A stretch of DNA of 64,000 bases from Methanosphaera sp. BMS (GCF_003268005.1 NZ_CP014213.1:1178001-1242000); one strand, 5' to 3'. Numbered from the stretch's first letter, positions 1 through 64,000 are shown. Made by a program: numbers and translations. Notes: a model not told the origin generated them from the letters alone.

Positions 1-18
1 AGCTATGAAAAAATGAGT

Positions 19-534
19 TTATATGATGGCATGACTAATCAAATCCTCCTTGTTGGATAACAGCTGCACATAACCGTTTTCTGTCTTATATAGGAATGCA
101 TATTCCCCGTTTTCTTCCGAAAAAATCCCGTCTTTGTTGGCTATTGTCTTATGAATGCCCTCACTTTCTTCAAGAAGATCCACCTGACTAAGCAGGGAGT
201 CGGATGTCAGAGAGTACCCAACCATATATGTTATATGGTCATCTCCATTATTAAAGACGCAACGTGATCCCCTTATTCCCTCAAGTGATGGATCATCACT
301 GTAGAAATCCAATTGTGTGCTTTTCTTATCCTCCTTGAATCCGTCGGGAATGTTGAACGTCACGTTTTCCAATACAAGTTTGCCATCAGTCATGTTCATA
401 TGGCTTGAATCATTGGTAAATTTAAGCTTATCCGACATGACATTTGCAAGGTTTGTTCCATCCACGCTGTAAACTGCCGATAATGATAATGTCAGCATCA
501 GCAATACCAAAATTATTTCCAGTTTATTTTTCAT
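19..534 (-). CDS. Small secreted protein of unknown function
   Basis: The 171-residue product begins with a basic N-terminus followed by a hydrophobic core (residues about 5-23), a classical signal peptide, so it is probably exported. The rest is hydrophilic, with NDS, NMT and NVT N-glycosylation sequons and a 'NIPDGF' stretch like that in other short secreted proteins of methanogens. I recognise no catalytic motif. The start at 534 is chosen because GTGAT lies 7 nt upstream; a GTG at 546 in the same frame would be inside that Shine-Dalgarno. It is divergent from the GT2 gene. Confidence 0.7.
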   Translation of the reverse strand: MKNKLEIILVLLMLTLSLSAVYSVDGTNLANVMSDKLKFTNDSSHMNMTDGKLVLENVTFNIPDGFKEDKKSTQLDFYSDDPSLEGIRGSRCVFNNGDDHITYMVGYSLTSDSLLSQVDLLEESEGIHKTIANKDGIFSEENGEYAFLYKTENGYVQLLSNKEDLISHAII

Positions 535-798
535 TTTTTTTATCACTAAAAAAGATTGTCATATTACTATATTTAAATGACAGTAAATATATTATTGCAT
601 GAAATCAGTTTTTTATGACAAATCTATCTGGTATCCTATTGGTTGAATGGAATACCCAATGTATTAACCTATATCATTTCATTATTGTTCATCCCCGACA
701 ATAGTGACATTCATGATAATCATTATTATCTACTTTTTACATAAATAGTATTAAATGAAAATTGAATAAATTAAACAAATTCTAGTTGAGGTCAAAAG

Positions 799-1509
799 AT
801 GAACAAAGAAGATATTCCACCAATTACATCGGATATATACATTATTTTATCCAGTTATAACGAAGAAGATACATTGGAAGAAGTTGTTGATGGCCTAGTA
901 GAACGTGGATTTAAGGTTTTGATTATTGACGATGGTTCCAAGGACAATACTCCTGCAATAGCAAAAAACCTTGTTAGAAAATATAATCCTATGGTATTTT
1001 ACTACAGACATAGGATAAACGTTGGCCTTGGAGGTGCCATAAAAACGGGTATCAAGGCCGCCCTAAAAAGAGGTGCGGATATAATGATAACCTTTGACGC
1101 CGACGGCCAGCATAACCCTGATGACTTGTATAACATGTATCCTCCCCTACAGGAGGGCAAGGCAGATATTGTAATAGCCAGCAGGGACTTTAGTGACATG
1201 CCTACCGGCCGTAGATTCGGTAATACCGTGATGAACTACATTACATATATATTCCAGGGAAAGATGGTTACCGATTCACAGTCCGGCCTCAGAGCCTTTA
1301 CAAGTGAAACGGCAAGAAAGTTAGATTTGAAAAGTCCACAGTATGGTATTTCATCGGAGATTATTGGTGAGATTAAGAGGAAGAACTTACGATTTATGGA
1401 AGTGCCCATGACTACCATTTATGATGAACGTACAATCCAGAAGGGTACCAACACCACTGTCGGTATAAAGATTGTATTGGAGTTTATCAATGAAACACTT
1501 AAAAGGTAG
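799..1509 (+). CDS. Family 2 glycosyltransferase (dolichyl-phosphate sugar transferase type)
   Basis: GT-A fold family 2 glycosyltransferase of 236 residues, likely moving a sugar from a nucleotide donor to a polyprenyl phosphate or glycan at the inner membrane face. Visible motifs are the N-terminal SSYNEEDTL nucleotide-binding strand, IIDDGSKDNT, the DxD-containing FDADGQHNPDD at about residues 95-105, and the QSGLRAF acceptor-loop motif. There is no transmembrane anchor of its own; the DUF2304 membrane protein encoded directly downstream probably supplies it. GAGGTCA lies 8 nt before the ATG. The exact sugar cannot be told from sequence. Confidence 0.9.
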   Translation: MNKEDIPPITSDIYIILSSYNEEDTLEEVVDGLVERGFKVLIIDDGSKDNTPAIAKNLVRKYNPMVFYYRHRINVGLGGAIKTGIKAALKRGADIMITFDADGQHNPDDLYNMYPPLQEGKADIVIASRDFSDMPTGRRFGNTVMNYITYIFQGKMVTDSQSGLRAFTSETARKLDLKSPQYGISSEIIGEIKRKNLRFMEVPMTTIYDERTIQKGTNTTVGIKIVLEFINETLKR

Positions 1510-1860
1510 GTGTTGGATGTGTTTACTTATCAGATAATAATTATAATAATCAGTATTTTAGCAATATCCTTTTCGATTAAAAAGTATTATGAAAATAACT
1601 TTAGCCTGGCTACCTTTGTGGCATGGATTCTCATATGGATATTGGTCATTGTAATATCGCTATTTCCATCCATAACCACCCATATTGCATCACTGTTCGG
1701 ATTGGGTAGAGGATTGGATGCATTATATATTGCAGCCATCATCCTATCCTATTATGCCATGTTCAAGTTATACAACAAGATGGACAATCAACGTAAACGT
1801 ATTGATGAATTGGTTAGTGAAATAGCCATCTACAACAATGAACAAGAAGATGACGATTGA
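1510..1860 (+). CDS. DUF2304 membrane protein
   Basis: 116 residues with three hydrophobic helices (about 6-24, 31-52 and 62-85) and a charged C-terminal tail resembling a short coiled coil (DNQRKRIDELVSEIA). This is the DUF2304 pattern, a family regularly found next to family 2 glycosyltransferases and thought to be their membrane partner. It follows the GT2 stop with no gap, so the pair is co-transcribed and probably translationally coupled. The start is uncertain: GTG at 1510 is adjacent to the stop, while GTG at 1519 has a better-placed GGTAGGTG Shine-Dalgarno; the latter removes only three residues. Confidence 0.75.
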   Translation: MLDVFTYQIIIIIISILAISFSIKKYYENNFSLATFVAWILIWILVIVISLFPSITTHIASLFGLGRGLDALYIAAIILSYYAMFKLYNKMDNQRKRIDELVSEIAIYNNEQEDDD

Positions 1861-1881
1861 ACATAATTATAAATGAGCCTA

Positions 1882-1896
1882 ACCTCCCCCTTTTTT
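1882..1896 (+). terminator. Poly-T terminator after GT2/DUF2304
   Basis: ACCTCCCCC followed by TTTTTT, 22 bases after the DUF2304 stop. The same 'C-rich then oligo-T' signature follows many genes in this window and fits archaeal T-tract termination. Confidence 0.5.
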
Positions 1897-2089
1897 AACA
1901 TTTTTTGGCAATTATTTATTGAATTTATTAATTAATGTCCCACATTATGCATTTATACAAATTAATCATTTAATGATGGATTTTAAAATAAAATAATAAT
2001 CATATATATTAAATCCAACATAAGAATAATTAATAAAAAAAGATTAAACATATCAATTTTTTTGAAAAAATATTAAAGAAGTGAAGCAA

Positions 2090-2896
2090 ATGAGTTCTAA
2101 AAATTACTGGACAAAAATACGAGAAATAGCCATAGACTTAAACAAGATAGGTAAAGAAAACTTTGATGAAACAAGCCTGGATGAACTTGTCCCGATTCTT
2201 GATGAGATAGAAGTTATCGCACACAATGACAATATAGACTATGATTCAGCAAAACTAATCCTATCGGATGAGGGAATGATCAATTCACTGGAAACAATAA
2301 GGGACTTCTATATCTACATAGGTGCAAGACTGGAAAGGGAAAACGCATATGAAATCATTGAAGGCGGAGAAAATGCATGGGAAGTGCTTGACACATTCCA
2401 CTTCTATGAAAGATATGAAGGCCTTCTAAGCAATGAATCAAAACTTGTACCCTTTGATGAAAATACCAAACTTGTGTTTATTGGAAGCGGACCACTGCCT
2501 GTTACACTGATAATGTTTAACAAGATGTTCGGATGCAAATGTGTGGGCATAGAAGTTCAGCCGAGCGTGGCAAAACTATCACGCCACATCATCAGAAGAC
2601 TTGGACTGGATGACGACATTGAAATAGTTATCGGTGATGAAAGATACGTGGGCCATCTTGACTATGACGTTATCATGGTTGCTGCATTTGCAATACCAAA
2701 AAGCAAGGTATTCGGTAACCTGTGGGAGATTGTGGATACTGACACGCCAATATTATACAGGACATACTCCGGTATGAGACAGATGCTGTATGAACCTGTA
2801 AAGGACGTTGATCTACGTGGATTCCATCAGGAAGGATTGATGTTGCCTACAGGTAACGTTAACAACACGTCAGTACTTGTCAAGAAGATAGTGTAA
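2090..2896 (+). CDS. Nicotianamine synthase-like protein
   Basis: 268-residue member of the nicotianamine synthase family, which condenses aminocarboxypropyl groups of S-adenosylmethionine. The characterised Methanothermobacter enzyme adds glutamate to give thermonicotianamine, a metal chelator. Visible are the N-terminal helical part and a Rossmann domain with FIGSGPLPVT (SAM-binding loop, about residues 125-134), GIEVQPSVAKLSR and GDERYVG. The start is ATG 2090 because GAAGTGA sits 6 nt upstream; the longer GTG frame from 2081 begins inside that site. It is monocistronic, with an AT-rich promoter region before it. Substrate use here is inferred from family membership. Confidence 0.85.
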   Translation: MSSKNYWTKIREIAIDLNKIGKENFDETSLDELVPILDEIEVIAHNDNIDYDSAKLILSDEGMINSLETIRDFYIYIGARLERENAYEIIEGGENAWEVLDTFHFYERYEGLLSNESKLVPFDENTKLVFIGSGPLPVTLIMFNKMFGCKCVGIEVQPSVAKLSRHIIRRLGLDDDIEIVIGDERYVGHLDYDVIMVAAFAIPKSKVFGNLWEIVDTDTPILYRTYSGMRQMLYEPVKDVDLRGFHQEGLMLPTGNVNNTSVLVKKIV

Positions 2897-3074
2897 CTTC
2901 CAACCTTCTATTTTTTCAACTTCGCATTTAACAAAAGACATTAATAGATTTCCTGAATATAAATAATTGTTAAAAAATATATGTTAACATATACTTATAT
3001 TTAGGATTAATAATATAAATTAAATATAACTTATGATTATCGATATAACATAATAAATCTAAGGAGGATTAACC

Positions 3075-3440
3075 ATGTTTCCTGGTGGAAAGATAAACGC
3101 TAAACAATTAAAACAAATGGAAAAACAAATGAAAAAAATGGGTATGAACATGAAGGAACTTGACGATGTTGAACAAGTTGTCATTACCCTTAAAGATAAG
3201 GAAATAGTTATTAAAAATGCTGAAGTAAGCATCATGAAAGCTATGGGACAAGAGACATACCAAATATCCGGTGATGCCGAAGAAAGAATTAAAGGCAGCA
3301 ATGAAGATACAAGCATTGAAATATCAGATGATGATGTGGAACTTGTTGCAAGTCAAACAGGAGTAAGTGCTGAAAAAGCAAGAGAAGTACTGGAAGAAGT
3401 TGGTGGAGACCTAGCTGAAGCTATAATGAAACTTGAATAA
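3075..3440 (+). CDS. nac: Archaeal nascent polypeptide-associated complex protein
   Basis: Ribosome-associated chaperone that binds emerging polypeptides; archaeal NAC is a homodimer. The 121 residues show a basic, Met-rich start (KQLKQMEKQMKKMGMNMKEL), the NAC beta-barrel domain (about 25-75, including VVITLKDKEIVIKNAEVSIM) and a C-terminal UBA helix bundle (VELVASQTGVSAEKAREVL, about 90-121). That order and length are standard for the family. A strong AAGGAGGATTAACC precedes the ATG. It has its own promoter and a T-tract downstream. Confidence 0.96.
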   Translation: MFPGGKINAKQLKQMEKQMKKMGMNMKELDDVEQVVITLKDKEIVIKNAEVSIMKAMGQETYQISGDAEERIKGSNEDTSIEISDDDVELVASQTGVSAEKAREVLEEVGGDLAEAIMKLE

Positions 3441-3455
3441 ACATATTCATCATTT

Positions 3456-3470
3456 AACCTTCTTTTTTTT
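3456..3470 (+). terminator. T-tract terminator after nac
   Basis: AACCTTC followed by eight T, 15 bases after the nac stop. The same AACCTTCTTTTTTT string recurs after pfdA. Confidence 0.5.
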
Positions 3471-3659
3471 ATAAAAAAACTATTTTTGTTTTTGATAATT
3501 GTCTATTGCTAAAGTTAAACTTATATTTCATTGTGATATTTTTATCGTCAATATTATGATAAACATCAAAGATAAATATAAGGAAATTTATATAGATATA
3601 TTATATTAATAGAACAGACTAAAGATGAAAAAAAAAAATAATAATATAAAGGTGATCTT

Positions 3660-4700
3660 TTGAAAGTAATTGTTGATGGGTCAAACGTAGCATATTATGG
3701 ACAACAACCCAATGAAGAAACAGGAAAAATAACTCCAAGTCTTAAAACTCTAAAAGTGGCTATAAGCACTCTTGAAAAATTAGGACATGAACCAATAGTA
3801 TTAGCTGATGCACCATTACGACATGAAATTGATGATAAAGATAGCTTTAATGAAATGATTAAAAACGATGAGGTTTTCCCAGTACCTGCCGGAACCATCG
3901 CTGATCATTACATATTAAACTTAGCATATGAAAAAGATGCTAAAATATTATCAAATGATTTTTTCAGAGACTATCAGGATGAATTCCAAGATATTCCAAG
4001 CAGAAGACTACCATACAGAGTAAAAAACGGTAGATTCCAAATCGGTAAACCAGCACCACCTAAAAAAGTAAAAAATATACTTCAAAAAATCTGTTCTAAA
4101 TCATTAAACGAATTTGAAAGACGCGGATTTGATGTGTACAAATCCAAGAAAAACAGAAAATTCAGCGGATTAGCCGTTGCTCAGGAAGCAATCAGTAGAG
4201 TAAGCAATGAAGAAGACAATGCCATTGACTCCAAGTTAGAGAACGTATTCCTCAAGATACCTATTCTCAACAAGATGGTCGGATTTGTAGATGACGATAT
4301 GGAGGATTGCGACTTCCTAATATTCGTACTGGTAAATCCTAAAGACTATAAGGAAGCAGTACGTAACGCCGGGACCATTGCCGTAACGGTTAGAAACAAG
4401 TTGAACCTAGATCATTCTCCACTTGTAGCTGTGAGAAATGATTTGTTCACAAGACCGGGTACATTTGAATTGAACATAATCTACTCGGATGAAGTACTTG
4501 AAGAAAGTCCATATAACTTAAATATCATAATAAATGACTCAGACTACTCATTTATTAAACATAATTCAAGAAATATAGCAAGTACGCTAGCTTCAAGATT
4601 AGGAACATGGAAGTTTCCTATAGTATCAGTAAAACCAAGTATGTTAATGGAAAAACCAGGACAGTTTGAAATTTCTATTGAACGTGGAGGTAAGAGATAA
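3660..4700 (+). CDS. NYN (Zc3h12a-like) ribonuclease with duplicated C-terminal domain
   Basis: 346 residues. The N-terminal about 125 are a PIN-like NYN nuclease domain with acidic positions D6 (IVDGSNVAYYG), D82 (AGTIADHYI) and D100 (ILSNDFF), as in Zc3h12a-type endoribonucleases; RNA cleavage is inferred from these. Residues 130-200 are basic. Residues 217-274 and 285-340 look like two copies of one unnamed domain: both carry a hydrophobic strand, a DY, N..(T/N)IA.T...(K/R)L, then P.V.V and PG.FE. The start is TTG with GGTGAT 3 nt upstream. The stop abuts the ATG of the next gene, so the two proteins are probably made in concert. The target is unknown. Confidence 0.8.
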   Translation: MKVIVDGSNVAYYGQQPNEETGKITPSLKTLKVAISTLEKLGHEPIVLADAPLRHEIDDKDSFNEMIKNDEVFPVPAGTIADHYILNLAYEKDAKILSNDFFRDYQDEFQDIPSRRLPYRVKNGRFQIGKPAPPKKVKNILQKICSKSLNEFERRGFDVYKSKKNRKFSGLAVAQEAISRVSNEEDNAIDSKLENVFLKIPILNKMVGFVDDDMEDCDFLIFVLVNPKDYKEAVRNAGTIAVTVRNKLNLDHSPLVAVRNDLFTRPGTFELNIIYSDEVLEESPYNLNIIINDSDYSFIKHNSRNIASTLASRLGTWKFPIVSVKPSMLMEKPGQFEISIERGGKR

Positions 4701-5915
4701 ATGGCTTTTGACGGAATTACAAAAAGCCTTTTTAGCCGATTATTAAACAAAAAAGTTATCAGTATTGGTACTAAGTATTTTGCAACAAATGATTTGGAAA
4801 CAGAATATGTGGGCTTGATTAACCTGACAAAGACCATGCTCGTCGAGGTTGAGCCTGCTAAAATCAACAGCCAAAGCATATTTGAAAACCTGGAACGTGA
4901 AATTGACCAAAGAGACCTTCCGAAGAACAGGAAGTTTATCGAAATAAAGCCGGCAGATGATTCAATCAATGAATTTGCATTACTTAGTAATATCATAATG
5001 GGTAGTGACCGTTATCTATACATAGAACTTTTCATGCCTAATCGCATAATCGAGACATTCGCCAACATCATCATTGAAGCCAATGGAAAGATTATAGAAA
5101 GAAGCCATTCGGAGCTTGTAAGCCACATGCCATCTAAGAAAGAGGCAATCAGAATAGCTATCGAATTGATTAAACTGGGTATGAACAACAACTGTAACGT
5201 AAGGGCATCCGTTGGTATGACCGGAGCTGCATCCATTGAAAGGGCCATTGAAATGAACAATGAGATAGGCCAGGTATCGGGAGTAGCATTCACCAAGTTA
5301 GGTGGAGAATATGGAGTCATATTTGAAGAAAAGCCAACCGACAAGATGATACACCTTGCACCGGCAGAAATTGATAACTTCATGTACATCGATGCTAAGG
5401 ATTCAACGGGTTTTATTGCAAAGTACGGTAAGGACAAGCTCATTGAAATAATGAACGACATCAATGAGTACATTGCAACCGAAAGTAACGGTAAGATAGA
5501 AGGGTATCGTATCGGTGGAGACGACTTGATTATTAACTTCGCCAACAAGGAAATAGCACTCAAGACAGCACTTGATTGTGCATGGTACGCGTTAAACAAT
5601 AACCTTAACCTGCGTATAGGTATTGGAAAGTCAAGACGTGAAGCTGGTGAAAATGCACACCTGACCGACTCAATTAAAATACATGACGATACGCCCGTTA
5701 TCGTATTTGACATTGCTAACGGTAAATATGCATATTACATTCCTACACCATTTACCAGAAGTGCTTTGGAGTTTTTAGAAACCAAGAAGTTAACCATGAT
5801 AGGAGTATTCATATTTGTATTCCTGGCAACACTTATCGGATGGAATACCCAGAACACATGGCTGGGATTTGCCGCTATGATTATAGCAGTGTTGTTTGCA
5901 TCAATAACTAACTAA
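4701..5915 (+). CDS. Membrane protein with tandem palm (GGDEF/Cas10-like) domains, GGDD motif
   Basis: 404 residues. Residues 228-310 resemble a nucleotidyl-cyclase-type palm: YIDAKD (D231), a helix, then YRIGGDDLII with GGDD at 272-275 and LRIGIGKS at 304-311, the spacing of GGDEF and Cas10 palms. Residues 105-175 repeat the pattern without the metal motif: NGKI, SHSELV in place of GGDDLI, then NVRASVGM. This suggests an ancient duplication with one inactive half. The C-terminus has two hydrophobic helices (about 365-382 and 387-402). It is translationally coupled to the NYN ribonuclease upstream. Nucleotide chemistry is inference; the family name is unknown to me. Confidence 0.7.
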   Translation: MAFDGITKSLFSRLLNKKVISIGTKYFATNDLETEYVGLINLTKTMLVEVEPAKINSQSIFENLEREIDQRDLPKNRKFIEIKPADDSINEFALLSNIIMGSDRYLYIELFMPNRIIETFANIIIEANGKIIERSHSELVSHMPSKKEAIRIAIELIKLGMNNNCNVRASVGMTGAASIERAIEMNNEIGQVSGVAFTKLGGEYGVIFEEKPTDKMIHLAPAEIDNFMYIDAKDSTGFIAKYGKDKLIEIMNDINEYIATESNGKIEGYRIGGDDLIINFANKEIALKTALDCAWYALNNNLNLRIGIGKSRREAGENAHLTDSIKIHDDTPVIVFDIANGKYAYYIPTPFTRSALEFLETKKLTMIGVFIFVFLATLIGWNTQNTWLGFAAMIIAVLFASITN

Positions 5916-5920
5916 TATGG

Positions 5921-6238
5921 GTGATTATCATTAAAGCAGAACTTGAATCAAAATTATTTATATTATTACTGGTCGGTATAGTAGCAATAATGTTTGGTAG
6001 TGTTGCATCCATATTTATTCACATTGACAATATATTTGATAACACAAAAGATGGCGTTAGTGACATAGTATCCAATAATAACTCCAACTCCAACTATTAC
6101 AATTCATCAAGCTATAACTCAAATTACAGCTCAAAAAGTTACAACAGTTCATATAATGACTATGATGATGAAAATGCTACGTTATCCGATAGGATAAAAG
6201 AGTATTTGAATAAAATATTGAATAACAACGACAAATAA
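5921..6238 (+). CDS. Small membrane protein with Asn/Ser/Tyr-rich tail
   Basis: About 105 residues: one transmembrane helix (KLFILLLVGIVAIMFGSVAS), then a low-complexity Asn/Ser/Tyr segment and an amphipathic C-terminal helix (LSDRIKEYLNKILNN). I recognise no family. It starts 5 bases after the GGDD-palm gene, so it is the third gene of that run. The start is odd: GTG 5921 overlaps the GGTGAT Shine-Dalgarno, and the correctly spaced codon 4 nt after that site is ATT at 5930. Confidence 0.65.
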   Translation: MIIIKAELESKLFILLLVGIVAIMFGSVASIFIHIDNIFDNTKDGVSDIVSNNNSNSNYYNSSSYNSNYSSKSYNSSYNDYDDENATLSDRIKEYLNKILNNNDK

Positions 6239-6339
6239 TGGACAAAAATCCATTATATAAAACTTCTTTTTTTAAGTGACCATGATGGATTTTTTTAAAC
6301 AATAAAAAGACTATTTATTTTAAAGGAGGTACAATCTTC

Positions 6340-7536
6340 ATGAAAGAATTAGATATGGGAATATGTTCCATTGATAGCATTAAAGCCAATGGCTATAGAG
6401 AAGGAAAATATGGAGTGACTATACTCTACCATGAAAACTCCACTGCAGCGGCTGTATATACATCCAATCAGGTATATGCGGCACCAATCACAATTACAAA
6501 AAAACATATCGCCGACGGAAAAATATCCGCCATTCTTGTAAACAGCGGAAATGCAAACTGTTATACCAAAGAAGAAGGAATCAAGAATGGATTGGAACTG
6601 GCAGAACTTGTAGCGGATAAATTGAACATCCCATTGAACGAAATGGCAGTCTGTTCTACCGGAGTTATTGGAAGACAAATGCCACTGAATATACTTAAGC
6701 CCGTTGCAATAAAATCGGTTGAAAAGCTTGCAAACTCAAGGGATAATGCTACAAATGCTGCAGAGGCAATTATGACAACCGATACCGTGAGCAAGGAGTG
6801 TGCAGTTGAATCAACATTGGCCGACGGTACGCCATTCAGGGTAGCGGGCATATGTAAGGGTTCAGGTATGATAGCACCGAATATGGGTACAATGCTTGGA
6901 TTTGTTACAACCGATTTGACATTAGATAAGGATACCCTTCAGACGGCCCTTAACAAGGCAGTTAAAAAATCATTCAATATGGTCGTGGTAGATGGTGATG
7001 AAAGTACCAACGATACTGTTATCCTAATGGCCACAAATGACATTGAAGCAGAATATGATGAAAACTTCCAGGAAGCACTTGATTATGTATGTATGAGTCT
7101 GGCAAAGCAGATAGCCAAAGACGGTGAGGGAGCAGAAAAATTCATGGAAGTTACCTGCAGTGGTGCAAAAACACAGGACGATGCAATCCTTGTCTCAAAA
7201 AGTATCACGTCAAGCAGTCTTGTTAAGACTGCACTTAAGGGTGCAGATCCAAACTGGGGCAGAATCATCTCAGCCATGGGATACAGCGGTGTCGAATTTG
7301 ACCCTGACATCGTGTCAATATCAATATCTTCAAAGACCGATAAGGCCGTGATTGTTGATAAGGGTTATGTGACAACATATGATGATGAAAAAATATTAGA
7401 AAAGGCTGAAAACATTATGAAACAAAAGGACGTGTTTATAGATGTCAACTTACATGATGGAGACTGTAGTGCAACCAGTTATGGTTGTGACTTAACATGT
7501 GAATACGTCCACATAAACGCTGATTATACAACATAA
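6340..7536 (+). CDS. argJ: Bifunctional ornithine acetyltransferase / N-acetylglutamate synthase
   Basis: ArgJ (398 residues) moves acetyl from N-acetylornithine to glutamate and so recycles the acetyl group in arginine synthesis. The precursor self-cleaves in front of a conserved Thr, seen here in KGSGMIAPNMGTMLGF (about residues 175-190), where Gly replaces the usual Ala before TML. The C-terminal DPNWGRI and the ATSYGCDLT ending are also typical. Length is standard. AAAGGAGGT lies 11 nt before the ATG. First gene of argJ-argB-rnhC-argC, all same strand. Confidence 0.96.
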   Translation: MKELDMGICSIDSIKANGYREGKYGVTILYHENSTAAAVYTSNQVYAAPITITKKHIADGKISAILVNSGNANCYTKEEGIKNGLELAELVADKLNIPLNEMAVCSTGVIGRQMPLNILKPVAIKSVEKLANSRDNATNAAEAIMTTDTVSKECAVESTLADGTPFRVAGICKGSGMIAPNMGTMLGFVTTDLTLDKDTLQTALNKAVKKSFNMVVVDGDESTNDTVILMATNDIEAEYDENFQEALDYVCMSLAKQIAKDGEGAEKFMEVTCSGAKTQDDAILVSKSITSSSLVKTALKGADPNWGRIISAMGYSGVEFDPDIVSISISSKTDKAVIVDKGYVTTYDDEKILEKAENIMKQKDVFIDVNLHDGDCSATSYGCDLTCEYVHINADYTT

Positions 7537-7557
7537 CATTAATAGATGGTGAAACAA

Positions 7558-8472
7558 ATGAAAACAGGAGAAGTAAAGAATAAAGAGGATGAATTAAATA
7601 TTAGTAACGTTTTGATAGAGGCTTTGCCATATATCAAGAAGTTTCATGACAAGAAGATTATGATTAAGTATGGTGGACATGCAATGATTGATAAAGCTTC
7701 CATGAGTTCAACAGCCCGTGACACGGTACTTTTAAAGTATGTTGGTATGCAACCGGTTGTAGTTCATGGTGGTGGCCCGGAAATATCCCGTTCAATGGAT
7801 AAGATGGGTAAAGAAGCAAAGTTTATCGGAGGATTACGTGTAACCGATCAGGAAACAATGGATATAGTTAAGATGGTATTGGTTGGTAAGATCAATATCG
7901 ATATTGTGTCACAAATCTGTTTACATGGAGGTAAGGCTATAGGAATGTCCGGTAAGGATAACTTCCTTATTGAAGCATCCAAAAGGGATCCTGCCAAGAT
8001 TAAACATGAAAACGGTGAAATTCTTGAAGTTGACCTTGGTTATGTAGGTAAGATTAAAAAAATTAATTCAAAACTTATTGAAGATTTAACCGCAAACAAC
8101 TATGTACCTGTAATAGCACCTTTAGGAAGTGATGGCGAGGGAAATACATTAAATCTAAATGCCGATACTGTTGCAGGTTCCCTAGCATCCGCGATTGATG
8201 CCGAAAAGTTAATCGTTTTAACCGATGTTCCTGGTATCATGACAGACCCTGAAGATCCGGACAGTATCATCAGACGTATCCGCGTGGATGAACTTAGGGA
8301 ATTGATGGATTCCGGAATTATCAAGGGTGGAATGATTCCTAAGGTGGAAACATGTATCAATGCCGTTGAAAATGGAGTTAAAACTGCACATATATTAGAT
8401 GGCCGATTAAAACATTCAATTCTTCTTGAAATATTTACCAAAGATGGTATTGGAACAATGATCAGAGAATAA
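7558..8472 (+). CDS. argB: Acetylglutamate kinase
   Basis: Phosphorylates N-acetylglutamate, the second arginine step. Amino-acid-kinase fold with KYGGHAMID (about residues 37-45), [16 protein letters not shown], and LTDVPGIM near residue 220; the ending TKDGIGTMI is typical. The start at ATG 7558 (304 residues) is preferred because GGTGA lies 5 nt upstream, overlapping the in-frame ATG at 7546 that would otherwise give four extra residues. It is 21 bases after argJ. Confidence 0.96.
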
Positions 8473-8484
8473 GCACCCACTTTA

Positions 8485-8508
8485 CCTCCCCCTATACAAT
8501 TTTTTTTT
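8485..8508 (+). terminator. Possible T-tract terminator between argB and rnhC
   Basis: CCTCCCCC followed shortly by nine T, 13 bases after the argB stop. It would separate or attenuate argJB from the downstream genes. Confidence 0.4.
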
Positions 8509-8524
8509 AAAAGGTTTAATTAAT

Positions 8525-9517
8525 ATGATGAAGTCACTTAAGTTAAATAATGCACAGATGAATCGGTTTATTGGAAAAACCAGTCATCTGCATCATCAAA
8601 GTCCACATCAATATGAGAAGATTAGAATCAATGATGATGGAATTATTTTTATACTCTACAACTCAGGTTCACTTGTTTATGAGGACAATACTCAAACGAG
8701 GAATTTTATTAACGGCAATCTTAAAGACGTTTTCAAGTATAGTCAGTCAAAAGGACAATCAAACAACAGGTCTCATGATAAAAAGTCAAATGACCATAAA
8801 TATCAGAAACGTTATCATCACAAAAAAAGATATCCTAAAAAATCTAAAAAACAAGACGATGAAAATACTGAAGAATCCCTTAATAATTCAAATATTTTAA
8901 TATCAAAGTATGATTATACGATAGGCTCTGATGAAACTGGTAAGGGGGAATGGTTTGGACCTCTTGTTGTATGTGCGGTAGCTACATCAAACAGTGAAAA
9001 TATTAAGTTAAAGGATGCAGGAGTCAAGGACAGTAAAAAATTAAACAAGAAACAGATAATGGAAGTCTATGAAAATATTATGGAAATGAACATAAAACAT
9101 GAAGTAATAGCACTAAGACCATTTAGCTACAACAAGCTCTACAACAAATTCAGAGATGAGGGAAAAAATCTAAACCACATGCTGGCATACCTTCATTCCA
9201 AGGTGATTAATATGCTGCTTGATGAAATAGACTCGGAGGATACATTGATAATCATTGACAAGTTCGATGCAAAAAAGATGAACGAATACCTCAATACGCA
9301 ATCCAACATGATTCAGATAGAAAATGGTGAGAGATTCATACCAGTTGCAACAAGTAGTATTATTGCAAAGTATCATTATGAAAAAGTATTAAATGAATTA
9401 GAAGAAAGATATAATATTAGATTAAACAAAAAAATCAAGATAAGAAATATCGATAAAAAAATACTTGATAAAGTTGCTAAGACACACTTTAAGAACATAG
9501 CAAAACACTTGTATTAA
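8525..9517 (+). CDS. rnhC: Ribonuclease HIII
   Basis: Cleaves RNA in RNA/DNA hybrids. The C-terminal half carries the catalytic signature GSDETGKGEWFGPLVV (about residues 136-151), DSKKLNKKQ, the acidic IIIDKFD, and ATSSIIAKYHYE. The glycine-glutamate pair before WFG is typical of HIII rather than HII. The N-terminal about 80 residues fit the TBP-like substrate-binding domain of HIII, joined by an unusual, very basic His/Lys-rich linker (about 85-115). HIII is mainly a bacterial enzyme known from scattered archaea. It sits inside the arginine gene run, 31 bases before argC, with no evident functional link. Confidence 0.9.
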   Translation: MMKSLKLNNAQMNRFIGKTSHLHHQSPHQYEKIRINDDGIIFILYNSGSLVYEDNTQTRNFINGNLKDVFKYSQSKGQSNNRSHDKKSNDHKYQKRYHHKKRYPKKSKKQDDENTEESLNNSNILISKYDYTIGSDETGKGEWFGPLVVCAVATSNSENIKLKDAGVKDSKKLNKKQIMEVYENIMEMNIKHEVIALRPFSYNKLYNKFRDEGKNLNHMLAYLHSKVINMLLDEIDSEDTLIIIDKFDAKKMNEYLNTQSNMIQIENGERFIPVATSSIIAKYHYEKVLNELEERYNIRLNKKIKIRNIDKKILDKVAKTHFKNIAKHLY

Positions 9518-9548
9518 CAGATATCTTTAGAAAACAAGGAGTGATTAG

Positions 9549-10577
9549 ATGAGTAAGATAGATGTAGCAATTATAGGAGCCAGCGGTTATACCGGTGGAG
9601 AATTGATGAGAATCCTATCAAGACATCCAAAAGTTGAAATTACCACGGTTACCAGCCGTAAGAGTGAAGGGGATGATGTAAGCACACTACATCCACACCT
9701 GGAAAACCTGGATTTGCAGTTCACAAATCCTGAAAACAAGGACGTGGATGCTGATGTGGTATTCTGTGCAGTGCCACACGGAGCATCAATGAAGATAGTG
9801 CCGGACTTCCTGGATAACGGTTCCAAAGTGGTGGATTTAAGTGGAGATTTCAGATTCCAGGACGTTCCCACATATGAGAAATGGTATGGAATGACCCATC
9901 TACACCCTGAACTTGAAGCTGTATTCGGTCTTCCGGAGATAAACCGTGACCTGATTAAAGATGCAAACCTGATAGCAAATCCGGGCTGTTTCCCTACCGG
10001 TGCAATTCTTTCCAGTCTTCCTCTTGTTGAAAACCAGTTAGTTGACAGGATTATACTTGACAGTAAAAGTGGTGTAAGCGGTGCGGGTATAAAGGCCACA
10101 TCAAACAGCCATTTTCCAACATGCAGCGATAACGTAAAACCATATGCAATTGCAAGTCACAGACACACCCCCGAAATAAGGGAACAGCTCAGAAACTTCG
10201 GTTCAAAGGATGTTAAAGTATCATTTACCCCTCATTTGGTACCGGTAATACGTGGTATCATAACAACAAACCACAGCATATTGCTCAAGGACAATGTTAC
10301 GGCTGATGACATCTACTCCTTATACAGCCAGTACTATAAGAACGAACCGTTCGTACAGGTTCTTAAAGACAACAACATTCCTCTTCTTGCAAGCGTAAGA
10401 GGTTCCAATTATTGTCAGATTGGTGGTATATCCCTTGATGATGAAGACGAGCTTGTAGTGATATCCGCTATTGATAACCTCGTGAAAGGGGCATCAGGCC
10501 AGGCTATTCAAAACATGAACATCATGTGTGGATTTGATGAAACGGAAGGACTTAAGGAATTAGGATTATATCCATAG
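9549..10577 (+). CDS. argC: N-acetyl-gamma-glutamyl-phosphate reductase
   Basis: NADPH-dependent third step of arginine synthesis. The N-terminal Rossmann loop GASGYTGGELMRIL (about 10-23) and the active-site NPGCFPTGA with the catalytic Cys near residue 147 are intact, as are GVSGAG and HRHTPEI. At 342 residues it has the usual length. AAGGAGTGA lies just upstream of the ATG. Last arginine gene of the cluster; a flavodoxin starts 11 bases downstream, probably in the same transcript. Confidence 0.97.
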   Translation: MSKIDVAIIGASGYTGGELMRILSRHPKVEITTVTSRKSEGDDVSTLHPHLENLDLQFTNPENKDVDADVVFCAVPHGASMKIVPDFLDNGSKVVDLSGDFRFQDVPTYEKWYGMTHLHPELEAVFGLPEINRDLIKDANLIANPGCFPTGAILSSLPLVENQLVDRIILDSKSGVSGAGIKATSNSHFPTCSDNVKPYAIASHRHTPEIREQLRNFGSKDVKVSFTPHLVPVIRGIITTNHSILLKDNVTADDIYSLYSQYYKNEPFVQVLKDNNIPLLASVRGSNYCQIGGISLDDEDELVVISAIDNLVKGASGQAIQNMNIMCGFDETEGLKELGLYP

Positions 10578-10588
10578 GAGGACGAACA

Positions 10589-11059
10589 ATGACGGACATA
10601 GTTATATATTACTCACGTACAAAAAATACAAAAAAGGTTGCAGAAGTAATTGCAAGAAAATACAATACAGAAATACTTGAAGTTAATGATAAACGGAAAA
10701 GAAACGGTATCCTAGGATTTATCACAGGAGGTTATGATTCCTTATTTGAAAAGGATACGAAAATCGAATATGAAAAGCTTGACTTGAAGGATTATGATAC
10801 AATATTTATCGGAACTCCAGTATGGGCTTCAAAACCTACACCTGCAATTGTACAGTTTATTAAGGAAAATGAGTTCAGCGGTACCAATTGTGTTACCTTT
10901 GCTACTATGATGGGTAGTGGTGGAGAAACTACAATCAATGTTTTGAATAATATGATAATAAGCCAAGGTGGAAACGTCAAGGATTCATTTATCTTAGCCG
11001 TTAAGAATAATGATATTGAAGAATTGACAAATGAAGCCCTGGATGATCTGGAGTTATAA
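10589..11059 (+). CDS. Flavodoxin
   Basis: 156-residue flavodoxin-like protein; these carry one or two electrons on FMN and often replace ferredoxin when iron is scarce. The phosphate-binding loop YYSRTKNTKKVAE (about 7-19) and the FIGTPVWASKPTPAI and TFATMMGSGGET flavin-side loops are clear. A strong AGGAGGACGAACA precedes the ATG. It follows argC closely, and convergently faces feoA. First of three flavodoxin-like genes near feoA. Confidence 0.88.
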   Translation: MTDIVIYYSRTKNTKKVAEVIARKYNTEILEVNDKRKRNGILGFITGGYDSLFEKDTKIEYEKLDLKDYDTIFIGTPVWASKPTPAIVQFIKENEFSGTNCVTFATMMGSGGETTINVLNNMIISQGGNVKDSFILAVKNNDIEELTNEALDDLEL

Positions 11060-11060
11060 C

Positions 11061-11080
11061 CACCCTTTTTTTCACTTTTT
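11061..11080 (+). terminator. T-tract terminator after flavodoxin
   Basis: CACCC followed by seven T, CAC and six T directly after the flavodoxin stop, between convergent flavodoxin and feoA. Confidence 0.5.
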
Positions 11081-11220
11081 TAGAAATTATTTATTGATAC
11101 AGCCCAAATTGGATATTTGTTTTGTATGAAAAAGAGTTTGAAGCTTGTTTTTGTAAAAATAGAATGTTTGTTATTGTCAATTGGAGTTTATGAAAAATTA
11201 TTAAGAAAAGAAAAAAGCGA

Positions 11221-11445
11221 TTATTCCAGTTCGATTGCCATTGCTTCTTCTTTTCTTAATGCTAATGAGAAACCTTGTATACGTATTGCTACTGGGTATC
11301 CTAATGGTGCTCTTCTTTCGAGTTTTATTGTTGTTCCTTTTACTAATCCCATTTCCCTAAGGTGTTTTCCTAGTGATCCGTGGATTCTATATTTTTTTAC
11401 TCTTCCTATTTCACCTAATTCTAAATCGTCAACTGTTTTTACCAT
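11221..11445 (-). CDS. feoA: FeoA domain protein
   Basis: 74-residue SH3-like FeoA domain protein; FeoA assists the FeoB ferrous-iron transporter or occurs alone as a regulator. Typical strings are DLELGEIGRVKKY, LGKHLREMGLVKGTTI and GYPVAIRIQGFSLALRKEEA. GAGGTAA lies 6 nt before the ATG. No feoB lies beside it on this strand: downstream is a T-rich gap and a convergent flavodoxin. Its upstream region holds two strong palindromes shared with the divergent flavodoxin-like gene at 11719. Confidence 0.92.
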   Translation of the reverse strand: MVKTVDDLELGEIGRVKKYRIHGSLGKHLREMGLVKGTTIKLERRAPLGYPVAIRIQGFSLALRKEEAMAIELE

Positions 11446-11478
11446 TTTTATTACCTCGATTATAATTTGATAATTACC

Positions 11479-11524
11479 TATACCCCCATGGGTATACTAT
11501 ATACTATACCCCCTATAGTATATA
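11479..11524. promoter_or_regulatory. Paired inverted repeats upstream of feoA (candidate operator)
   Basis: Two perfect inverted repeats lie side by side. At 11479-11496, TATACCC and GGGTATA flank CCAT; at 11498-11524, 11-base arms (TATATACTATA and its complement) flank CCCCC. They lie 34-79 bases upstream of feoA, over the region where its TATA box and transcript start should be, and about 195 bases upstream of the divergent flavodoxin-like gene. A metal-dependent repressor of the DtxR type would be the natural candidate, but this is inference. Confidence 0.65.
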
Positions 11525-11718
11525 AAGTTTTCCCAAAATTCCCTTTAGCATAATCAAAAAAGATGGAATAATAATCACCAAAACCCCCATAAAAAGTACA
11601 AAATAAGAAAACTACAAAAAATAAATTACACATATTAAAGTTTTTTTGAATAAAATATCAAACAAATATATTTAACATAAAAACAAAAAATGATATTAGA
11701 AATTTAATCAATGATAAT

Positions 11719-12186
11719 ATGAGAAGCTTAACAATATACTATTCCAAAGGCGGTAACACAAGACTCGTCGCAAATACCCTTAAAAGTGAGATAAAAACCC
11801 ATAGACTCGAAGTAATAGATTTATGGGAAAATAAAACACTATCAGAACTCCTTTTTCCAACAATAAGAAATTCAGCACAAATAAAACCAGATGGCATAAC
11901 AGTAGACCCATATTATGAAGTGGTATTTGTAGGTACGCCTGTATACTTCGGATCAGTTACCCCAGCAATAGCACGCTTTATCAAAAAGACCGATTTTCAG
12001 AATAAAGACGTTATCCTGTTTAATACATTCAAATACGCAGGATATAAACATTCAATAAGAAGACTGGCCAAGCTTGTTAAAAAAAGTAACGGAAATGTTG
12101 TCCATGCATTCGGCATTAAATGTAACGGCACGGATGAGGACATAATAAATTGCACCAAGAAAGCCATCAAAGAATTAAGTATTTAA
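11719..12186 (+). CDS. Flavodoxin-like protein
   Basis: 155 residues with a flavodoxin phosphate loop YYSKGGNTRLVANTL (about 7-21), VVFVGTPVYFGSVTPAIARF and a FNTFKYAGYKHS loop. It probably binds FMN and acts in one- or two-electron transfer; the partner is unknown. No strong Shine-Dalgarno is seen; a TATA-like ATATATTTAA at 11666-11675 would place the transcript start about 20 bases before the ATG. Divergent from feoA across the palindromic region, so shared iron control is plausible. Confidence 0.78.
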   Translation: MRSLTIYYSKGGNTRLVANTLKSEIKTHRLEVIDLWENKTLSELLFPTIRNSAQIKPDGITVDPYYEVVFVGTPVYFGSVTPAIARFIKKTDFQNKDVILFNTFKYAGYKHSIRRLAKLVKKSNGNVVHAFGIKCNGTDEDIINCTKKAIKELSI

Positions 12187-12221
12187 GCTAGTAAAAAGTA
12201 ATATTTAATAAGTGATTAAAG

Positions 12222-12710
12222 ATGTCATTACTAATAGTATATTCCTCCGGAAAAAAAATTCAATATATCTCAAACATAATAAATGAAAGGTATGACTCAG
12301 ACATTGTTGAAGTAAAGGACCTTAATAGAAAAAAAGGATTTTTAAACAATCTTAAAAGTAACTACGCCGCCTTTCGCAATAACACTACAAAGATTTCACC
12401 GGAGCATATTGATTTAGAAAAATACAATCTGATATTGCTTGGATGTCCATCCACATTGGGAAATATCTCACCGGCACTAAATACGTTAATAGCAAACTGT
12501 GACTTCAGCAATAAAGATGTGATGATATACACAACAACAAACGGAACCAATGCCACCGGCGTGCTAAAACAAATGAAAAAAGCAGTTGATAAAAAGCATG
12601 GCAAAGTGGTAAACTCATTTATCATAAGAACAAACAATAAAACAAACCAAGAACTGCTCATCAATACAGTTAAGCTCCTGCCCCAACTAGATATAGACTT
12701 ATATATCTAA
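12222..12710 (+). CDS. Flavodoxin-like protein, divergent
   Basis: 162 residues related to the gene just upstream: VYSSGKKIQYISNIIN replaces the standard phosphate loop and lacks its T/S-x-T pattern, while LILLGCPSTLGNISPALNTL and MIYTTTNGTNATG keep the flavodoxin outline. FMN binding is therefore less certain. AGTGATTAAAG stands before the ATG, and it lies 35 bases after the 11719 gene, so the two are probably one transcript and a local duplication. Confidence 0.72.
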   Translation: MSLLIVYSSGKKIQYISNIINERYDSDIVEVKDLNRKKGFLNNLKSNYAAFRNNTTKISPEHIDLEKYNLILLGCPSTLGNISPALNTLIANCDFSNKDVMIYTTTNGTNATGVLKQMKKAVDKKHGKVVNSFIIRTNNKTNQELLINTVKLLPQLDIDLYI

Positions 12711-12857
12711 CATTTACTATTTTTTTGAACCTAAATATTATTTCTACTCCAAACAGTATTTGAATATATTAAATTATCTTGAAATGAAGTACATGATAAA
12801 AAATACTCTTACATCAAAAGCATGAAAAAATAGTTTGAAAAAATAAAAATATGGTGA

Positions 12858-14351
12858 TTATTGGTTGGAATATTCCTCTTTCAACCTTCGTTTTACTTCA
12901 TCCCATACCAATTGTTCCTCACCACAACCGGATACGAGGATGTAATTATACTTGGAGTGTTTAATTAACTTTATGAGATTGTTTATCCTTTTTTCAAAGT
13001 CATATTCCACAGGAATAAATTTACTGTCATATTCATCCTTGATTTGATTATAGTACTCCTGTGCCTTTGTAACAGATACTCTGCCCGGAACAACAATCAA
13101 ACTAACAGGATTCAATCCCCTGATGGCTACCTTATGGTCCTCGAATACATCATCCTCATATTCATCAGGAGTATTGTAGATGAATTCCACATCACCTTCA
13201 GAGTATAAATCCATGAGCAATGCATTTACCTTAAGGGCATCCCCATTATCACCCTGACCGATACCAACCAACTTACCGTCAACTTCAAATATCTCAAATC
13301 TGCCAGGAGGAAGAATTGTAAAGTCCAGCTGGTTGAAGTAATCTTCAATCTTTTCATTAACATTCTCCATTTCATTGGTAAATGTTGCATATACCGCTGT
13401 AGAACATAATATGTTATACAGATTATGTATTCCAAGCATTGGTACGGTCATAGTCACGTTTATATCCAAATCTTTATCGATAATGTAGTTATATACCCTA
13501 CCTTCAATAGTTATGAGCCATTTATCATCCTGAGTTTCAAATCGGGTAAGCTTAATATCAGGTTCGGGACGTTTGAATCCACAATCACATGAGTATATCC
13601 CTCTTTGATTCATATAATACTTAACATAAGTTAACTGCTTACCGCAATTCGGACATTTCACTACGGGTGATTCAAATATATCCTCAAGAAAGTCAAGTTC
13701 AAATCCGTAATAATTAACGTGAACGTCTTTCTCCTTGTTAAGTCCAATATAAGCAGTATTAGGATCATCACAGTTAGTTATTACTACCCCCTTATCCATG
13801 GCCTCACTAAGCAATGTCTTTGCCTTGACGTAATCCTCGAATGACTTCTTTACACCCAGTACCTGCGTGTGTTCACGGGAAATGTTGGTATATGTCACGC
13901 CTATCGGACTTACCAACCTTTGAACATTATCCGGCTCGCCGTGTTCAATATCACGTATACCATACTCGAATACTCCAAGTTCAGATTTGTTCTCCAATAT
14001 TCCCGTTGTCAATGCATATATCGTGTTGTTGTCCACACTGGTAGACAGGTTCATGTCCCTATTCAACAGATCTATTGCCATGGTAGTTGTGGTGGTCTTA
14101 CCGTTTGTTCCGGTTAATAATATTGAACCGATGGCTATCTGTTCATCGGCCAGCTGAGGCAGGTTTTCCCTTCCGGCATATTTGAGAAAGAGATATCCCG
14201 GAAAACTTTTTCCACCCGTAGGCAGATAATGCATCGACTTAAGCGTGAGCTGACTAAACTTTTTTACAATTTTATACTTTATATTGCTCATAATAAATAA
14301 ACTCCCTAAAACGGCTATCGGTAAAAAGGATAAATTAAAATCAATACCCAA
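12858..14351 (-). CDS. MurT-like Mur ligase with zinc ribbon (pseudomurein-type)
   Basis: Mur-ligase fold protein of the MurT group, which activates a carboxylate with ATP; relatives in Methanobacteriales are implicated in making the pseudomurein peptide. Order: ATP loop LLTGTNGKTTTTT (about residue 78), Mur ligase central domain, a four-cysteine zinc ribbon CPNCGKQ...CDCGF (about 222-243) as in MurT, then the DUF1727 C-terminal domain. The frame can start at TTG 14351, giving a hydrophobic N-terminal helix, or at ATG 14291 with GGGAG upstream; the latter matches MurT length better. No GatD amidotransferase is adjacent. A 20-base palindrome lies upstream. Confidence 0.87.
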   Translation of the reverse strand: MGIDFNLSFLPIAVLGSLFIMSNIKYKIVKKFSQLTLKSMHYLPTGGKSFPGYLFLKYAGRENLPQLADEQIAIGSILLTGTNGKTTTTTMAIDLLNRDMNLSTSVDNNTIYALTTGILENKSELGVFEYGIRDIEHGEPDNVQRLVSPIGVTYTNISREHTQVLGVKKSFEDYVKAKTLLSEAMDKGVVITNCDDPNTAYIGLNKEKDVHVNYYGFELDFLEDIFESPVVKCPNCGKQLTYVKYYMNQRGIYSCDCGFKRPEPDIKLTRFETQDDKWLITIEGRVYNYIIDKDLDINVTMTVPMLGIHNLYNILCSTAVYATFTNEMENVNEKIEDYFNQLDFTILPPGRFEIFEVDGKLVGIGQGDNGDALKVNALLMDLYSEGDVEFIYNTPDEYEDDVFEDHKVAIRGLNPVSLIVVPGRVSVTKAQEYYNQIKDEYDSKFIPVEYDFEKRINNLIKLIKHSKYNYILVSGCGEEQLVWDEVKRRLKEEYSNQ

Positions 14352-14396
14352 TTATCCGTTATATTTTGATTTGAAGTTGAGTATATTCTCAAAACG

Positions 14397-14416
14397 ATTA
14401 ATCCATATGGATTAAT
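14397..14416. promoter_or_regulatory. 20-base perfect palindrome upstream of MurT-like gene
   Basis: Two uninterrupted half-sites (ATTAATCCAT and its complement). On the minus strand a TATA-like ATATAAAA at 14440-14433 places the transcript start about where this palindrome lies, so a bound dimer would block transcription of the MurT-like gene. Confidence 0.55.
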
Positions 14417-14866
14417 ATAATGCTATAATATGTTTTATATTAATAGATATTTAAAAGTATTTAGAATTACAAGGACTGTAATGGCTATGATAAAATAAAC
14501 TGGAAAAGGACAAATAATCACAGAATAAAATATTTAATGAAAAAATTCCGGACTAATAAGAAGGATAACCTGCCAATTCATCGAATAAAACACAACAAAT
14601 GATTTGAAAAGTCATTATTTGCTATTGTTCAACAAAAGAAGATCGTGATATACTATACAACAACTTATTAACAAACGCAAACACGAATGTATTTGTCAAT
14701 GGGTATTTCATAAAGCAATAATCACATAAATTTTTATATATATTTATTAACATAACTAGTATTATGATATTCTAATAATTAATCCATTGAAATATTTCTT
14801 CTTTAATTATTATAGAATATACAACAACAAAACAATTTTACAATAAATCTAGGAGCGTAACGAGAA
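14417..14866. other. Intergenic region between MurT-like gene and secF
   Basis: About 450 bases without a credible gene. It holds the probable minus-strand promoter of the MurT-like gene at its left end and an AT-rich stretch with TATA-like elements (about 14735-14750) that may drive secF. No tRNA or long hairpin was seen. Confidence 0.5.
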
Positions 14867-15718
14867 TTGACAGATGTAATTAAATATATCAGTAGACAAT
14901 CTCATAAGCCTCTTATTTTAATTCCCGTAATTTTAATGATAATATCCCTTCTATACATTGGTGTATTCGGATTGAATCAAGGTGTAGAATTGAAAGGGGG
15001 TACATTGGCTACAGTGGAATTAAAACATCCAATGACTGAATCAGAGATAACAAATTTAGTTAAAGACAAACTAAAAGTAAATGACGTTCAAACCTCATTA
15101 AGCGGTAACACTGCAACCATCACCGTATCGGGTGACTTGGATGCTGCACAGTTTAGTGAGATGTTTGCAAATGACTTTAATGTACTTAGTTTTAAGAGTG
15201 TTGGAGCCTTACTAAGTGATGCTGCAATGGGACAAATTGCATATGCATTGATATTTGCATTCTTATTCATGTCCGCTACGGTATTCTTTGTATTTAGAGA
15301 CTTCATACCTTCCATAGCTATCATATTATCAGCATTGTGTAACATATCCGTTGCCGTTGGTGGTATGTCACTGTTCGGCATACCTATCTCAATTGCAAGT
15401 GTAGGTGCATTACTCATGCTTATAGGGTATGGTGTGGATACGGATATTCTTCTTACCACACGTTTACTTAAACGTAGGGAAGGAACTGTAGATGACAGGG
15501 CAGAAGGTGCATGTAAAACAGGTATCGTATTAAGTATCACGGCTTTAGCATCAATGTTAGTATTATTTATAGTTGTTAAAATATTCATCCCATCTGCACA
15601 GGTATTGGCTGACATATCAGCGGTGCTTGTAATGGGACTTTTATCAGATTTAATGTCAACATGGCTTATGAATCTAGGAATTCTAAAATGGCATATTGAA
15701 AGAGGTGGTCACAATTAA
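14867..15718 (+). CDS. secF: Protein translocase subunit SecF
   Basis: 283-residue RND-fold partner of the Sec channel that helps pull proteins across the membrane using the ion gradient. Transmembrane 1 at about 18-38 is followed by the GVELKGGT motif, a short external domain, and five helices with the conserved [27 protein letters not shown] block. TTG start, with TAGGAGCG upstream. It precedes secD and overlaps it by up to 23 bases. Confidence 0.95.
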
Positions 15719-17039
15719 TTATGAAACAATACAGTTTTTAAAAAGGCCACGAACACTATTACTAATAGCCTTAGTAGCAATAAGTATAGCTAGTGTAGCA
15801 ATATTTGGATTACAGGAAGGACTTGACCTGCAGGGTGGATCCATGATTAACCTACACCTTAGTGAACCAGTTGATCAGGACACCATGAATACCGTAACTG
15901 CAATCTTAGATAAAAGGTTGAATGCATTTGGTATTTCAGACGTAAAGGTAAGACAAAGTGGAAGTCAAGACGTGATAGTGGAAATTGCAGGGGTAAAACC
16001 CGAGGAAGTAGAGCGAATCATCAGTACGCCGGGTAAGTTTGAAGCTAAAATCAACAATCAGACAGCCATTACCGGTGCAGACATTACTAGTGTATCCGGT
16101 GCTGAAGTAACAGGAAACAGATGGCAGGTACCATTCAGTGTATCAACGGCCGGAGCTGAAAAATTCGCAAAGATAGCTGAAGGCCAAGCAGGTGCAAAGG
16201 TAGAGATGTACCTTGACGATAAGCTCATCTCCGATCCTGAATTGGATGCCGGACTAGCAAACGGTAAGGCATCAACCGAAATATCAGTTTCAGGTGGAGA
16301 AGAATCCAAACAGGCAGCTCAAGAAAAAGCTACCGAAATCCACACAGTATTAGAATCAGGGGCTTTACCGGTTAAGCTGGAAGTAAATGGAGTAAACAGC
16401 GTATCTGCTGAACTTGGTTCACAGTTTGAACAGGGATGTCTCATGGCAGGACTACTTGCACTACTTGCAATAATCGTAGTAGTAAGTTTCAGATATAGGG
16501 CACCGTCACTTGTACTTCCGATAATTGTAACCACTCTTTCAGAGCTGATTATCATTCTTGGATTTGCATCCATCATTCACTGGAACCTAGATTTGGCTGC
16601 AATTGCAGGTATGATTGCATCCATCGGTACCGGTGTAGACGACCAGATTGTTATGACTGATGAGGTTTTAGCTCGTCGTGACAGAAGTGACAGAAAAAAT
16701 ATCGTTAAAACCAGAATTAAAGGTGCATTCTTCATTATATATGCATCAGCTGCAACCCTCATTGCCGCTATGCTTCCATTAGCATATATCGGATTTGCAA
16801 GAGGTTCAACAGGTATTGGTATGTTAACCGGTTTTGCAGTTACAACCGTTGTAGGTGTACTTGTAGGTATCTTCATCACAAGACCTGTATTTGCCGATTA
16901 CATGGAAACCTTCCTTATCCAGTCCCCTAAAAACAAGATGCAAAATGTTAAAAAGGGTGAAACAAAAGTCAAAGACAAGAAGAAAGGAAGAAAAACCATT
17001 GCAAGAGAAGAAGCAGAAAAACAAAAGAAAAGACGATAA
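15696..17039 (+). CDS. secD: Protein translocase subunit SecD
   Basis: About 440-residue partner of SecF. It has one N-terminal helix, [13 protein letters not shown], an external P1-like domain, then five helices with [20 protein letters not shown] and a Lys/Arg-rich cytoplasmic tail. The archaeal form is shorter than bacterial SecD. The frame opens at TTG 15696, but neither it nor GTG 15705 has a Shine-Dalgarno; GAGGTG at 15702 is correctly spaced only for an ATT at 15714. Overlap with secF suggests translational coupling. Confidence 0.95.
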
Positions 17040-17046
17040 TACCATT

Positions 17047-17069
17047 AACCCCCATAATTTATTTTTTTT
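17047..17069 (+). terminator. Terminator-like C/T tract after secD
   Basis: AACCCCCATAATTTA followed by eight T directly after secD, matching the other C-then-T tracts in the window. Confidence 0.45.
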
Positions 17070-17154
17070 AAAATCAATTCATCCAGCCAATGTATTCTAC
17101 ATTTAAATTCAATAATGAAAAAATTCTTATAGTATAAAATACTATTTTTTAAAT

Positions 17155-17898
17155 ATGTTAAACAAAGACCATCCTAGATATGAATCATTACTTTTAAGAC
17201 ATAAGATTGTAGAAGCACACAAAAATGGCATACTGGCAGATTCCGGTATGATAGCCCACGGTAGAGGGGAAACATACGATTATCTTATCGGTGAAAAGAC
17301 TACTGACAACAGCATAAACACAATCAAGGTATCGGCGGCCTATTTTTTAAATGCAAAAAGACCTGTATTGAGCGTAAACGGTAACACCACCGCCCTGGTA
17401 GCTGAGGACATTGCAAAACTGTCCAAAATGCTGGATATTCCTGTGGAGATTAACCTGTACTATCGTACAGATGAGAGGGTTAAACGCATTGAAGAGGTTT
17501 ATAAAAAATTGGGAGTCAAAGAAATCTTAGGTACCAACGATGATGAATTTATAGATACTCCCAATCTTAACGGGCCAAGAAGTCCAGTTAGTATCGATGG
17601 AATAAGCAAATCAGACCTTATATTCATACCATTGGAAGATGGGGACAGGGCAGAGGCATTATATAACCTTGGAAAAACAATAATATCCGTTGATTTAAAT
17701 CCATTGTCACGTACGGCACAAACCTCCACGGTAACCATTGTAGATAACATTGTGAGGGCCATGCCCCTATTGATTAAATATGTTGAAGAATTTGAAGATT
17801 ACAGTAGTGATGAATTAACAAAAATGATAAATAACTTCGATAACAAAGTAAACTTAGATAACTCAATAAGAGATATTCTAAATAGATTTGAATTATAA
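17155..17898 (+). CDS. 4-phosphopantoate--beta-alanine ligase (archaeal phosphopantothenate synthetase)
   Basis: 247-residue DUF137 family protein; the characterised archaeal members condense 4-phosphopantoate with beta-alanine using ATP, replacing bacterial PanC in coenzyme A synthesis. Recognisable are the N-terminal DHPRYESLLLRHKIVEAHKNGILADSGM region, IAHGRGETYDYLIGE, SVNGNTTALVAEDI, and the SVDLNPLSRTAQTS ending. No Shine-Dalgarno precedes the ATG and an AGTATAAAAT box lies about 19 bases upstream, so the mRNA may be leaderless. Followed by UPF0200 kinases. Confidence 0.9.
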   Translation: MLNKDHPRYESLLLRHKIVEAHKNGILADSGMIAHGRGETYDYLIGEKTTDNSINTIKVSAAYFLNAKRPVLSVNGNTTALVAEDIAKLSKMLDIPVEINLYYRTDERVKRIEEVYKKLGVKEILGTNDDEFIDTPNLNGPRSPVSIDGISKSDLIFIPLEDGDRAEALYNLGKTIISVDLNPLSRTAQTSTVTIVDNIVRAMPLLIKYVEEFEDYSSDELTKMINNFDNKVNLDNSIRDILNRFEL

Positions 17899-17943
17899 TA
17901 ATGTTTAATGTGTAATTAATAGATCATATAGGAGTTTATTAAT

Positions 17944-18528
17944 TTGAAAGTTTATGGAATTACAGGTCTTCCAGGTTCCGGAAAAAGCATAATATCAAAA
18001 TTTACTGAAAATGAAGGCATACACATTATCAGCATGGGAGACATAGTACGTAAAGAGGCCAAAACATTAAATTGTAGTTCTGAAGTTGCTGCCGTAAGCT
18101 TAAGAAAGAAATATGGCAACAAAATTATTGCAAAGCTATGTGTAGATGAAATACAGAACATCTCCAGGGAAAGTACTGATAAACAAAAACGCTTTCAGCA
18201 TGAATTTGAAGATGACATTTATATAATCGAGGGAATCAGAAGTTCACATGAAGTGGACGTATTTAGGGAAAACTTCGATGACTTCACGATAATAGCAATT
18301 CATTCAAGTCCAAAGACCCGATTCGAGAGACTTAAGAAAAGAAATAGGAGTGATGATTCCTCCGACTTCAAAACATTCCTGGAAAGGGATATTAGGGAAC
18401 TCGAATTCGGTATTGGAAATGTCATAGCCAGTGCAGATTTTATGATAATTAATGACGATCCGATTCAGGATAAACTGGCCCAAATGATAAGTGAATATAA
18501 CAACGAGATTAACCAGTCAAATCAGTAG
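17944..18528 (+). CDS. UPF0200 P-loop nucleotide kinase-like protein (copy 1)
   Basis: 194 residues of the UPF0200 group, related to dephospho-CoA and adenylate kinases. P-loop GLPGSGKSII at about 7-16, MGDIVRKEA (nucleoside-binding helix), IIEGIRSSHEVDVF (Walker B-like) and the lid RLKKRNRSDDSSDFKTFLERD are visible. The substrate is unknown. TTG start after ATAGGAGTTTATTAAT. Tandem with a close paralogue 67 bases downstream, sharing even the leader sequence, so the duplication appears recent in evolutionary terms. Confidence 0.85.
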   Translation: MKVYGITGLPGSGKSIISKFTENEGIHIISMGDIVRKEAKTLNCSSEVAAVSLRKKYGNKIIAKLCVDEIQNISRESTDKQKRFQHEFEDDIYIIEGIRSSHEVDVFRENFDDFTIIAIHSSPKTRFERLKKRNRSDDSSDFKTFLERDIRELEFGIGNVIASADFMIINDDPIQDKLAQMISEYNNEINQSNQ

Positions 18529-18594
18529 AATAGTCAAAGAAGTACTTATTGATAATTTAAAGATAATTAACAGAGTTTATAGGAGCATAATAAT

Positions 18595-19362
18595 TTGAAA
18601 GTATATGGAATTACCGGCCTTCCCGGATCGGGAAAAAGTATCATATCACGACTTGCTAAAAATGAAGGCGTTCACATCATAAGTATGGGTGATATCGTAC
18701 GTAAAGAAGCCGAAAAACAGAATTGTAGTTCTGGAGTTGCTGCTGTAAACCTAAGAAAGAAATATGGGGATAACGTTATTGCCGAACGCTGTGTCGAAGA
18801 GATACAGAACCATTCAAGAGACAGGCTGAACAATCAGGGCAATACCCTTACAAGGATATACACTACAAAAAACCAAAAGCAATCCCAGCGTAAGTTTAAA
18901 AGGGTTGAACAGGACGTTTATATCATAGAAGGTATTAGAAGTCCATTTGAGGTAAACATCTTCAGGAGAAACTTCAAAAACTTCAAAGTAATAGCAATCC
19001 ATTCAAGTCCGGAGACCAGATTCAACAGACTTAAAAGAAGAAAAAGAAGCGATGATTCCACCGACTTCAAAACATTCCTGGAAAGGGATAGAAGAGAGCT
19101 TAAATTCGGTATTGGAAACGTTATAGCAACTGCAGATTTTATGTTGATAAATGATGGTCCCATACCTATATTCAAGAATGTTGTACGAGGATTGATTGAT
19201 CATGAAATTAAACCAAAACGTAAGCCATACAAAAATCATAATAAAAACAAGAATAAACCAAACAGAAAGCATCGAAAAAATCCAAACAACTATAAGAAAC
19301 ATAACAAGCAAAACCCCAACAATAGAAACAAGAAGGACTTTAGAAATAAGAGGAGATATTAA
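18595..19362 (+). CDS. UPF0200 P-loop kinase-like protein (copy 2) with out-of-frame basic tail
   Basis: Paralogue of the preceding gene with the same P-loop, MGDIVRKEAE, IIEGIRSPFEV and RSDDSTDFKTFLERD blocks, plus a short basic insert near residues 80-103. The family normally ends near residue 200; here the frame runs on for about 50 residues that are almost all Asn, Lys, Arg, His and Pro. That tail is encoded by the same bases, in another frame, as the first part of the DUF54 gene at 19196, so it probably arose by loss of the original stop. TTG start with ATAGGAGCATAATAAT. Confidence 0.82.
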   Translation: MKVYGITGLPGSGKSIISRLAKNEGVHIISMGDIVRKEAEKQNCSSGVAAVNLRKKYGDNVIAERCVEEIQNHSRDRLNNQGNTLTRIYTTKNQKQSQRKFKRVEQDVYIIEGIRSPFEVNIFRRNFKNFKVIAIHSSPETRFNRLKRRKRSDDSTDFKTFLERDRRELKFGIGNVIATADFMLINDGPIPIFKNVVRGLIDHEIKPKRKPYKNHNKNKNKPNRKHRKNPNNYKKHNKQNPNNRNKKDFRNKRRY

Positions 19363-19594
19363 TCTTTTGAATACTGTAAAAAACAGAATCAACAGGGAAG
19401 GACTTAATGATGTAGCCGAAAATATTTTAAACAAGAATAAGGAAGATAATTCCACCTTCTTCTATATCAACAAGCAATCGGCTTACAATAACAAGTTTCA
19501 CATCACCGACGTTGACTTATCACCCCTCGGGGATATCAAAGTAGAATTATATGATGATGATATTGATGAATTAATCGAATATATCATCAACTGA
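19196..19594 (+). CDS. DUF54 (exosome-associated) RNA-binding protein
   Basis: 132 residues matching the outline of the archaeal DUF54/COG1325 RNA-binding family, often next to UPF0200 genes: an N-terminal strand-helix (HTKIIIKTRINQTESIEKIQ), a central RRTLEIRGDINLLNTVKNRI and the characteristic INKQSAYNNKFHITD near the end. GAGG lies 5 nt before TTG 19196 (ATG 19202 is next in frame). A shorter start, TTG 19367, also has GGAGAT upstream but would remove half the domain. The first 167 bases overlap the UPF0200 copy 2 frame. Confidence 0.68.
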   Translation: MIMKLNQNVSHTKIIIKTRINQTESIEKIQTTIRNITSKTPTIETRRTLEIRGDINLLNTVKNRINREGLNDVAENILNKNKEDNSTFFYINKQSAYNNKFHITDVDLSPLGDIKVELYDDDIDELIEYIIN

Positions 19595-19683
19595 CCACCA
19601 ACTTTTTCTAAAAAAAATTGCTTATCATGATATGTAAGTATATGACAATAACGAGTTATCCGTTCGGATATGCAAAGGCGAGT

Positions 19684-20391
19684 TTATTGCTCGTTTATGG
19701 AATAGTCATATTTTTCTTCCAGATGTGCCTTCGTGATGTTATAAACTCCGCTGTCGACGTTCCATATGATTTCTGCATCATCTATTACTATTCTTCGATC
19801 GTAGAAGGGTGCATCAAGTACCAGCGTTTCTGCTTCTCCTCCCTCGAATGCAGGATGCAAACCGTATTTTTCATTCAATTTTATCAGTTCATCTATCACT
19901 TCATGGGTAATTGTTCTGCCCAGCCAGTCCTTTGTAAGTCCGTATGCCGCCGTACTGGATATTATTATTTCAAATCCTTCATCGACAAGTTCCCTCATAT
20001 ATTCAACCGGATTTACATGCCATAGTGGTGATACTGATTTTAGTCCTATTTTCTCACATATCCTGTCTATCCTGGATTTCTGATAGACCGATTCGAGTGC
20101 TCCAGAGTATACACATTCAACACCCTTGTTTTTAAGTCTTATCAGTGCATTTTCCACATCGTCAAGTTCCTCTTCCTTGACTCCGTCTGTCAGTACGTCA
20201 ACTGTTGGTATTTCCATTGCCGCTGCACAGTAGTCAACCATGTGTATGTTTGGCACGTGGAACATGTATGATTCCTTGTTTCTTGATACCATGGCAAGCA
20301 GTGCGTATATTTCATCGTTATTTTTAATTGCCTTATAAACCGCCATTGTACTGTCTTTTCCACCGGAGTATAAAATTACTGATTTCATCAT
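19684..20391 (-). CDS. Diphthine--ammonia ligase-like protein (Dph6)
   Basis: 235-residue PP-loop ATPase. YSGGKDSTMAVYKA (about 8-21) is the PP-loop, and FEGGEAETLVLDAPFYDRR near residue 195 is the Dph6 signature; this enzyme amidates diphthine on elongation factor 2. GAGGTAAT precedes tandem ATGs at 20391 and 20388. It faces the DUF54 gene convergently and stands apart from its upstream membrane-protein neighbour, so no operon is evident. Confidence 0.9.
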   Translation of the reverse strand: MMKSVILYSGGKDSTMAVYKAIKNNDEIYALLAMVSRNKESYMFHVPNIHMVDYCAAAMEIPTVDVLTDGVKEEELDDVENALIRLKNKGVECVYSGALESVYQKSRIDRICEKIGLKSVSPLWHVNPVEYMRELVDEGFEIIISSTAAYGLTKDWLGRTITHEVIDELIKLNEKYGLHPAFEGGEAETLVLDAPFYDRRIVIDDAEIIWNVDSGVYNITKAHLEEKYDYSINEQ

Positions 20392-20467
20392 ATTACCTCG
20401 TAAAAATTGCTTTAAAAAAAAAGTTTATTGGATAAAAAAAAGTTTTAGAAAGTGGAATATAAGCTAC

Positions 20468-21640
20468 TTATTTACGTTTTGGACGTACACGTGGTGCATT
20501 CCTTTTGGTATTTGTTTTAGCGTTTGATTTGGTGTTTCTTTTAGTAGCTTTTTTGGTACTTTCATTCTTATTTGATGATTTTTTAAATGGATTGAATGAG
20601 AATCCTTTTTTGGATTTCTTTTCCTCTTCAAATATATCATTTGATGTAGTTGTTTTCTTTTCCTTTAAGTCATCTGCAGTTAATTGTTTGAATCGTTTGT
20701 TTGAACCTATGGTCTGTTTTGGACTTTCATTGAATGATTCATCAAAGATATCGATTGAATCCTTGCTAGCCCTTCTGGAACGTGTTTTTCTGTTTTCTGT
20801 TCCCGGTACAACTTTACGTTTGATTCTTTCACGGTCGGATGATGTTTTTCGTTTTTTCCTGAATTTGTTGATGAGTGTGAATATGCTGTCTACAAAGAAT
20901 CCTGCAAGTGCAACCAGCACTCCCAGTACTCCCGATAGGATTACTGCATTAAATTGGTTCGGCAGGTATTTGTTAATCTGATTTATCATGTCCTCTGTTG
21001 GTCCTGTGATGTTAAGAACTACGGCATCATTTTCGCCTATTGAGGAGATTATCTTTGTTATGTTGTTTGCCTTGACTGTGGCATTTGCCTGCATTGAGGT
21101 GTATTTCAGGTGCGTGTATGTTTGTTGGCCGAATGTGTAGTATATTGAATCCAGTATGCCCTGCGGATCTGCCTGGTCGTTCATGTTTACATAGAACGTA
21201 TCATTGGCTATTTCGTCTACCGACGTGATGTTCTCATTTGTTCCATTTAAGAATGACAGGAATCGTGCCTTTTCATCATTGTTGGCGAACTGTTCATCCA
21301 CCTTAAATGTTATTCCTGTATATTCTACTTTTTCAACTCCTTCTATGGCGGAGATATTGTTTATTATTTCAGTCAGGTTTCCATTGGTTGATAATTCCAA
21401 CTCGACGATATCCGTTCCGGCAACACTTTCTTCCACTATTGTACGTGTAACGTCAGGCAGGTCTTCCACCATTGGTGCTGCTAAAAATGCACCTGCAACT
21501 ACTCCCACTACCAATCCCAATACAACTACTGTTATGAGATTCTTTTTACCTATGTATGGGGTCAATAGTGCAGATGAAAATACGAATATCATTGCCAGCA
21601 AGTACAATACCAGCATTATTATTACTATTATTACATCCAT
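20468..21640 (-). CDS. Membrane protein of unknown function with basic cytoplasmic tail
   Basis: 390 residues. Two hydrophobic helices (about 3-27 and 35-55), an external domain of about 170 residues rich in NxT/S sequons (NLTEI, NITSV, NATVK, NITKI), a third helix (about 230-250), then a 130-residue cytoplasmic tail dense in Lys, Arg, Ser and Asn. The external part shows paired 'I..I.GV..VEYTGITFKV' strands recalling ferredoxin-like folds of transport-associated domains, but I recognise no family. No Shine-Dalgarno of note was needed to choose the start; it is the first ATG. Confidence 0.7.
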   Translation of the reverse strand: MDVIIVIIMLVLYLLAMIFVFSSALLTPYIGKKNLITVVVLGLVVGVVAGAFLAAPMVEDLPDVTRTIVEESVAGTDIVELELSTNGNLTEIINNISAIEGVEKVEYTGITFKVDEQFANNDEKARFLSFLNGTNENITSVDEIANDTFYVNMNDQADPQGILDSIYYTFGQQTYTHLKYTSMQANATVKANNITKIISSIGENDAVVLNITGPTEDMINQINKYLPNQFNAVILSGVLGVLVALAGFFVDSIFTLINKFRKKRKTSSDRERIKRKVVPGTENRKTRSRRASKDSIDIFDESFNESPKQTIGSNKRFKQLTADDLKEKKTTTSNDIFEEEKKSKKGFSFNPFKKSSNKNESTKKATKRNTKSNAKTNTKRNAPRVRPKRK

Positions 21641-21843
21641 ATTTTTCCACTTCCTTATAAATAAAAAATTTTTTTAGTAATTATTAGTATTTATATTCTT
21701 AGTAATATTTGTACTTTATTTTATATTCACCCGTGGACTGGTGTATGGAAAGTTATTTTATTTCTGCATTCGAAGGTAATCTTTAGGAAAAAGGTATTAA
21801 TATATTGGAGTATATATATTATTAGTTTACTCGGTGGATTAGT

Positions 21844-22221
21844 ATGGATTTGAAAAAAGAATTGATATTGTATGTTGTTTTTGGTGTTTTGACTACTGTT
21901 GTCAATATCATTGCATATGTTGTTTTTGCTAAGTTTTTGAATGTCGATTATATCATATCGAATATTATTGCATGGTTTTTATCTGTATTATTTGCATACA
22001 TCACCAATAGGATTTGGGTATTTGAAAGCAAAAGTGATAATATTCTCAGGGAGATTTCATTGTTTTTTGGAGGAAGACTCTTTTCGGGTGTTGTTGACAC
22101 GTCACTTCTATATCTAATGGTAGATATTTTATTGATTGGAGATTTTGTATCGAAGGTAGTCACGCAGATAATCGTTGTGGTATTAAATTACGTAATCAGC
22201 AAATTAGTGGTTTTCAAATGA
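21844..22221 (+). CDS. GtrA family membrane protein
   Basis: 125 residues with four hydrophobic helices (about 7-28, 35-53, 75-92 and 100-120) and the family landmarks FGVLTTVVNIIAYVVF, NIIAWFLSVLFAYITNRIWVF and a final NYVISKLVVFK. GtrA proteins are thought to flip polyprenyl-linked sugars for glycan modification. GGTGGATTAGT precedes the ATG. Single gene; a partner glycosyltransferase is not adjacent, though the GT2 at 799 is a formal candidate. Confidence 0.9.
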   Translation: MDLKKELILYVVFGVLTTVVNIIAYVVFAKFLNVDYIISNIIAWFLSVLFAYITNRIWVFESKSDNILREISLFFGGRLFSGVVDTSLLYLMVDILLIGDFVSKVVTQIIVVVLNYVISKLVVFK

Positions 22222-22436
22222 TTGGCTACATAATCCATAAAACGTCGCAATCATAACCTTCGTTTAAAAAGGGATTAATAATAAGCCGGGTTATGAATAA
22301 ATGAATGTGCAAAATGATTAAAAAAAAGTATTAATTTTTAAAATAATTGTAATAAAAATAATATGCGTTAATCATATATATAGTTAATCCGGAATGAATT
22401 AAAAAATACTTAAAAATTAAACAAATTATGTTAAGT

Positions 22437-22446
22437 ATATATATTA
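22437..22446 (+). promoter_or_regulatory. TATA box of the histone gene
   Basis: TATATATATT with an A-rich element just upstream lies about 50 bases before the histone ATG, leaving a leader of about 25 bases that contains AAGGAGG. Confidence 0.5.
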
Positions 22447-22491
22447 TGATAAATATAACAAATATTATTAATTAAAAAGGAGGAAACACTT

Positions 22492-22692
22492 ATGGCAGTT
22501 TTACCAAAAGCACCAGTTAAAAGAATTTTATCAAACTCAGGTGTATCAAGAGTAAGCGATGAAGCTGTAGATGCATTAATCAATGTATTAGAAGAATATG
22601 GTGAAGAAATATCAAGAAAATCCATTAAACTAGCAAAACACGCTGATCGTAAAACCATTAAAGCAAGTGATATTTTATTAGCAAGCGAATAA
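22492..22692 (+). CDS. Archaeal histone
   Basis: 66-residue histone-fold protein of the HMf type that wraps DNA as dimers and longer stacks. The three-helix pattern LPKAPVKRIL, RVSDEAVDALINVLEEYGEEISRKSIKLAKHA and RKTIKASDILLAS is complete, with the conserved Arg and Lys of the DNA-contact loops. AAGGAGGAAACACTT gives a very strong ribosome site, fitting high expression. Single gene with its own promoter. Confidence 0.97.
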   Translation: MAVLPKAPVKRILSNSGVSRVSDEAVDALINVLEEYGEEISRKSIKLAKHADRKTIKASDILLASE

Positions 22693-22931
22693 CTAAATAT
22701 CCTTTAAACATTTATTTTTTTCTATTTTTAATTTTCAATGAATAATATTTATCCATTAAATGCCTCCCCATTAAAGAGTTTCAATATACAAGCACACTAT
22801 TTTTCCCATTAATCAAAAAATAAATATTGAAAAAATAATCATCTAAAAATTTATAACTTCAAAAACATATATAATTTTATAATAAGATAATAAATTATAA
22901 TCAAAAAATATCTAAAAGCGAGGAAAAAACA

Positions 22932-23960
22932 ATGAAAGAATTACTCAAAAAACTATCAGAAGCCTGCGGTATATCAGGTTTTGAAGATGATATACGTGAA
23001 ATACTAAAAGAAGAACTATCAGACTGTGTTGATGAGATGGAAACAGATTTAATGGGAAATCTAATCACAACACACAAAGGTAACCAAGACAAACCTAGCG
23101 TAATGCTTGCAAGCCACATGGACGAAATCGGTTTAATGGTAAGCTACATCGACGAAGACGGATTTTTAAGATTTGTAAAAATCGGCGGAATAAACGACCA
23201 GATGCTACTAAACCAAAAAGTATACGTTAAAACAGAAAAAGGTGACATACCAGGTATAATCGGTTCAAAACCACCACACATCACAAGTGCATCAGAAGCC
23301 AAAAAAATAATCACATACAAAAACATGTTCATAGACATAGGTGCCAAAGACAGAAAACAAGCAAAAGAACTTGTATCAATAGGAGATCCAATCGTATTCC
23401 ACACCGAATTTGAAGAATGTCTAAACGACCTTGTAATGGGTAAGGCACTTGACAACCGTGTAGGATGTGCAGTAATGGCACAGGTAATGAAGGAATATGA
23501 CGGTGACGTTACAGTATACGGTGTGGGAACAGTCCAGGAAGAAGTGGGACTTAAAGGAGCAAAAACAAGTGCATTCAAATTAAACCCTGACATGGCAATA
23601 GCATTAGACGTTACAATAGCAGGAGACCATCCTGGGGTAAAAGAAGAAGAAGCATACATCAAGGCAGGAAAAGGAACCGTTATCTCACTGACTGATGCAA
23701 GCGGTAGAGGACTCATCACCCACCCAATGATGAAAAAATTACTTGTAGAAGCAGCAGAAGAGGCAGGCATCGACTACCAAGTGGAAGTAGGTGACGGCGG
23801 AACAACCGACGCTACAGCAATACACCTGACACGTGAAGGAATAGCAACCGCAACACTCTCCAGCGGTTCAAGATACATACACACACCTATAAGTGTTGTA
23901 AGTCTTAAGGACATGGATGATACAGTAAAACTCATCATCGCATTTTTAAACAAATTATAG
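22932..23960 (+). CDS. M42 family metallopeptidase
   Basis: 342-residue TET-type aminopeptidase that trims peptides left by the proteasome. Metal ligands and catalytic residues can be seen in [11 protein letters not shown] (about 60-70), [10 protein letters not shown] (Asp bridging metals), [11 protein letters not shown] (catalytic Glu), ALDVTIAGD and [13 protein letters not shown]. Length is standard for the family. GAGGAAAAAACA precedes the ATG. Single gene ended by a hairpin and T-tract. Confidence 0.95.
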
Positions 23961-23997
23961 ATTGATGTATAGTTACATCAATACCCTCCTTTTTTTG
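23961..23997 (+). terminator. Hairpin terminator after M42 peptidase
   Basis: A perfect 9-base-pair hairpin (ATTGATGTA, loop TAGT, then its complement) begins immediately after the peptidase stop and is followed by CCCTCC and seven T. Confidence 0.7.
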
Positions 23998-24115
23998 TAA
24001 AATTATTATTATATTCAAATATCTCCGCCAAATCATAATACTGATTAAATAACTATTTTAATAAAAAAACCTAAGAGCATAGCTAAAAAAATAAAAAAAA
24101 GTAGTTTGAGGTAAA

Positions 24116-24961
24116 TTAAGCTATGTTTAATCCACCTATCTGTATATGGCTTGTTGCATCCAATTTATCCTCAGATTGTTGATAAGCATCACCCATGAAG
24201 TTATCCCATCCTTTTATGGATTCCTGATGATAATTTCCAGGATTGTTTCCACCTAGTTCTATGCTTGAACGAACATAAAGCTTACCGTTGTTTTGTTGGA
24301 AGTTTAATCCTCCAACCTTGATTTCTGATTCCAGATGTGTATATCCTGATGGACTTCCTCTGACATCCAATCCACCGACGGTTATGTGTATGTCCATATC
24401 CTGTATCTTATTGTTGTTTAACTGTAATGTCACTCCACCAAGAGTTACATTTGCATTTAACTGTCTTACCTGGCTTTGTGGGGTGAAGTTTGTTGCAAAT
24501 CCACCGCACAACACGTCACCGTTGATGTTGTAGATGTACTTGTTGCTTAGCACTACCGTATTTGCTGCACTGTTGGAGGACACGTCCACATCCAATGAGT
24601 CATTGTTTTGCGTGTAACGTACCGTCGTAGATGAGTTGTTGTAGTTTGATGAGGTAATGTTATATATGTTATCAGTATCTGCAAAGATTACGTTAACACT
24701 TCCCACCTTCTGATGTATGTTCATGTTTATTACTGGCTGAACCTGCGTTGAATTGTTTAATACGAAGTTCAATTCCGTTTTATTTGTAGCTTCATTATCA
24801 AAAAATGTTGCATTTTCTAAATTTTCCGGTAATAAAATTATTGAAGAGGTTGTTCCCTGCTTTTCATTTGATTTAATGAAATAGGAGTTTACTCCCACAA
24901 TACCTATTGACAGAATTAATGCAACTATTATTATAATTGCTATTGTTTTACTTCCATCCAT
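24116..24961 (-). CDS. Anchored protein with repeated Gly-Gly beta segments
   Basis: 281 residues: an N-terminal hydrophobic helix (TIAIIIIVALILSIGIVGV) followed by an external domain. The second half repeats short strands ending in Gly-Gly: VTLGGVTLQL, ITVGGLDVRG, IKVGGLNFQQ, IELGGNN and IQIGGLNIA, which suggests a right-handed beta-helix like DUF4097 or LiaF-type proteins. The start at 24961 fits better than the longer frame: TAATG overlaps the stop of the upstream YIP1-like gene and GGGGATAG stands before it. The two form an operon; function unknown. Confidence 0.75.
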   Translation of the reverse strand: MDGSKTIAIIIIVALILSIGIVGVNSYFIKSNEKQGTTSSIILLPENLENATFFDNEATNKTELNFVLNNSTQVQPVINMNIHQKVGSVNVIFADTDNIYNITSSNYNNSSTTVRYTQNNDSLDVDVSSNSAANTVVLSNKYIYNINGDVLCGGFATNFTPQSQVRQLNANVTLGGVTLQLNNNKIQDMDIHITVGGLDVRGSPSGYTHLESEIKVGGLNFQQNNGKLYVRSSIELGGNNPGNYHQESIKGWDNFMGDAYQQSEDKLDATSHIQIGGLNIA

Positions 24962-25488
24962 TATACTATCCCCATTAGAATTGCTAATATGATTAGCCAT
25001 AAACCGTATGTTGATAGGAATGCCTTACCAAAGTCCATACCATACTCTGTAGCTACGGCAGTAATTACTATGACAAACTGCCATAATATAACTAGTAGTA
25101 TGACCGGGAACAAGAACATCTTATTCAATACTGTTAATGCCAATCCCACTATTAAAAATATGTATAAACAACTAGGATAACATATCAAATTATAACATGC
25201 AAGTAACTTACCGTCTCCGCCAAACAATACTTTGGCAAATATGTGTATCGTTACTGCGTGTATGAATTTAAATATAAGCGTGAATATTATTGCGATTACT
25301 CCCACTACCACACCGAATGTTAAATCCTGCAGTAATATACCTATCATTAAAGATAAAAAGGCTAGATAGAATACTACTGATAATATTCCATAAAATCCTT
25401 TCTTTTGACCTCTTAAATAAAATAGTTCCTCTGGAGATATGATTAACTTACCACTATCTGAGAAAAATTCTATTATTTTTGATATCAT
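24961..25488 (-). CDS. YIP1 family membrane protein
   Basis: 175 residues with about five hydrophobic helices. The N-terminal cytoplasmic segment FFSDSGKLIISPEELFYLRGQKKGFYGIL and the central FKFIHAVTIHIFAKVLFGGDGKLLACYNLICYPSC segment fit the YIP1/Yip1-like family, small multi-span proteins of uncertain role. Overlaps the beta-helix gene by one base (TAATG), so the two are translationally coupled. Confidence 0.8.
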   Translation of the reverse strand: MISKIIEFFSDSGKLIISPEELFYLRGQKKGFYGILSVVFYLAFLSLMIGILLQDLTFGVVVGVIAIIFTLIFKFIHAVTIHIFAKVLFGGDGKLLACYNLICYPSCLYIFLIVGLALTVLNKMFLFPVILLVILWQFVIVITAVATEYGMDFGKAFLSTYGLWLIILAILMGIV

Positions 25489-25616
25489 AAATATATTTTT
25501 GTTTCTGAAAAATAAATATATTGCCCCATTTTACAATAGTGAAATTTAAAAAAATTTATTGCTTGGATAAAAAATACTTTAAACGAGTGTGACATATTAT
25601 TATGTAGTGATTATAT

Positions 25617-26162
25617 ATGGATGCTATCAGTATTATTGCAAGCAGTAGAAGAAATGGCAATTGTAAACAGATTGTTGACAAGATAACAGAGGGAATCATT
25701 GAAAATGGCGGAACAAATAACATTTATTTCATAGAGGACATGAATATCAGGGGTTGTCAGGGATGCCGTCGCTGCAAAGACTTGGATAATCCGACAAAAT
25801 GCATATTGGATGATGACTTCAATAGGGTTATGGAAAAGATTGAAGAGGGACGTGCACTGATATTTGCAGCGCCCAATTATTTCGGTGAGATTAACGCACA
25901 AGGCCACCTGTTCATGGACAGATTCTTTTCCATGACCAAGACAACCCCCAACAGGTTGAAGGACAATCCAAAAGCAGTTATCATACACACTTATGGTGCA
26001 AGTCAGGGACATTATGACGAATACATAAACTCCCGTACGAGACGATTCACATCAATAGGATTTGACGTAGTGGACGTACTGTCAGTAGGTGAAAACAAGC
26101 CATCAAAGGGTGATGGTAGCAAGGTACTTTTGAAAGCCAAAGAGATAGGATTGAATCTATAA
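25617..26162 (+). CDS. Iron-sulfur flavoprotein-like NADPH-dependent FMN reductase (copy 1)
   Basis: 181-residue flavodoxin-fold protein. ASSRRNGNCKQIVDKI is the FMN phosphate loop, and CQGCRRCKDLDNPTKC (about residues 44-59) is a compact C-x2-C-x2-C-x8-C motif of the kind that holds a 4Fe-4S cluster in methanogen iron-sulfur flavoproteins. FAAPNYFGEINAQ and HTYGASQGHYDE line the flavin. Such proteins pass electrons from ferredoxin and can detoxify oxygen or peroxide. GTGATTATAT precedes the ATG. The next gene starts 19 bases downstream. Confidence 0.85.
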   Translation: MDAISIIASSRRNGNCKQIVDKITEGIIENGGTNNIYFIEDMNIRGCQGCRRCKDLDNPTKCILDDDFNRVMEKIEEGRALIFAAPNYFGEINAQGHLFMDRFFSMTKTTPNRLKDNPKAVIIHTYGASQGHYDEYINSRTRRFTSIGFDVVDVLSVGENKPSKGDGSKVLLKAKEIGLNL

Positions 26163-26181
26163 GATAGCGGAGTAATTTAAA

Positions 26182-26745
26182 ATGGATATTGAAGAGAAAA
26201 TACTGGACATTCTCAATAACGAGGATAAGATCATATTGGCAGAAAGTCTGCCGGATGAGTACAAGAAGGAAATTCTAAAATTGGAGATGAAACGATTAAA
26301 TGAGATGATACCCCTCATCAACAAGGGATTACAGGAAGCCTTTGAAAAAGAGCATATCATTGTAGTGATAAATGACAAAAGAGGATATATCATACCGGAT
26401 GAGGATTTGATTCCCACATTAACCCTACAGACGGAAAACGGTAAGATAATAGGTGAAGAGATATATGACCCGGAGGAGTTGGAGGAGTTACAGGATGATC
26501 CCGAAGCATATTTCATATCGGAGCATTTCGTAACCTATCCAAACATGTCCACCCCCGGAGAAAAGCAGTTCTTTGTCATCTCACAATTATATGATGAACT
26601 GGAATGTGAAGATAAAATCAGAAGTCTCGGCACAAAGATGGTTATCTCTGCACCGTCAACCGAGGCTGACCATTACATCAAGGACTGCTATGACATATCA
26701 CATGAGGATAGAATTACCACGATGATAATAGGATTTGACGAATAA
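26182..26745 (+). CDS. Unrecognised acidic protein, tandem paralogue 1
   Basis: 187 residues, soluble, acidic, without transmembrane segments. No family recognised. It shares with the next gene the blocks EMKRLNEMIPLINKG, TLQTENGKIIGEEIYDPEELEEL.DDP, HFVTYPNMS..GEKQFFVIS and SAPSTEADHYIKDC. A conserved Asp/His/Tyr-rich end (ADHYIKDCYDISHEDR) is a possible active or binding site, with a single conserved Cys. GGAGTAATTTAAA precedes the ATG; 19 bases after the flavoprotein gene, so co-transcribed. Confidence 0.75.
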   Translation: MDIEEKILDILNNEDKIILAESLPDEYKKEILKLEMKRLNEMIPLINKGLQEAFEKEHIIVVINDKRGYIIPDEDLIPTLTLQTENGKIIGEEIYDPEELEELQDDPEAYFISEHFVTYPNMSTPGEKQFFVISQLYDELECEDKIRSLGTKMVISAPSTEADHYIKDCYDISHEDRITTMIIGFDE

Positions 26746-26835
26746 CTATTATAAAAAATAATTTTAAAAAAAAGATATACCTAATAAAATCAATATAGTT
26801 AAACATAGACAATAACTAAAGAGGATATCATAAAA

Positions 26836-27411
26836 ATGTCAGCAAGGGACGATTTATTAAATGCGATAAGACAATTGCCACAGGTTTTAATAGCCGAGTT
26901 CATGGATGATGAGATGAAAAAAGCCGTTGTTGAATATGAAATGAAAAGATTGAATGAACTCATACCATTTATCAACAAGGGGATGGAAGAGGCATTTCAG
27001 CTGGAAGAGGCTATCGTTGTCGTAATAGACAACAGCATCAAATCAAAACGTATCGAAAATTCATATGACAACAATGACACCACATTTACCCTCAGAACAG
27101 AAAGCGGAAAGATAATTGGTGAAAGCATATATGATGAAGAGGAATTGGAGGAATTAAGAGATGATCCTAGTGTAACATTCTTATCAGATAACTTCGTTAC
27201 ATACAATGATATTTCAGCTTATGGAGAGAGGCAGTTTTTTGTTATGAGTAGTACCAATAGCAGTTTCTTTACGGATACCAATTTGGAATCACTTGTTAGC
27301 AAATTGACCGTTGCAGTTCCGTCAACCGAAACTGATCATTACATTAGGGATTGTTTTAATCTGGAACATGATGCGGAGATTGGCTCGCTAATCATAGGTT
27401 TTACCGAATAG
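26836..27411 (+). CDS. Unrecognised acidic protein, tandem paralogue 2
   Basis: 191 residues, paralogue of the preceding gene along its whole length (MKRLNELIPFINKGMEEAF, GKIIGESIYDEEELEELRDDP, VPSTETDHYIRDCFNLEHD). It keeps the same (A/T)DHYI(K/R)DC end and single Cys. GAGGATATCATAAAA lies before the ATG. It sits between paralogue 1 and a second iron-sulfur-flavoprotein-like gene, so each unknown gene has a flavoprotein partner on its outer side. Confidence 0.75.
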   Translation: MSARDDLLNAIRQLPQVLIAEFMDDEMKKAVVEYEMKRLNELIPFINKGMEEAFQLEEAIVVVIDNSIKSKRIENSYDNNDTTFTLRTESGKIIGESIYDEEELEELRDDPSVTFLSDNFVTYNDISAYGERQFFVMSSTNSSFFTDTNLESLVSKLTVAVPSTETDHYIRDCFNLEHDAEIGSLIIGFTE

Positions 27412-27504
27412 TTTATTTATCATCCCCATAGAACAAGAGGATATTCATATTGATAGAAAAAAGATAATAAGTTTAAATTAAAAAAGAAAGAGGGAGAGTT
27501 TTTT

Positions 27505-28086
27505 ATGAAAGTTGTAACATTAATAACGTCATCACACCGCAACGGTTATACCAAACAAATCGTTGACAGATTAACCATTGGAATTCAGGATAACGGCGGA
27601 TCAAATGAGGTGCTGTTTATGGATGACTATGACATCAAGTATTGTACCGGCTGCAGGGCATGCCAGAAAGGTGGAGGATGCATTCTCGATGATGACTATA
27701 ACGAGATTATCGACAAGATACGCCATGCCGATTACTTCATATTCACGGCACCGGTATTCTACAATGATATTGCAGGTCATTCCAAGATGTTTTTAGATAG
27801 ATTGGGTTCATGCAACTATGACGCCGAACTTACAATTCCCGAGACAAAAGCTTTGCTTATGATTACCCACATGTCAAAAAATATCAATCCATTCGTCATA
27901 GAAAATACCCACAGATGCATGGCAACGGGTAACTTCCAAGTCAATAAGATTCTGGATATCGGCAGTTTGATTATGGATGGCAAACTTGATGAATTTGAGT
28001 TAGAAGATTATGAGGATATAGGATATGAATTGGAGGAATATGAGGTAATACCACATAAGTTAGACCTTGAATCCGCTACATTGTAG
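27505..28086 (+). CDS. Iron-sulfur flavoprotein-like FMN reductase (copy 2)
   Basis: 193 residues: flavodoxin loop TSSHRNGYTKQIVDRL, a cysteine motif CTGCRACQKGGGC (C-x2-C-x2-C-x5-C, about 47-59) suited to a 4Fe-4S cluster, and FTAPVFYNDIAGHSKMFLDRLG. It is related to the 25617 gene but has a tighter cysteine spacing and a very acidic C-terminal tail (about 165-182, FELEDYEDIGYELEEYE) absent there. GAGGGAGAGTTTTTT precedes the ATG. Convergent with uvrC. Confidence 0.83.
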   Translation: MKVVTLITSSHRNGYTKQIVDRLTIGIQDNGGSNEVLFMDDYDIKYCTGCRACQKGGGCILDDDYNEIIDKIRHADYFIFTAPVFYNDIAGHSKMFLDRLGSCNYDAELTIPETKALLMITHMSKNINPFVIENTHRCMATGNFQVNKILDIGSLIMDGKLDEFELEDYEDIGYELEEYEVIPHKLDLESATL

Positions 28087-28130
28087 CTAAAAAAAGATGG
28101 GCTTTTGTTGGATTTGATGAACAATCCCAC

Positions 28131-29945
28131 TTATTGCCCGTTATTTTTCATCCTATCCTCCTGCAATACATCATATATCGTTATGGCTAATTTTTCCGGT
28201 ATTGATGGAACTTTCTTAATATCATCAAGGCTGGCATCATATAATCCGTCAAGATTTTCAAAGTATGTAAGCAGTGCCTGTTTTCTCTTTTTTCCCACTC
28301 CCGGTATGTCGTCGAGTATTGACTTTGTAAATGCATTTGCCCTCAATTGCCTGTGGAATGTTATTGCAAATCTGTGTGATTCATCACGCACGTACTGAAG
28401 CAGATGCAGGGCGGTTGACTTTCTTGGAAGTATTATGGGTTCGCTTCTGCCGGGTACGTATAGCTCTTCAAACTTCTTGGCCAATCCCACCAGTGGTACA
28501 TCGGTTATGCCCAGATTTTTGAATACCTCAACTGCCATTCCGAGCTGTCCCTTACCACCATCAATCAGTACCAGATCCGGCTTTATAAACATTGAATCCT
28601 TTTCATCAATTATACCCTGATAATCAGGTGCTAATCGAGAGTATCTTCGTGTTATTACTTCTTTCATCATTGCAAAGTCGTTTGGTCCGGGAGTGTTCAT
28701 CTTGAACTTGCGATACATCTTCTTTGCAGGCTTTGCATTCTCGAATACCACCATGGATGCTACTGCATGTATACCTGAAATGTTTGATATGTCGAATGCC
28801 TCTATATGATATGGAAGCCTTGGAAGGTTAAGGTATTGTTCTAGCGTAAGCAACGGATTTTCCATTTCCTTGGTCTTTTCTGTCAGACTGATATGTGCAT
28901 TTTTCTTGGCTATCTTGATTAATGTGAAGTAATGTCCGTCCTCGGCAATCTTTATCTTTATCTTATGTCCATGCTTTTCTTCCAGCCATTCAAGTATGAT
29001 TTCCTCATCTTCTATGTTATCTTCCAGTATCAGCTCATCAGGACATGGTGCTATGGAGTAGTATTGTTTAATAAACTCTGTGAGAATCTCCCTATCGCTA
29101 AAGGCATCTATCTGGTTTAACAATACGTCATCCTTTTTATTGGTTTTACCGTTTCGTACGGATAATATCACTACCGCCGCCTGTGAATCGTTATGGTCTA
29201 TTCCGATGATGTCCTGGTTTACATCCATTGTTGGTTGAATGTTTTGTTTTTCAAGCGTTACTGTTATCGTCTCTATCTGGTCTCGTATGAGTGCTGCCTT
29301 TTCAAATTCCATATTCTTGGAGTATTGGTTCATCTGCCGGGTCAACTGTTTTATCAGTGTCTTGTGTTTTCCCTGTAGAAGCAGTTTTACCCTTCGAATG
29401 TTCTTTTGATAGTCTTCCTGTGAGATGTTATTCATGCATGGAGCACTGCATTGTTTTATCTGATAGTTAAGACAGGGCCCGTCCATGTTTTTACATGTTC
29501 TTATCTTGAAGTTCTTGTTGAGAAAGTCAATAAATCCCCTTGCATTTGTCACGTCGGTATATGGCCCGTAGTATGATGCTTTATCATCAATTATCTTTCG
29601 TGTTACGTGTATTCTTGGATATGTGTCATTTGTTATCTTGATGTATGGGTATTGCTTTCCATCCTTCAGGTCTATATTGTAGTGTGGCTTGTATTTTTTT
29701 ATAAGATTTGCCTCTAGAATCAATGCTTCCTTTTCGGTGTTTGTAAGGATGTATTCAAGATATGCGAAGTGTCTCATCATTACCTGTGTCTTTGGCCTGT
29801 CCAGTTTATCTTCGTCCCTGAAGTAGCTTTGAACCCTACTTCTTAGTTTCTTTGCCTTACCAACGTATATTATTTCATCATCACTATTGTGCATGATGTA
29901 TACTCCTGGCTTCTGGGGCAATTCACTGGGATTGGTTATTCTCAT
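28131..29945 (-). CDS. uvrC: Excinuclease ABC subunit C
   Basis: 604-residue dual-incision nuclease of bacterial-type nucleotide excision repair. Order: GIY-YIG domain (KPGVYIMHNSDDEIIYVGKAKKL, about 12-35), a four-Cys region (C157...C170 etc.), UVR segment (MEFEKAALIRDQIE), the RNase H-like domain (FDISNISGIHAVASMV with catalytic Asp), and a C-terminal helix-hairpin-helix (IPGVGKKRKQALL). AAGGAGTGTCAAT precedes the ATG. uvrB and uvrA lie divergently beyond a DUF4013 gene. Confidence 0.97.
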   Translation of the reverse strand: MRITNPSELPQKPGVYIMHNSDDEIIYVGKAKKLRSRVQSYFRDEDKLDRPKTQVMMRHFAYLEYILTNTEKEALILEANLIKKYKPHYNIDLKDGKQYPYIKITNDTYPRIHVTRKIIDDKASYYGPYTDVTNARGFIDFLNKNFKIRTCKNMDGPCLNYQIKQCSAPCMNNISQEDYQKNIRRVKLLLQGKHKTLIKQLTRQMNQYSKNMEFEKAALIRDQIETITVTLEKQNIQPTMDVNQDIIGIDHNDSQAAVVILSVRNGKTNKKDDVLLNQIDAFSDREILTEFIKQYYSIAPCPDELILEDNIEDEEIILEWLEEKHGHKIKIKIAEDGHYFTLIKIAKKNAHISLTEKTKEMENPLLTLEQYLNLPRLPYHIEAFDISNISGIHAVASMVVFENAKPAKKMYRKFKMNTPGPNDFAMMKEVITRRYSRLAPDYQGIIDEKDSMFIKPDLVLIDGGKGQLGMAVEVFKNLGITDVPLVGLAKKFEELYVPGRSEPIILPRKSTALHLLQYVRDESHRFAITFHRQLRANAFTKSILDDIPGVGKKRKQALLTYFENLDGLYDASLDDIKKVPSIPEKLAITIYDVLQEDRMKNNGQ

Positions 29946-30147
29946 ATTGACACTCCTTATTATTATAGAATATATTATCTATCTTTTATTTATTAATATT
30001 TTTTCGTGAAAGATTAGTGGTGTTTGGAGGTTATATATTAAATATTTGAATTTGATTCCCGTTGATTTTTCTAAAAATGGGAATGGGCGTGGAAAAGTTG
30101 CAAAAAAAGATTTGAAAAAATAGAAAGTCATGATGACTTTCTACAAG

Positions 30148-31329
30148 TTAGTTTTCACCTTTTTTATCATTATTGGATGAATCTGTGTTTTTAAAGTCCA
30201 AATCATTGTTGTTTTGATTATCATTTATTGGAGAATCATTTCCGGATTGTTCCGGATTGCCGTTTGGATAATTCTGTTGATATTGATTCTGTGAATTATC
30301 ATAGCTTTGACTTGGATTGTTTTGTTGATTATAACCTTGTTGTGGCTGATTATAACCATGCTGTGGATAACCTTGATTAGGCTGATTATAACCCTGATTT
30401 GGCGGATATCCCTGATTTGGTGGATAATAACCGCCAGGTACTTGGTTATATCCTCCTTGAACCTGATTACCTGATTCATCAGCATATCTTGACTGATAGT
30501 TAGGAGCACCCGGTTGATACATGGCATTATATTGGGGTACTAATCGACTTTGATATACCAAACTAATCATACGTGCATTAGCCAATAACAGGTATGTTGT
30601 CGCAATTGCCATGATAATATTACCAATCAATGGAATAATACCTGCAAATGAAAATACTAATAATATCAAAAACATTATTATTACAAATATTATCTCTATA
30701 GCAAAGATGTTTCCTATACCTATCTGTTTTGCAAGATTATATATGTTTTTTACATCAAATGCTTCAGATAAACTGTTTGTTTCTGCCAGACGTGCAATGG
30801 CAACAAAATCCATAATTCCAAGTAGGATAAACATTATCAATGCTAGAACTATTACAAAAAGCAGTATCAATCCAATTATTGCATCCGAATCACTGTAATA
30901 ATATGAGTTTAGCGTAACCATCAATAATGCCCATGCAATAATAAAGATGATTGTCGGAATGATGAAATATCCAATACGAACAATAACAGCTTTTAATCCA
31001 CTTACAAAGAATCTTTGTATATCAAAATCAGGTAATTCAACAGATCCAAATGATTTCTTTATCGTTTCAATGCTTATTCCAGAATTTATTATAGTTACTG
31101 CCAAGTATATTAACAAAATAAGCAATAAACCCATCAATAACAATCCATAATCCATCCCGGATGCATTTTCAATATAACTATCAACATTCGTACCAATTGT
31201 GAAGTCCATGAAATTCATGAGAAATGTCATTACCTGTAATATTATAGCAGGTATGGACAGTATCACCAACTTTTTAAAATCCGACAATGGATATCTTAAT
31301 GAATTCTCGAGTACGTAACCAAAATCCAT
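30148..31329 (-). CDS. DUF4013 membrane protein with Gln/Asn/Gly/Tyr-rich tail
   Basis: 393 residues. Residues 1-265 match DUF4013: an N-terminal DFGYVLENSLRYPLSDF and about six hydrophobic helices in three hairpins. From about 280 a low-complexity tail repeats GYNQ, NQGYP and PQQGYNQ units, then turns acidic and Asn-rich. Such tails resemble prion-like or adhesive linkers and probably lie on the cytoplasmic or outer surface; the side is unknown. AAGGAGGTTTTAATAT precedes the ATG. Divergent from uvrB with a 120-base shared promoter region. Confidence 0.85.
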   Translation of the reverse strand: MDFGYVLENSLRYPLSDFKKLVILSIPAIILQVMTFLMNFMDFTIGTNVDSYIENASGMDYGLLLMGLLLILLIYLAVTIINSGISIETIKKSFGSVELPDFDIQRFFVSGLKAVIVRIGYFIIPTIIFIIAWALLMVTLNSYYYSDSDAIIGLILLFVIVLALIMFILLGIMDFVAIARLAETNSLSEAFDVKNIYNLAKQIGIGNIFAIEIIFVIIMFLILLVFSFAGIIPLIGNIIMAIATTYLLLANARMISLVYQSRLVPQYNAMYQPGAPNYQSRYADESGNQVQGGYNQVPGGYYPPNQGYPPNQGYNQPNQGYPQHGYNQPQQGYNQQNNPSQSYDNSQNQYQQNYPNGNPEQSGNDSPINDNQNNNDLDFKNTDSSNNDKKGEN

Positions 31330-31449
31330 ATATTAAAACCTCCTTAATTAAAATATTTTCATATAGTATTATCTTTTTCAACAAGACATATTAAACTTAT
31401 TTATTATTATAGAAGTTAATAAGAAGTACTTTTTACATAAATATATATC

Positions 31450-33396
31450 ATGTCAAAATTCAACCTACATTCAGATTATAAAGCATTTGGAGATCAACCC
31501 CAAGCTATCAAATCCCTCGTTGAACACTTCCAAAACGGCAGCAAGGAACAGGTGCTTGAGGGTGTAACAGGTTCCGGTAAAACATTTACCATGGCCAATG
31601 TTATTGAACAGCTGGATAAACCAACACTTGTCATGAGCCACAACAAAACATTGGCGGCACAGCTTTTTGAGGAATTCAAGGAATTCTTCCCGGACAATGC
31701 AGTTGAGTATTTTGTTAGTTATTATGATTATTACCAGCCGGAGGCATATGTAGCCCAGACCGATACATTTATAGATAAGGAATCATCAGTTAATGAGGAA
31801 ATTGACCGTTTAAGACATTCAGCCACACAGTCACTTCTTACCCGTGATGACGTAATTGTAGTAAGCAGCGTATCATGCATCTATGGTATCGGTTCTCCGG
31901 AGGATTATGCGGAGTTTACACTGCAGCTTGAAAAGGAACAGATCATCACACGTGAGGAGATTATCAGATCACTTGTTGAAATGCAGTATAATCGTAATGA
32001 TATTGAATTTGAAAGGGGTAAGTTCAGGGTACGGGGAGATGTACTTGAAATCTTTCCGATTAACGCTAACTATGCCCTTAGAATAGAGATGTGGGGAGAT
32101 GAAATTGATGTCATATACAAGATTGACCATTTGAAGTACAACATCATCGAAGAATTGAGAAAGGTAATCATCTTTCCTGCCAAGCACTTCGTTATAGCCA
32201 GAGAAAAACAGGAAATAGCAATAAATAACATTAAAAAGGAATTGGCCGAGCGTGTCAACACATTCAATGCCACGGGCAAATATGTTGAAGCCCAACGTAT
32301 TGAACAGCGTACTAACTTTGATATTGAAATGATCCAGGAATTGGGTTACTGCAGCGGTATTGAAAACTATTCAATGCACATGAACGGAAGAACATGGGGT
32401 GAAACACCATACTCCCTGCTTAGATACTTCCCGGATGATTACTTGACAATCATCGACGAATCACACGTTACAGTACCACAGATTCGGGGCATGTATGAAG
32501 GTGACCGTGCAAGAAAGGAAAACCTCGTACAGTATGGATTCAGACTTCCAAGTGCAAAGGAAAACCGGCCGTTGAGATTTGATGAATTCATGGCACAACA
32601 GAACCAGGTCTTGTATGTATCGGCTACTCCCGCACCATTTGAATTGGGACGTTCACAGAATAAGGTTGAACAGATTATCAGGCCAACGGGACTGGTTGAT
32701 CCAAAACCTATCATAAGACCTGTCAAAAACCAGGTGGATGACCTGTTAGGTGAGATTAGAAAACGTGTACAGAACGACCAGAGAGTGCTTGTTACCAGTC
32801 TGACCAAGAAGATGGCGGAGGACTTGACTGACTACTACATCAAGATGGACATAAAGGCAAGATATCTTCACTCCGAGATAACGACTCTTGAGCGTACCGA
32901 GATTATTGACGACCTACGTCGTGGAGAATTTGATTGCCTTATAGGGGTTAACCTTTTAAGGGAGGGATTGGATTTGCCTGAGGTATCACTTGTGGCAATT
33001 CTTGATGCCGACAAGGAGGGTTTCCTACGATCACAGACATCACTTATACAGACCATCGGTAGAGCTGCACGTAACGTTGACGGTGAAGTAATATTATATG
33101 CTGACGTTATGACCGACAGCGTACGTAATGCCGTTGAAATAACAGAGCGTAGAAGAAAGATACAGATTAAATACAACCAGGATCATGACATCATACCTAG
33201 AAGTGTTGTACGTAAACTTAAAGACAAGAAGATTAAAGAGAAAATGGATGACCTTCAGGACATCGACAACATTACATCCGATGAAGTGGATGAAATGATT
33301 AAGGAACTGGAAAAACAGATGAAACAGGCCGCCAAGGAACTTGACTTTGAACGTGCAGCCAAACTGAGAGATCAGATAATCCAACTCAAAGAATAA
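31450..33396 (+). CDS. uvrB: Excinuclease ABC subunit B
   Basis: 648-residue helicase-like damage-verification subunit. Walker [15 protein letters not shown] (about 38-51), the beta-hairpin [25 protein letters not shown] (Walker B-type DEAH-like motif), QTIGRAARN (motif VI) and a C-terminal UVR coiled coil ([15 protein letters not shown]) are all present. No Shine-Dalgarno is evident before the ATG, which lies close to TATA-like sequence, so the message may be leaderless. uvrA follows 145 bases downstream. Confidence 0.98.
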
Positions 33397-33568
33397 AAAA
33401 GTAGTTATGACACAAAGTTCATGATTGCTTATCAAGATGGTTAACTGATATTTATCTTGGCTAATCAATGGGGGGTCCTGAAAAGTTTTCTTTAAATATT
33501 AAAAGATTCAAATGTATTAGTTACCAAAAAAAATCAAAAAAATGATAAAAATATGGGAGACAAATTCC

Positions 33569-36442
33569 ATGCAATCTAAGGATAAATTAAGAAAAGAAGC
33601 AATTCAAAATAAAAAGATAATAGTTAAAGGTGCCAGGGAGCATAACCTGCAAAATATTGACCTGACAATCCCACGTGACGAATTCATTGTAATAACAGGT
33701 CTTAGTGGTTCAGGTAAATCCTCACTGGCATTCGACACGATATACGCCGAGGGACAACGCAGATATGTCGAGTCATTGTCTGCATATGCCCGACAGTTTC
33801 TTGGACAGATGGAAAAGCCTGAAGTGGATTACATCGAAGGATTATCCCCAGCCATATCCATTGACCAGAAGACAACACGTGTAAATCCACGTTCAACCGT
33901 GGGAACCGTTACGGAAATATATGATTATCTTAGATTATTATATGCCAGAATTGGAATTGCCCACTGTTACAACTGTGGAAAGGAAATATCCCAACAGACG
34001 CCCGGCCAGATATCACAGATAATAATTGATGAAAATGAACACCAGAAGATACTGGTACTGGCCCCCGTAGTCAAGGACCGTAAGGGAATGCATCTTAAGG
34101 TCTTTGAAAAACTAAAGGAAAAGGGTTTTGTAAGAGTAAGAGTAGATGGTGAAATATTATCCTTAGATGAAGATATTAAACTTAACAAGAACAACAAGCA
34201 TGTCATAGAGGTTGTAGTGGACAGACTTAAGGTGGCCAATAATGAAAACTTCAGAAAACGACTGGTCGAATCGGTTGAAACTGCCCTAGATATAGGTGAT
34301 GGACTTGTAACAATAGCAAGCAATGATGCGGATACGCCAGATCAAATTTATAGTGAGGCACTGGCATGTCCAGATTGTGGTATCAGCTTTACTGAAATCA
34401 GTCCACGTATGTTTTCATTCAACAATCCACAGGCTGCATGTCCATTATGTAACGGTATAGGAAGTACCATGGAGGCAGACCCGGACCTGGTTGTACCAGA
34501 TAAGACATTGAGCATACATGAAGGTGCAATAAAGCCTTGGAGTAACTCCACTAAAACGGACACATACTACAATAGGCTGCTGGCGGGTGTTGCCAACCAT
34601 TACGGATTTAATCTTGACGTCCCATACCACACGTTAAGCCAGAAACATAAGGACATACTGTTATACGGCAGCGGTGATGAAAACATAACGTTTACCTTTG
34701 AAACTTCCGGAAAAATAAGAAATAAGACAAAACCATTTGAGGGCGTAATTCCATACATGAAGCGGTTGTTTATCGAAACAAAGTCACGTTACAGAAGAAA
34801 GGCCACCCGTACATACATGTCCCTTAATGATTGTCCGATGTGTCACGGTGACAGGCTCAAACCAGAGATGCTTGCAGTTACAGTGGGAGACATTAACATT
34901 GCAGATTTGACCAAGCTCTCACTCAGTGACTGTCAGGAATTCTTTAATAACCTCGAGTTAACCGAAAGACAGGAGTTTATCGGACATGAAATTCTTAAGG
35001 AAATCAATGAGCGATTATCCTTTTTAAATGACGTGGGACTTAACTATCTTACACTTGCCCGTTCATCAGGTACTCTCTCCGGTGGTGAGGCTCAGAGAAT
35101 TAGACTGGCCACACAAATCGGTAGTCGATTGGTCGGAGTATTATATGTGCTTGACGAGCCGTCGATAGGTCTTCATCAAAAGGACAATATGAAACTTATC
35201 GAAACGTTAAAACACCTACGGGACATTGGAAATACTTTGATAGTTGTGGAGCATGATGAAGAAACCATTCTTGAGGCCGACCACGTGGTTGATATAGGCC
35301 CAGGTGCAGGTGAACATGGAGGACTGCTGATAGCACAGGGAACACCAGAGGAGGTAAAGAACAATGAGAATTCACTTACCGGCCAATACCTGTCAGGCAA
35401 GAAGTCCATTCCAATACCTAAGAAGCGTCATGAGGGTAACGGTAAGAAGATAACCGTTATAGGTGCATCCGAAAACAACCTTAAAAACATCAACGTAGAC
35501 TTTCCTCTTGGTGAATTTATTTGCGTTACCGGCGTAAGCGGTAGCGGTAAAAGTACGTTGGTTAATGAAATACTTTATCATGGAATTGATGAAATATTAA
35601 CCCATAAGCATAAGCATAAGGTCGGCAAACATAAAAGCATCAAGGGCGTTGAAAATATTGATAAAATCATCGTCATTGATCAATCCCCGATTGGACGTAC
35701 ACCCCGCTCCAATCCCGCAACATATATAGGACTTTTCACACATATACGTGAATTGTTTGCCCAAACTCCTGAGTCAAAACAGCGTGGATACAAGCCGGGC
35801 CGTTTCAGCTTTAACGTTAAGGGCGGACGTTGTGAAGCATGCAGCGGTGACGGTATCGTACAGATAGAGATGCACTTCCTGGCTGATGTATATGTGCCGT
35901 GTGAAGTCTGTGATGGTAAACGTTACAATCATGAGACCCTTGATGTTCGTTATAAGGGAAAAAACATCAATGATGTGCTGGAGATGACCTGTGATGAGGC
36001 ACTTGAATTCTTCGAACATCTGCCTAAGATTAAAAGGAAGCTTCAGACACTTGTGGATGTTGGTTTAGGTTATATCAAATTAGGTCAGCCTGCAACGACT
36101 TTATCGGGTGGAGAGGCACAACGTGTTAAACTTGCAAAGGAACTTAGTCGTCAGAATACATCCAATACATTGTATATCTTGGATGAGCCTACAACAGGTC
36201 TTCACTTCGAGGACATCAACAAGCTCCTTAAGGTATTGTGTAAGTTGAGAAATCAGGGAAACACATTGATTGTCATTGAGCACAATCTTGATGTTATAAA
36301 GACCGCTGATTATATCATTGACCTGGGACCGGATGGGGGTAAGTATGGTGGTGAGTTGATAGCCAGCGGTACACCGGAGGAAATTATCAAGACAGACACA
36401 TATACTGCCCAATATCTGAGGAGTACACTTGAAAAAGAATAG
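33569..36442 (+). CDS. uvrA: Excinuclease ABC subunit A
   Basis: 957-residue ABC-type damage-recognition subunit with two ATPase modules. Walker A motifs [12 protein letters not shown] and [15 protein letters not shown] signatures [11 protein letters not shown] and [11 protein letters not shown], and zinc fingers (CYNCGKE; CPDCGI...[14 protein letters not shown]...CEVCDGK) are complete. The start at ATG 33569 is chosen because GGGAG sits 9 nt upstream; the frame is open to ATG 33542, which lacks a ribosome site. Bacterial-type UvrABC in methanogens is generally explained by ancient gene transfer. Confidence 0.97.
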
Positions 36443-36602
36443 AAGACATGAATTGTTCGGGTAGTACAATATTATTCGTTAATAATATATCAACATGGAT
36501 TCATATATTTACAAGCATATTATTGGAAAAGTATATATTAGGATTTTACCATAATAATATAATAAGTATATATAATACTAATATTAAAAAAATAATTAGG
36601 CG

Positions 36603-37388
36603 ATGAAAATGAAACTCCAATTCTTAGGAACTGGTGGAGGTAGATTTGCAACGATTAGCCAGAAAAGAATGACAGGTGGTTTCAGAATTGATGATATGGG
36701 TAAGAGAAATATCCATGTTGACCCAGGACCTGGTGCACTAGTACGTAGTCACCAATATGGATTAAATCCACGTAAAATTAACATGTTACTTGTAAGCCAT
36801 TGCCATACCGACCATTACAACGATGCAGAAGTATTAATAGAAGCTATGACACAAGGAATGACAAAAAGAACAGGACATGTAATTGCAAGTGAAAGCGTTT
36901 TGAACGGACATGAGGATATTGGTCCGGGGATATCACGATATCATCAAACCAAACCAACAGTCTCGACAATTCATCCAGGAGATGTTATCAAGAATGGCCC
37001 AATTACAGTAAGAGGTACTGCTACTCATCACGGCGATCCTACCTGCACTGGATTCAATATTGATTACAACGGTTTCTCCATTAGTTATACTGCAGATACT
37101 GAGTATTTTCCGGAGTTACATGAAGACCACGAAGGTGCGGATGTATTGATTGGCTGTGTGATTAAAGAAGGAGAACGCAGAATAAAAGGCCATTTAAGGA
37201 CTATGGACTTTCAACAGTTAATCGAAGAAGTTCAGCCAAAACTAGCAATAATGACACACTTGGGGGTTAATCTTATAATGAATAATCCATTCCAGAATAC
37301 AAGAGTTATAACCCAAAATACTGGTGTTAGAACTATTGCAGCAACTGATGGATTAGCTATAAACTTAGACCCATATTTAGAAGATTGA
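36603..37388 (+). CDS. MBL-fold metal-dependent hydrolase
   Basis: 261-residue metallo-beta-lactamase-fold protein. The metal-binding motif is SHCHTDHYNDAEVLIEAM (about 68-85), with further ligands in ATHHGDPTCTGF and the C-terminal MTHLG. An early GTGGGRFATISQKRMTGGF resembles RNase Z/phosphodiesterase-like members that recognise nucleic acids or cyclic phosphates, but the substrate is not evident. ATG 36609 (two residues shorter) fits the GGCGATG site equally well. A tRNA gene follows 31 bases downstream. Confidence 0.85.
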   Translation: MKMKLQFLGTGGGRFATISQKRMTGGFRIDDMGKRNIHVDPGPGALVRSHQYGLNPRKINMLLVSHCHTDHYNDAEVLIEAMTQGMTKRTGHVIASESVLNGHEDIGPGISRYHQTKPTVSTIHPGDVIKNGPITVRGTATHHGDPTCTGFNIDYNGFSISYTADTEYFPELHEDHEGADVLIGCVIKEGERRIKGHLRTMDFQQLIEEVQPKLAIMTHLGVNLIMNNPFQNTRVITQNTGVRTIAATDGLAINLDPYLED

Positions 37389-37419
37389 TTTTCAAACCTT
37401 CTAAATTGTTTTTTTAGAT

Positions 37420-37493
37420 GCCATGGTAGCTCAGCCCGGCACAGCACTTGATTCGTAATCAAGGGATCGAGGGTTCAAATCCCTCTCATGGCT
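37420..37493 (+). tRNA. tRNA-Thr (anticodon CGT)
   Basis: 74-nt cloverleaf: acceptor GCCATGG pairs with TCATGGC (one G-U), anticodon stem CTTGA/TCAAG encloses loop TTCGTAA giving anticodon CGT for ACG, and the T arm GAGGG-TTCAAAT-CCCTC is perfect. The discriminator is T, as usual for archaeal tRNA-Thr. CCA is not encoded and no intron is seen. The D stem GCTC/CAGC has a C-C mismatch at its inner pair (13-22). Confidence 0.95.
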
Positions 37494-37640
37494 TATCTTA
37501 TTATAATAACTATTTTTTAATTAAAACTTTTGGGAATCAATTCCCGATTTCCAATATTTTTAAATGATTATTCTTAAGAATAAACAATAATTTTTAAAAA
37601 AAAGTATTTTATGGTTGTTAACAAATAACAACCAATATAA

Positions 37641-38741
37641 TTATTTATTAATGTTATCAGGGTGAATAAATCCCGCCCTTATCATGTAATCAGCTATGAC
37701 CATGTTACATGCTGATTCTGCCACGGTTGTTACCCTTGGACATATGCATGGATCATGACGGCCGGTTATGTCAATGGTATCGTCACATCCAGATTCGAGA
37801 TTTATCGTGTTTTGAATGCCACTTATTGATGGAGTCGGCTTTACTGCTATTCTAAGAACCAACGGCATTGAATTGGTCATACCACCGAGTACTCCTCCTG
37901 CATTGTTTGTTCTGCTTTGTATTTTGTCATCATCCATATAAAACTCGTCATTCATCTGGCTGCCTTTGAGTGTTACGCAGTCAAATCCAAGCCCCACTTC
38001 AACGCCTTTTACTGCACCGATATTCATCATCACCTTTGCCAGGCTTCCATCGATCTTATCAAATACCGGCTGGCCCAATCCTATAGGCAGATTGTCTATG
38101 ATTACCTCGACTATTCCGCCAAGTGAGTCACCGTCTTCTTTGGCCTTTAATATTTCCTCTTCCATTTTCCGAGCTGCTTCAAGGTCGGCACATCGAACGT
38201 TGTTTTTTGTTATGTTTTCCTTTATCTTATCTAGAGTGTATCTTTTTTCTGCCTTTACATTATATATCTGCGTTACATGTGCCGTTGTTGTTATGGAATA
38301 TCTTTCAAGCAGTTTCTTTGCAACTGCTCCCCCGATTACATGGCCGATTGTTACTCTTCCGCTGCCTCGTCCTCCACCACGATAGTCATAGTTGATGTAT
38401 TTTTCATACCAACATAAGTCACCATGACCCGGTCTTGGCTTGTTAATCAGATTGTCATAATTTTTACTAATCTGATCCTTGTTTCTTACTATGGCGGCTA
38501 TTGGTGTTCCATCCGTCTTACCCTCAAATATTCCTGAGAGTATTTCCACCTGATCCTTTTCATCACGTGAGGTGGTTATTTTACTTGTTCCGGGTCGTCT
38601 TTTATCAAGTTCTTTTTGTATATCCTCACGTGTCAATTCAAGTCCCGCCGGACAGCCATCTATTACTGCCCCCAATGCTGTTCCATGACTTGAACCGAAT
38701 GTTGTTACCTTAAATATTTTTCCTGTTGAATTTGATGACAC
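37641..38741 (-). CDS. aroC: Chorismate synthase
   Basis: Makes chorismate from EPSP with reduced FMN, last step of the shikimate pathway. [66 protein letters not shown] and [10 protein letters not shown] are all conserved. The start is placed at GTG 38741 (366 residues, [10 protein letters not shown]): GGGTG lies 8 nt upstream and this matches the family's N-terminus. The open frame continues 141 bases further upstream, but that part ([18 protein letters not shown]) is not family-like. Confidence 0.95.
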
Positions 38742-38756
38742 TTCATTTACACCCAT

Positions 38757-39160
38757 ATTCGTTTTTTTATAAGTAATTATATTTTTCATTCTTAAGATTA
38801 ATAATTTTATCTTTTGATTATATTTTTCGATTATTTTGAACAATAAGTTTAAACAACATTTTTCAATCTTGGAAATTATCATTTTAAATTGGTTTGGATT
38901 ATTTAAATTAAGGGTTGGATGTCTTGATTCATTATCCTAAATTAACCAATAAGTTAGATTAATAATAATATCATTATATTAAAAAGGTTAAAATCATTGC
39001 TGCCTAGAAACACGTATTTTTGAAGTCGAAACACTTCTAATAAAAAGGGGAAAAATAGAAATATTGTCGGAATAGTTAAAAAGTTTACTGCCCTGACAAT
39101 AATACATTAGAAATTCATGACTTGGAGTTTAAGTAGAAATGTGTTGTGTTATTGAGAATC
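38757..39160. other. Intergenic region between aroC and the aroD operon end
   Basis: About 400 AT-rich bases. Part of it is open in the aroC frame but lacks a ribosome site. It should contain the aroC promoter (minus strand) and the 3' end of the aroD operon; no clear RNA gene or hairpin was found. Confidence 0.4.
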
Positions 39161-39520
39161 TTATTGTTTTATACTTACTGCATTGACGACATCATGTAAT
39201 TTAACATTATTATCGATATGTTGATTTAAATCCATTTCACATTCATTTTTCAGTTTAAGATTTAAATTAATACCAATTCTATCCCCATCAACATTAAACC
39301 GTAATTTCAATGTTTTAAAATCGATTAAATCCTCTTTTTCTACATCAAATTTCTTTGATACATTAATAATCTCTATTGACTTAGGTAACTTGTCAACATC
39401 ATATTCCAAAAATACTCCCTCATCCACTTTCATCACACCATCAAACTCATAATCAACTGGTATGGAAACAAACATTGCATCAGCAACTTCATCATAAGAA
39501 TATACTTCATGCAAAACCAT
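39161..39520 (-). CDS. DUF2283 domain protein
   Basis: 119 residues. The N-terminal half fits DUF2283: YSYDEVADAMFVSIPVDYEF, a DEGVFLEYD turn and IEIINVSKKF near residue 55, a small beta-rich domain of unknown role often found near toxin-antitoxin or regulatory genes. The second half has no recognisable features. AGAAGGTGTTATT precedes the ATG. It lies 19 bases downstream of the 221-residue gene and is the third gene of the aroD run. Confidence 0.75.
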   Translation of the reverse strand: MVLHEVYSYDEVADAMFVSIPVDYEFDGVMKVDEGVFLEYDVDKLPKSIEIINVSKKFDVEKEDLIDFKTLKLRFNVDGDRIGINLNLKLKNECEMDLNQHIDNNVKLHDVVNAVSIKQ

Positions 39521-39539
39521 AATAACACCTTCTTTCTAA

Positions 39540-40205
39540 TTATATTTTTCTATCAACAGCATCCAAGTAATCTACTGATTGTATTATTGATTCACATACA
39601 TTTGGTATTTTTGTATCGAGAAATTCAATTATTTCATCTTCCGTTTTATTTTCTGATTCATCACAAAAAGAATAATCAAGAGCAGTTGAGCAAATCCAAT
39701 CATTTATCCATGACTTATCTATATGCATCAGTGGATAAACGACATCATTCTCCAAGCTGTTTGTTATCTTATTTCCTGTTATCATTAAACTGATGTAATC
39801 CGATACAAAGTCATTGATACACAGGGTACTTACCAGTTTATTTGCCTCGTCAATGTTGTCAGTTAGCCGTATCCCATACTTTCTTTTATATGGTTCCAGG
39901 ACCACCTTCAACAATACACTTTCAACACTACCGTCATCTTCTATATAAAGTATGTCCCTTGGCATTATCTGATTTTTCACAGTCCTTGATACCTTAACGC
40001 ATATCTTCTGGAATAGCTTTGATCTTATCACTTGAATATCTGGGTAGGACTGGTGAAACTCGTCCTCCTTCTTTCTTGAAAATCTTGAGAACTTAAGGTT
40101 ATTGACGTATATCTCCTCTTCATAGAGACTGACATATCTTGTATCAACGCCCAACTTGTTAAGTGTCTTTATTAGCATACGCTCTTTATCATCCATATTA
40201 ATCAT
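39540..40205 (-). CDS. Unrecognised protein in aroD operon
   Basis: 221 residues, soluble, with a basic N-terminal half (SRFSRKKEDEFHQSYPDIQVIRSKLFQKICVKVSRTVKNQ) and an acidic C-terminal half (DESENKTEDEIIEFLD). No family recognised. It overlaps the end of aroD by 8 bases if ATG 40205 is used; ATG 40196, three codons in, is an alternative. The overlap argues for co-expression with 3-dehydroquinate dehydratase, but no link in chemistry is evident. Confidence 0.7.
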   Translation of the reverse strand: MINMDDKERMLIKTLNKLGVDTRYVSLYEEEIYVNNLKFSRFSRKKEDEFHQSYPDIQVIRSKLFQKICVKVSRTVKNQIMPRDILYIEDDGSVESVLLKVVLEPYKRKYGIRLTDNIDEANKLVSTLCINDFVSDYISLMITGNKITNSLENDVVYPLMHIDKSWINDWICSTALDYSFCDESENKTEDEIIEFLDTKIPNVCESIIQSVDYLDAVDRKI

Positions 40206-40881
40206 GCTTCAACTGTTTTATCATTTCAATTGTCTGATGAATATCCAACTGTCCGGGTGCGGATTTGTTTCCAACCGATGCATATGTTATGGGTGAACCC
40301 ATTATCGGTGCGACAATCCTCGTATATGTACCCAGATTGTCCATACTTATGGCAATTAGGTTATCGTTTTCCAAAAGCAGCCTTAAAATCACATACGTAT
40401 CTTCAATGCTGTTGGGTTTAACAGCTATTTTAGCTATATCTCCCATGCCTGATGCCTCGTCTATAATCTTCTGAAGGCTGTCAAAGTCCATCGTTTGTGA
40501 AAAGTTATGATAGGATATGATTGTCTTATCGGCGGCATCGATTACCCTTTGAATAAGATCTTTTTCCGTGAAGAGTTCCACATCCACGATATCGGCCAAA
40601 TCGGCATTATCAACGAGTATTTGAATACGCTCACCTTCGCTTCCCTCAAAGAATCCTCCCTCAAGCTTGGTCCTGTTTGTAAGTATTATCTTTTTATCGG
40701 TCAAATGCTTTACCTGACCCAGCAGTTCTTTGGCAATGTGAGTGTTGACATCATCTATCAAATCCAATCTTAACTCGATATAGTCTATATCCTCATCTTT
40801 TATCATGTTGACTGTCTTAATAATGTCTTCAATGTTATTATCAGTTATTGATGCACATACATTGGTTTTAATTTTTATCAT
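40198..40881 (-). CDS. aroD: 3-dehydroquinate dehydratase, type I
   Basis: Third shikimate step by a Schiff-base mechanism. The 227 residues form a TIM barrel with YIELRLDLIDD (about 34-44), ILTNRTKLEGG, DVELF, IISYHNFSQT (catalytic His) and KIAVKPNSIEDT (Schiff-base Lys near residue 156), ending with GSPITYASVGNKSAPGQLDI. First gene of a three-gene minus-strand run; aroC lies 0.4 kb beyond that run on the same strand. Confidence 0.94.
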   Translation of the reverse strand: MIKIKTNVCASITDNNIEDIIKTVNMIKDEDIDYIELRLDLIDDVNTHIAKELLGQVKHLTDKKIILTNRTKLEGGFFEGSEGERIQILVDNADLADIVDVELFTEKDLIQRVIDAADKTIISYHNFSQTMDFDSLQKIIDEASGMGDIAKIAVKPNSIEDTYVILRLLLENDNLIAISMDNLGTYTRIVAPIMGSPITYASVGNKSAPGQLDIHQTIEMIKQLKHD

Positions 40882-40979
40882 CCCATTTATTTGTTTTGAA
40901 AATCATTCATCTTATTAATTAATATATTGCTAATAATAGAAATATATAACATAAGTTAAATTGTTGGGGGCAGATTTAT

Positions 40980-41708
40980 ATGAAAATGATTTGTATGGGA
41001 CTGGACATATCGGATAATGATATTTCATGCAGCAAAGATATTGTAAATAATGTGGATGAATCGTTAAGTGAAATTGTTGATGATAATGTTATATTTTCAA
41101 AAATTACCAATGTAACAGGTGATGACATTACCGTTACCACAATCATTAATGATGATTCATCAAGAGATGCCACCAATAAACGGGTATATGACATACTCCA
41201 TGAGAATGCGTTGGGATTTGATGACTTGGATGGTGTGGCAGAAAGTATGGCTGATGCCGGTGAAGGTATAAGCTATGCCGAGATTGAATTGAACCGGGAT
41301 TTCTACCCTGATGCGGTGGTTGTGGCATTTGACACGTATTGTGGTGAATCATTCGTATCAGATGTGGCATTGAAGGCTACAAAGGCAATTGAGGGTATGG
41401 ATAATGTTGGATGCGTATCATGCAGCGTTGTGGATGATGTTAAGAAAATCCCCGGTGTTGGATATGTATCACAAGATACCGATGACCCTGTTATTGTGGC
41501 TAGCGTTGAAAATACCGGTGATGTTGGAGTTGTAGCGGGAGCGGCCATTGGTGCAATTCTCGGTTATCAGAACACCTATCTTGTCAAGAGAAATACCCCC
41601 TGCAATGTCATACCGGGCAGTGCCATCTTCAGTGTCAGTGCCATTATGAACTGTAACATTATCGATTTATCACATGCGTTTATACATAGATGCAGAGTAT
41701 TGGAATGA
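40980..41708 (+). CDS. Conserved-looking protein of unknown function
   Basis: 242 residues, no transmembrane spans of clear strength. The first 100 residues are very acidic (Asp-rich); the second half is a compact alternation of strands and Gly-rich loops: DTYCGESFVSDVALKATKAIEG, CVSCSVVDDVKKIPGVGYVSQDT, DVGVVAGAAIGAILGYQNTYLVKRNTP. Several Cys (CGE, CVSC, PCNV, NCN) could bind metal. GGGGGCAGATTTAT precedes the ATG. I cannot name the family; it stands alone between aroD and sucD. Confidence 0.75.
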   Translation: MKMICMGLDISDNDISCSKDIVNNVDESLSEIVDDNVIFSKITNVTGDDITVTTIINDDSSRDATNKRVYDILHENALGFDDLDGVAESMADAGEGISYAEIELNRDFYPDAVVVAFDTYCGESFVSDVALKATKAIEGMDNVGCVSCSVVDDVKKIPGVGYVSQDTDDPVIVASVENTGDVGVVAGAAIGAILGYQNTYLVKRNTPCNVIPGSAIFSVSAIMNCNIIDLSHAFIHRCRVLE

Positions 41709-41913
41709 ATCACTTATTAATTCTATCAATACAATTATTAAATTATGGATTTTTTATTATGGTTAAATGCTTAAAATCCCCATTATCATATGTAAAATAA
41801 ACTTTTTATATGATTAATGATAAAAATATATAATGAATATAATAAAGAAAGTGTAAGTTTAAGAATTAAACTTAATCATGTTAGAAAAGTTTTAAATAAA
41901 AGGAGAGATTTAA

Positions 41914-42774
41914 TTGATTTTACTTGATGAAAATACTGAAGCTATTGTACAAGGAATTACAGGAAAACAAGGAAGTTTCCACACAAAAGAAATGTTAAAA
42001 TACGGTACCAACATCGTTGCAGGTACCAGCCCTGGTAAAGCAGGACAAGAAGTAGAGGGCATACCTGTATACAACTCAGTTGAAGAAATCAAAAAACATC
42101 ACCCTAACATAAACGCAAGTATAATCTTCATTCCGGCACCATTTGTAAAAGATGCCGCATTTGAAGCAATATCCGAATTAGACCTTGTTATTATCATAAC
42201 AGAACATGTGCCTATACAGGACTCAATGGAAATAATCAAGTACGCACAGGAAAATAATACCACAGTAATCGGACCAAATACTCCAGGTATCATCACACCT
42301 GAAATCGGTAAACTGGGAATTATGCCGACACACATATTCAACAAAGGAAAAGTTGGACTGGTATCAAGAAGCGGAACATTAACATATGAAATTGCCAGCC
42401 AAATAACAGATGCAGGACTTGGTCAAAGTACATGTCTTGGAGTAGGAGGAGACCCTGTAACAGGTATGGACTTCATTAGTGCATTGGATGCATTTGAAGC
42501 AGATCCTGAGACAGAAATGATTGTACTTCTTGGTGAAATAGGTGGAATAGCCGAGATTAAAGCGGCAAAATATGCACAGGAAAACATATCCAAGCCAGTC
42601 ATATCATTTATTGCAGGTGTATCAGCACCACTAGGTAAACGTATGGGACATGCAGGTGCAATCATCGAAGGTACCGACGGTACAGCCCAACATAAAAAGG
42701 AAATCATGAGAGAATATGGAGTACATGTAGCCGATGTACCTAGTGAAATCATTTCAATAATTAAAGGATTATAA
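41914..42774 (+). CDS. sucD: Succinate--CoA ligase subunit alpha
   Basis: 286 residues. CoA-binding GITGKQGSFHTKEML (about 15-29), the central VSRSGTLTYEIASQ and GGDPVTGMDFI, and the phosphorylated His in RMGHAGAIIEG near residue 249 are intact. The reaction interconverts succinate and succinyl-CoA with nucleotide. The start is TTG, 7 nt after AGGAGAG. sucC is not adjacent, which is common in methanogens with a split, partial TCA pathway. Confidence 0.96.
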   Translation: MILLDENTEAIVQGITGKQGSFHTKEMLKYGTNIVAGTSPGKAGQEVEGIPVYNSVEEIKKHHPNINASIIFIPAPFVKDAAFEAISELDLVIIITEHVPIQDSMEIIKYAQENNTTVIGPNTPGIITPEIGKLGIMPTHIFNKGKVGLVSRSGTLTYEIASQITDAGLGQSTCLGVGGDPVTGMDFISALDAFEADPETEMIVLLGEIGGIAEIKAAKYAQENISKPVISFIAGVSAPLGKRMGHAGAIIEGTDGTAQHKKEIMREYGVHVADVPSEIISIIKGL

Positions 42775-42811
42775 TTAATTTACTAAAAAAACAATTTTTT
42801 AACATGAAAAA

Positions 42812-42845
42812 ACAAGCATCATTACACGCTTGTACTCTTAAACTT
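42812..42845 (+). terminator. Hairpin and T-tract after sucD
   Basis: ACAAGC and GCTTGT form a 6-base-pair stem around a 10-base loop, followed after AACTTCAA by seven T; lies 38 bases after the sucD stop. Confidence 0.5.
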
Positions 42846-42961
42846 CAATTTTTTTAAAGTTCTCGTTTTAACATAAATATAATAAAATACTTATCTGATA
42901 CAAACAAGATATTTCAATAAGATAAAAAGCATTTATTACATGTGAACATGGGGGATTAATA

Positions 42962-44170
42962 GTGGACTTAAATATAGATGAAATATTAATGAAATTGGAA
43001 AGTGGTGAAATAAAGATTCATCAACTGGAAAAAATATGTGACAGTGCTAACCAGGCAACAGACATCAGAAGACAATTTATTGAAAACAAGACGGACACAA
43101 AACTGGAACACATCGGAAGCTATTCAATCGACATGACGGATACGTCCAAAAAGAATATTGAAAACCCTATCGGTACGATACAAGTACCAGTAGGTGTAGC
43201 AGGACCACTTAAAATAACAAATGATGAAGAGACAATAAATACATATGTGCCATTGGCAACAACTGAGGGAGCATTGCTTGCATCAGTAAACAGGGGTTGT
43301 TCAGTTATCAGACGTTCCGATAACTGTAAGATATCAATAGTCAACAACCAGATGACAAGGGCACCTGCCATTAAGACAAAATCAGTATTCGAGGCAAACA
43401 AGCTAAAAAAATGGATTGAGGACAACTTCGATAAAATCAAGCAATTGGCTGAAACCACTACAAGCCACGGCAAATTACTCAAGATAGATCCAATAGTAAT
43501 CGTGGGAAGATACGTATATCCACGTTTTGTATACTATACCGGCGACAGTATGGGTATGAACATGGTTACAATAGCCACTGAGACAGCCTTATCCCTTATT
43601 GAAGAGGAAAACGACATCCAGGTAATAGCATTGAGCGGTAACCTCTGTGTTGATAAAAAGCCTTCCGCCATAAACATGGTTGAAGGTCGTGGAAAAAGCA
43701 TAGTGGCGGAGGTAACCGTTCCCAAGGAAATAGTTGAAAAGACCTTGAAGACCACTACCGAAGCCATCGTAGAGGTAAACTATGTTAAAAACCTATTGGG
43801 TTCTGCCATAAGCGGCAGTTATGGTTTCAATGCACACTTTGCAAATATGGTGGCGGCCATATTCCTGGCATGCGGTCAGGATCCGGCACATGTGGTTGAA
43901 GGAAGTATCGGAATTACCTCAGCCGAAAACAAGGACGGCGACTTATACTTTAGCATAACACTTCCGGATTTACCTGTGGCCACTATCGGTGGAGGTACAA
44001 GACTTGAAACCCCATCAGAATGCTTGAACATGATGGACTGTAAAGGTTCGGGTAAGGTCAACAGATTTGCAAGTATCGTGGCCGGCATTGTACTGGCGGG
44101 AGAGTTATCCCTTGCAGGTGCACTTGCGGCAGGTCATTTAGCTCGTGCTCATAAGCAATTGGGCAGATGA
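42962..44170 (+). CDS. hmgA: 3-hydroxy-3-methylglutaryl-CoA reductase
   Basis: Class I HMG-CoA reductase (402 residues), which supplies mevalonate for archaeal isoprenoid lipids. Motifs in order: ENPIGTIQVPVGVAGPL (about 63-79), TTEGALLASVNRGC with catalytic Glu, TGDSMGMNMVTIATE for NADPH, LSGNLCVDKKPSAIN with catalytic Lys, and the C-terminal AAGHLARAHKQ His. GTG start after GGGGGATTAATA. Its stop overlaps the ATG of the VIT-like gene. Confidence 0.97.
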   Translation: MDLNIDEILMKLESGEIKIHQLEKICDSANQATDIRRQFIENKTDTKLEHIGSYSIDMTDTSKKNIENPIGTIQVPVGVAGPLKITNDEETINTYVPLATTEGALLASVNRGCSVIRRSDNCKISIVNNQMTRAPAIKTKSVFEANKLKKWIEDNFDKIKQLAETTTSHGKLLKIDPIVIVGRYVYPRFVYYTGDSMGMNMVTIATETALSLIEEENDIQVIALSGNLCVDKKPSAINMVEGRGKSIVAEVTVPKEIVEKTLKTTTEAIVEVNYVKNLLGSAISGSYGFNAHFANMVAAIFLACGQDPAHVVEGSIGITSAENKDGDLYFSITLPDLPVATIGGGTRLETPSECLNMMDCKGSGKVNRFASIVAGIVLAGELSLAGALAAGHLARAHKQLGR

Positions 44171-44817
44171 GCTTTGAAATTCAAAGTCAGACAAAATATA
44201 TTTATGAAATAAGAGTTAGATTAGATATGAAGATAACATTAAAGCAGATTATTAAGGATTATATAGAGTTAAGCAGGTATGTGGCGTTAGGATCGCTTGA
44301 CGGCATATTGACCGTACTGAGTATATCCCTTACGGCTGCTGTTGTAGGAATAACAGGCGGCACTACAGTCAATCCATTGACAGTGGGATTAACCGGACTT
44401 AGTGGTGGTATAGCCATAGCATTATCCAACGGTTTTGGTTCCTATGTAGGTGAACAGGCAGAAGAGGGAAAGGTTATACGGGAACTTGAAAACAAGATGC
44501 TTCTTGAGGAAAGAACACTTGACGATACGCTTATTCACCAACAGGCAAAGTATCGTGTATTCATGAGTATGCTTACCCATGGAAGTGCCAGCTTTATGGG
44601 TTCATTCATACCGTCAATACCTTTCTTCATATTCAGTGACATATACACCGCACTTACGGCCACCCTTATAGTGTGTTTCAGTATGATGATTATACTCGGA
44701 TGCTATCTCGGCAGAATATCCAAGGAGAGCATGACCAAGACAACACTAAAAATCATCAGTGTGGGTGTGCTCATTGTCATAATCAGTTATCTCATGGGCG
44801 GAGGACATGGAGCATAA
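44167..44817 (+). CDS. VIT1/CCC1-like membrane protein (TIGR00267 type)
   Basis: 216 residues, with family landmarks YVALGSLDGILTVLSISLTAAVVG, LSGGIAIALSNGFGSYVGEQAEEG and the charged EERTLDDTLIHQQAKYR loop, then three C-terminal helices. VIT1/CCC1 relatives move iron or manganese, but this archaeal subgroup lacks a proven substrate. ATG 44167 overlaps the hmgA stop (ATGA) yet has no ribosome site; ATG 44227 would remove 20 less conserved residues and is a fair alternative. Confidence 0.85.
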   Translation: MSFEIQSQTKYIYEIRVRLDMKITLKQIIKDYIELSRYVALGSLDGILTVLSISLTAAVVGITGGTTVNPLTVGLTGLSGGIAIALSNGFGSYVGEQAEEGKVIRELENKMLLEERTLDDTLIHQQAKYRVFMSMLTHGSASFMGSFIPSIPFFIFSDIYTALTATLIVCFSMMIILGCYLGRISKESMTKTTLKIISVGVLIVIISYLMGGGHGA

Positions 44818-44818
44818 T

Positions 44819-44843
44819 AAGCCCCATTTTATTCTTTTTTTTA
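44819..44843 (+). terminator. T-tract terminator after hmgA/VIT-like operon
   Basis: AAGCCCCATTTTATTC followed by eight to nine T immediately after the stop codon. Confidence 0.45.
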
Positions 44844-45131
44844 AAAACCAGCATTTTTTATCCCTTATTTTACCATTACACTTTAAATAATAAATCATTA
44901 TCCCTACGGATAACTATCAATTACATTCTCTTGAAATCTATCTATAAGTTTCAATTTAAATTATCAAATTCAAGAGGCCATTATTCCATCCAATAGACTA
45001 GGCAGTTGCCCTTTCTTATGATGAAAAATTAATAGGGATATCCTAAAACATATTAGTTATAAAATAGATAAGTAAATATATAATATAAAATTGTATTATT
45101 TTTACTAATAATATTCAGAAGGAGAATTTAA
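44844..45131. other. Intergenic region upstream of thrC
   Basis: AT-rich, without a gene. A TATA-like AAATATATAA at about 45073-45083, with its expected start site about 25 bases downstream, would give thrC a short leader containing AGAAGGAGA. Nothing else is seen. Confidence 0.45.
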
Positions 45132-46331
45132 ATGATTAGATGTATATCATGTGGAGCAGAATACGACGATGATGAAATAATATACACTTGTAAAAAGTGT
45201 GATTCAATCCTTGAAGTTGAAGTTAATGTAGATAACATATCCAAAGACATATTTGAAAACAGACGTGACAACATATGGAAATATAAGGAATTCCTACCTG
45301 TTAATGCCGATAACAGAATAAGCTTGGACGAAGGTGGAACACCATTTTGTAAATGTGACAAGATAGGAGATGAACTCGGAATAGACCTATACGTTAAAGT
45401 TGAAGGATCAAACCCTACCGGCAGTTTTAAAGACAGAGGTATGAGTGTAGGTACAACAAAGGCTGTGGACTTGGGTGTTGGAATGGTGGGTTGTGCATCT
45501 ACTGGTAATACATCCGCATCATTATCAGCATATGCTGCACGTGCAGGACTTAAATGTGCAGTACTGCTTCCGGCAGGAAAGGTTGCTTTAGGTAAACTTG
45601 CACAGGCCATGTTCCACGGAGCAAAAGTGTTTGGTGTAGATGGAAACTTCGATGATGCATTGAAAACTATCACCAAACTGGCATTGGATGGTGAATTATA
45701 TCTTTTAAATTCAATTAACCCTTACAGACTGGAAGGTCAGAAGACCATAGGTATGGAAATAGTACATGATCTTGGATGGGAAAGTCCTGACAGAATAGTA
45801 CTTCCTGTGGGTAATGCCGGAAACATATCCGCTATCTGGAAAGGTATAAGCGAATTTAAAGAAGCCGGATATATGAAAGATACGCCTATGATGACCGGTA
45901 TTCAAGCCGAAAACAGTGCACCAATAGCAAATGCGGTCAAAGCAGGTACCGATGAGGTAATACCTGTAGAAAACCCTGAAACCATTGCAACCGCCATCAG
46001 AATAGGAGCACCTGTAAGTACCCTTAAGGCTATGCGTGCCATTAAGGAGTCAAACGGAACTGCCGAAACTGTTACTGACGATGAAATACTTGATGCACAG
46101 AAATACCTTGCAAGAACAGAAGGAATCGGTGTGGAACCGGCTAGTGCAGCATCTATTGCAGGTCTTAGAAAACTTGTTGCCAATGGGGATATCGATAAGG
46201 GCGAACGTGTCGTATGTGTCGTTACAGGTCACGTGCTTAAAGATCCTAATGTGGCAATTGAAGCATGTGAAGAACCAACACAGGTATCATCAGATCCCGA
46301 AGCAATTAGAGACGTTATAAGAACAATGTAA
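45132..46331 (+). CDS. thrC: Threonine synthase
   Basis: PLP enzyme (399 residues) turning O-phosphohomoserine into threonine. An N-terminal zinc ribbon (C4-x2-C7, C20-x2-C23) is typical of the archaeal form. The PLP lysine is in NPTGSFKDRGM (about residue 100), the phosphate loop is LPVGNAGNIS and the C-terminal part has CVVTGHVLKDP. AGAAGGAGAATTTAA precedes the ATG. Single gene with a T-tract terminator. Confidence 0.96.
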   Translation: MIRCISCGAEYDDDEIIYTCKKCDSILEVEVNVDNISKDIFENRRDNIWKYKEFLPVNADNRISLDEGGTPFCKCDKIGDELGIDLYVKVEGSNPTGSFKDRGMSVGTTKAVDLGVGMVGCASTGNTSASLSAYAARAGLKCAVLLPAGKVALGKLAQAMFHGAKVFGVDGNFDDALKTITKLALDGELYLLNSINPYRLEGQKTIGMEIVHDLGWESPDRIVLPVGNAGNISAIWKGISEFKEAGYMKDTPMMTGIQAENSAPIANAVKAGTDEVIPVENPETIATAIRIGAPVSTLKAMRAIKESNGTAETVTDDEILDAQKYLARTEGIGVEPASAASIAGLRKLVANGDIDKGERVVCVVTGHVLKDPNVAIEACEEPTQVSSDPEAIRDVIRTM

Positions 46332-46354
46332 CCCCTACACCCCCACTTTTTTTT
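46331..46354 (+). terminator. T-tract terminator after thrC
   Basis: ACCCCTACACCCCCAC followed by eight T directly at the thrC stop. Confidence 0.5.
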
Positions 46355-46474
46355 AGATGGAATTTTTCAATTTCATAAGCATCCTACCATAATCATATTA
46401 ATAAGTATTTCTAAATTAATATTAGTACGTTTTAACGAAGCCAAAAAATTAAAAAATAACGGGAATCAATATTT

Positions 46475-47113
46475 ATGATTACAGGATATTTGAAAGAAAT
46501 TTATAACATGGAAAATCTAAGGGGATACTTCCATAGAAACAGAAATTACATCATAGTTGTAATTGCCATATTTGTCATATCATTGATTATCGGATATGTT
46601 TTCAGGGACGTGTTCGCAGATTACGTGATTGAAGCCATCAGGAACATGGCAAAAAACATTACAAATGATACATCCTCCCTATCGCTTGGCATATTCCTAA
46701 ACAACTTAAGGGTAGCATTTATTATCATATTGATGGGATTTTTGTTTTCAATATTTTCATTGATGATACTCTTTACAAATGGTGTGCTGATAGGATTTAT
46801 GTTTACAATTGTACCGGCACCATTGATGCTGATTTATACATTGCCCCATGGAATATTTGAGATACCTCAGCTAATTCTGACTGTGGTATGTGCACTGCTT
46901 GTTACAAAGCTTGAAATCAACCTTATTAAGGGAGTGCTTCAACGTGACAAAACATTCAAGGGAGAAATAAGAAATTCGTCAACGATAATAAAAGACATTA
47001 TACTTAGCATTACGATTATAGTGGTGCTTCTTGTCATAGCAGCCCTCATTGAAGGATATGTGACACCAGTTTTAGGTGGGGCTGTAACCAAGTTTTTGGG
47101 AATAACCTTTTAG
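46475..47113 (+). CDS. SpoIIM-like (stage II sporulation protein M / DUF95) membrane protein
   Basis: 212 residues with five or six hydrophobic helices and the family pattern: a charged N-terminus ending in a long helix, LSLGIFLNNLRVAFIIILMGFLFSI, FTNGVLIGFMF and LPHGIFEIPQL (the HGIFE motif near residue 130 is characteristic). Role in archaea unknown; in bacteria the family acts in membrane remodelling. ATG 46508 inside the frame is an alternative start. The kinase-like gene follows 15 bases downstream. Confidence 0.86.
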   Translation: MITGYLKEIYNMENLRGYFHRNRNYIIVVIAIFVISLIIGYVFRDVFADYVIEAIRNMAKNITNDTSSLSLGIFLNNLRVAFIIILMGFLFSIFSLMILFTNGVLIGFMFTIVPAPLMLIYTLPHGIFEIPQLILTVVCALLVTKLEINLIKGVLQRDKTFKGEIRNSSTIIKDIILSITIIVVLLVIAALIEGYVTPVLGGAVTKFLGITF

Positions 47114-47128
47114 GGGAGTTTTGATACG

Positions 47129-47674
47129 ATGATGATAATAATTACCGGAACGCCGGGATGTGGAAAGACGACCATTTCAAAGATACTGTCAAATAAAATA
47201 GATGCAAAACTCATAAGTATCAATTATCTGTTGGACAATTATAATCTAAACCTTGGTACTGATGAAGTGCGAGGATATAAAATAGTTGATGTGGATAGGA
47301 TGAATCCGATTGTTGATAAAATAAAGGAAGACAACACTGACAGGACCATCATCTTCGAGGGTCACCTTGCACAGGACTATCCAAATGCCGATAAAATAGT
47401 CGTTCTTAGATGTAATCCAACAGAACTTGAAAAACGATTAAACACGAGAGATTGGACAGATAAGAAAATCCATGAAAACATTGAAGCAGAAATACTTGGA
47501 ATATGTACCCAGGAAAGCTATGAAACATATGGAGATATTGTCCAGGAAGTGGATACAGGCACCAGGACACCAATGGAAGTGGCAGAAGTCATTGAAGATA
47601 TAATAAACGACAAAAAAGAATATCCGCTGGGTGAGATTGATTACCTTGAGCAATACTTCCACATGCTGAATTGA
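47129..47674 (+). CDS. Adenylate kinase-like P-loop protein (Fap7/hCINAP type)
   Basis: 181 residues. P-loop GTPGCGKTTISKIL at about 7-20, then DVDRMNPIVDKI, a Walker-B-like IIFEGHLAQDYPNADKIVVLRCNP and a short lid TRDWTDKKIHENIEAEILG. This is the archaeal Fap7/AK6 layout; such proteins bind ribosomal protein S11/uS11 and act in small-subunit maturation. The C-terminus ends in an acidic DIINDKKEYPLGEIDYLEQYF. GGGGAGTTTTGATACG precedes tandem ATGs. Confidence 0.85.
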   Translation: MMIIITGTPGCGKTTISKILSNKIDAKLISINYLLDNYNLNLGTDEVRGYKIVDVDRMNPIVDKIKEDNTDRTIIFEGHLAQDYPNADKIVVLRCNPTELEKRLNTRDWTDKKIHENIEAEILGICTQESYETYGDIVQEVDTGTRTPMEVAEVIEDIINDKKEYPLGEIDYLEQYFHMLN

Positions 47675-47790
47675 CCAAACAACATATCCCTGTGAATATA
47701 AACCCCACAATATGGCTTAATTATATACATTAAGCCAAAAAAACTGTTTTTTTAAAAAAATAATAAAAGAAGCAATATAGAAAAATCATC

Positions 47791-49275
47791 CTAATTGTCA
47801 TGTCTTATGTTAGAAATGGCAAATATCGGTAGAATTACCGGCCATATCCCTATTCTTCCAGCCCAAAAATCAAATATTAATACTAACTTGATAATCAATG
47901 GAAGTGATGAGTCAATGTATGATGGTGCAAGTCCTGTATTGCCCACTGATGCTGCAACAACTGAAACCGCCAGCTGTATATCCCGACAATGTATAAGCAC
48001 TATTGCCGTACTTACTATAAACAGCAAAACATACAGAAATATATAAATGTGTATGATGCTGATTGTTTCGGATGAAATCTGCCGGGATTGTCTGTCGTGG
48101 AAGACCCTTCTTTTGATTACCATATTTTTAGGCAGGAACATGCGCTGGACTTCCCAGATTATTGACTTGAACATTATTATTATGTTATATATCTTTATTC
48201 CACCTGCGGTTGAACATACACATCCTCCTATAAACATTAGCAAAACAAGTATGCTTGTACTAAAGGGTGTCCATAGGTTTATGTCGGTTGTTGAAAATCC
48301 CGTTGATGTCAATACGCTCGTTACCTGAAACAGGGAATGTCTCAGTACCATTATTATGTCATGATTATAGAATCCTTCAAAATACAGATTCAATGCTATT
48401 ACGATTGTGGCCACTATTATTATCGTGAAGAATACCCTCAATTCCACATCCTTTATAATATTGGACCAATCCCTCTTCATTAAGCGGTAGTGTATCAGAA
48501 AATTCGTTCCTCCCATAATCATCAAAAGCAATGTCACCAGTTGTATGAACGGATTGATGAAGTCATCAAGATTTGTCGGATTTACGGAAAATCCACCGGT
48601 ACCCAGTGCGGTGAATGAATAGCATACCGCGTCAAAGGGACTTAATCCCGTAAGAAGATATAATGTTATTCCGATGATTGTCAGTACAAGATATATTTTT
48701 ATGAAGTTTTTTGCATTGTGAACTATGTTCGGATTTATCTGCTCAGTTTTTCCTTCGGCCAGATATAACCTTTTCAAATTGGATATGGATGGACTTATCA
48801 CCAGAAGCAAGAAGATTATACCCAAACCGCCGAACCATTGCAGTGTGCTTCTCCATATGGCAATGGAGTATGGTAGCAATGAACTTTCATATAATGTAAA
48901 TCCGGTTGAGGTTATACCAGACATGCTTTCAAAGTATGCGTCAATGAAGGATAAATCCCCCGATATCAGAAAGGGCAATGCCGAAAAGAGTGTTGTTATT
49001 AACCATATTAGCATTACAAAAAATAGCGATGCCTTCAGGGACAGTTTCACATTCTTATCGTATTCGGTTTTATAGTACAATATTACTCCGACGATTATGG
49101 AAAGTAGTGCTGAGATTAGAAATGAATATAGGTATTTATCCGGATCATGAAATATCAGGGCATTTGCTATTGGAATTATCATGAACATACCCAATACCAT
49201 CAGTACGATTGCAAGATAATATGCTATGATATTATATTCATTTGCCTTAATAGTAACCGTATTAAATACTTTCAT
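47791..49275 (-). CDS. trkH: TrkH-type potassium uptake protein
   Basis: 494-residue K+ channel-like transporter with four repeated M1-P-M2 units. Selectivity-loop motifs are SMSGITSTGFTLYE, FTALGTGGFSVNP, VTSVLTSTGFSTTD and AASVGNTGLAP; the conserved FIGGCVCSTAGGIKIYNI is also present. The start at ATG 49275 is set by AAAAGGGGATACA directly before it; the upstream in-frame ATG at 49317 lacks a ribosome site. The regulatory TrkA partner is not in the window. Confidence 0.95.
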   Translation of the reverse strand: MKVFNTVTIKANEYNIIAYYLAIVLMVLGMFMIIPIANALIFHDPDKYLYSFLISALLSIIVGVILYYKTEYDKNVKLSLKASLFFVMLIWLITTLFSALPFLISGDLSFIDAYFESMSGITSTGFTLYESSLLPYSIAIWRSTLQWFGGLGIIFLLLVISPSISNLKRLYLAEGKTEQINPNIVHNAKNFIKIYLVLTIIGITLYLLTGLSPFDAVCYSFTALGTGGFSVNPTNLDDFINPFIQLVTLLLMIMGGTNFLIHYRLMKRDWSNIIKDVELRVFFTIIIVATIVIALNLYFEGFYNHDIIMVLRHSLFQVTSVLTSTGFSTTDINLWTPFSTSILVLLMFIGGCVCSTAGGIKIYNIIIMFKSIIWEVQRMFLPKNMVIKRRVFHDRQSRQISSETISIIHIYIFLYVLLFIVSTAIVLIHCRDIQLAVSVVAASVGNTGLAPSYIDSSLPLIIKLVLIFDFWAGRIGIWPVILPIFAISNIRHDN

Positions 49276-50003
49276 TGTATCCCCTTTTGAAAATAAAAAA
49301 GTAATATATAAAATCATTTTAATATTAGTTTTTATAGTTATATAAATTTAATTATAAAAATTACCATAATCTTTGTATAAAAAAATATGAATGTAATCTA
49401 TTACTTTTTATAAAATAAGATAACTTGAAAATCATAGATACAATAATCAACAAATCTTGGCCATATATTGTTATGATTAAAGATTTACTTGAATTTAATA
49501 AAAATAATTATTTTAAACAATTTTCTAATTTTTGTATTTTTGAAAAGAACAATTGGAATAGATATTTGATTTAAAGATTTTTGTATGATTTCATTGCCAT
49601 TCTGATGGAATATGCCGAATCATAAAATAGGATTATTCTTAATTGATATTAGAGTTGAAGAACATTTTTAATAAATTTCCGATAAAATACCCCCCGACTA
49701 TTATTATAATGATGGAGCATAATGACAAATCAGCCATAATGGAAATAAAAGAATATGACAGTAATTTGTGAAAGATTTCTTCCACATGAATCAGGTTATC
49801 GGCAATATCCAACCCACATTTATGGCAACTTTTTTAAGGAAAATTAGATTTTTTACATAACAAGCAACATAACATATTTAAGTAATGTAAAACATAAATT
49901 ATATTATTGTTCTTAAGTTACTATCTAGATTTTATGCTTGTCATAAAGTCATTCCTTGCACTTAAGAAGAATATTCTATACTTTTTTAGAGGATTAGATA
50001 TTT
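49276..50003. other. Long intergenic region before the translation operon
   Basis: About 730 AT-rich bases. No credible coding frame, tRNA or strong hairpin was found; one 20-codon frame near 49709 has no ribosome site. A TATA-like stretch near 49895-49910 is a candidate promoter for the downstream operon, and the T-rich 49845-49855 could end a transcript. Confidence 0.45.
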
Positions 50004-50321
50004 TTGAGTAGAAGAAAACGACCAAAATGGACAAATACTATCGCCTTAGAGCGTATGGAGATTTTATTTAATCTCGCCGAGAAGGAGTTTTCAAATCACC
50101 CGGAAAGATCTAATCGTTATGTTAAGTTAACTCGTAGTATCTCTACTAGATATAACATTACATTACCACATTATTGGCGAGGAAGATTTTGTAAAAAATG
50201 TAATTCATTCCTCAAACCTGGAGCTAACTTAAGAGTAAGACTTTCAGGTGATTGCATATCAAGAAAATGTCTTGAATGTGGACATACAACGAGAGTATTA
50301 TATACTCCTAAGCAAGATTAG
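50004..50321 (+). CDS. rnp4: Ribonuclease P protein component 4 (Rpp21/Rpr2)
   Basis: 105-residue zinc-ribbon subunit of archaeal RNase P, pairing with Rpp29 to help the catalytic RNA mature tRNA 5' ends. The two-helix N-terminus (ALERMEILFNLAEKEFSNHPERSNRYVKLTRSIS region) and the zinc ribbon CKKCNSFL...CLECGH are complete. TTG start after TTAGAGGATTAGATATT. First gene of the translation operon. Confidence 0.95.
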   Translation: MSRRKRPKWTNTIALERMEILFNLAEKEFSNHPERSNRYVKLTRSISTRYNITLPHYWRGRFCKKCNSFLKPGANLRVRLSGDCISRKCLECGHTTRVLYTPKQD

Positions 50322-50339
50322 GTATAAAAGAGTGATTAT

Positions 50340-50603
50340 ATGAGCAAAATCCAAAACAAAAAAGAAATAATGAGAAATTCACTAAACGCTGTTGAAATTA
50401 ATATTGGAAAAAACGGTATTAATGAAAGCGTATTTGAGGAAATCAGACGTCAGCTTAAAAATGGTGAAATCGTCAAGATACGATTTACTAGAAGTATCGC
50501 ATCCAATAAGGATGAATTTTTAGAAGAAATCGTTACAAATACGAAAAGCCAACTTGTTGATGTCAGGGGCAATGTAGCCGTATTATATAAACGTAAGAGA
50601 TGA
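50340..50603 (+). CDS. YhbY/CRM-domain RNA-binding protein
   Basis: 87 residues comprising one CRM domain, an IF3-C-like RNA-binding fold linked to large-subunit assembly in bacteria. Landmarks: the N-terminal NAVEINIGKNGINESVFEEIRRQL and the RFTRS variant of the GxxG loop region, then VDVRGNVAVLYKRK. GAGTGATTAT precedes the ATG. Standard neighbour of rnp4 and rps19e in Methanobacteriales-type gene orders. Confidence 0.92.
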   Translation: MSKIQNKKEIMRNSLNAVEINIGKNGINESVFEEIRRQLKNGEIVKIRFTRSIASNKDEFLEEIVTNTKSQLVDVRGNVAVLYKRKR

Positions 50604-50666
50604 ATCTCTAAAAGATTATAGTCTTTATTTGATAATATATTAATTTAATAGGAGGCAAATTAAACC

Positions 50667-51104
50667 ATGACAACAGCATTCGATGTACCTGCTGATAGTT
50701 TAATTAGCGCAGTAAGTAAAGAATTAAAAGAAAATGATAAAATTAACGAACCTTCATGGGCACAGTTTGTAAAAACCGGTGTACATAAAGAACGCAGACC
50801 GGAAAACCCAGATTGGTGGTATGTGAGAACTGCTGCATTACTAAGAAGAGTATATGTAGATGGTCCTGTAGGACTTAGCAGATTACAAACCAAATACGGT
50901 GGAAATAAAGATAGAGGAACCAACCCTGAAAAATTCAGAAAAGGTAGTGGATCTATAATTAGAACAGCTTTAAATCAATTAGAAGAAGCAGGATACGTAC
51001 AGAAAACCGAAGAAGGTAGATGTGTAACACCTGCAGGTCAATCTTACTTAGATAACAAAGCAACCGAATTAATTAAGGACATGCCTGAATTATCAAAATA
51101 CTAA
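50667..51104 (+). CDS. rps19e: 30S ribosomal protein S19e
   Basis: 145 residues, a winged-helix small-subunit protein found only in archaea and eukaryotes. [82 protein letters not shown] and [10 protein letters not shown] are textbook. TAGGAGGCAAATTAAACC precedes the ATG. Confidence 0.98.
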
Positions 51105-51135
51105 GTATTGAAATGTATATTGGAGTTGTATTATC

Positions 51136-51492
51136 ATGAGTGAACTTGATGATATTAGGCGTAGAAGAATGGAACAGTTAAGACAACAACAAATGCAAAT
51201 GCAACAACAACAAGGTATGGATTACCAGCAGATGCAGCAAGAAGAGCAAATGAGACAACAGTACGAAGAACAGAAAAAACAAGCCTTAAGACAAATATTA
51301 ACTCCCGAAGCACGTCAAAGACTAGCAAATCTTAGATTAACCAAACCGGAACATGTAAATGCATTGGAGATGCAGTTAATCCAACTGGCCGAAGCAAGAC
51401 AGATTCAGATTCCAGTTAGTGACGCTACCCTAAAGCAAATCTTAAGACAGATGACTGGTCAAAAACGTGAAATTCACATTACAAGAAAGTAA
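51136..51492 (+). CDS. PDCD5-family DNA-binding protein
   Basis: 118-residue member of the archaeal PDCD5/TFAR19 family. A Gln/Met-rich N-terminal helix (RRRMEQLRQQQMQMQQQQG, unusually long poly-Gln here) leads into the conserved three-helix core ILTPEARQRLANLRLTKPEHVNALEMQLIQLA and DATLKQILRQMTGQKREIHITRK. Function in archaea is uncertain; it regularly follows rps19e. Confidence 0.94.
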   Translation: MSELDDIRRRRMEQLRQQQMQMQQQQGMDYQQMQQEEQMRQQYEEQKKQALRQILTPEARQRLANLRLTKPEHVNALEMQLIQLAEARQIQIPVSDATLKQILRQMTGQKREIHITRK

Positions 51493-51513
51493 AAATAGAT
51501 TCTGTGTATTCTT

Positions 51514-52104
51514 ATGAAAGCAGCTATTACTTATAGTGGAGGAAAGGACAGTTCATTGATGGCCGTCATATTGGATCGTTTAGGCTATGAGGTGGAATTG
51601 ATAACCGTAAACTTTGGAGTATTCGATTCTACAAAACCGGCAACAGAGTCTGCTGCAAGTCTTGGCTTTAAGCACAAGGTATTGGAGCTTGATGAGCAGA
51701 TACTCTTTGATGCAGTGGATATGATTATCGAAGATAACTTTCCAAACAACGGCATTAACCATATTCATCATAGCGTTCTTGAAATACTTGCAGACAGTTA
51801 TGACATTATAGCTGACGGTACCAGACGTGAGGACAGAATTCCAAAGATGAAGTTTAACGAGATTCAAAGCCTGGAGGATAGGAAAAATATCCAATACATT
51901 AACCTAACAGGTATTGGCTATAAGACTATCAATGATGTGAGTGACAACCTGTTCATTTTACAGAAGGCTGAAAGTGACATCCATAACAGCAGTGATTATG
52001 AGATGGAAATAAGAGTCCTGTTAAACGAGAAAGGATATGACACCGATGAAATCTTTCCAAGACACATTCAATCAAGAGTTATAGGATGGAATAAAAATGA
52101 GTAA
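51514..52104 (+). CDS. PP-loop ATPase-like protein
   Basis: 196 residues with an N-terminal PP-loop [14 protein letters not shown] (about 7-20), a [21 protein letters not shown] strand and [13 protein letters not shown] near residue 105, as in the adenylating ATPases of the asparagine-synthase/ThiI superfamily. The adenylated substrate is unknown; tRNA or protein modification would suit its place among translation genes. Its last codons overlap the rpl39e start by 8 bases. Confidence 0.84.
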
Positions 52105-52252
52105 AAATAAAAAATTACCTGAAAAAATTAGATTAGCTAAAAAAACCAAACAAAACAGAAGAGTTCCTATATTTGCAATGATGAAAACATCAAGAAAACT
52201 AAGAACTCATCCAAAAGCTAGACAATGGAGAAGAAGTAAAATTAAAGTATAA
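52097..52252 (+). CDS. rpl39e: 50S ribosomal protein L39e
   Basis: 51 residues: [20 protein letters not shown] start, [20 protein letters not shown] centre and an [10 protein letters not shown] end. This tiny, very basic protein lines the exit tunnel of archaeal and eukaryotic ribosomes. It overlaps the PP-loop gene end (ATGAGTAA) and precedes rpl31e, the usual order. Confidence 0.97.
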
Positions 52253-52290
52253 TCTTAATTTTATATTTAAAGCTATTAGGAGTGTATATA

Positions 52291-52536
52291 ATGGAAAGAA
52301 TTTACACAATCCCATTAAGGGATGTTAAAAGAGTACCTAGAAACAAAAGGTCACCTAAAGCAATGAGATACATTCGTGAATTCATAGAAAAACATATGAA
52401 AGCTGAAGATGTAATCATTGACCAATCAGTTAACGAAAAAATATGGGAAAGAGGAATCGAAAAAATCCCATCAAAAATTAAAGTTAAAGCTGTTAAAGAA
52501 GATGAAACAGTGGAAGTAACATTAGTAGAAAACTAG
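52291..52536 (+). CDS. rpl31e: 50S ribosomal protein L31e
   Basis: 81 residues with the family's [20 protein letters not shown] opening, [13 protein letters not shown] helix and [17 protein letters not shown] segment. L31e lies by the exit of the peptide tunnel. The start is ATG 52291 because TTAGGAGTG lies 6 nt upstream; the frame extends to a GTG at 52282 that is part of that site. Confidence 0.97.
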
Positions 52537-52599
52537 ACATTTTTTTACTAATTTATGCTAACTATGAGATTATATATTACTTAAACAACCTTTATCATA

Positions 52600-52762
52600 T
52601 AATACGAGTTACTAAAGGCTTAAGTAGTAAATGTATACATGTAAATAAGAGAACTTAATCACCTCTCTGCTACTTAAATATAATTTAATTGTTTAAGAGA
52701 TGGGCAGTTGAATTATATTGTTACATTAATAATCAAATTAAATTCACAGATGGAGTGAAAAT
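52600..52762 (+). promoter_or_regulatory. Structured leader between rpl31e and eif6
   Basis: TTAAGTAG (52620-52627) pairs with CTACTTAA (52670-52677), while CTGC plus CTTAAA (52667-52678) can instead pair with TTTAAG plus GCAG (52692-52707); the two folds exclude each other. Between lies AATCACCTCT, like the 3' end of 16S rRNA, and downstream is the eif6 site GGAGTGA. An ATTATATATTA at about 52569 may also start transcription here. Function is speculative. Confidence 0.35.
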
Positions 52763-53431
52763 ATGATACAACGTTTTGACATAGATGGTAATCCTAACTT
52801 AGGAGTATCCATACTAGCAAAGGATAATGTTGCTATAGTTTCTCCAGGACTTCAAGATTCATATACCAAAAGTATTGAAGAAACACTTAAAGTACCAATT
52901 ATCAAAACACCAATCTGTGGTAGTAATCTAGCAGGAGCATTAATGGCTGGAAATTCAAACGGTCTAATTGTATCACCACATATCTTTTCACATGAATTAG
53001 ATATTATTCGTGAACATGATATTAATGTTGAAATAATGCCTGATAAATTAACTGCAATAGGAAATATTGTTGTGGCTAATGATAATGGAGCTATTGTACA
53101 TCCGGACTTATCAAAGGAATCAAGAAGGATTATCCGTAAGACACTGGAAGTAGAAGTCACAGAAGCTACCATAGCTGGTTTTGATATTGTGGGTTCAGCA
53201 ATAGCTGCTACTAACAGGGGTGCGTTAGTACACCCAGATGCAACGGATGAAGAATTGGAACTTGTTGAAGATGCACTTGGAGTGACTACTAAAATTGGTA
53301 CAGTTAACCGTGGAGTTAAACTCGTAGGAGCATGTATCATTGCAAATTCAAATGGAGTCATTGTAGGAAATAAAACTACAGGACCGGAACTAGCAAGGAT
53401 TGACCAAGTATTTAACTTATTTGAGGAATAA
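52763..53431 (+). CDS. eif6: Translation initiation factor 6 (aIF6)
   Basis: 222 residues forming the five-fold pentein ring that binds the 50S subunit and keeps subunits apart. The repeats can be followed as [46 protein letters not shown], ...[43 protein letters not shown] and [19 protein letters not shown] (each shorter than quoted in full here). GGAGTGAAAAT precedes the ATG. rplX follows 2 bases downstream. Confidence 0.97.
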
Positions 53432-53433
53432 TT

Positions 53434-53658
53434 ATGATAACTAAAATCTTTAGAGTAAAAGGAAAATTATTAGATATTGATAAAACAAAACCATTTACAA
53501 GAGAACTTAAAGGTATTACAGAAGACGATGTTAAAGAAAAATTATACTCCGACTTCGGAAGTAAACAACGTCTTAATAGGGATAAAATAATTTTTGATGA
53601 AATTATTGAAATTAGTGCTGATGAAGTTACAGATCCTGTTGTAAAAGATTTATTATAA
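53434..53658 (+). CDS. rplX: 50S ribosomal protein LX (L18a/L20e)
   Basis: 74 residues: KIFRVKGKLLDIDKTKPFTRE start, GITEDDVKEKLYSDFGSK centre and the IIEISADEVTDPVVKDLL end, as in archaeal LX. It starts 2 bases after the eif6 stop, so translation is coupled. Confidence 0.95.
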   Translation: MITKIFRVKGKLLDIDKTKPFTRELKGITEDDVKEKLYSDFGSKQRLNRDKIIFDEIIEISADEVTDPVVKDLL

Positions 53659-53683
53659 AAGCTGTCAGTAGGAGTGTATCATT

Positions 53684-54103
53684 ATGGATGATAGACAAAG
53701 ATTAGAACAGATGGTCACAGAATTAAATCAACTACAGCAGCAGGGTGAAACAATTGCTCAGCAAATTGAACAGTTAAACGTTTCACTCAAAGATATTCAA
53801 ACAGCCGAAGAAGCCGTTAAGGGTATCGAAGGTGCGGTGGGTAAGGAAACCCTTATACCAATCGGTGCCGGATGCTTTATTACCGCAGAACTTAAATCAG
53901 AAGATGTGCTTGTTGGCGTGGGTGCTGATGTTGCAATAAAAAAATCACGTGAAGAAACTGTTGAAACACTATCCAAGGACAAGGAAGAAGTTCAAAAACT
54001 AATCTCTTCATTGACCGAACAGTTACAGAAAATCAACGATTACATTGCACAGAAAAGACCTGAAGCAGAAAGATTAATGCAGCAAGAACAACACGTACAT
54101 TAA
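53684..54103 (+). CDS. pfdA: Prefoldin subunit alpha
   Basis: 139 residues. Two long coiled-coil helices (about 5-40 and 95-135) flank a beta-hairpin core containing LIPIGAGCFITAELKSEDVLVGVGADVAIKK, the standard prefoldin alpha plan. It hands unfolded proteins to the thermosome. GTAGGAGTGTATCATT precedes the ATG. In related genomes ftsY follows; here accessory DNA intervenes. Confidence 0.96.
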   Translation: MDDRQRLEQMVTELNQLQQQGETIAQQIEQLNVSLKDIQTAEEAVKGIEGAVGKETLIPIGAGCFITAELKSEDVLVGVGADVAIKKSREETVETLSKDKEEVQKLISSLTEQLQKINDYIAQKRPEAERLMQQEQHVH

Positions 54104-54129
54104 TCTTCTTTTTTAACCTTCTTTTTTTA
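54104..54129 (+). terminator. Double T-tract after pfdA
   Basis: TCTTCTTTTTT and AACCTTCTTTTTTT directly follow pfdA and would end the translation operon. Confidence 0.5.
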
Positions 54130-54287
54130 CTATTTTTGTATTGATTAGTATTTTTTTCCATATTTATTAGAAAGCTGTTCCAATTATTTTTTTTAATATG
54201 TTCAAATGGGTGTCATGAAAATAATAATATATACTTATTTAAAATGATAACTAATCATATATAATAAATTAAACTCCTAAAGAATAA

Positions 54288-55196
54288 ATAACCTCCATCT
54301 TTAAAATCACAATATCCTCCCCAGATAAAGCCATAATAAACAAGAACACACCTATAACAATCACTCTAAAAGATGAAAACAACCAAACATTAGCAAATCA
54401 GGAAATACTATTAACAATAAATAATGAACCCCAAACAATCACAACAAACGAACAAGGAACATACACCTATAATTATACACCAACAGAAATTGGAGACATA
54501 ACAATCACAGCCAAATTCAATCAAACAAATGAATACACCGAATCAGAAAATACCATAACTATTACAGTAATAGAAACAAAATTAACAGTAGCCCCTATCA
54601 ATTCACAAGTAGGCCAAAAAATTAACATAACCGCAAGAATTCTTGCAAATGATGAAACATACACATCAATCAATTCAGGAAAAATAATCTTCAAAGTAAA
54701 CGGAAAAACCCTGAAAGATGCTGACGGTAAAGTCATATATGCCAAAGTAGTAAACGGTGTTGCCACCATAGAAAACTATGAAGTACCAAACAACTGGGCT
54801 AAAGAAGACAATACAATTGAAGCAGTATATTCAGGATCAACACAATGCGACAAACTAACAAGCGAAAAAGTAAACATAACAGTAGAAAAAGCAACACCAA
54901 CACTCACCACGGCTGACATCACAGCTCAAGCCGGTGAAACAATCACACTCACAGCAACAATAACAGATGGTAACAATGCAATCAACACGGGTAAAGTAGT
55001 ATTCAAGATAAACGGTAAAACAGTCAAAGACACTAACGGCAAAGTAATCTACGCCAAAGTCACAAACAACCAAGTAAACTTCACATACACACTACCAAGT
55101 GACATGAAGTCTAAGGAGTACAACCTGACAGCTACCTTCATCAGTAGCGACTATGATAAACTTGAAGATGTTAAGACATTAACAGTAACCGTATAA
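54288..55196 (+). pseudogene. 5'-truncated adhesin-like protein (Ig-like repeats)
   Basis: A frame of 302 codons is open from just after TAA 54285 to TAA 55194 with no ATG, GTG or TTG near its beginning; the first in-frame ATG is about 35 codons before the end. The translation has an ITLKDENNQTLANQEI Ig-like module followed by two copies of a longer module with FKVNGKTLKDADGKVIYAKV / FKINGKTVKDTNGKVIYAKV and a YS/S.Y ending. This is the repeat type of surface adhesin-like proteins in Methanosphaera. Signal peptide and N-terminus are absent, so it is most likely a decayed 3' fragment or silent cassette. Confidence 0.8.
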
Positions 55197-55209
55197 CCAC
55201 CCCCATTAA

Positions 55210-55254
55210 ATGAGAGAATATAAATATAACTCTCATATAACCACCATTTTTTTT
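55210..55254 (+). terminator. Hairpin terminator after adhesin-like remnant 1
   Basis: ATGAGAG and CTCTCAT form a 7-base-pair stem around a 13-base loop, followed by ACCACCA and eight T. An analogous hairpin follows remnant 2. Confidence 0.6.
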
Positions 55255-55500
55255 CCAATCATAATATTTCAACACCCCCAAATCAGTTATATGGACATAT
55301 TAGCCCGACAAAGCATGTAATTTTTGATTTGAATTATAATATTCAAAGTATTTAAATAATATTCCAAAGGATTATTCTAGCTTAATATTAAAATGAAGAA
55401 TAATGATTAGGATATTTCTAAATTCAAGTATCGAATAGAAATACAGAGATACCTGAAGAAGCATTTGAGGAAAAACCCACGTATAATTATAAAAAAAAAT

Positions 55501-55560
55501 TGTATAAAAAATATACAACTACAAAAGTATATAAAGAAGTATTGTATATAAAATATACAT
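55501..55560 (+). promoter_or_regulatory. TATA box between two identical palindromic operators
   Basis: TGTATA-N5-TATACA occurs at 55501-55517 and again at 55543-55559. Their centres are 42 bases apart, four helical turns, so both face the same side of the DNA. The TATA box AGTATATAAAG (55526-55536) lies exactly between, and the downstream copy covers the expected transcript start. The wHTH gene begins 12 bases after it, with AGGTGAT between, so repression by its own product is the natural reading. Confidence 0.7.
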
Positions 55561-55571
55561 AGGTGATAGTA

Positions 55572-56021
55572 ATGTTAAATGAAATACTTGGAGATTACCC
55601 CCAAATTAAAGTATTGGATTACCTACTGACAAATCCTTTCGCAGAATTAAGTAAATTACAACTTGCAGTCGGAGCAGAAATTTCCAGAATCACATTAAAT
55701 AAATTTATTGATGACATGATAGATAAACAGTTGATTATAAAGTGTTCAAACTCAAAATATAAATTAAACATAGAATCACCGATTATTATAAAATTAAATA
55801 TGATACTGGATGAATTAAATAAAATCGCAATAACAGAAGCAATGAAGTACGCTGATGAACCATATGATGAACTAAGTGATGAAGAATTAGACATGATATG
55901 TGATGAAAATGCACCCGACGTGGACTTATACAAGTTGGAAAAAGAAATAATGAATACAGAAAATTACAATATCCTCATCGAAGACAATAAGGAAAAATAT
56001 CTACTGACAATAGAACGATAA
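55572..56021 (+). CDS. Winged-helix DNA-binding protein (probable autoregulator)
   Basis: 149 residues. Residues about 1-65 form a winged helix: a first helix QIKVLDYLLTNPFAELS, KLQLAVGAEISRITLNKFIDDMIDK as helix-turn-helix, and a wing LIIKCSNSKYKLN. The rest is an acidic helical tail (ADEPYDELSDEELDMICDE) likely for dimerisation or partner binding. The start is ATG 55572 because AGGTGATAGTA precedes it; GTG 55563 lies within that site. It leads a three-gene cassette and has paired palindromes at its promoter. Confidence 0.8.
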   Translation: MLNEILGDYPQIKVLDYLLTNPFAELSKLQLAVGAEISRITLNKFIDDMIDKQLIIKCSNSKYKLNIESPIIIKLNMILDELNKIAITEAMKYADEPYDELSDEELDMICDENAPDVDLYKLEKEIMNTENYNILIEDNKEKYLLTIER

Positions 56022-56046
56022 TCCAAAAAATAATGAGGCGTTAATT

Positions 56047-56289
56047 ATGGAAAATGAAAATATACCCGTAAGCAATATTACAATTAACCCCCAATCTGAA
56101 ATTATCCACACATCATCAGTAGGTGTAGGTGGAGATTCAGAGGAAATAAGAATATTATTATTCAACAAAAGAATAATATCCCAAGAAAACAAAATCGAAA
56201 TCACCACCGAATCCAATACACAAATAGTAATGAATAAAAAAACAGCACTCCAATTGAAAGAACTGCTGGAAAATTATCTAGAAGAATAA
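56047..56289 (+). CDS. Small protein, weakly DUF3467-like
   Basis: 80 residues: a variable start, GGDSEEIRILLFNKRIISQEN strand pair, then ITTESNTQIVMNKKTALQLKELLENYLEE. The 'IVM...A..LK.LLE.YL' ending recalls DUF3467 proteins, but the match is short and I would not assign it firmly. GAGGCGTTAATT precedes the ATG. It lies 25 bases after the wHTH gene and 27 before the next one, so the three are one transcript. Confidence 0.68.
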   Translation: MENENIPVSNITINPQSEIIHTSSVGVGGDSEEIRILLFNKRIISQENKIEITTESNTQIVMNKKTALQLKELLENYLEE

Positions 56290-56316
56290 GAAAAAGAATA
56301 TTTTATGGTGATTACA

Positions 56317-56607
56317 TTGGGATTGAAAGAAAATGAAAAAACAGAAATCAGAAAAGCTATCCTATTCTTCTTATATAGAAATCATTACTGGCAAAAAAGA
56401 CACACTCCCATATCCAATATTTGCAATAAACTATCAAATCATCCCTGCAAATACATCAACAAAGAATTAAAAAAATTATATAAAGATAAACTAATCAGAT
56501 TTAAAAAAACAAATCATGGTACAGATGTTTTTATGAATATCCACAAAAAAACAGAAATTGAAGAAGAAATAAAAGACAAACTAGAGCAATTAAACAGATG
56601 GCAATAA
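56317..56607 (+). CDS. Second winged-helix-like protein of the cassette
   Basis: 96 residues, basic. EIRKAILFFLYRNHYWQKRHTPISNICNKL and KYINKELKKLYKDKLIRFKKTNHGTDVFMN read as helix, helix-turn-helix and wing, with an amphipathic C-terminal helix (IEEEIKDKLEQLNRW). The start is TTG 56317 because GGTGAT lies 4 nt upstream; ATG 56305 overlaps that site. Probably a DNA-binding protein acting with the first wHTH. Not recognised as a named family. Confidence 0.7.
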   Translation: MGLKENEKTEIRKAILFFLYRNHYWQKRHTPISNICNKLSNHPCKYINKELKKLYKDKLIRFKKTNHGTDVFMNIHKKTEIEEEIKDKLEQLNRWQ

Positions 56608-56765
56608 AAACACACGACAACAAAATCTGACCTAGATATCTATCAAATTAACAAATTCAAAAAACCTCTTCATCTATAGAAAAATAATCAAATAATACAA
56701 ATATGAATCAATACCACAATAATCAAGGGTGATAAATTCATCAACACAGCAAGGTACGCCTCAAA

Positions 56766-56953
56766 ATTAAAATAAACCAATCAAGAACTCAAACAGCAAA
56801 GTAATCTACGCCAAAGTCACAAACAACCAAGTAAACTTTACATACACACAACCAGCCGATATGAAGACCAAGGAGTACACCCTCACAACTACCTCATCAG
56901 TAGTGATTATGATAAACAGAAGACGTTAAAACATTAACCATAACAGCATAAAG
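56766..56953 (+). pseudogene. Adhesin-like protein remnant 2, frameshifted
   Basis: From about 56790 the sequence is nearly identical to the end of remnant 1 (NSKVIYAKVTNNQVNFTYTQ, then DMKTKEY). It then loses one T in the counterpart of ACCTTCATC, which throws the frame, and has a further short deletion near 56920 before the former TAA at about 56951. Upstream similarity fades near 56766. It cannot encode a protein and is the eroded 3' end of a paralogous adhesin-like gene. Confidence 0.72.
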
Positions 56954-56961
56954 TACATATG

Positions 56962-56985
56962 ATAAGAGAGCATACCCTCTCTTAT
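56962..56985 (+). terminator. Hairpin after adhesin-like remnant 2
   Basis: ATAAGAGAG and its complement CTCTCTTAT enclose CATACC: a perfect 9-base-pair stem just after the remnant's former stop, the counterpart of the hairpin after remnant 1. Confidence 0.6.
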
Positions 56986-57307
56986 ACTCCCCTCCTTATT
57001 CTGATTCTAATACCCATTTTTATCATCACAAAATTTTTATTTCGTTATGTAATTAGTATACCGAAGTAAAAAAATACAACACAACACTATCAAAAAAATA
57101 ACACTACCTATCAAAACCAACCCCCAACTCAACAGCAACCCCATCACATCTTTTTTTAAACAGCAAAAAAATAATCATTTCACATTAGAATTTCCGAGAT
57201 TAATGCCTGTTTTAATATAACAATCATGATAAATGGAGTTTATTACCTTTTATATGTGGTTATGTTGGTGTATTGATTGATGATTGGTGAATGATGTTAT
57301 AATACCT
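56986..57307. other. Non-coding stretch between adhesin remnant 2 and ATPase control region
   Basis: About 320 AT-rich bases without a credible frame. A CCCCATCACATC followed by seven T at about 57133-57151 looks like a further terminator. No RNA gene is apparent. Confidence 0.4.
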
Positions 57308-57328
57308 ATATCAGAAGGGTTCTGATAT
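57308..57328. promoter_or_regulatory. Inverted repeat upstream of ATPase gene
   Basis: ATATCAGAA and its complement TTCTGATAT flank GGG: a perfect 9-base inverted repeat with no T-tract, so an operator is more likely than a terminator. Confidence 0.45.
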
Positions 57329-57344
57329 TGATTGAACTGATTTC

Positions 57345-57434
57345 TCATCATATAATGCAATGTGTGTTTTTTACATTATAATGAATTTTCCATTACATAA
57401 TGCAATGTGTGTTTTATACATTATAATGAATTTC
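57345..57434. repeat. 45-bp tandem repeats with CATTATAATG palindromes upstream of ATPase
   Basis: Two consecutive 45-base units, each containing ATAATGCAATGTGTG and the perfect palindrome CATTATAATG (57374-57383 and 57419-57428), followed by a partial third CATTATA. They end about 50 bases before the ATPase ATG, next to a TATA-like TTTATATAAAA. Confidence 0.7.
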
Positions 57435-57486
57435 TCATTATATTTATATAAAATGTTTTCAAAAGATATTAACAAGGTGTTTTACT

Positions 57487-58668
57487 ATGAGAAATTTACC
57501 ATTGGGAAATGATAATGACTTGGATCAAAGTCAATTTTACAATAGAACAGAAGAAATTTCATTTATTAAAGATAATCTGGAATTGGCCAAGAAAGCTTCG
57601 ACCCCAACGATACTGCTGACAGGTATTAGAGGAGTTGGAAAAACCGCTCTAATGAAAAAAATAAAAAAGGATTTGGAGAATGATTATTTGGTTGTATACA
57701 TGGACTTGTCTGCTATGGATAAATATAAAAAGGATAAGCTGACACGCTTTTGTTTCATGAAACTATTCTATGAATCATTCATAAGAGCATGTAACGAATC
57801 GGATATCATAACTGTTGACAAGAGAATTATGAAGTTTTTCAAAACACGTAATTTTAAATTTGATAGACTGGAATCAGTCAACGATATTCCGGTTCCTATT
57901 CTTAAAAGCCAAGAGGATTATTCCAAATTTACTGATTTTGTCATGAATCTGCCTCAAAAAATTTATGATGATTACCTTAATGACATTGATGGCGTTTTAA
58001 TATTCATGGATGAATTTCAAATACTCAAGCAACTTGATGAAGATGTAAATAGCTTTCTATGGTATATCCGAAGCGTTATCCAATCACAAAGAAATATCGG
58101 TTACATATTCTCGGGAAGTATGAGCATTAAGGATGAACTGATATCTGATATAGCAGGTCAGAAAGGTGCTTTTGGTGGAAGAATATTGAATTATGAAATT
58201 AAAACATTTTCCCATGCTACTACAAAATCTTATTTAAATGAAAAAGCTGAATATCTACAATTTACTGATGATGGTTTTGACAGGTTCTATAACTGCACTA
58301 AAGGCATTCCATTTTACATCAATACTTTTGCAAGATTATTACCACCATTTGAACAGTTGGATGAAGAAAGAATAGTAAGTGAATTTAAAAAGAGCCTCCC
58401 ATATTTGCTAATCCACCTGACAAATGAATGGTATAAACTAACAGCCCAGGAACAGAGAATAATCACGGCATTAGTTGATAAGCCACTACGTAGGATTGAA
58501 ATTGCAAAAAAGCTGAATGTCACCAGTGGAGCTATTGGTGCATCCCTAAAGAGATTACAAAACGAAACATTGATTGAATTAAATAATGGACAATACCAAA
58601 TATATGATTCCATCTTCAGAACTTGGCTAAAAATGGAATATGAAGAAAAAGGGGATTATCCCTACTGA
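57487..58668 (+). CDS. Archaeal AAA+ ATPase (Arch_ATPase family) with C-terminal winged helix
   Basis: 393 residues. FYNRTEEISFIKDNL is the usual Arch_ATPase opening, Walker A is LLTGIRGVGKTALMKKI (about 44-60), Walker B is GVLIFMDEFQIL (about 171-182), SGSMSI is sensor-1-like, and residues 315-393 form a winged helix (RRIEIAKKLNVTSGAIGASLKRL, wing LNNGQYQIYD). These STAND-like ATPases are abundant in methanogens, often near mobile or surface genes, with unknown function. A tandem-repeat control region lies directly upstream; the gene belongs to the accessory insertion. Confidence 0.88.
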   Translation: MRNLPLGNDNDLDQSQFYNRTEEISFIKDNLELAKKASTPTILLTGIRGVGKTALMKKIKKDLENDYLVVYMDLSAMDKYKKDKLTRFCFMKLFYESFIRACNESDIITVDKRIMKFFKTRNFKFDRLESVNDIPVPILKSQEDYSKFTDFVMNLPQKIYDDYLNDIDGVLIFMDEFQILKQLDEDVNSFLWYIRSVIQSQRNIGYIFSGSMSIKDELISDIAGQKGAFGGRILNYEIKTFSHATTKSYLNEKAEYLQFTDDGFDRFYNCTKGIPFYINTFARLLPPFEQLDEERIVSEFKKSLPYLLIHLTNEWYKLTAQEQRIITALVDKPLRRIEIAKKLNVTSGAIGASLKRLQNETLIELNNGQYQIYDSIFRTWLKMEYEEKGDYPY

Positions 58669-58816
58669 AACGTTATCACTTGCTGATAAAGACTTCATCA
58701 TATTTTTAGTCCATGAACAAAATCAAATACTTCAAGTTGAACAGAATCAATATCATCTATCTTAGATACTTCATTAAACAACATTTAAACATCAACACTA
58801 TAACAGTAAAGTAATT

Positions 58817-58838
58817 ATATGTTTTAAATTAAACATAT
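58817..58838. promoter_or_regulatory. Inverted repeat upstream of the 36-residue ORF
   Basis: ATATGTTT and AAACATAT form a perfect 8-base inverted repeat around TAAATT, 26 bases before the small ORF. It could be an operator or a TATA-containing promoter element. Confidence 0.35.
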
Positions 58839-58864
58839 AGTCATTAAGAAGGAAAGTGATAAAC

Positions 58865-58975
58865 ATGTTCAAAGGTTTTTATAAAAGTTTAGAAAAACTA
58901 TCTAAAAAGTTAACACAAAAACAGGAAAGAATTGATAAAGAAAAAAAATACAGGGTTAAAAAGGATAGAAAATAA
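58865..58975 (+). CDS. Very small basic protein (36 residues)
   Basis: MFKGFYKSLEKLSKKLTQKQ followed by ERIDKEKKYRVKKDRK: an amphipathic, Lys-rich helix. AGAAGGAAAGTGATAAAC upstream offers a plausible ribosome site, which is the main support. No family recognised; it could be a genuine small protein or chance. It stands between the ATPase and the phosphoesterase. Confidence 0.45.
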   Translation: MFKGFYKSLEKLSKKLTQKQERIDKEKKYRVKKDRK

Positions 58976-59042
58976 CTTACCTTTACCCATTAATTATTTA
59001 TATTACCCAATTAACAATCAATAACTATTTTTTGGTGAATTT

Positions 59043-60131
59043 ATGGACTTTAGAACTCGAAGAGTTTTACTTGGAACTCCTTTCGTTATGATATATGAAT
59101 TTTTTGCATTCAAATACTTCTTTAGCCTATTTATGACCATGAATAATTTATATCTAATTCCTCTGATAGTAATTTTAGAAGCCACTCACATCATCCCAAC
59201 ATTTACCGAAAGGAAAAAATCGTCTAAAATAGGCAGATATATGTCCACATTCTACGGAGTATATGAATGGTTTTTGATGATGCTGTTTTTATATTTAGTG
59301 ATTTTCTACGGCATTGGAGCATTTGTTGTGCTTCCAAAATCGATTTATTTAATGGCACTTGCAGTGATTATGGCAATAGGAGTCTATGCATATATACATG
59401 CACATAAGATAATCATCAAAGAACATGTACTGGAATTTGACAAGATAGATAAAGAGTATAATATACTTCACTTCTCAGATGTGCACTTCGGATCGGTCAG
59501 ACACAAAGAACTCATCAAGGACTTATCATGTAAAATACAGGAAGTGGAGGATAAATGTGACTTGGTAATCATCTCAGGTGACCTTACAGACGGTTCATCA
59601 GTAATAGAGGAGGATGACATGATGGCCCTCAAAAACATTACGATTCCGGTAATCTTCACCTCAGGTAACCATGACTATTACAGGGATATTGAAAGTGTTC
59701 ATAGAGCATGCCAAAAAGCCAATATCATAATACTGGAAAATGACAGTTATGAATATGAAGACCTGAACATATACGGCTTGAGCTATAGCTTCGGTGACAT
59801 TCCAATGCCTACACGGGATGAACTTAAAAGTGCTGTCAAAGAGGATAAGCTGAACATTATCAACTTCCACATCCCTAACGGGTGGGATGAATTTACAAAT
59901 ATGGGATTTGATATCCAGCTATCAGGACATACCCATGGCGGTCAGTTTTATCCTGTGATACCTTTCGGCAAACTAATCTATGAGGGACATAATATGGGCC
60001 TTTTTAAAAAAGTTATAAATAACAAGAATCATTACCTTCATGTAACTACTGGCGTTGGCTCCATGGATGTTCCTATGAGGTGGGGTACCGACTCTGAGCT
60101 GGTAATTTTAAAATTGATTAAGACAAATTAA
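59043..60131 (+). CDS. Membrane-anchored calcineurin-like metallophosphoesterase
   Basis: 362 residues. Four hydrophobic helices (about 10-30, 36-55, 72-95 and 100-120) precede a calcineurin-like phosphoesterase domain with the full metal set: LHFSDVHFG (about 142-150), ISGDLTDG, TSGNHDYY, and LSGHTHGGQF near residue 298. Members with this layout hydrolyse phosphodiesters or lipid-linked pyrophosphates (YkuE type). GGTGAATTT precedes the ATG. Last accessory gene before ftsY. Confidence 0.93.
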   Translation: MDFRTRRVLLGTPFVMIYEFFAFKYFFSLFMTMNNLYLIPLIVILEATHIIPTFTERKKSSKIGRYMSTFYGVYEWFLMMLFLYLVIFYGIGAFVVLPKSIYLMALAVIMAIGVYAYIHAHKIIIKEHVLEFDKIDKEYNILHFSDVHFGSVRHKELIKDLSCKIQEVEDKCDLVIISGDLTDGSSVIEEDDMMALKNITIPVIFTSGNHDYYRDIESVHRACQKANIIILENDSYEYEDLNIYGLSYSFGDIPMPTRDELKSAVKEDKLNIINFHIPNGWDEFTNMGFDIQLSGHTHGGQFYPVIPFGKLIYEGHNMGLFKKVINNKNHYLHVTTGVGSMDVPMRWGTDSELVILKLIKTN

Positions 60132-60224
60132 CTTAATATTTTTCAATTACTTTTTATCCTATGAAATACATATATAATAACAGTATAATTCAAAATTTGA
60201 AATATTAATAAGGATTGTGAGAAA

Positions 60225-61988
60225 TTGTTCGATTTTTTAAAAAAGAAGTTAAATAAAACCATTAAAGATGCTTCTGAGTCTACAGAAGAAGAAATGACAC
60301 AACATGATAAAGAGTTTGCAAAAGATTTGGATAATCTCGAAGAAGCATTTAGTTCTATTGAAGATAAATATTCAAAGGATTCATCTGATGAAGAAAAAGT
60401 AGAAGAGGTATCGGATGAGGATGAAAAGACTATTCCTGAAGATGGTGATGAAAAAGAGGACAGCATTAGCGATGAAAGTACAGGAGTAGAAGAAGATGCT
60501 CCTGAGGCTGAAGAGGACTCATCAGTCGAAGAGAGTGCTCCTGAAGAATCGGAAGACATAGATGAAAGCAAAGTGGAGGAGGAATCAGCATCCGATGATG
60601 AAGAAACAATAGATAAAGAAGATGAAGAAAGTGGTCCGGAAGATACTGATGAGGATACTCAAGAAGAAGGCGAAAAGGATACTGATAAAAAGGATTCAGA
60701 AAAGTCTGATACGGTAGATAAACAGAAAACTGAGGAAACAAAAAAGGGCAGATTCTCATTCTTCAGACGAAACAAAAAAGAGGAAGAAAAACCTGAGGAA
60801 AGTGACGAAGAGGATGAAAAAGTCGAAGAGGATATTGCTCAAGATGAAGAGGACACATCCGAAGATACATCCGATGATGTGACGGAAGAAACATCTTCAA
60901 CCAATGAAAGTACTGAAGAAACTAAAGAAGAAGAGAAAAAAGAAGAGAAAAAGGGCAGATTCTCATTCTTCAGACGAAACAAAAAAGAGGAAGAAAAAAC
61001 GGAAGAGGCAAAAACTGAAGAAAAAACCGAAACAACAGAGGAAACTACTCAAGATGAAGAAGACAAGAAAGAACCTGCTAAGCAAGCCAAGAAGGATGAA
61101 GAAGAATCCGGTGGAATGTTCTCATTTATCACCAAGAAGACCATCAAGGAAGATGACATATCAGATATACTTGATGAACTGTTCATGTCACTTCTTGAAG
61201 GTGATGTGGCATATGAAGTTGCCGACAGAATAGTTGAATCTGTAAAAGAGGACCTTATAGGCAAGAAAATCCAACGTAGGGGAGATATGGAATTATTCAC
61301 CACAAACGCATTGAAAAAGGCCATTACAGAGATTATTGATAATGGTTCCTTTGACCTATTGGGTGAAATTGAAAAGTCAAAACAGAATGGCGAACCTTAT
61401 AAGATAATGTTTGTAGGTATAAACGGTACTGGTAAAACCACCACCATAGCCAAAATGGCTACATACCTTGAAAAACATGGATACTCCTCTGTATTTGGTG
61501 CATCAGATACATTCAGGGCAGGTGCTATCGAACAGTTAGAACACCACGCCAAGAAACTTAACCTGAAAATCATCAAACACGAAAGAAACTCTGATCCTGC
61601 CGCTGTAGCTTATGATGCCGTTGAACACGCCAAAGCTACAGGTAAAAATGTCGTACTCATCGATACATCCGGTCGTATGCAGACTAATGCAAACCTCATG
61701 GATGAGATGAAGAAAATCAAAAGGGTATCCCAGCCAGACTTTGTGATGTATGTGGGTGATGCACTTATGGGTAATGATGCAACCGAACAGGCAACGAAAT
61801 TCAATGAAGTAATTGACATTGACGGTATCATACTTACAAAGGCTGATGCAGATGCTAAGGGTGGAGCGGCATTATCCATCGGACATGTAATCCATAAGCC
61901 AATACTCTTTATCGGTACTGGTCAATCATATGATGATTTAATGGAATTTAAACCGGAATGGATGATTAATCTCATATTCGAAGAATAA
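60225..61988 (+). CDS. ftsY: Signal recognition particle receptor FtsY with long acidic N-domain
   Basis: 587 residues. The C-terminal 290 form the SRP-type NG GTPase: GINGTGKTTTIAKMATYL (G1), DTFRAGAIEQLEHH, LIDTSGRMQTNANLMDEM (G3) and LTKADADAKGGAALS (G4). The N-terminal 290 are extremely acidic, start with an amphipathic MFDFLKKKLNKTIK, and contain two identical basic-aromatic insertions KKGRFSFFRRNKKEEEK 69 residues apart. TTG start after AAGGATTGTGAGAAA. Normally follows pfdA; here separated from it by about 6 kb. Confidence 0.96.
   Translation: MFDFLKKKLNKTIKDASESTEEEMTQHDKEFAKDLDNLEEAFSSIEDKYSKDSSDEEKVEEVSDEDEKTIPEDGDEKEDSISDESTGVEEDAPEAEEDSSVEESAPEESEDIDESKVEEESASDDEETIDKEDEESGPEDTDEDTQEEGEKDTDKKDSEKSDTVDKQKTEETKKGRFSFFRRNKKEEEKPEESDEEDEKVEEDIAQDEEDTSEDTSDDVTEETSSTNESTEETKEEEKKEEKKGRFSFFRRNKKEEEKTEEAKTEEKTETTEETTQDEEDKKEPAKQAKKDEEESGGMFSFITKKTIKEDDISDILDELFMSLLEGDVAYEVADRIVESVKEDLIGKKIQRRGDMELFTTNALKKAITEIIDNGSFDLLGEIEKSKQNGEPYKIMFVGINGTGKTTTIAKMATYLEKHGYSSVFGASDTFRAGAIEQLEHHAKKLNLKIIKHERNSDPAAVAYDAVEHAKATGKNVVLIDTSGRMQTNANLMDEMKKIKRVSQPDFVMYVGDALMGNDATEQATKFNEVIDIDGIILTKADADAKGGAALSIGHVIHKPILFIGTGQSYDDLMEFKPEWMINLIFEE
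60741..60998 (+). repeat. Intragenic 51-bp direct repeat within ftsY
   Basis: Bases 60741-60791 and 60948-60998 are identical over 51 positions, 207 bases (69 codons) apart and in the same frame. They encode the two KKGRFSFFRRNKK-type segments. Confidence 0.9.
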
Positions 61989-62008
61989 ACCCCCATTTTA
62001 TTTTTTTA
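61989..62008 (+). terminator. T-tract terminator after ftsY
   Basis: ACCCCCATTTTA followed by seven T immediately after the ftsY stop. Confidence 0.5.
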
Positions 62009-62133
62009 AAACTTTAACCTGATTTTTATAATATAACTGTTAGATACTCTTATCCAGCTTACTAAAATAGATATTTTATTAAGTTAAATAGTTATATCAG
62101 CAAAAAATAGTTTTTGTATATACTTAAAATATT

Positions 62134-62345
62134 TTTATATAAAATACTGTGCTTTCTACACAAAGCACTCACCTGAAAATAGTATGGAACAATTCCTGCA
62201 TAAAGCATGACAAGAAACTCGTTTCAATAGTCCAATAATTATAGTATAACCATGATAATTATAAACATCTAATCAAATATGTTAAAAAGTAGTTTTAATG
62301 TACCAGTCAACAGCACATAAAAATGCTGTTGACTGAAAAAATCTA
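62134..62345 (+). ncRNA. Candidate small RNA locus between ftsY and methyltransferase
   Basis: No coding frame, but an organised stretch: a TATA box TTTATATAAA (62134-62143), a hairpin GTGCTTT/AAAGCAC (62149-62168), a less AT-rich segment with GAAAC/GTTTC, and at the end a perfect 12-base-pair hairpin (62304-62335) with an 8-base loop followed by A6. Which strand is used is uncertain; on the minus strand the last hairpin would precede T-rich DNA. It may instead be two unrelated hairpins. Confidence 0.35.
62304..62335. terminator. Perfect 12-bp hairpin between convergent genes
   Basis: CAGTCAACAGCA and its complement enclose CATAAAAA. It is the most stable hairpin in the gap between convergent ftsY and the methyltransferase gene and could stop transcripts from either side, or form the 3' end of a small RNA. 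Confidence 0.5.
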
Positions 62346-62492
62346 ATCAATAGTTGTAATTATCATATTTCGAAATATATTATGTAAAGATAATTACATT
62401 AATATTTCTATGTATACTAATTTTTATAGTTATTCTAAAATATTATCAAAAAAAGATAAGAAAAATTAAATTAAATTAATTTTCCGATTGGG

Positions 62493-63173
62493 TTATCGTT
62501 TGGTTGCACCGTATACGGCATTGCCGTAATATTTCCAGATGACATCAATATCCTCAAAACCCGCTTCTTCAAGTAGATTTAAGTGTTTGGTTAGCGTGAT
62601 TGGTATATCATTGACATGCCTTTTATGTCTATGTTCACTGATATCCTGAGAGGATACCCCATTGTCTTTCATGAACTCATCAAAGACTTTCTGATTTAAT
62701 TCTTCGTTATATTTACTGGCAGCCTTTATCACATCAGCGTTATAAAATACGCCCCCATTATTTAATGCAGCATATATGTGTTTGTACATCTCGAGTTTTG
62801 CATCATCAGATGGTATGTGATGTAGTGCGAGGGAGGATATGATTGCATCATAATTATCGATGATGTCAATTATCGTAAAATCCCCCAGCACGTATTCAAT
62901 TGAATCATAACCGGATAACTTCTCTTTGGCCAACTCCAGCATATTTTTTGATAAGTCAAGGCAAGTCACATGTGCCTTCGGATATCTTTCAAGAACCTTC
63001 TTGGTTATGTTACCTGTTCCACAGCCAAGATCCAATATCCTTAAATCCTCTTTATCGAAGGGTATTGCTTTTATCAGTGCATCAATCATTTCATCATATC
63101 TTGGTATATTCTTATATACATTATCGTCAAAGTTTTCTGCTTCATTATCAAAGTGTTGTCCCAATTTTGACAT
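62493..63173 (-). CDS. Class I SAM-dependent methyltransferase
   Basis: 226 residues of the Rossmann methyltransferase fold: motif I ILDLGCGTGNITKKVLERYP (about 45-64), CLDLSKNMLELA (motif II acidic end), YVLGDFTII and the AIISSLALHHIPSDD motif IV region. The N-terminal HFDNEAENFDDNVYKNIPRYDEM resembles small-molecule or quinone-type methyltransferases; the substrate is unknown. AAGGTGAATTTAA precedes the ATG. The DUF368 gene lies 11 bases upstream, so the two are co-transcribed. Confidence 0.9.
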   Translation of the reverse strand: MSKLGQHFDNEAENFDDNVYKNIPRYDEMIDALIKAIPFDKEDLRILDLGCGTGNITKKVLERYPKAHVTCLDLSKNMLELAKEKLSGYDSIEYVLGDFTIIDIIDNYDAIISSLALHHIPSDDAKLEMYKHIYAALNNGGVFYNADVIKAASKYNEELNQKVFDEFMKDNGVSSQDISEHRHKRHVNDIPITLTKHLNLLEEAGFEDIDVIWKYYGNAVYGATKR

Positions 63174-63184
63174 TTAAATTCACC

Positions 63185-64000
63185 TTATATTATTTCATAG
63201 TTAAATTTGGTATCAACGAACAATACTATGAGCATTCCTATTATTCCTATTACCAGGCAGATAATTAATGAGAACAGATCTCCCATTACAATGTTTTGCA
63301 TCGGCACACGTAGTGAACCCAACATTATACCGATTAATGCAGCTACTGTTAACTGTTTATGATTTTCCAGTAGGTATTTTATTATTCTGCTCATTATCAT
63401 AAATCCACAGACTGCCCCTCCTACGAATACGATTATCTCCACTATTGATATTCTGTGAAGTACATCTATCATGTATTCATATTGACCCAACAAGAGAAGT
63501 AGTGATGAACCTGAAATTCCGGGAAGCAGCATTGCACATATGGCTGTGAAACCTGATATGAAAAGTACGGGCAGTGAATGTGATGCCTGTAATGGATTCA
63601 ATCCAACAAATAGGTATGCGAGTATTGCAAATATTATTGTGGTCGTTATTGCCTTTATGTTCAACGCATCCAATTGCTTGTAGAGTATGTATATTGATGC
63701 AAGTATCAAACCTGCAAAGAAGGAATATGTATATCCTGCATAGCTTCCCAGTAAAAAGTTTATCACTCCGGCCATCAAGACCATAGCCAGTACTACTCCT
63801 AGACCCAATGGTATGAAGAATTCAAAGTCAACCTCCTCAAACAGCTGATCTTTAAATCCTTTCAGATCCGCCTTGAGCAATGGCTTTAAGAATAATAGTT
63901 TTATATTACTTATGGAGGCTATTAACTTGTCGTATATTCCGGTTATTAATGCTATAGTACCACCGGATATTCCCGGCATGATATCCGATGCTCCCATTAA
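63185..64000 (-). CDS. DUF368 membrane protein, cut by window edge
   Basis: At least 270 residues with about eight hydrophobic helices. The conserved MGASDIMPGISGGTIALITGIYDKLI and a second CAMLLPGISGSSLLLLLGQYEYMI mark DUF368, recently linked to polyprenyl-phosphate recycling at the membrane in bacteria. The frame is still open at the window end (a Leu codon precedes the first Met), and family members usually have some residues before this motif, so the true start is probably outside. Upstream partner of the methyltransferase. Confidence 0.88.
   Translation of the reverse strand, partial: LMGASDIMPGISGGTIALITGIYDKLIASISNIKLLFLKPLLKADLKGFKDQLFEEVDFEFFIPLGLGVVLAMVLMAGVINFLLGSYAGYTYSFFAGLILASIYILYKQLDALNIKAITTTIIFAILAYLFVGLNPLQASHSLPVLFISGFTAICAMLLPGISGSSLLLLLGQYEYMIDVLHRISIVEIIVFVGGAVCGFMIMSRIIKYLLENHKQLTVAALIGIMLGSLRVPMQNIVMGDLFSLIICLVIGIIGMLIVLFVDTKFNYEII

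Follow-up and report, generated by a model that had tools for sequence, protein, structure and literature searches.

Does a predicted ribonuclease gene lying directly against the gene of a membrane-bound palm protein form part of a nucleotide signalling unit? The question arises in the genome of Methanosphaera sp. BMS, within a 64,000-nucleotide stretch that we refer to as the window. An earlier, sequence-only reading had pointed out there a NYN-type nuclease gene, a membrane protein with a GGDD palm and a small membrane protein, and proposed that the palm makes a nucleotide signal to which the RNase responds. The features on which the following analysis rests are these (window coordinates):

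3660–4700, plus strand: gene of the NYN-partner protein (ORF of 346 aa, TTG start)
3660–4085, plus strand: predicted Zc3h12a-type NYN RNase domain, residues 1-142 (PF11977, E=6.9e-22; ZC3H12 structures matched by profile)
4293–4490, plus strand: unit A of the partner C-terminal part, residues about 212-277, an unclassified domain with an RND motif
4491–4697, plus strand: unit B, residues about 278-346, a tandem repeat of unit A
4701–5915, plus strand: gene of the tandem-palm membrane protein (ORF of 404 aa)
4983–5336, plus strand: palm 1, residues 95-212, with a degenerate metal site (recognized by hhalign against palm 2, 98%)
5352–5750, plus strand: palm 2, residues 218-350, class-III-cyclase-like by PDB profile matches, hhalign and PycC models
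5391–5393, plus strand: predicted first metal Asp, D231, invariant in 57/57
5508–5525, plus strand: R270-I-G-G-D-D275, the putative base-selecting position (R/K) and second metal Asp
5790–5912, plus strand: two predicted C-terminal transmembrane helices, seen as two long hydrophobic segments kept in orthologues and as helices in a low-confidence model
5921–6238, plus strand: small membrane protein, bitopic and ending in an Asn/Ser-rich tail (probable start: the ATT at 5930; positional homologues exist)

The gene positions given in the sequence-only reading are accurate. The ATG of the palm gene, at 4701, follows the NYN stop with 0 bases between them, a GGAGGT sits within the 3' end of the NYN gene, and the small membrane ORF begins 5 bases beyond the palm gene. 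The TTG start of the NYN gene is itself preceded by a GGTGAT Shine-Dalgarno. Within 5921-5935, the GTG at 5921 that is called as the start of the small membrane ORF shares bases with a likely Shine-Dalgarno, GGGTGATT, and comparison of orthologues suggests that the true start is probably the ATT at 5930. The same position is apparently occupied by ATT in three further loci (L011, L012 and L017) and by ATA in another (L018), hinting at non-canonical start codons in Methanosphaera.

Conservation of the arrangement was assessed first by gene content. The palm protein has an orthologue in 148 of the 152 genomes of the phylum (Methanobacteria) and the NYN protein in 146 of 152, each as a single copy except for a palm gene split in one assembly. 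Genomes without them are mostly incomplete, although one that is 94% complete (G025) lacks both. Each of the 47 loci examined has the two genes side by side on the same strand, mostly separated by no more than about 15 bases or overlapping. Among 57 distinct palm sequences, D231, S235, G272, G273, D274 and D275 are invariant, and this set includes Methanopyrales sequences at about 23% identity; an orthologue of the palm is present in 5/5 Methanopyrales. Residue 270 is always basic, being R in 51/57 and K in 6/57; R is unusual for the class III base-selecting position discussed below. Such conservation of GGDD and D231, together with pairing at 47/47 loci, rules out chance for both the motif and the pairing. 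The NYN, palm and small membrane protein genes are thus a conserved gene unit across Methanobacteria, and the earlier view of a tight chromosomal unit outside CRISPR, combining a conserved palm that retains metal-binding residues with an RNase-bearing partner, is upheld. Two outcomes that would have counted against it, variation of GGDD among orthologues and only rare adjacency of the genes, did not occur.

What, then, is the partner? Its N-terminus scores 78.3 bits against PF11977, for which the cut-off is 23, and the catalytic set D6, N9, D82 and D100 is present in 32/32 orthologues. Judged by these features it is a true Zc3h12a-type domain, for which RNase activity is predicted. The same domain family and catalytic residues characterize the Regnase/ZC3H12A-type NYN RNases but, unlike those, the NYN domain here is fused to a C-terminal tandem domain. 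The latter comprises two copies of a unit of around 65 residues (hhalign of unit A against unit B, 98%), bears invariant P, Y, R-N-D, R, S-T and R residues, and has no relative in Pfam or the PDB. Among 396 genomes it was found in 146 Methanobacteria and 5/5 Methanopyrales, while 239 other archaea yielded one marginal match with E=0.004, about the level expected by chance.

The Methanopyrales are informative here. In 5/5 of these genomes the palm gene still follows the partner C-terminal domain, which here comes without a NYN domain, and a search for PF11977 proteins found none in any of the five. Since Methanopyrales keep the palm and the partner domain without the NYN, the oldest common unit is palm plus partner domain. 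The RNase therefore appears, on its phyletic distribution, to be lineage-specific, with the deepest conserved link that of the palm with the C-terminal domain of its partner; the distribution fits either gain of the NYN in Methanobacteria or its loss in Methanopyrales. The RNase-palm pairing that had first drawn attention to the locus is accordingly conserved within Methanobacteria but does not extend to Methanopyrales, whose version of the unit separates the core from the RNase.

The family of the palm protein was not evident from routine searches: Pfam, NCBIfam and single-sequence PDB searches gave no match. A profile of 24 orthologues, four of them from Methanopyrales, was therefore run on all PDB sequences. 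It returned seven distinct sequences at E values up to 10, every one a class III-type cyclase. The best was Rv1900c (E=1.6e-5), followed by Ma1120 (E 0.0017-0.0041), an adenylate/guanylate cyclase-family protein and then a cytidylate cyclase; a separate 33-member profile gave the identical five leading matches. GGDEF and Cas10 proteins, both represented in the PDB, were not returned by this search. Profile-profile comparison agrees. Palm 2 matched class III cyclases with hhalign at 95% (E 1.6e-8, score 54.6), and column-shuffled controls (n=20) scored no higher than 18.9. The corresponding figures were 10% for Cas10 and 8% for GGDEF, each from a shallow profile of 6 and 3 sequences, respectively. 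Likewise, the sole PADLOC matches of the palm were to PycC models, which represent the Pycsar cyclase (best 4e-5). The AlphaFold models, made from shallow alignments, are of low confidence (pLDDT 39 for the palm and 33 for the other model), but the strand order of the poor palm model and the Foldseek ranking, in which the top 8 structures are class III cyclases at E about 0.02-0.05, are consistent with a class III palm.

By profile comparison, then, the nearest detectable relatives of the palm are class III nucleotide cyclases. The expectation that it would lie closest to GGDEF, Cas10 or GTP cyclohydrolase III was not borne out and, with class III proteins the nearest relatives, a cyclic mononucleotide becomes the more plausible product to assume at first. 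The resemblance extends to detail. As in the class III cyclases (Rv1900c, Ma1120; PF00211) and PycC, the metal Asp of strand β1 is followed by S/T (YIDxxDST compared with FTDIVGST), the putative second metal Asp lies in a hairpin, a basic residue, though mostly R, stands where the base-selecting Lys would align and an RxGIG strand is present. Those enzymes work as paired palms, as this protein may. It differs from them in having GGDD rather than GDG and a shorter C-terminal part, in the fusion of its two palms, one of them degenerate, in a single chain and, as regards class III, in not being reached by PF00211 using single sequences. The canonical class III transition-state motif, N-x-x-x-R, falls in a region that could not be aligned, where E317-(R/N)-A319 is conserved instead, and the region beyond the GIG strand is short, resembling more the palms of GGDEF proteins or GTP cyclohydrolase III. 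The tandem nature of the protein is clear, since palm 2 matches palm 1 with hhalign at 98%. Palm 1 has lost the metal Asps, yet G172, T174, E180, R181, F197, K199, G201 and E203 are invariant in it. Invariant residues in a palm without the metal Asps would fit an active site shared between the two palms.

The neighbourhood offers a further clue. Most of the Methanobacteria inspected have the gene order NAC, phosphoesterase, NYN, palm, small membrane protein and argJ, with the phosphoesterase gene directly upstream of the NYN in 38 of the 44 Methanobacteria genomes having an orthologue (for example at L148:8432-9169). The genome containing the window has it relocated away from the pair, to G000:C1:417795-418511, and no orthologue turned up in genomes G010 and G015 or in several that belong to one genus (g10). 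The protein matches PF00149 (Metallophos) and its best PDB match is Rv0805 (7.6e-12), a mycobacterial cyclic-nucleotide (cAMP) phosphodiesterase. With the curated CpdA model it scores 51 bits, below the cut-off of 225, and we liken it to the Rv0805/CpdA cAMP phosphodiesterases solely in how it might work. In the small membrane protein at the other end of the unit, a short charged head is followed by a single hydrophobic helix and then by a tail rich in Asn, Ser and Thr, which should face outward on the inferred topology. Positional homologues occur in most Methanobacteria loci examined; no credible family for it was found in Pfam or NCBIfam.

We tentatively favour, as the best explanation of these observations while giving it less than an even chance, a class-III-like nucleotide cyclase bound to the membrane and matched with a cognate partner, vertically inherited in pseudomurein archaea and joined to an RNase in Methanobacteria. 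We infer the following mechanism. The palm protein would be an enzyme resembling class III cyclases, in which two palm domains are fused. Its C-terminal palm would supply the metal Asps (D231 and the GGDD at 272-275) and R/K270 in the place of the class III base-selecting Lys, while the degenerate N-terminal palm would contribute the rest of the active site in a pseudo-dimeric arrangement, in the manner of C1/C2 of mammalian adenylyl cyclase. Tethered to the membrane by its two C-terminal transmembrane helices, the protein would convert NTP, probably into a cyclic (mono)nucleotide, on an envelope or metabolic cue. The tandem C-terminal domain of the partner may bind the palm or its product, with the N-terminal NYN RNase the likely output in Methanobacteria, and the neighbouring Rv0805-like phosphoesterase of most relatives might remove the signal and reset the unit.

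Several lines of evidence favour a cyclase: the class III matches in PDB, hhalign and PADLOC searches, the metal Asps kept in 57/57, the basic residue at 270, the constant adjacency of the partner, the restriction of the partner's C-terminal domain to palm-bearing organisms, the upstream phosphoesterase in 38/44, and the report of cAMP in Methanothermobacter cited below. Against it stand the unalignable N-x-x-x-R and the short tail past the GIG strand. The Methanopyrales also lack the NYN, so that the RNase is dispensable to the unit, and the phosphoesterase is missing or unlinked in some pair-bearing lineages, including the genome of the window. Metallophosphoesterases, moreover, have many roles, and no cyclic-nucleotide receptor was identified.

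The main rival is that the palm is a sensor without turnover, holding an NTP or RNA in its conserved acidic pocket and serving as membrane anchor and regulator of the NYN, so that the unit would be a membrane-localized RNA-decay factor. We regard this as possible, though on balance somewhat unlikely. GdpP and CsrD provide precedents for degenerate palms with a binding rather than a catalytic role; here the metal site of palm 1 is lost, no class III transition-state motif was found, and the partner is a constant companion with an intact catalytic core in its NYN. However, binding rarely needs as much as the retention of D231, GGDD and a basic residue at 270 in 57/57 palms, down to about 23% identity, nor does an RNase anchor readily explain a palm retained in Methanopyrales without any NYN domain.

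It is less likely, indeed doubtful, that the product is something other than a cyclic mononucleotide, either a di- or oligonucleotide in the manner of GGDEF and Cas10 proteins, the idea of the sequence-only reading, or a GTP opened as by GTP cyclohydrolase III. The letters GGDD and a short GIG-x-E-A tail like that of GTP cyclohydrolase III and GGDEF proteins would suit such a product, as would the 61% obtained by hhalign with the second palm of GTP cyclohydrolase III (8% over its full length). That archaeal enzyme (ArfA, PF05165) also has tandem palms with a GGD motif in the second but, unlike the palm protein, reads GGDN and has no membrane segment. Membership of its family was rejected: PF05165 does not match the palm, and a real PF05165 gene lies elsewhere in the genome. 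Indeed, a separate, genuine GTP cyclohydrolase III gene is found in 13/13 Methanobacteria tested, so that the GTP-opening job is already taken. GGDEF diguanylate cyclases, Cas10/Csm1 and the mCpol of Panoptes share the palm fold and a GG(D/E)(D/E) hairpin, mCpol being likened by description only, but profiles favour class III, the 8-10% for GGDEF and Cas10 coming from 3 and 6 sequences. As to membership, the palm has GGDD, not GG(D/E)EF, and no PF00990 match to it was seen in the genomes tested; PF22335, for Cas10, misses the palm and finds no match in the genome of the window. Weak GGDEF matches in other genomes looked spurious. One in the present genome, outside the window (G000:C1:1359875-1360063), appears chance-like and falls inside an 8458-residue open frame encoding a giant protein.

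An improbable alternative is a housekeeping RNA-processing pair in a translation/RNA operon that would also account for the nearby phosphoesterase, the palm being a nucleotidyl-transferring enzyme of RNA repair or tailing comparable to Thg1, which belongs to the palm superfamily (PMC2904730). The NAC neighbour, the NYN RNase and the archaeal TGT (tRNA-guanine transglycosylase) that is also a neighbour in Methanothermobacter would all be at home in such an operon. Two transmembrane helices and, next door, a bitopic protein whose tail is rich in Asn and Ser would not, and the specific closeness to class III cyclases and the restriction to pseudomurein archaea argue against it too. Finally, a defence system akin to Pycsar, CBASS or Panoptes, in which a palm messenger made on virus infection would have the RNase kill or arrest the cell, shares the architecture of cyclase plus nuclease and could draw on the PADLOC matches being to Pycsar cyclase models alone, but is very improbable for genes that are single-copy, near-universal and not patchy, at a fixed NAC-argJ locus in most genomes examined, with no relatives found in the viral contigs searched and no PADLOC match for the NYN protein. 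A Pycsar system proper (PycC with a TIR/TM effector at a mobile locus) was likewise rejected, given only a weak PycC likeness at a near-universal fixed locus.

Returning to the cyclase with its partner, a fuller version can be envisaged: a complete circuit for nucleotide signalling at the membrane, confined to pseudomurein archaea, with a pseudo-heterodimeric single-chain class-III-like cyclase, a dedicated Rv0805-like phosphodiesterase, a partner whose new tandem domain senses the product or the cyclase, and NYN output in Methanobacteria. In this complete form we consider it unlikely. Were it true, the palm could account for the cAMP that has been reported from Methanothermobacter (Leichtling 1986, as cited in PMC8646023), for which no source enzyme was found identified in the literature searched, and a cyclic-nucleotide-linked RNase unit would belong to core physiology rather than defence. 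A 2005 census listed no class III cyclases in sequenced archaea save in one uncultivated crenarchaeote, plus diverged and probably inactive ORFs (PMC1183210). Archaeal second-messenger biology is thin, and a class-III-like palm that is near-universal and looks active offers a concrete candidate for testing. It occurs throughout Methanobacteria, a group that includes gut methanogens, and Methanopyrales, in the former beside an RNase and usually a phosphodiesterase-like gene.

The claim that the pair was new must be qualified. Lupo et al. (2025; PMC11915815) tabulated a matching pair, specific to pseudomurein archaea, as their cluster D: OG0001213, a Zc3h12a-like NYN ribonuclease, and OG0001214, a nucleotide cyclase with more than one TM segment. 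In the available part of their paper the cluster is considered probably uninvolved in pseudomurein synthesis and set aside as nucleic-acid metabolism or signalling, so that the pair was listed there but left unstudied. Annotation, TM count, synteny and organisms indicate that cluster D is very probably the present NYN-palm pair. The same part of the account mentions neither the tandem palm, the partner domain, the NYN-less Methanopyrales nor the phosphoesterase, and the literature searched contained no description of class III affinity with tandem palms, the partner domain, the Methanopyrales version or the phosphoesterase link. The NYN-palm unit may be an undescribed signalling or RNA-control unit. 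A parallel lies in Bacteroides fragilis, where a type III CRISPR-associated NYN has been studied as an RNA-processing nuclease (PMC11346440). There too a NYN RNase is encoded together with a palm enzyme making a nucleotide signal, an activity only predicted for our palm, but the context is CRISPR, and the nearest structures to that NYN are MARF1 and VPA0982, not Regnase (PMC11346440).

Anantharaman et al. (2010) described an archaeal GGDEF-like family typified by MK0296 (PMC2904730). That the palm belongs to it is doubtful, for one Methanopyrus genome has its palm at 101 kb and a GGDEF-like ORF at 285 kb, near the place expected of MK0296; with numbering taken from position, the two are probably different genes. 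The latter, a separate GGDEF-like palm ORF on the minus strand (L174, G163:C1:285200-286117), is possibly MK0296 itself.

Elsewhere in the window, upstream of NAC, a family-2 glycosyltransferase-like gene abuts that of another small membrane protein, DUF2304-like by eye (799-1860). The two are perhaps an envelope glycosylation pair.
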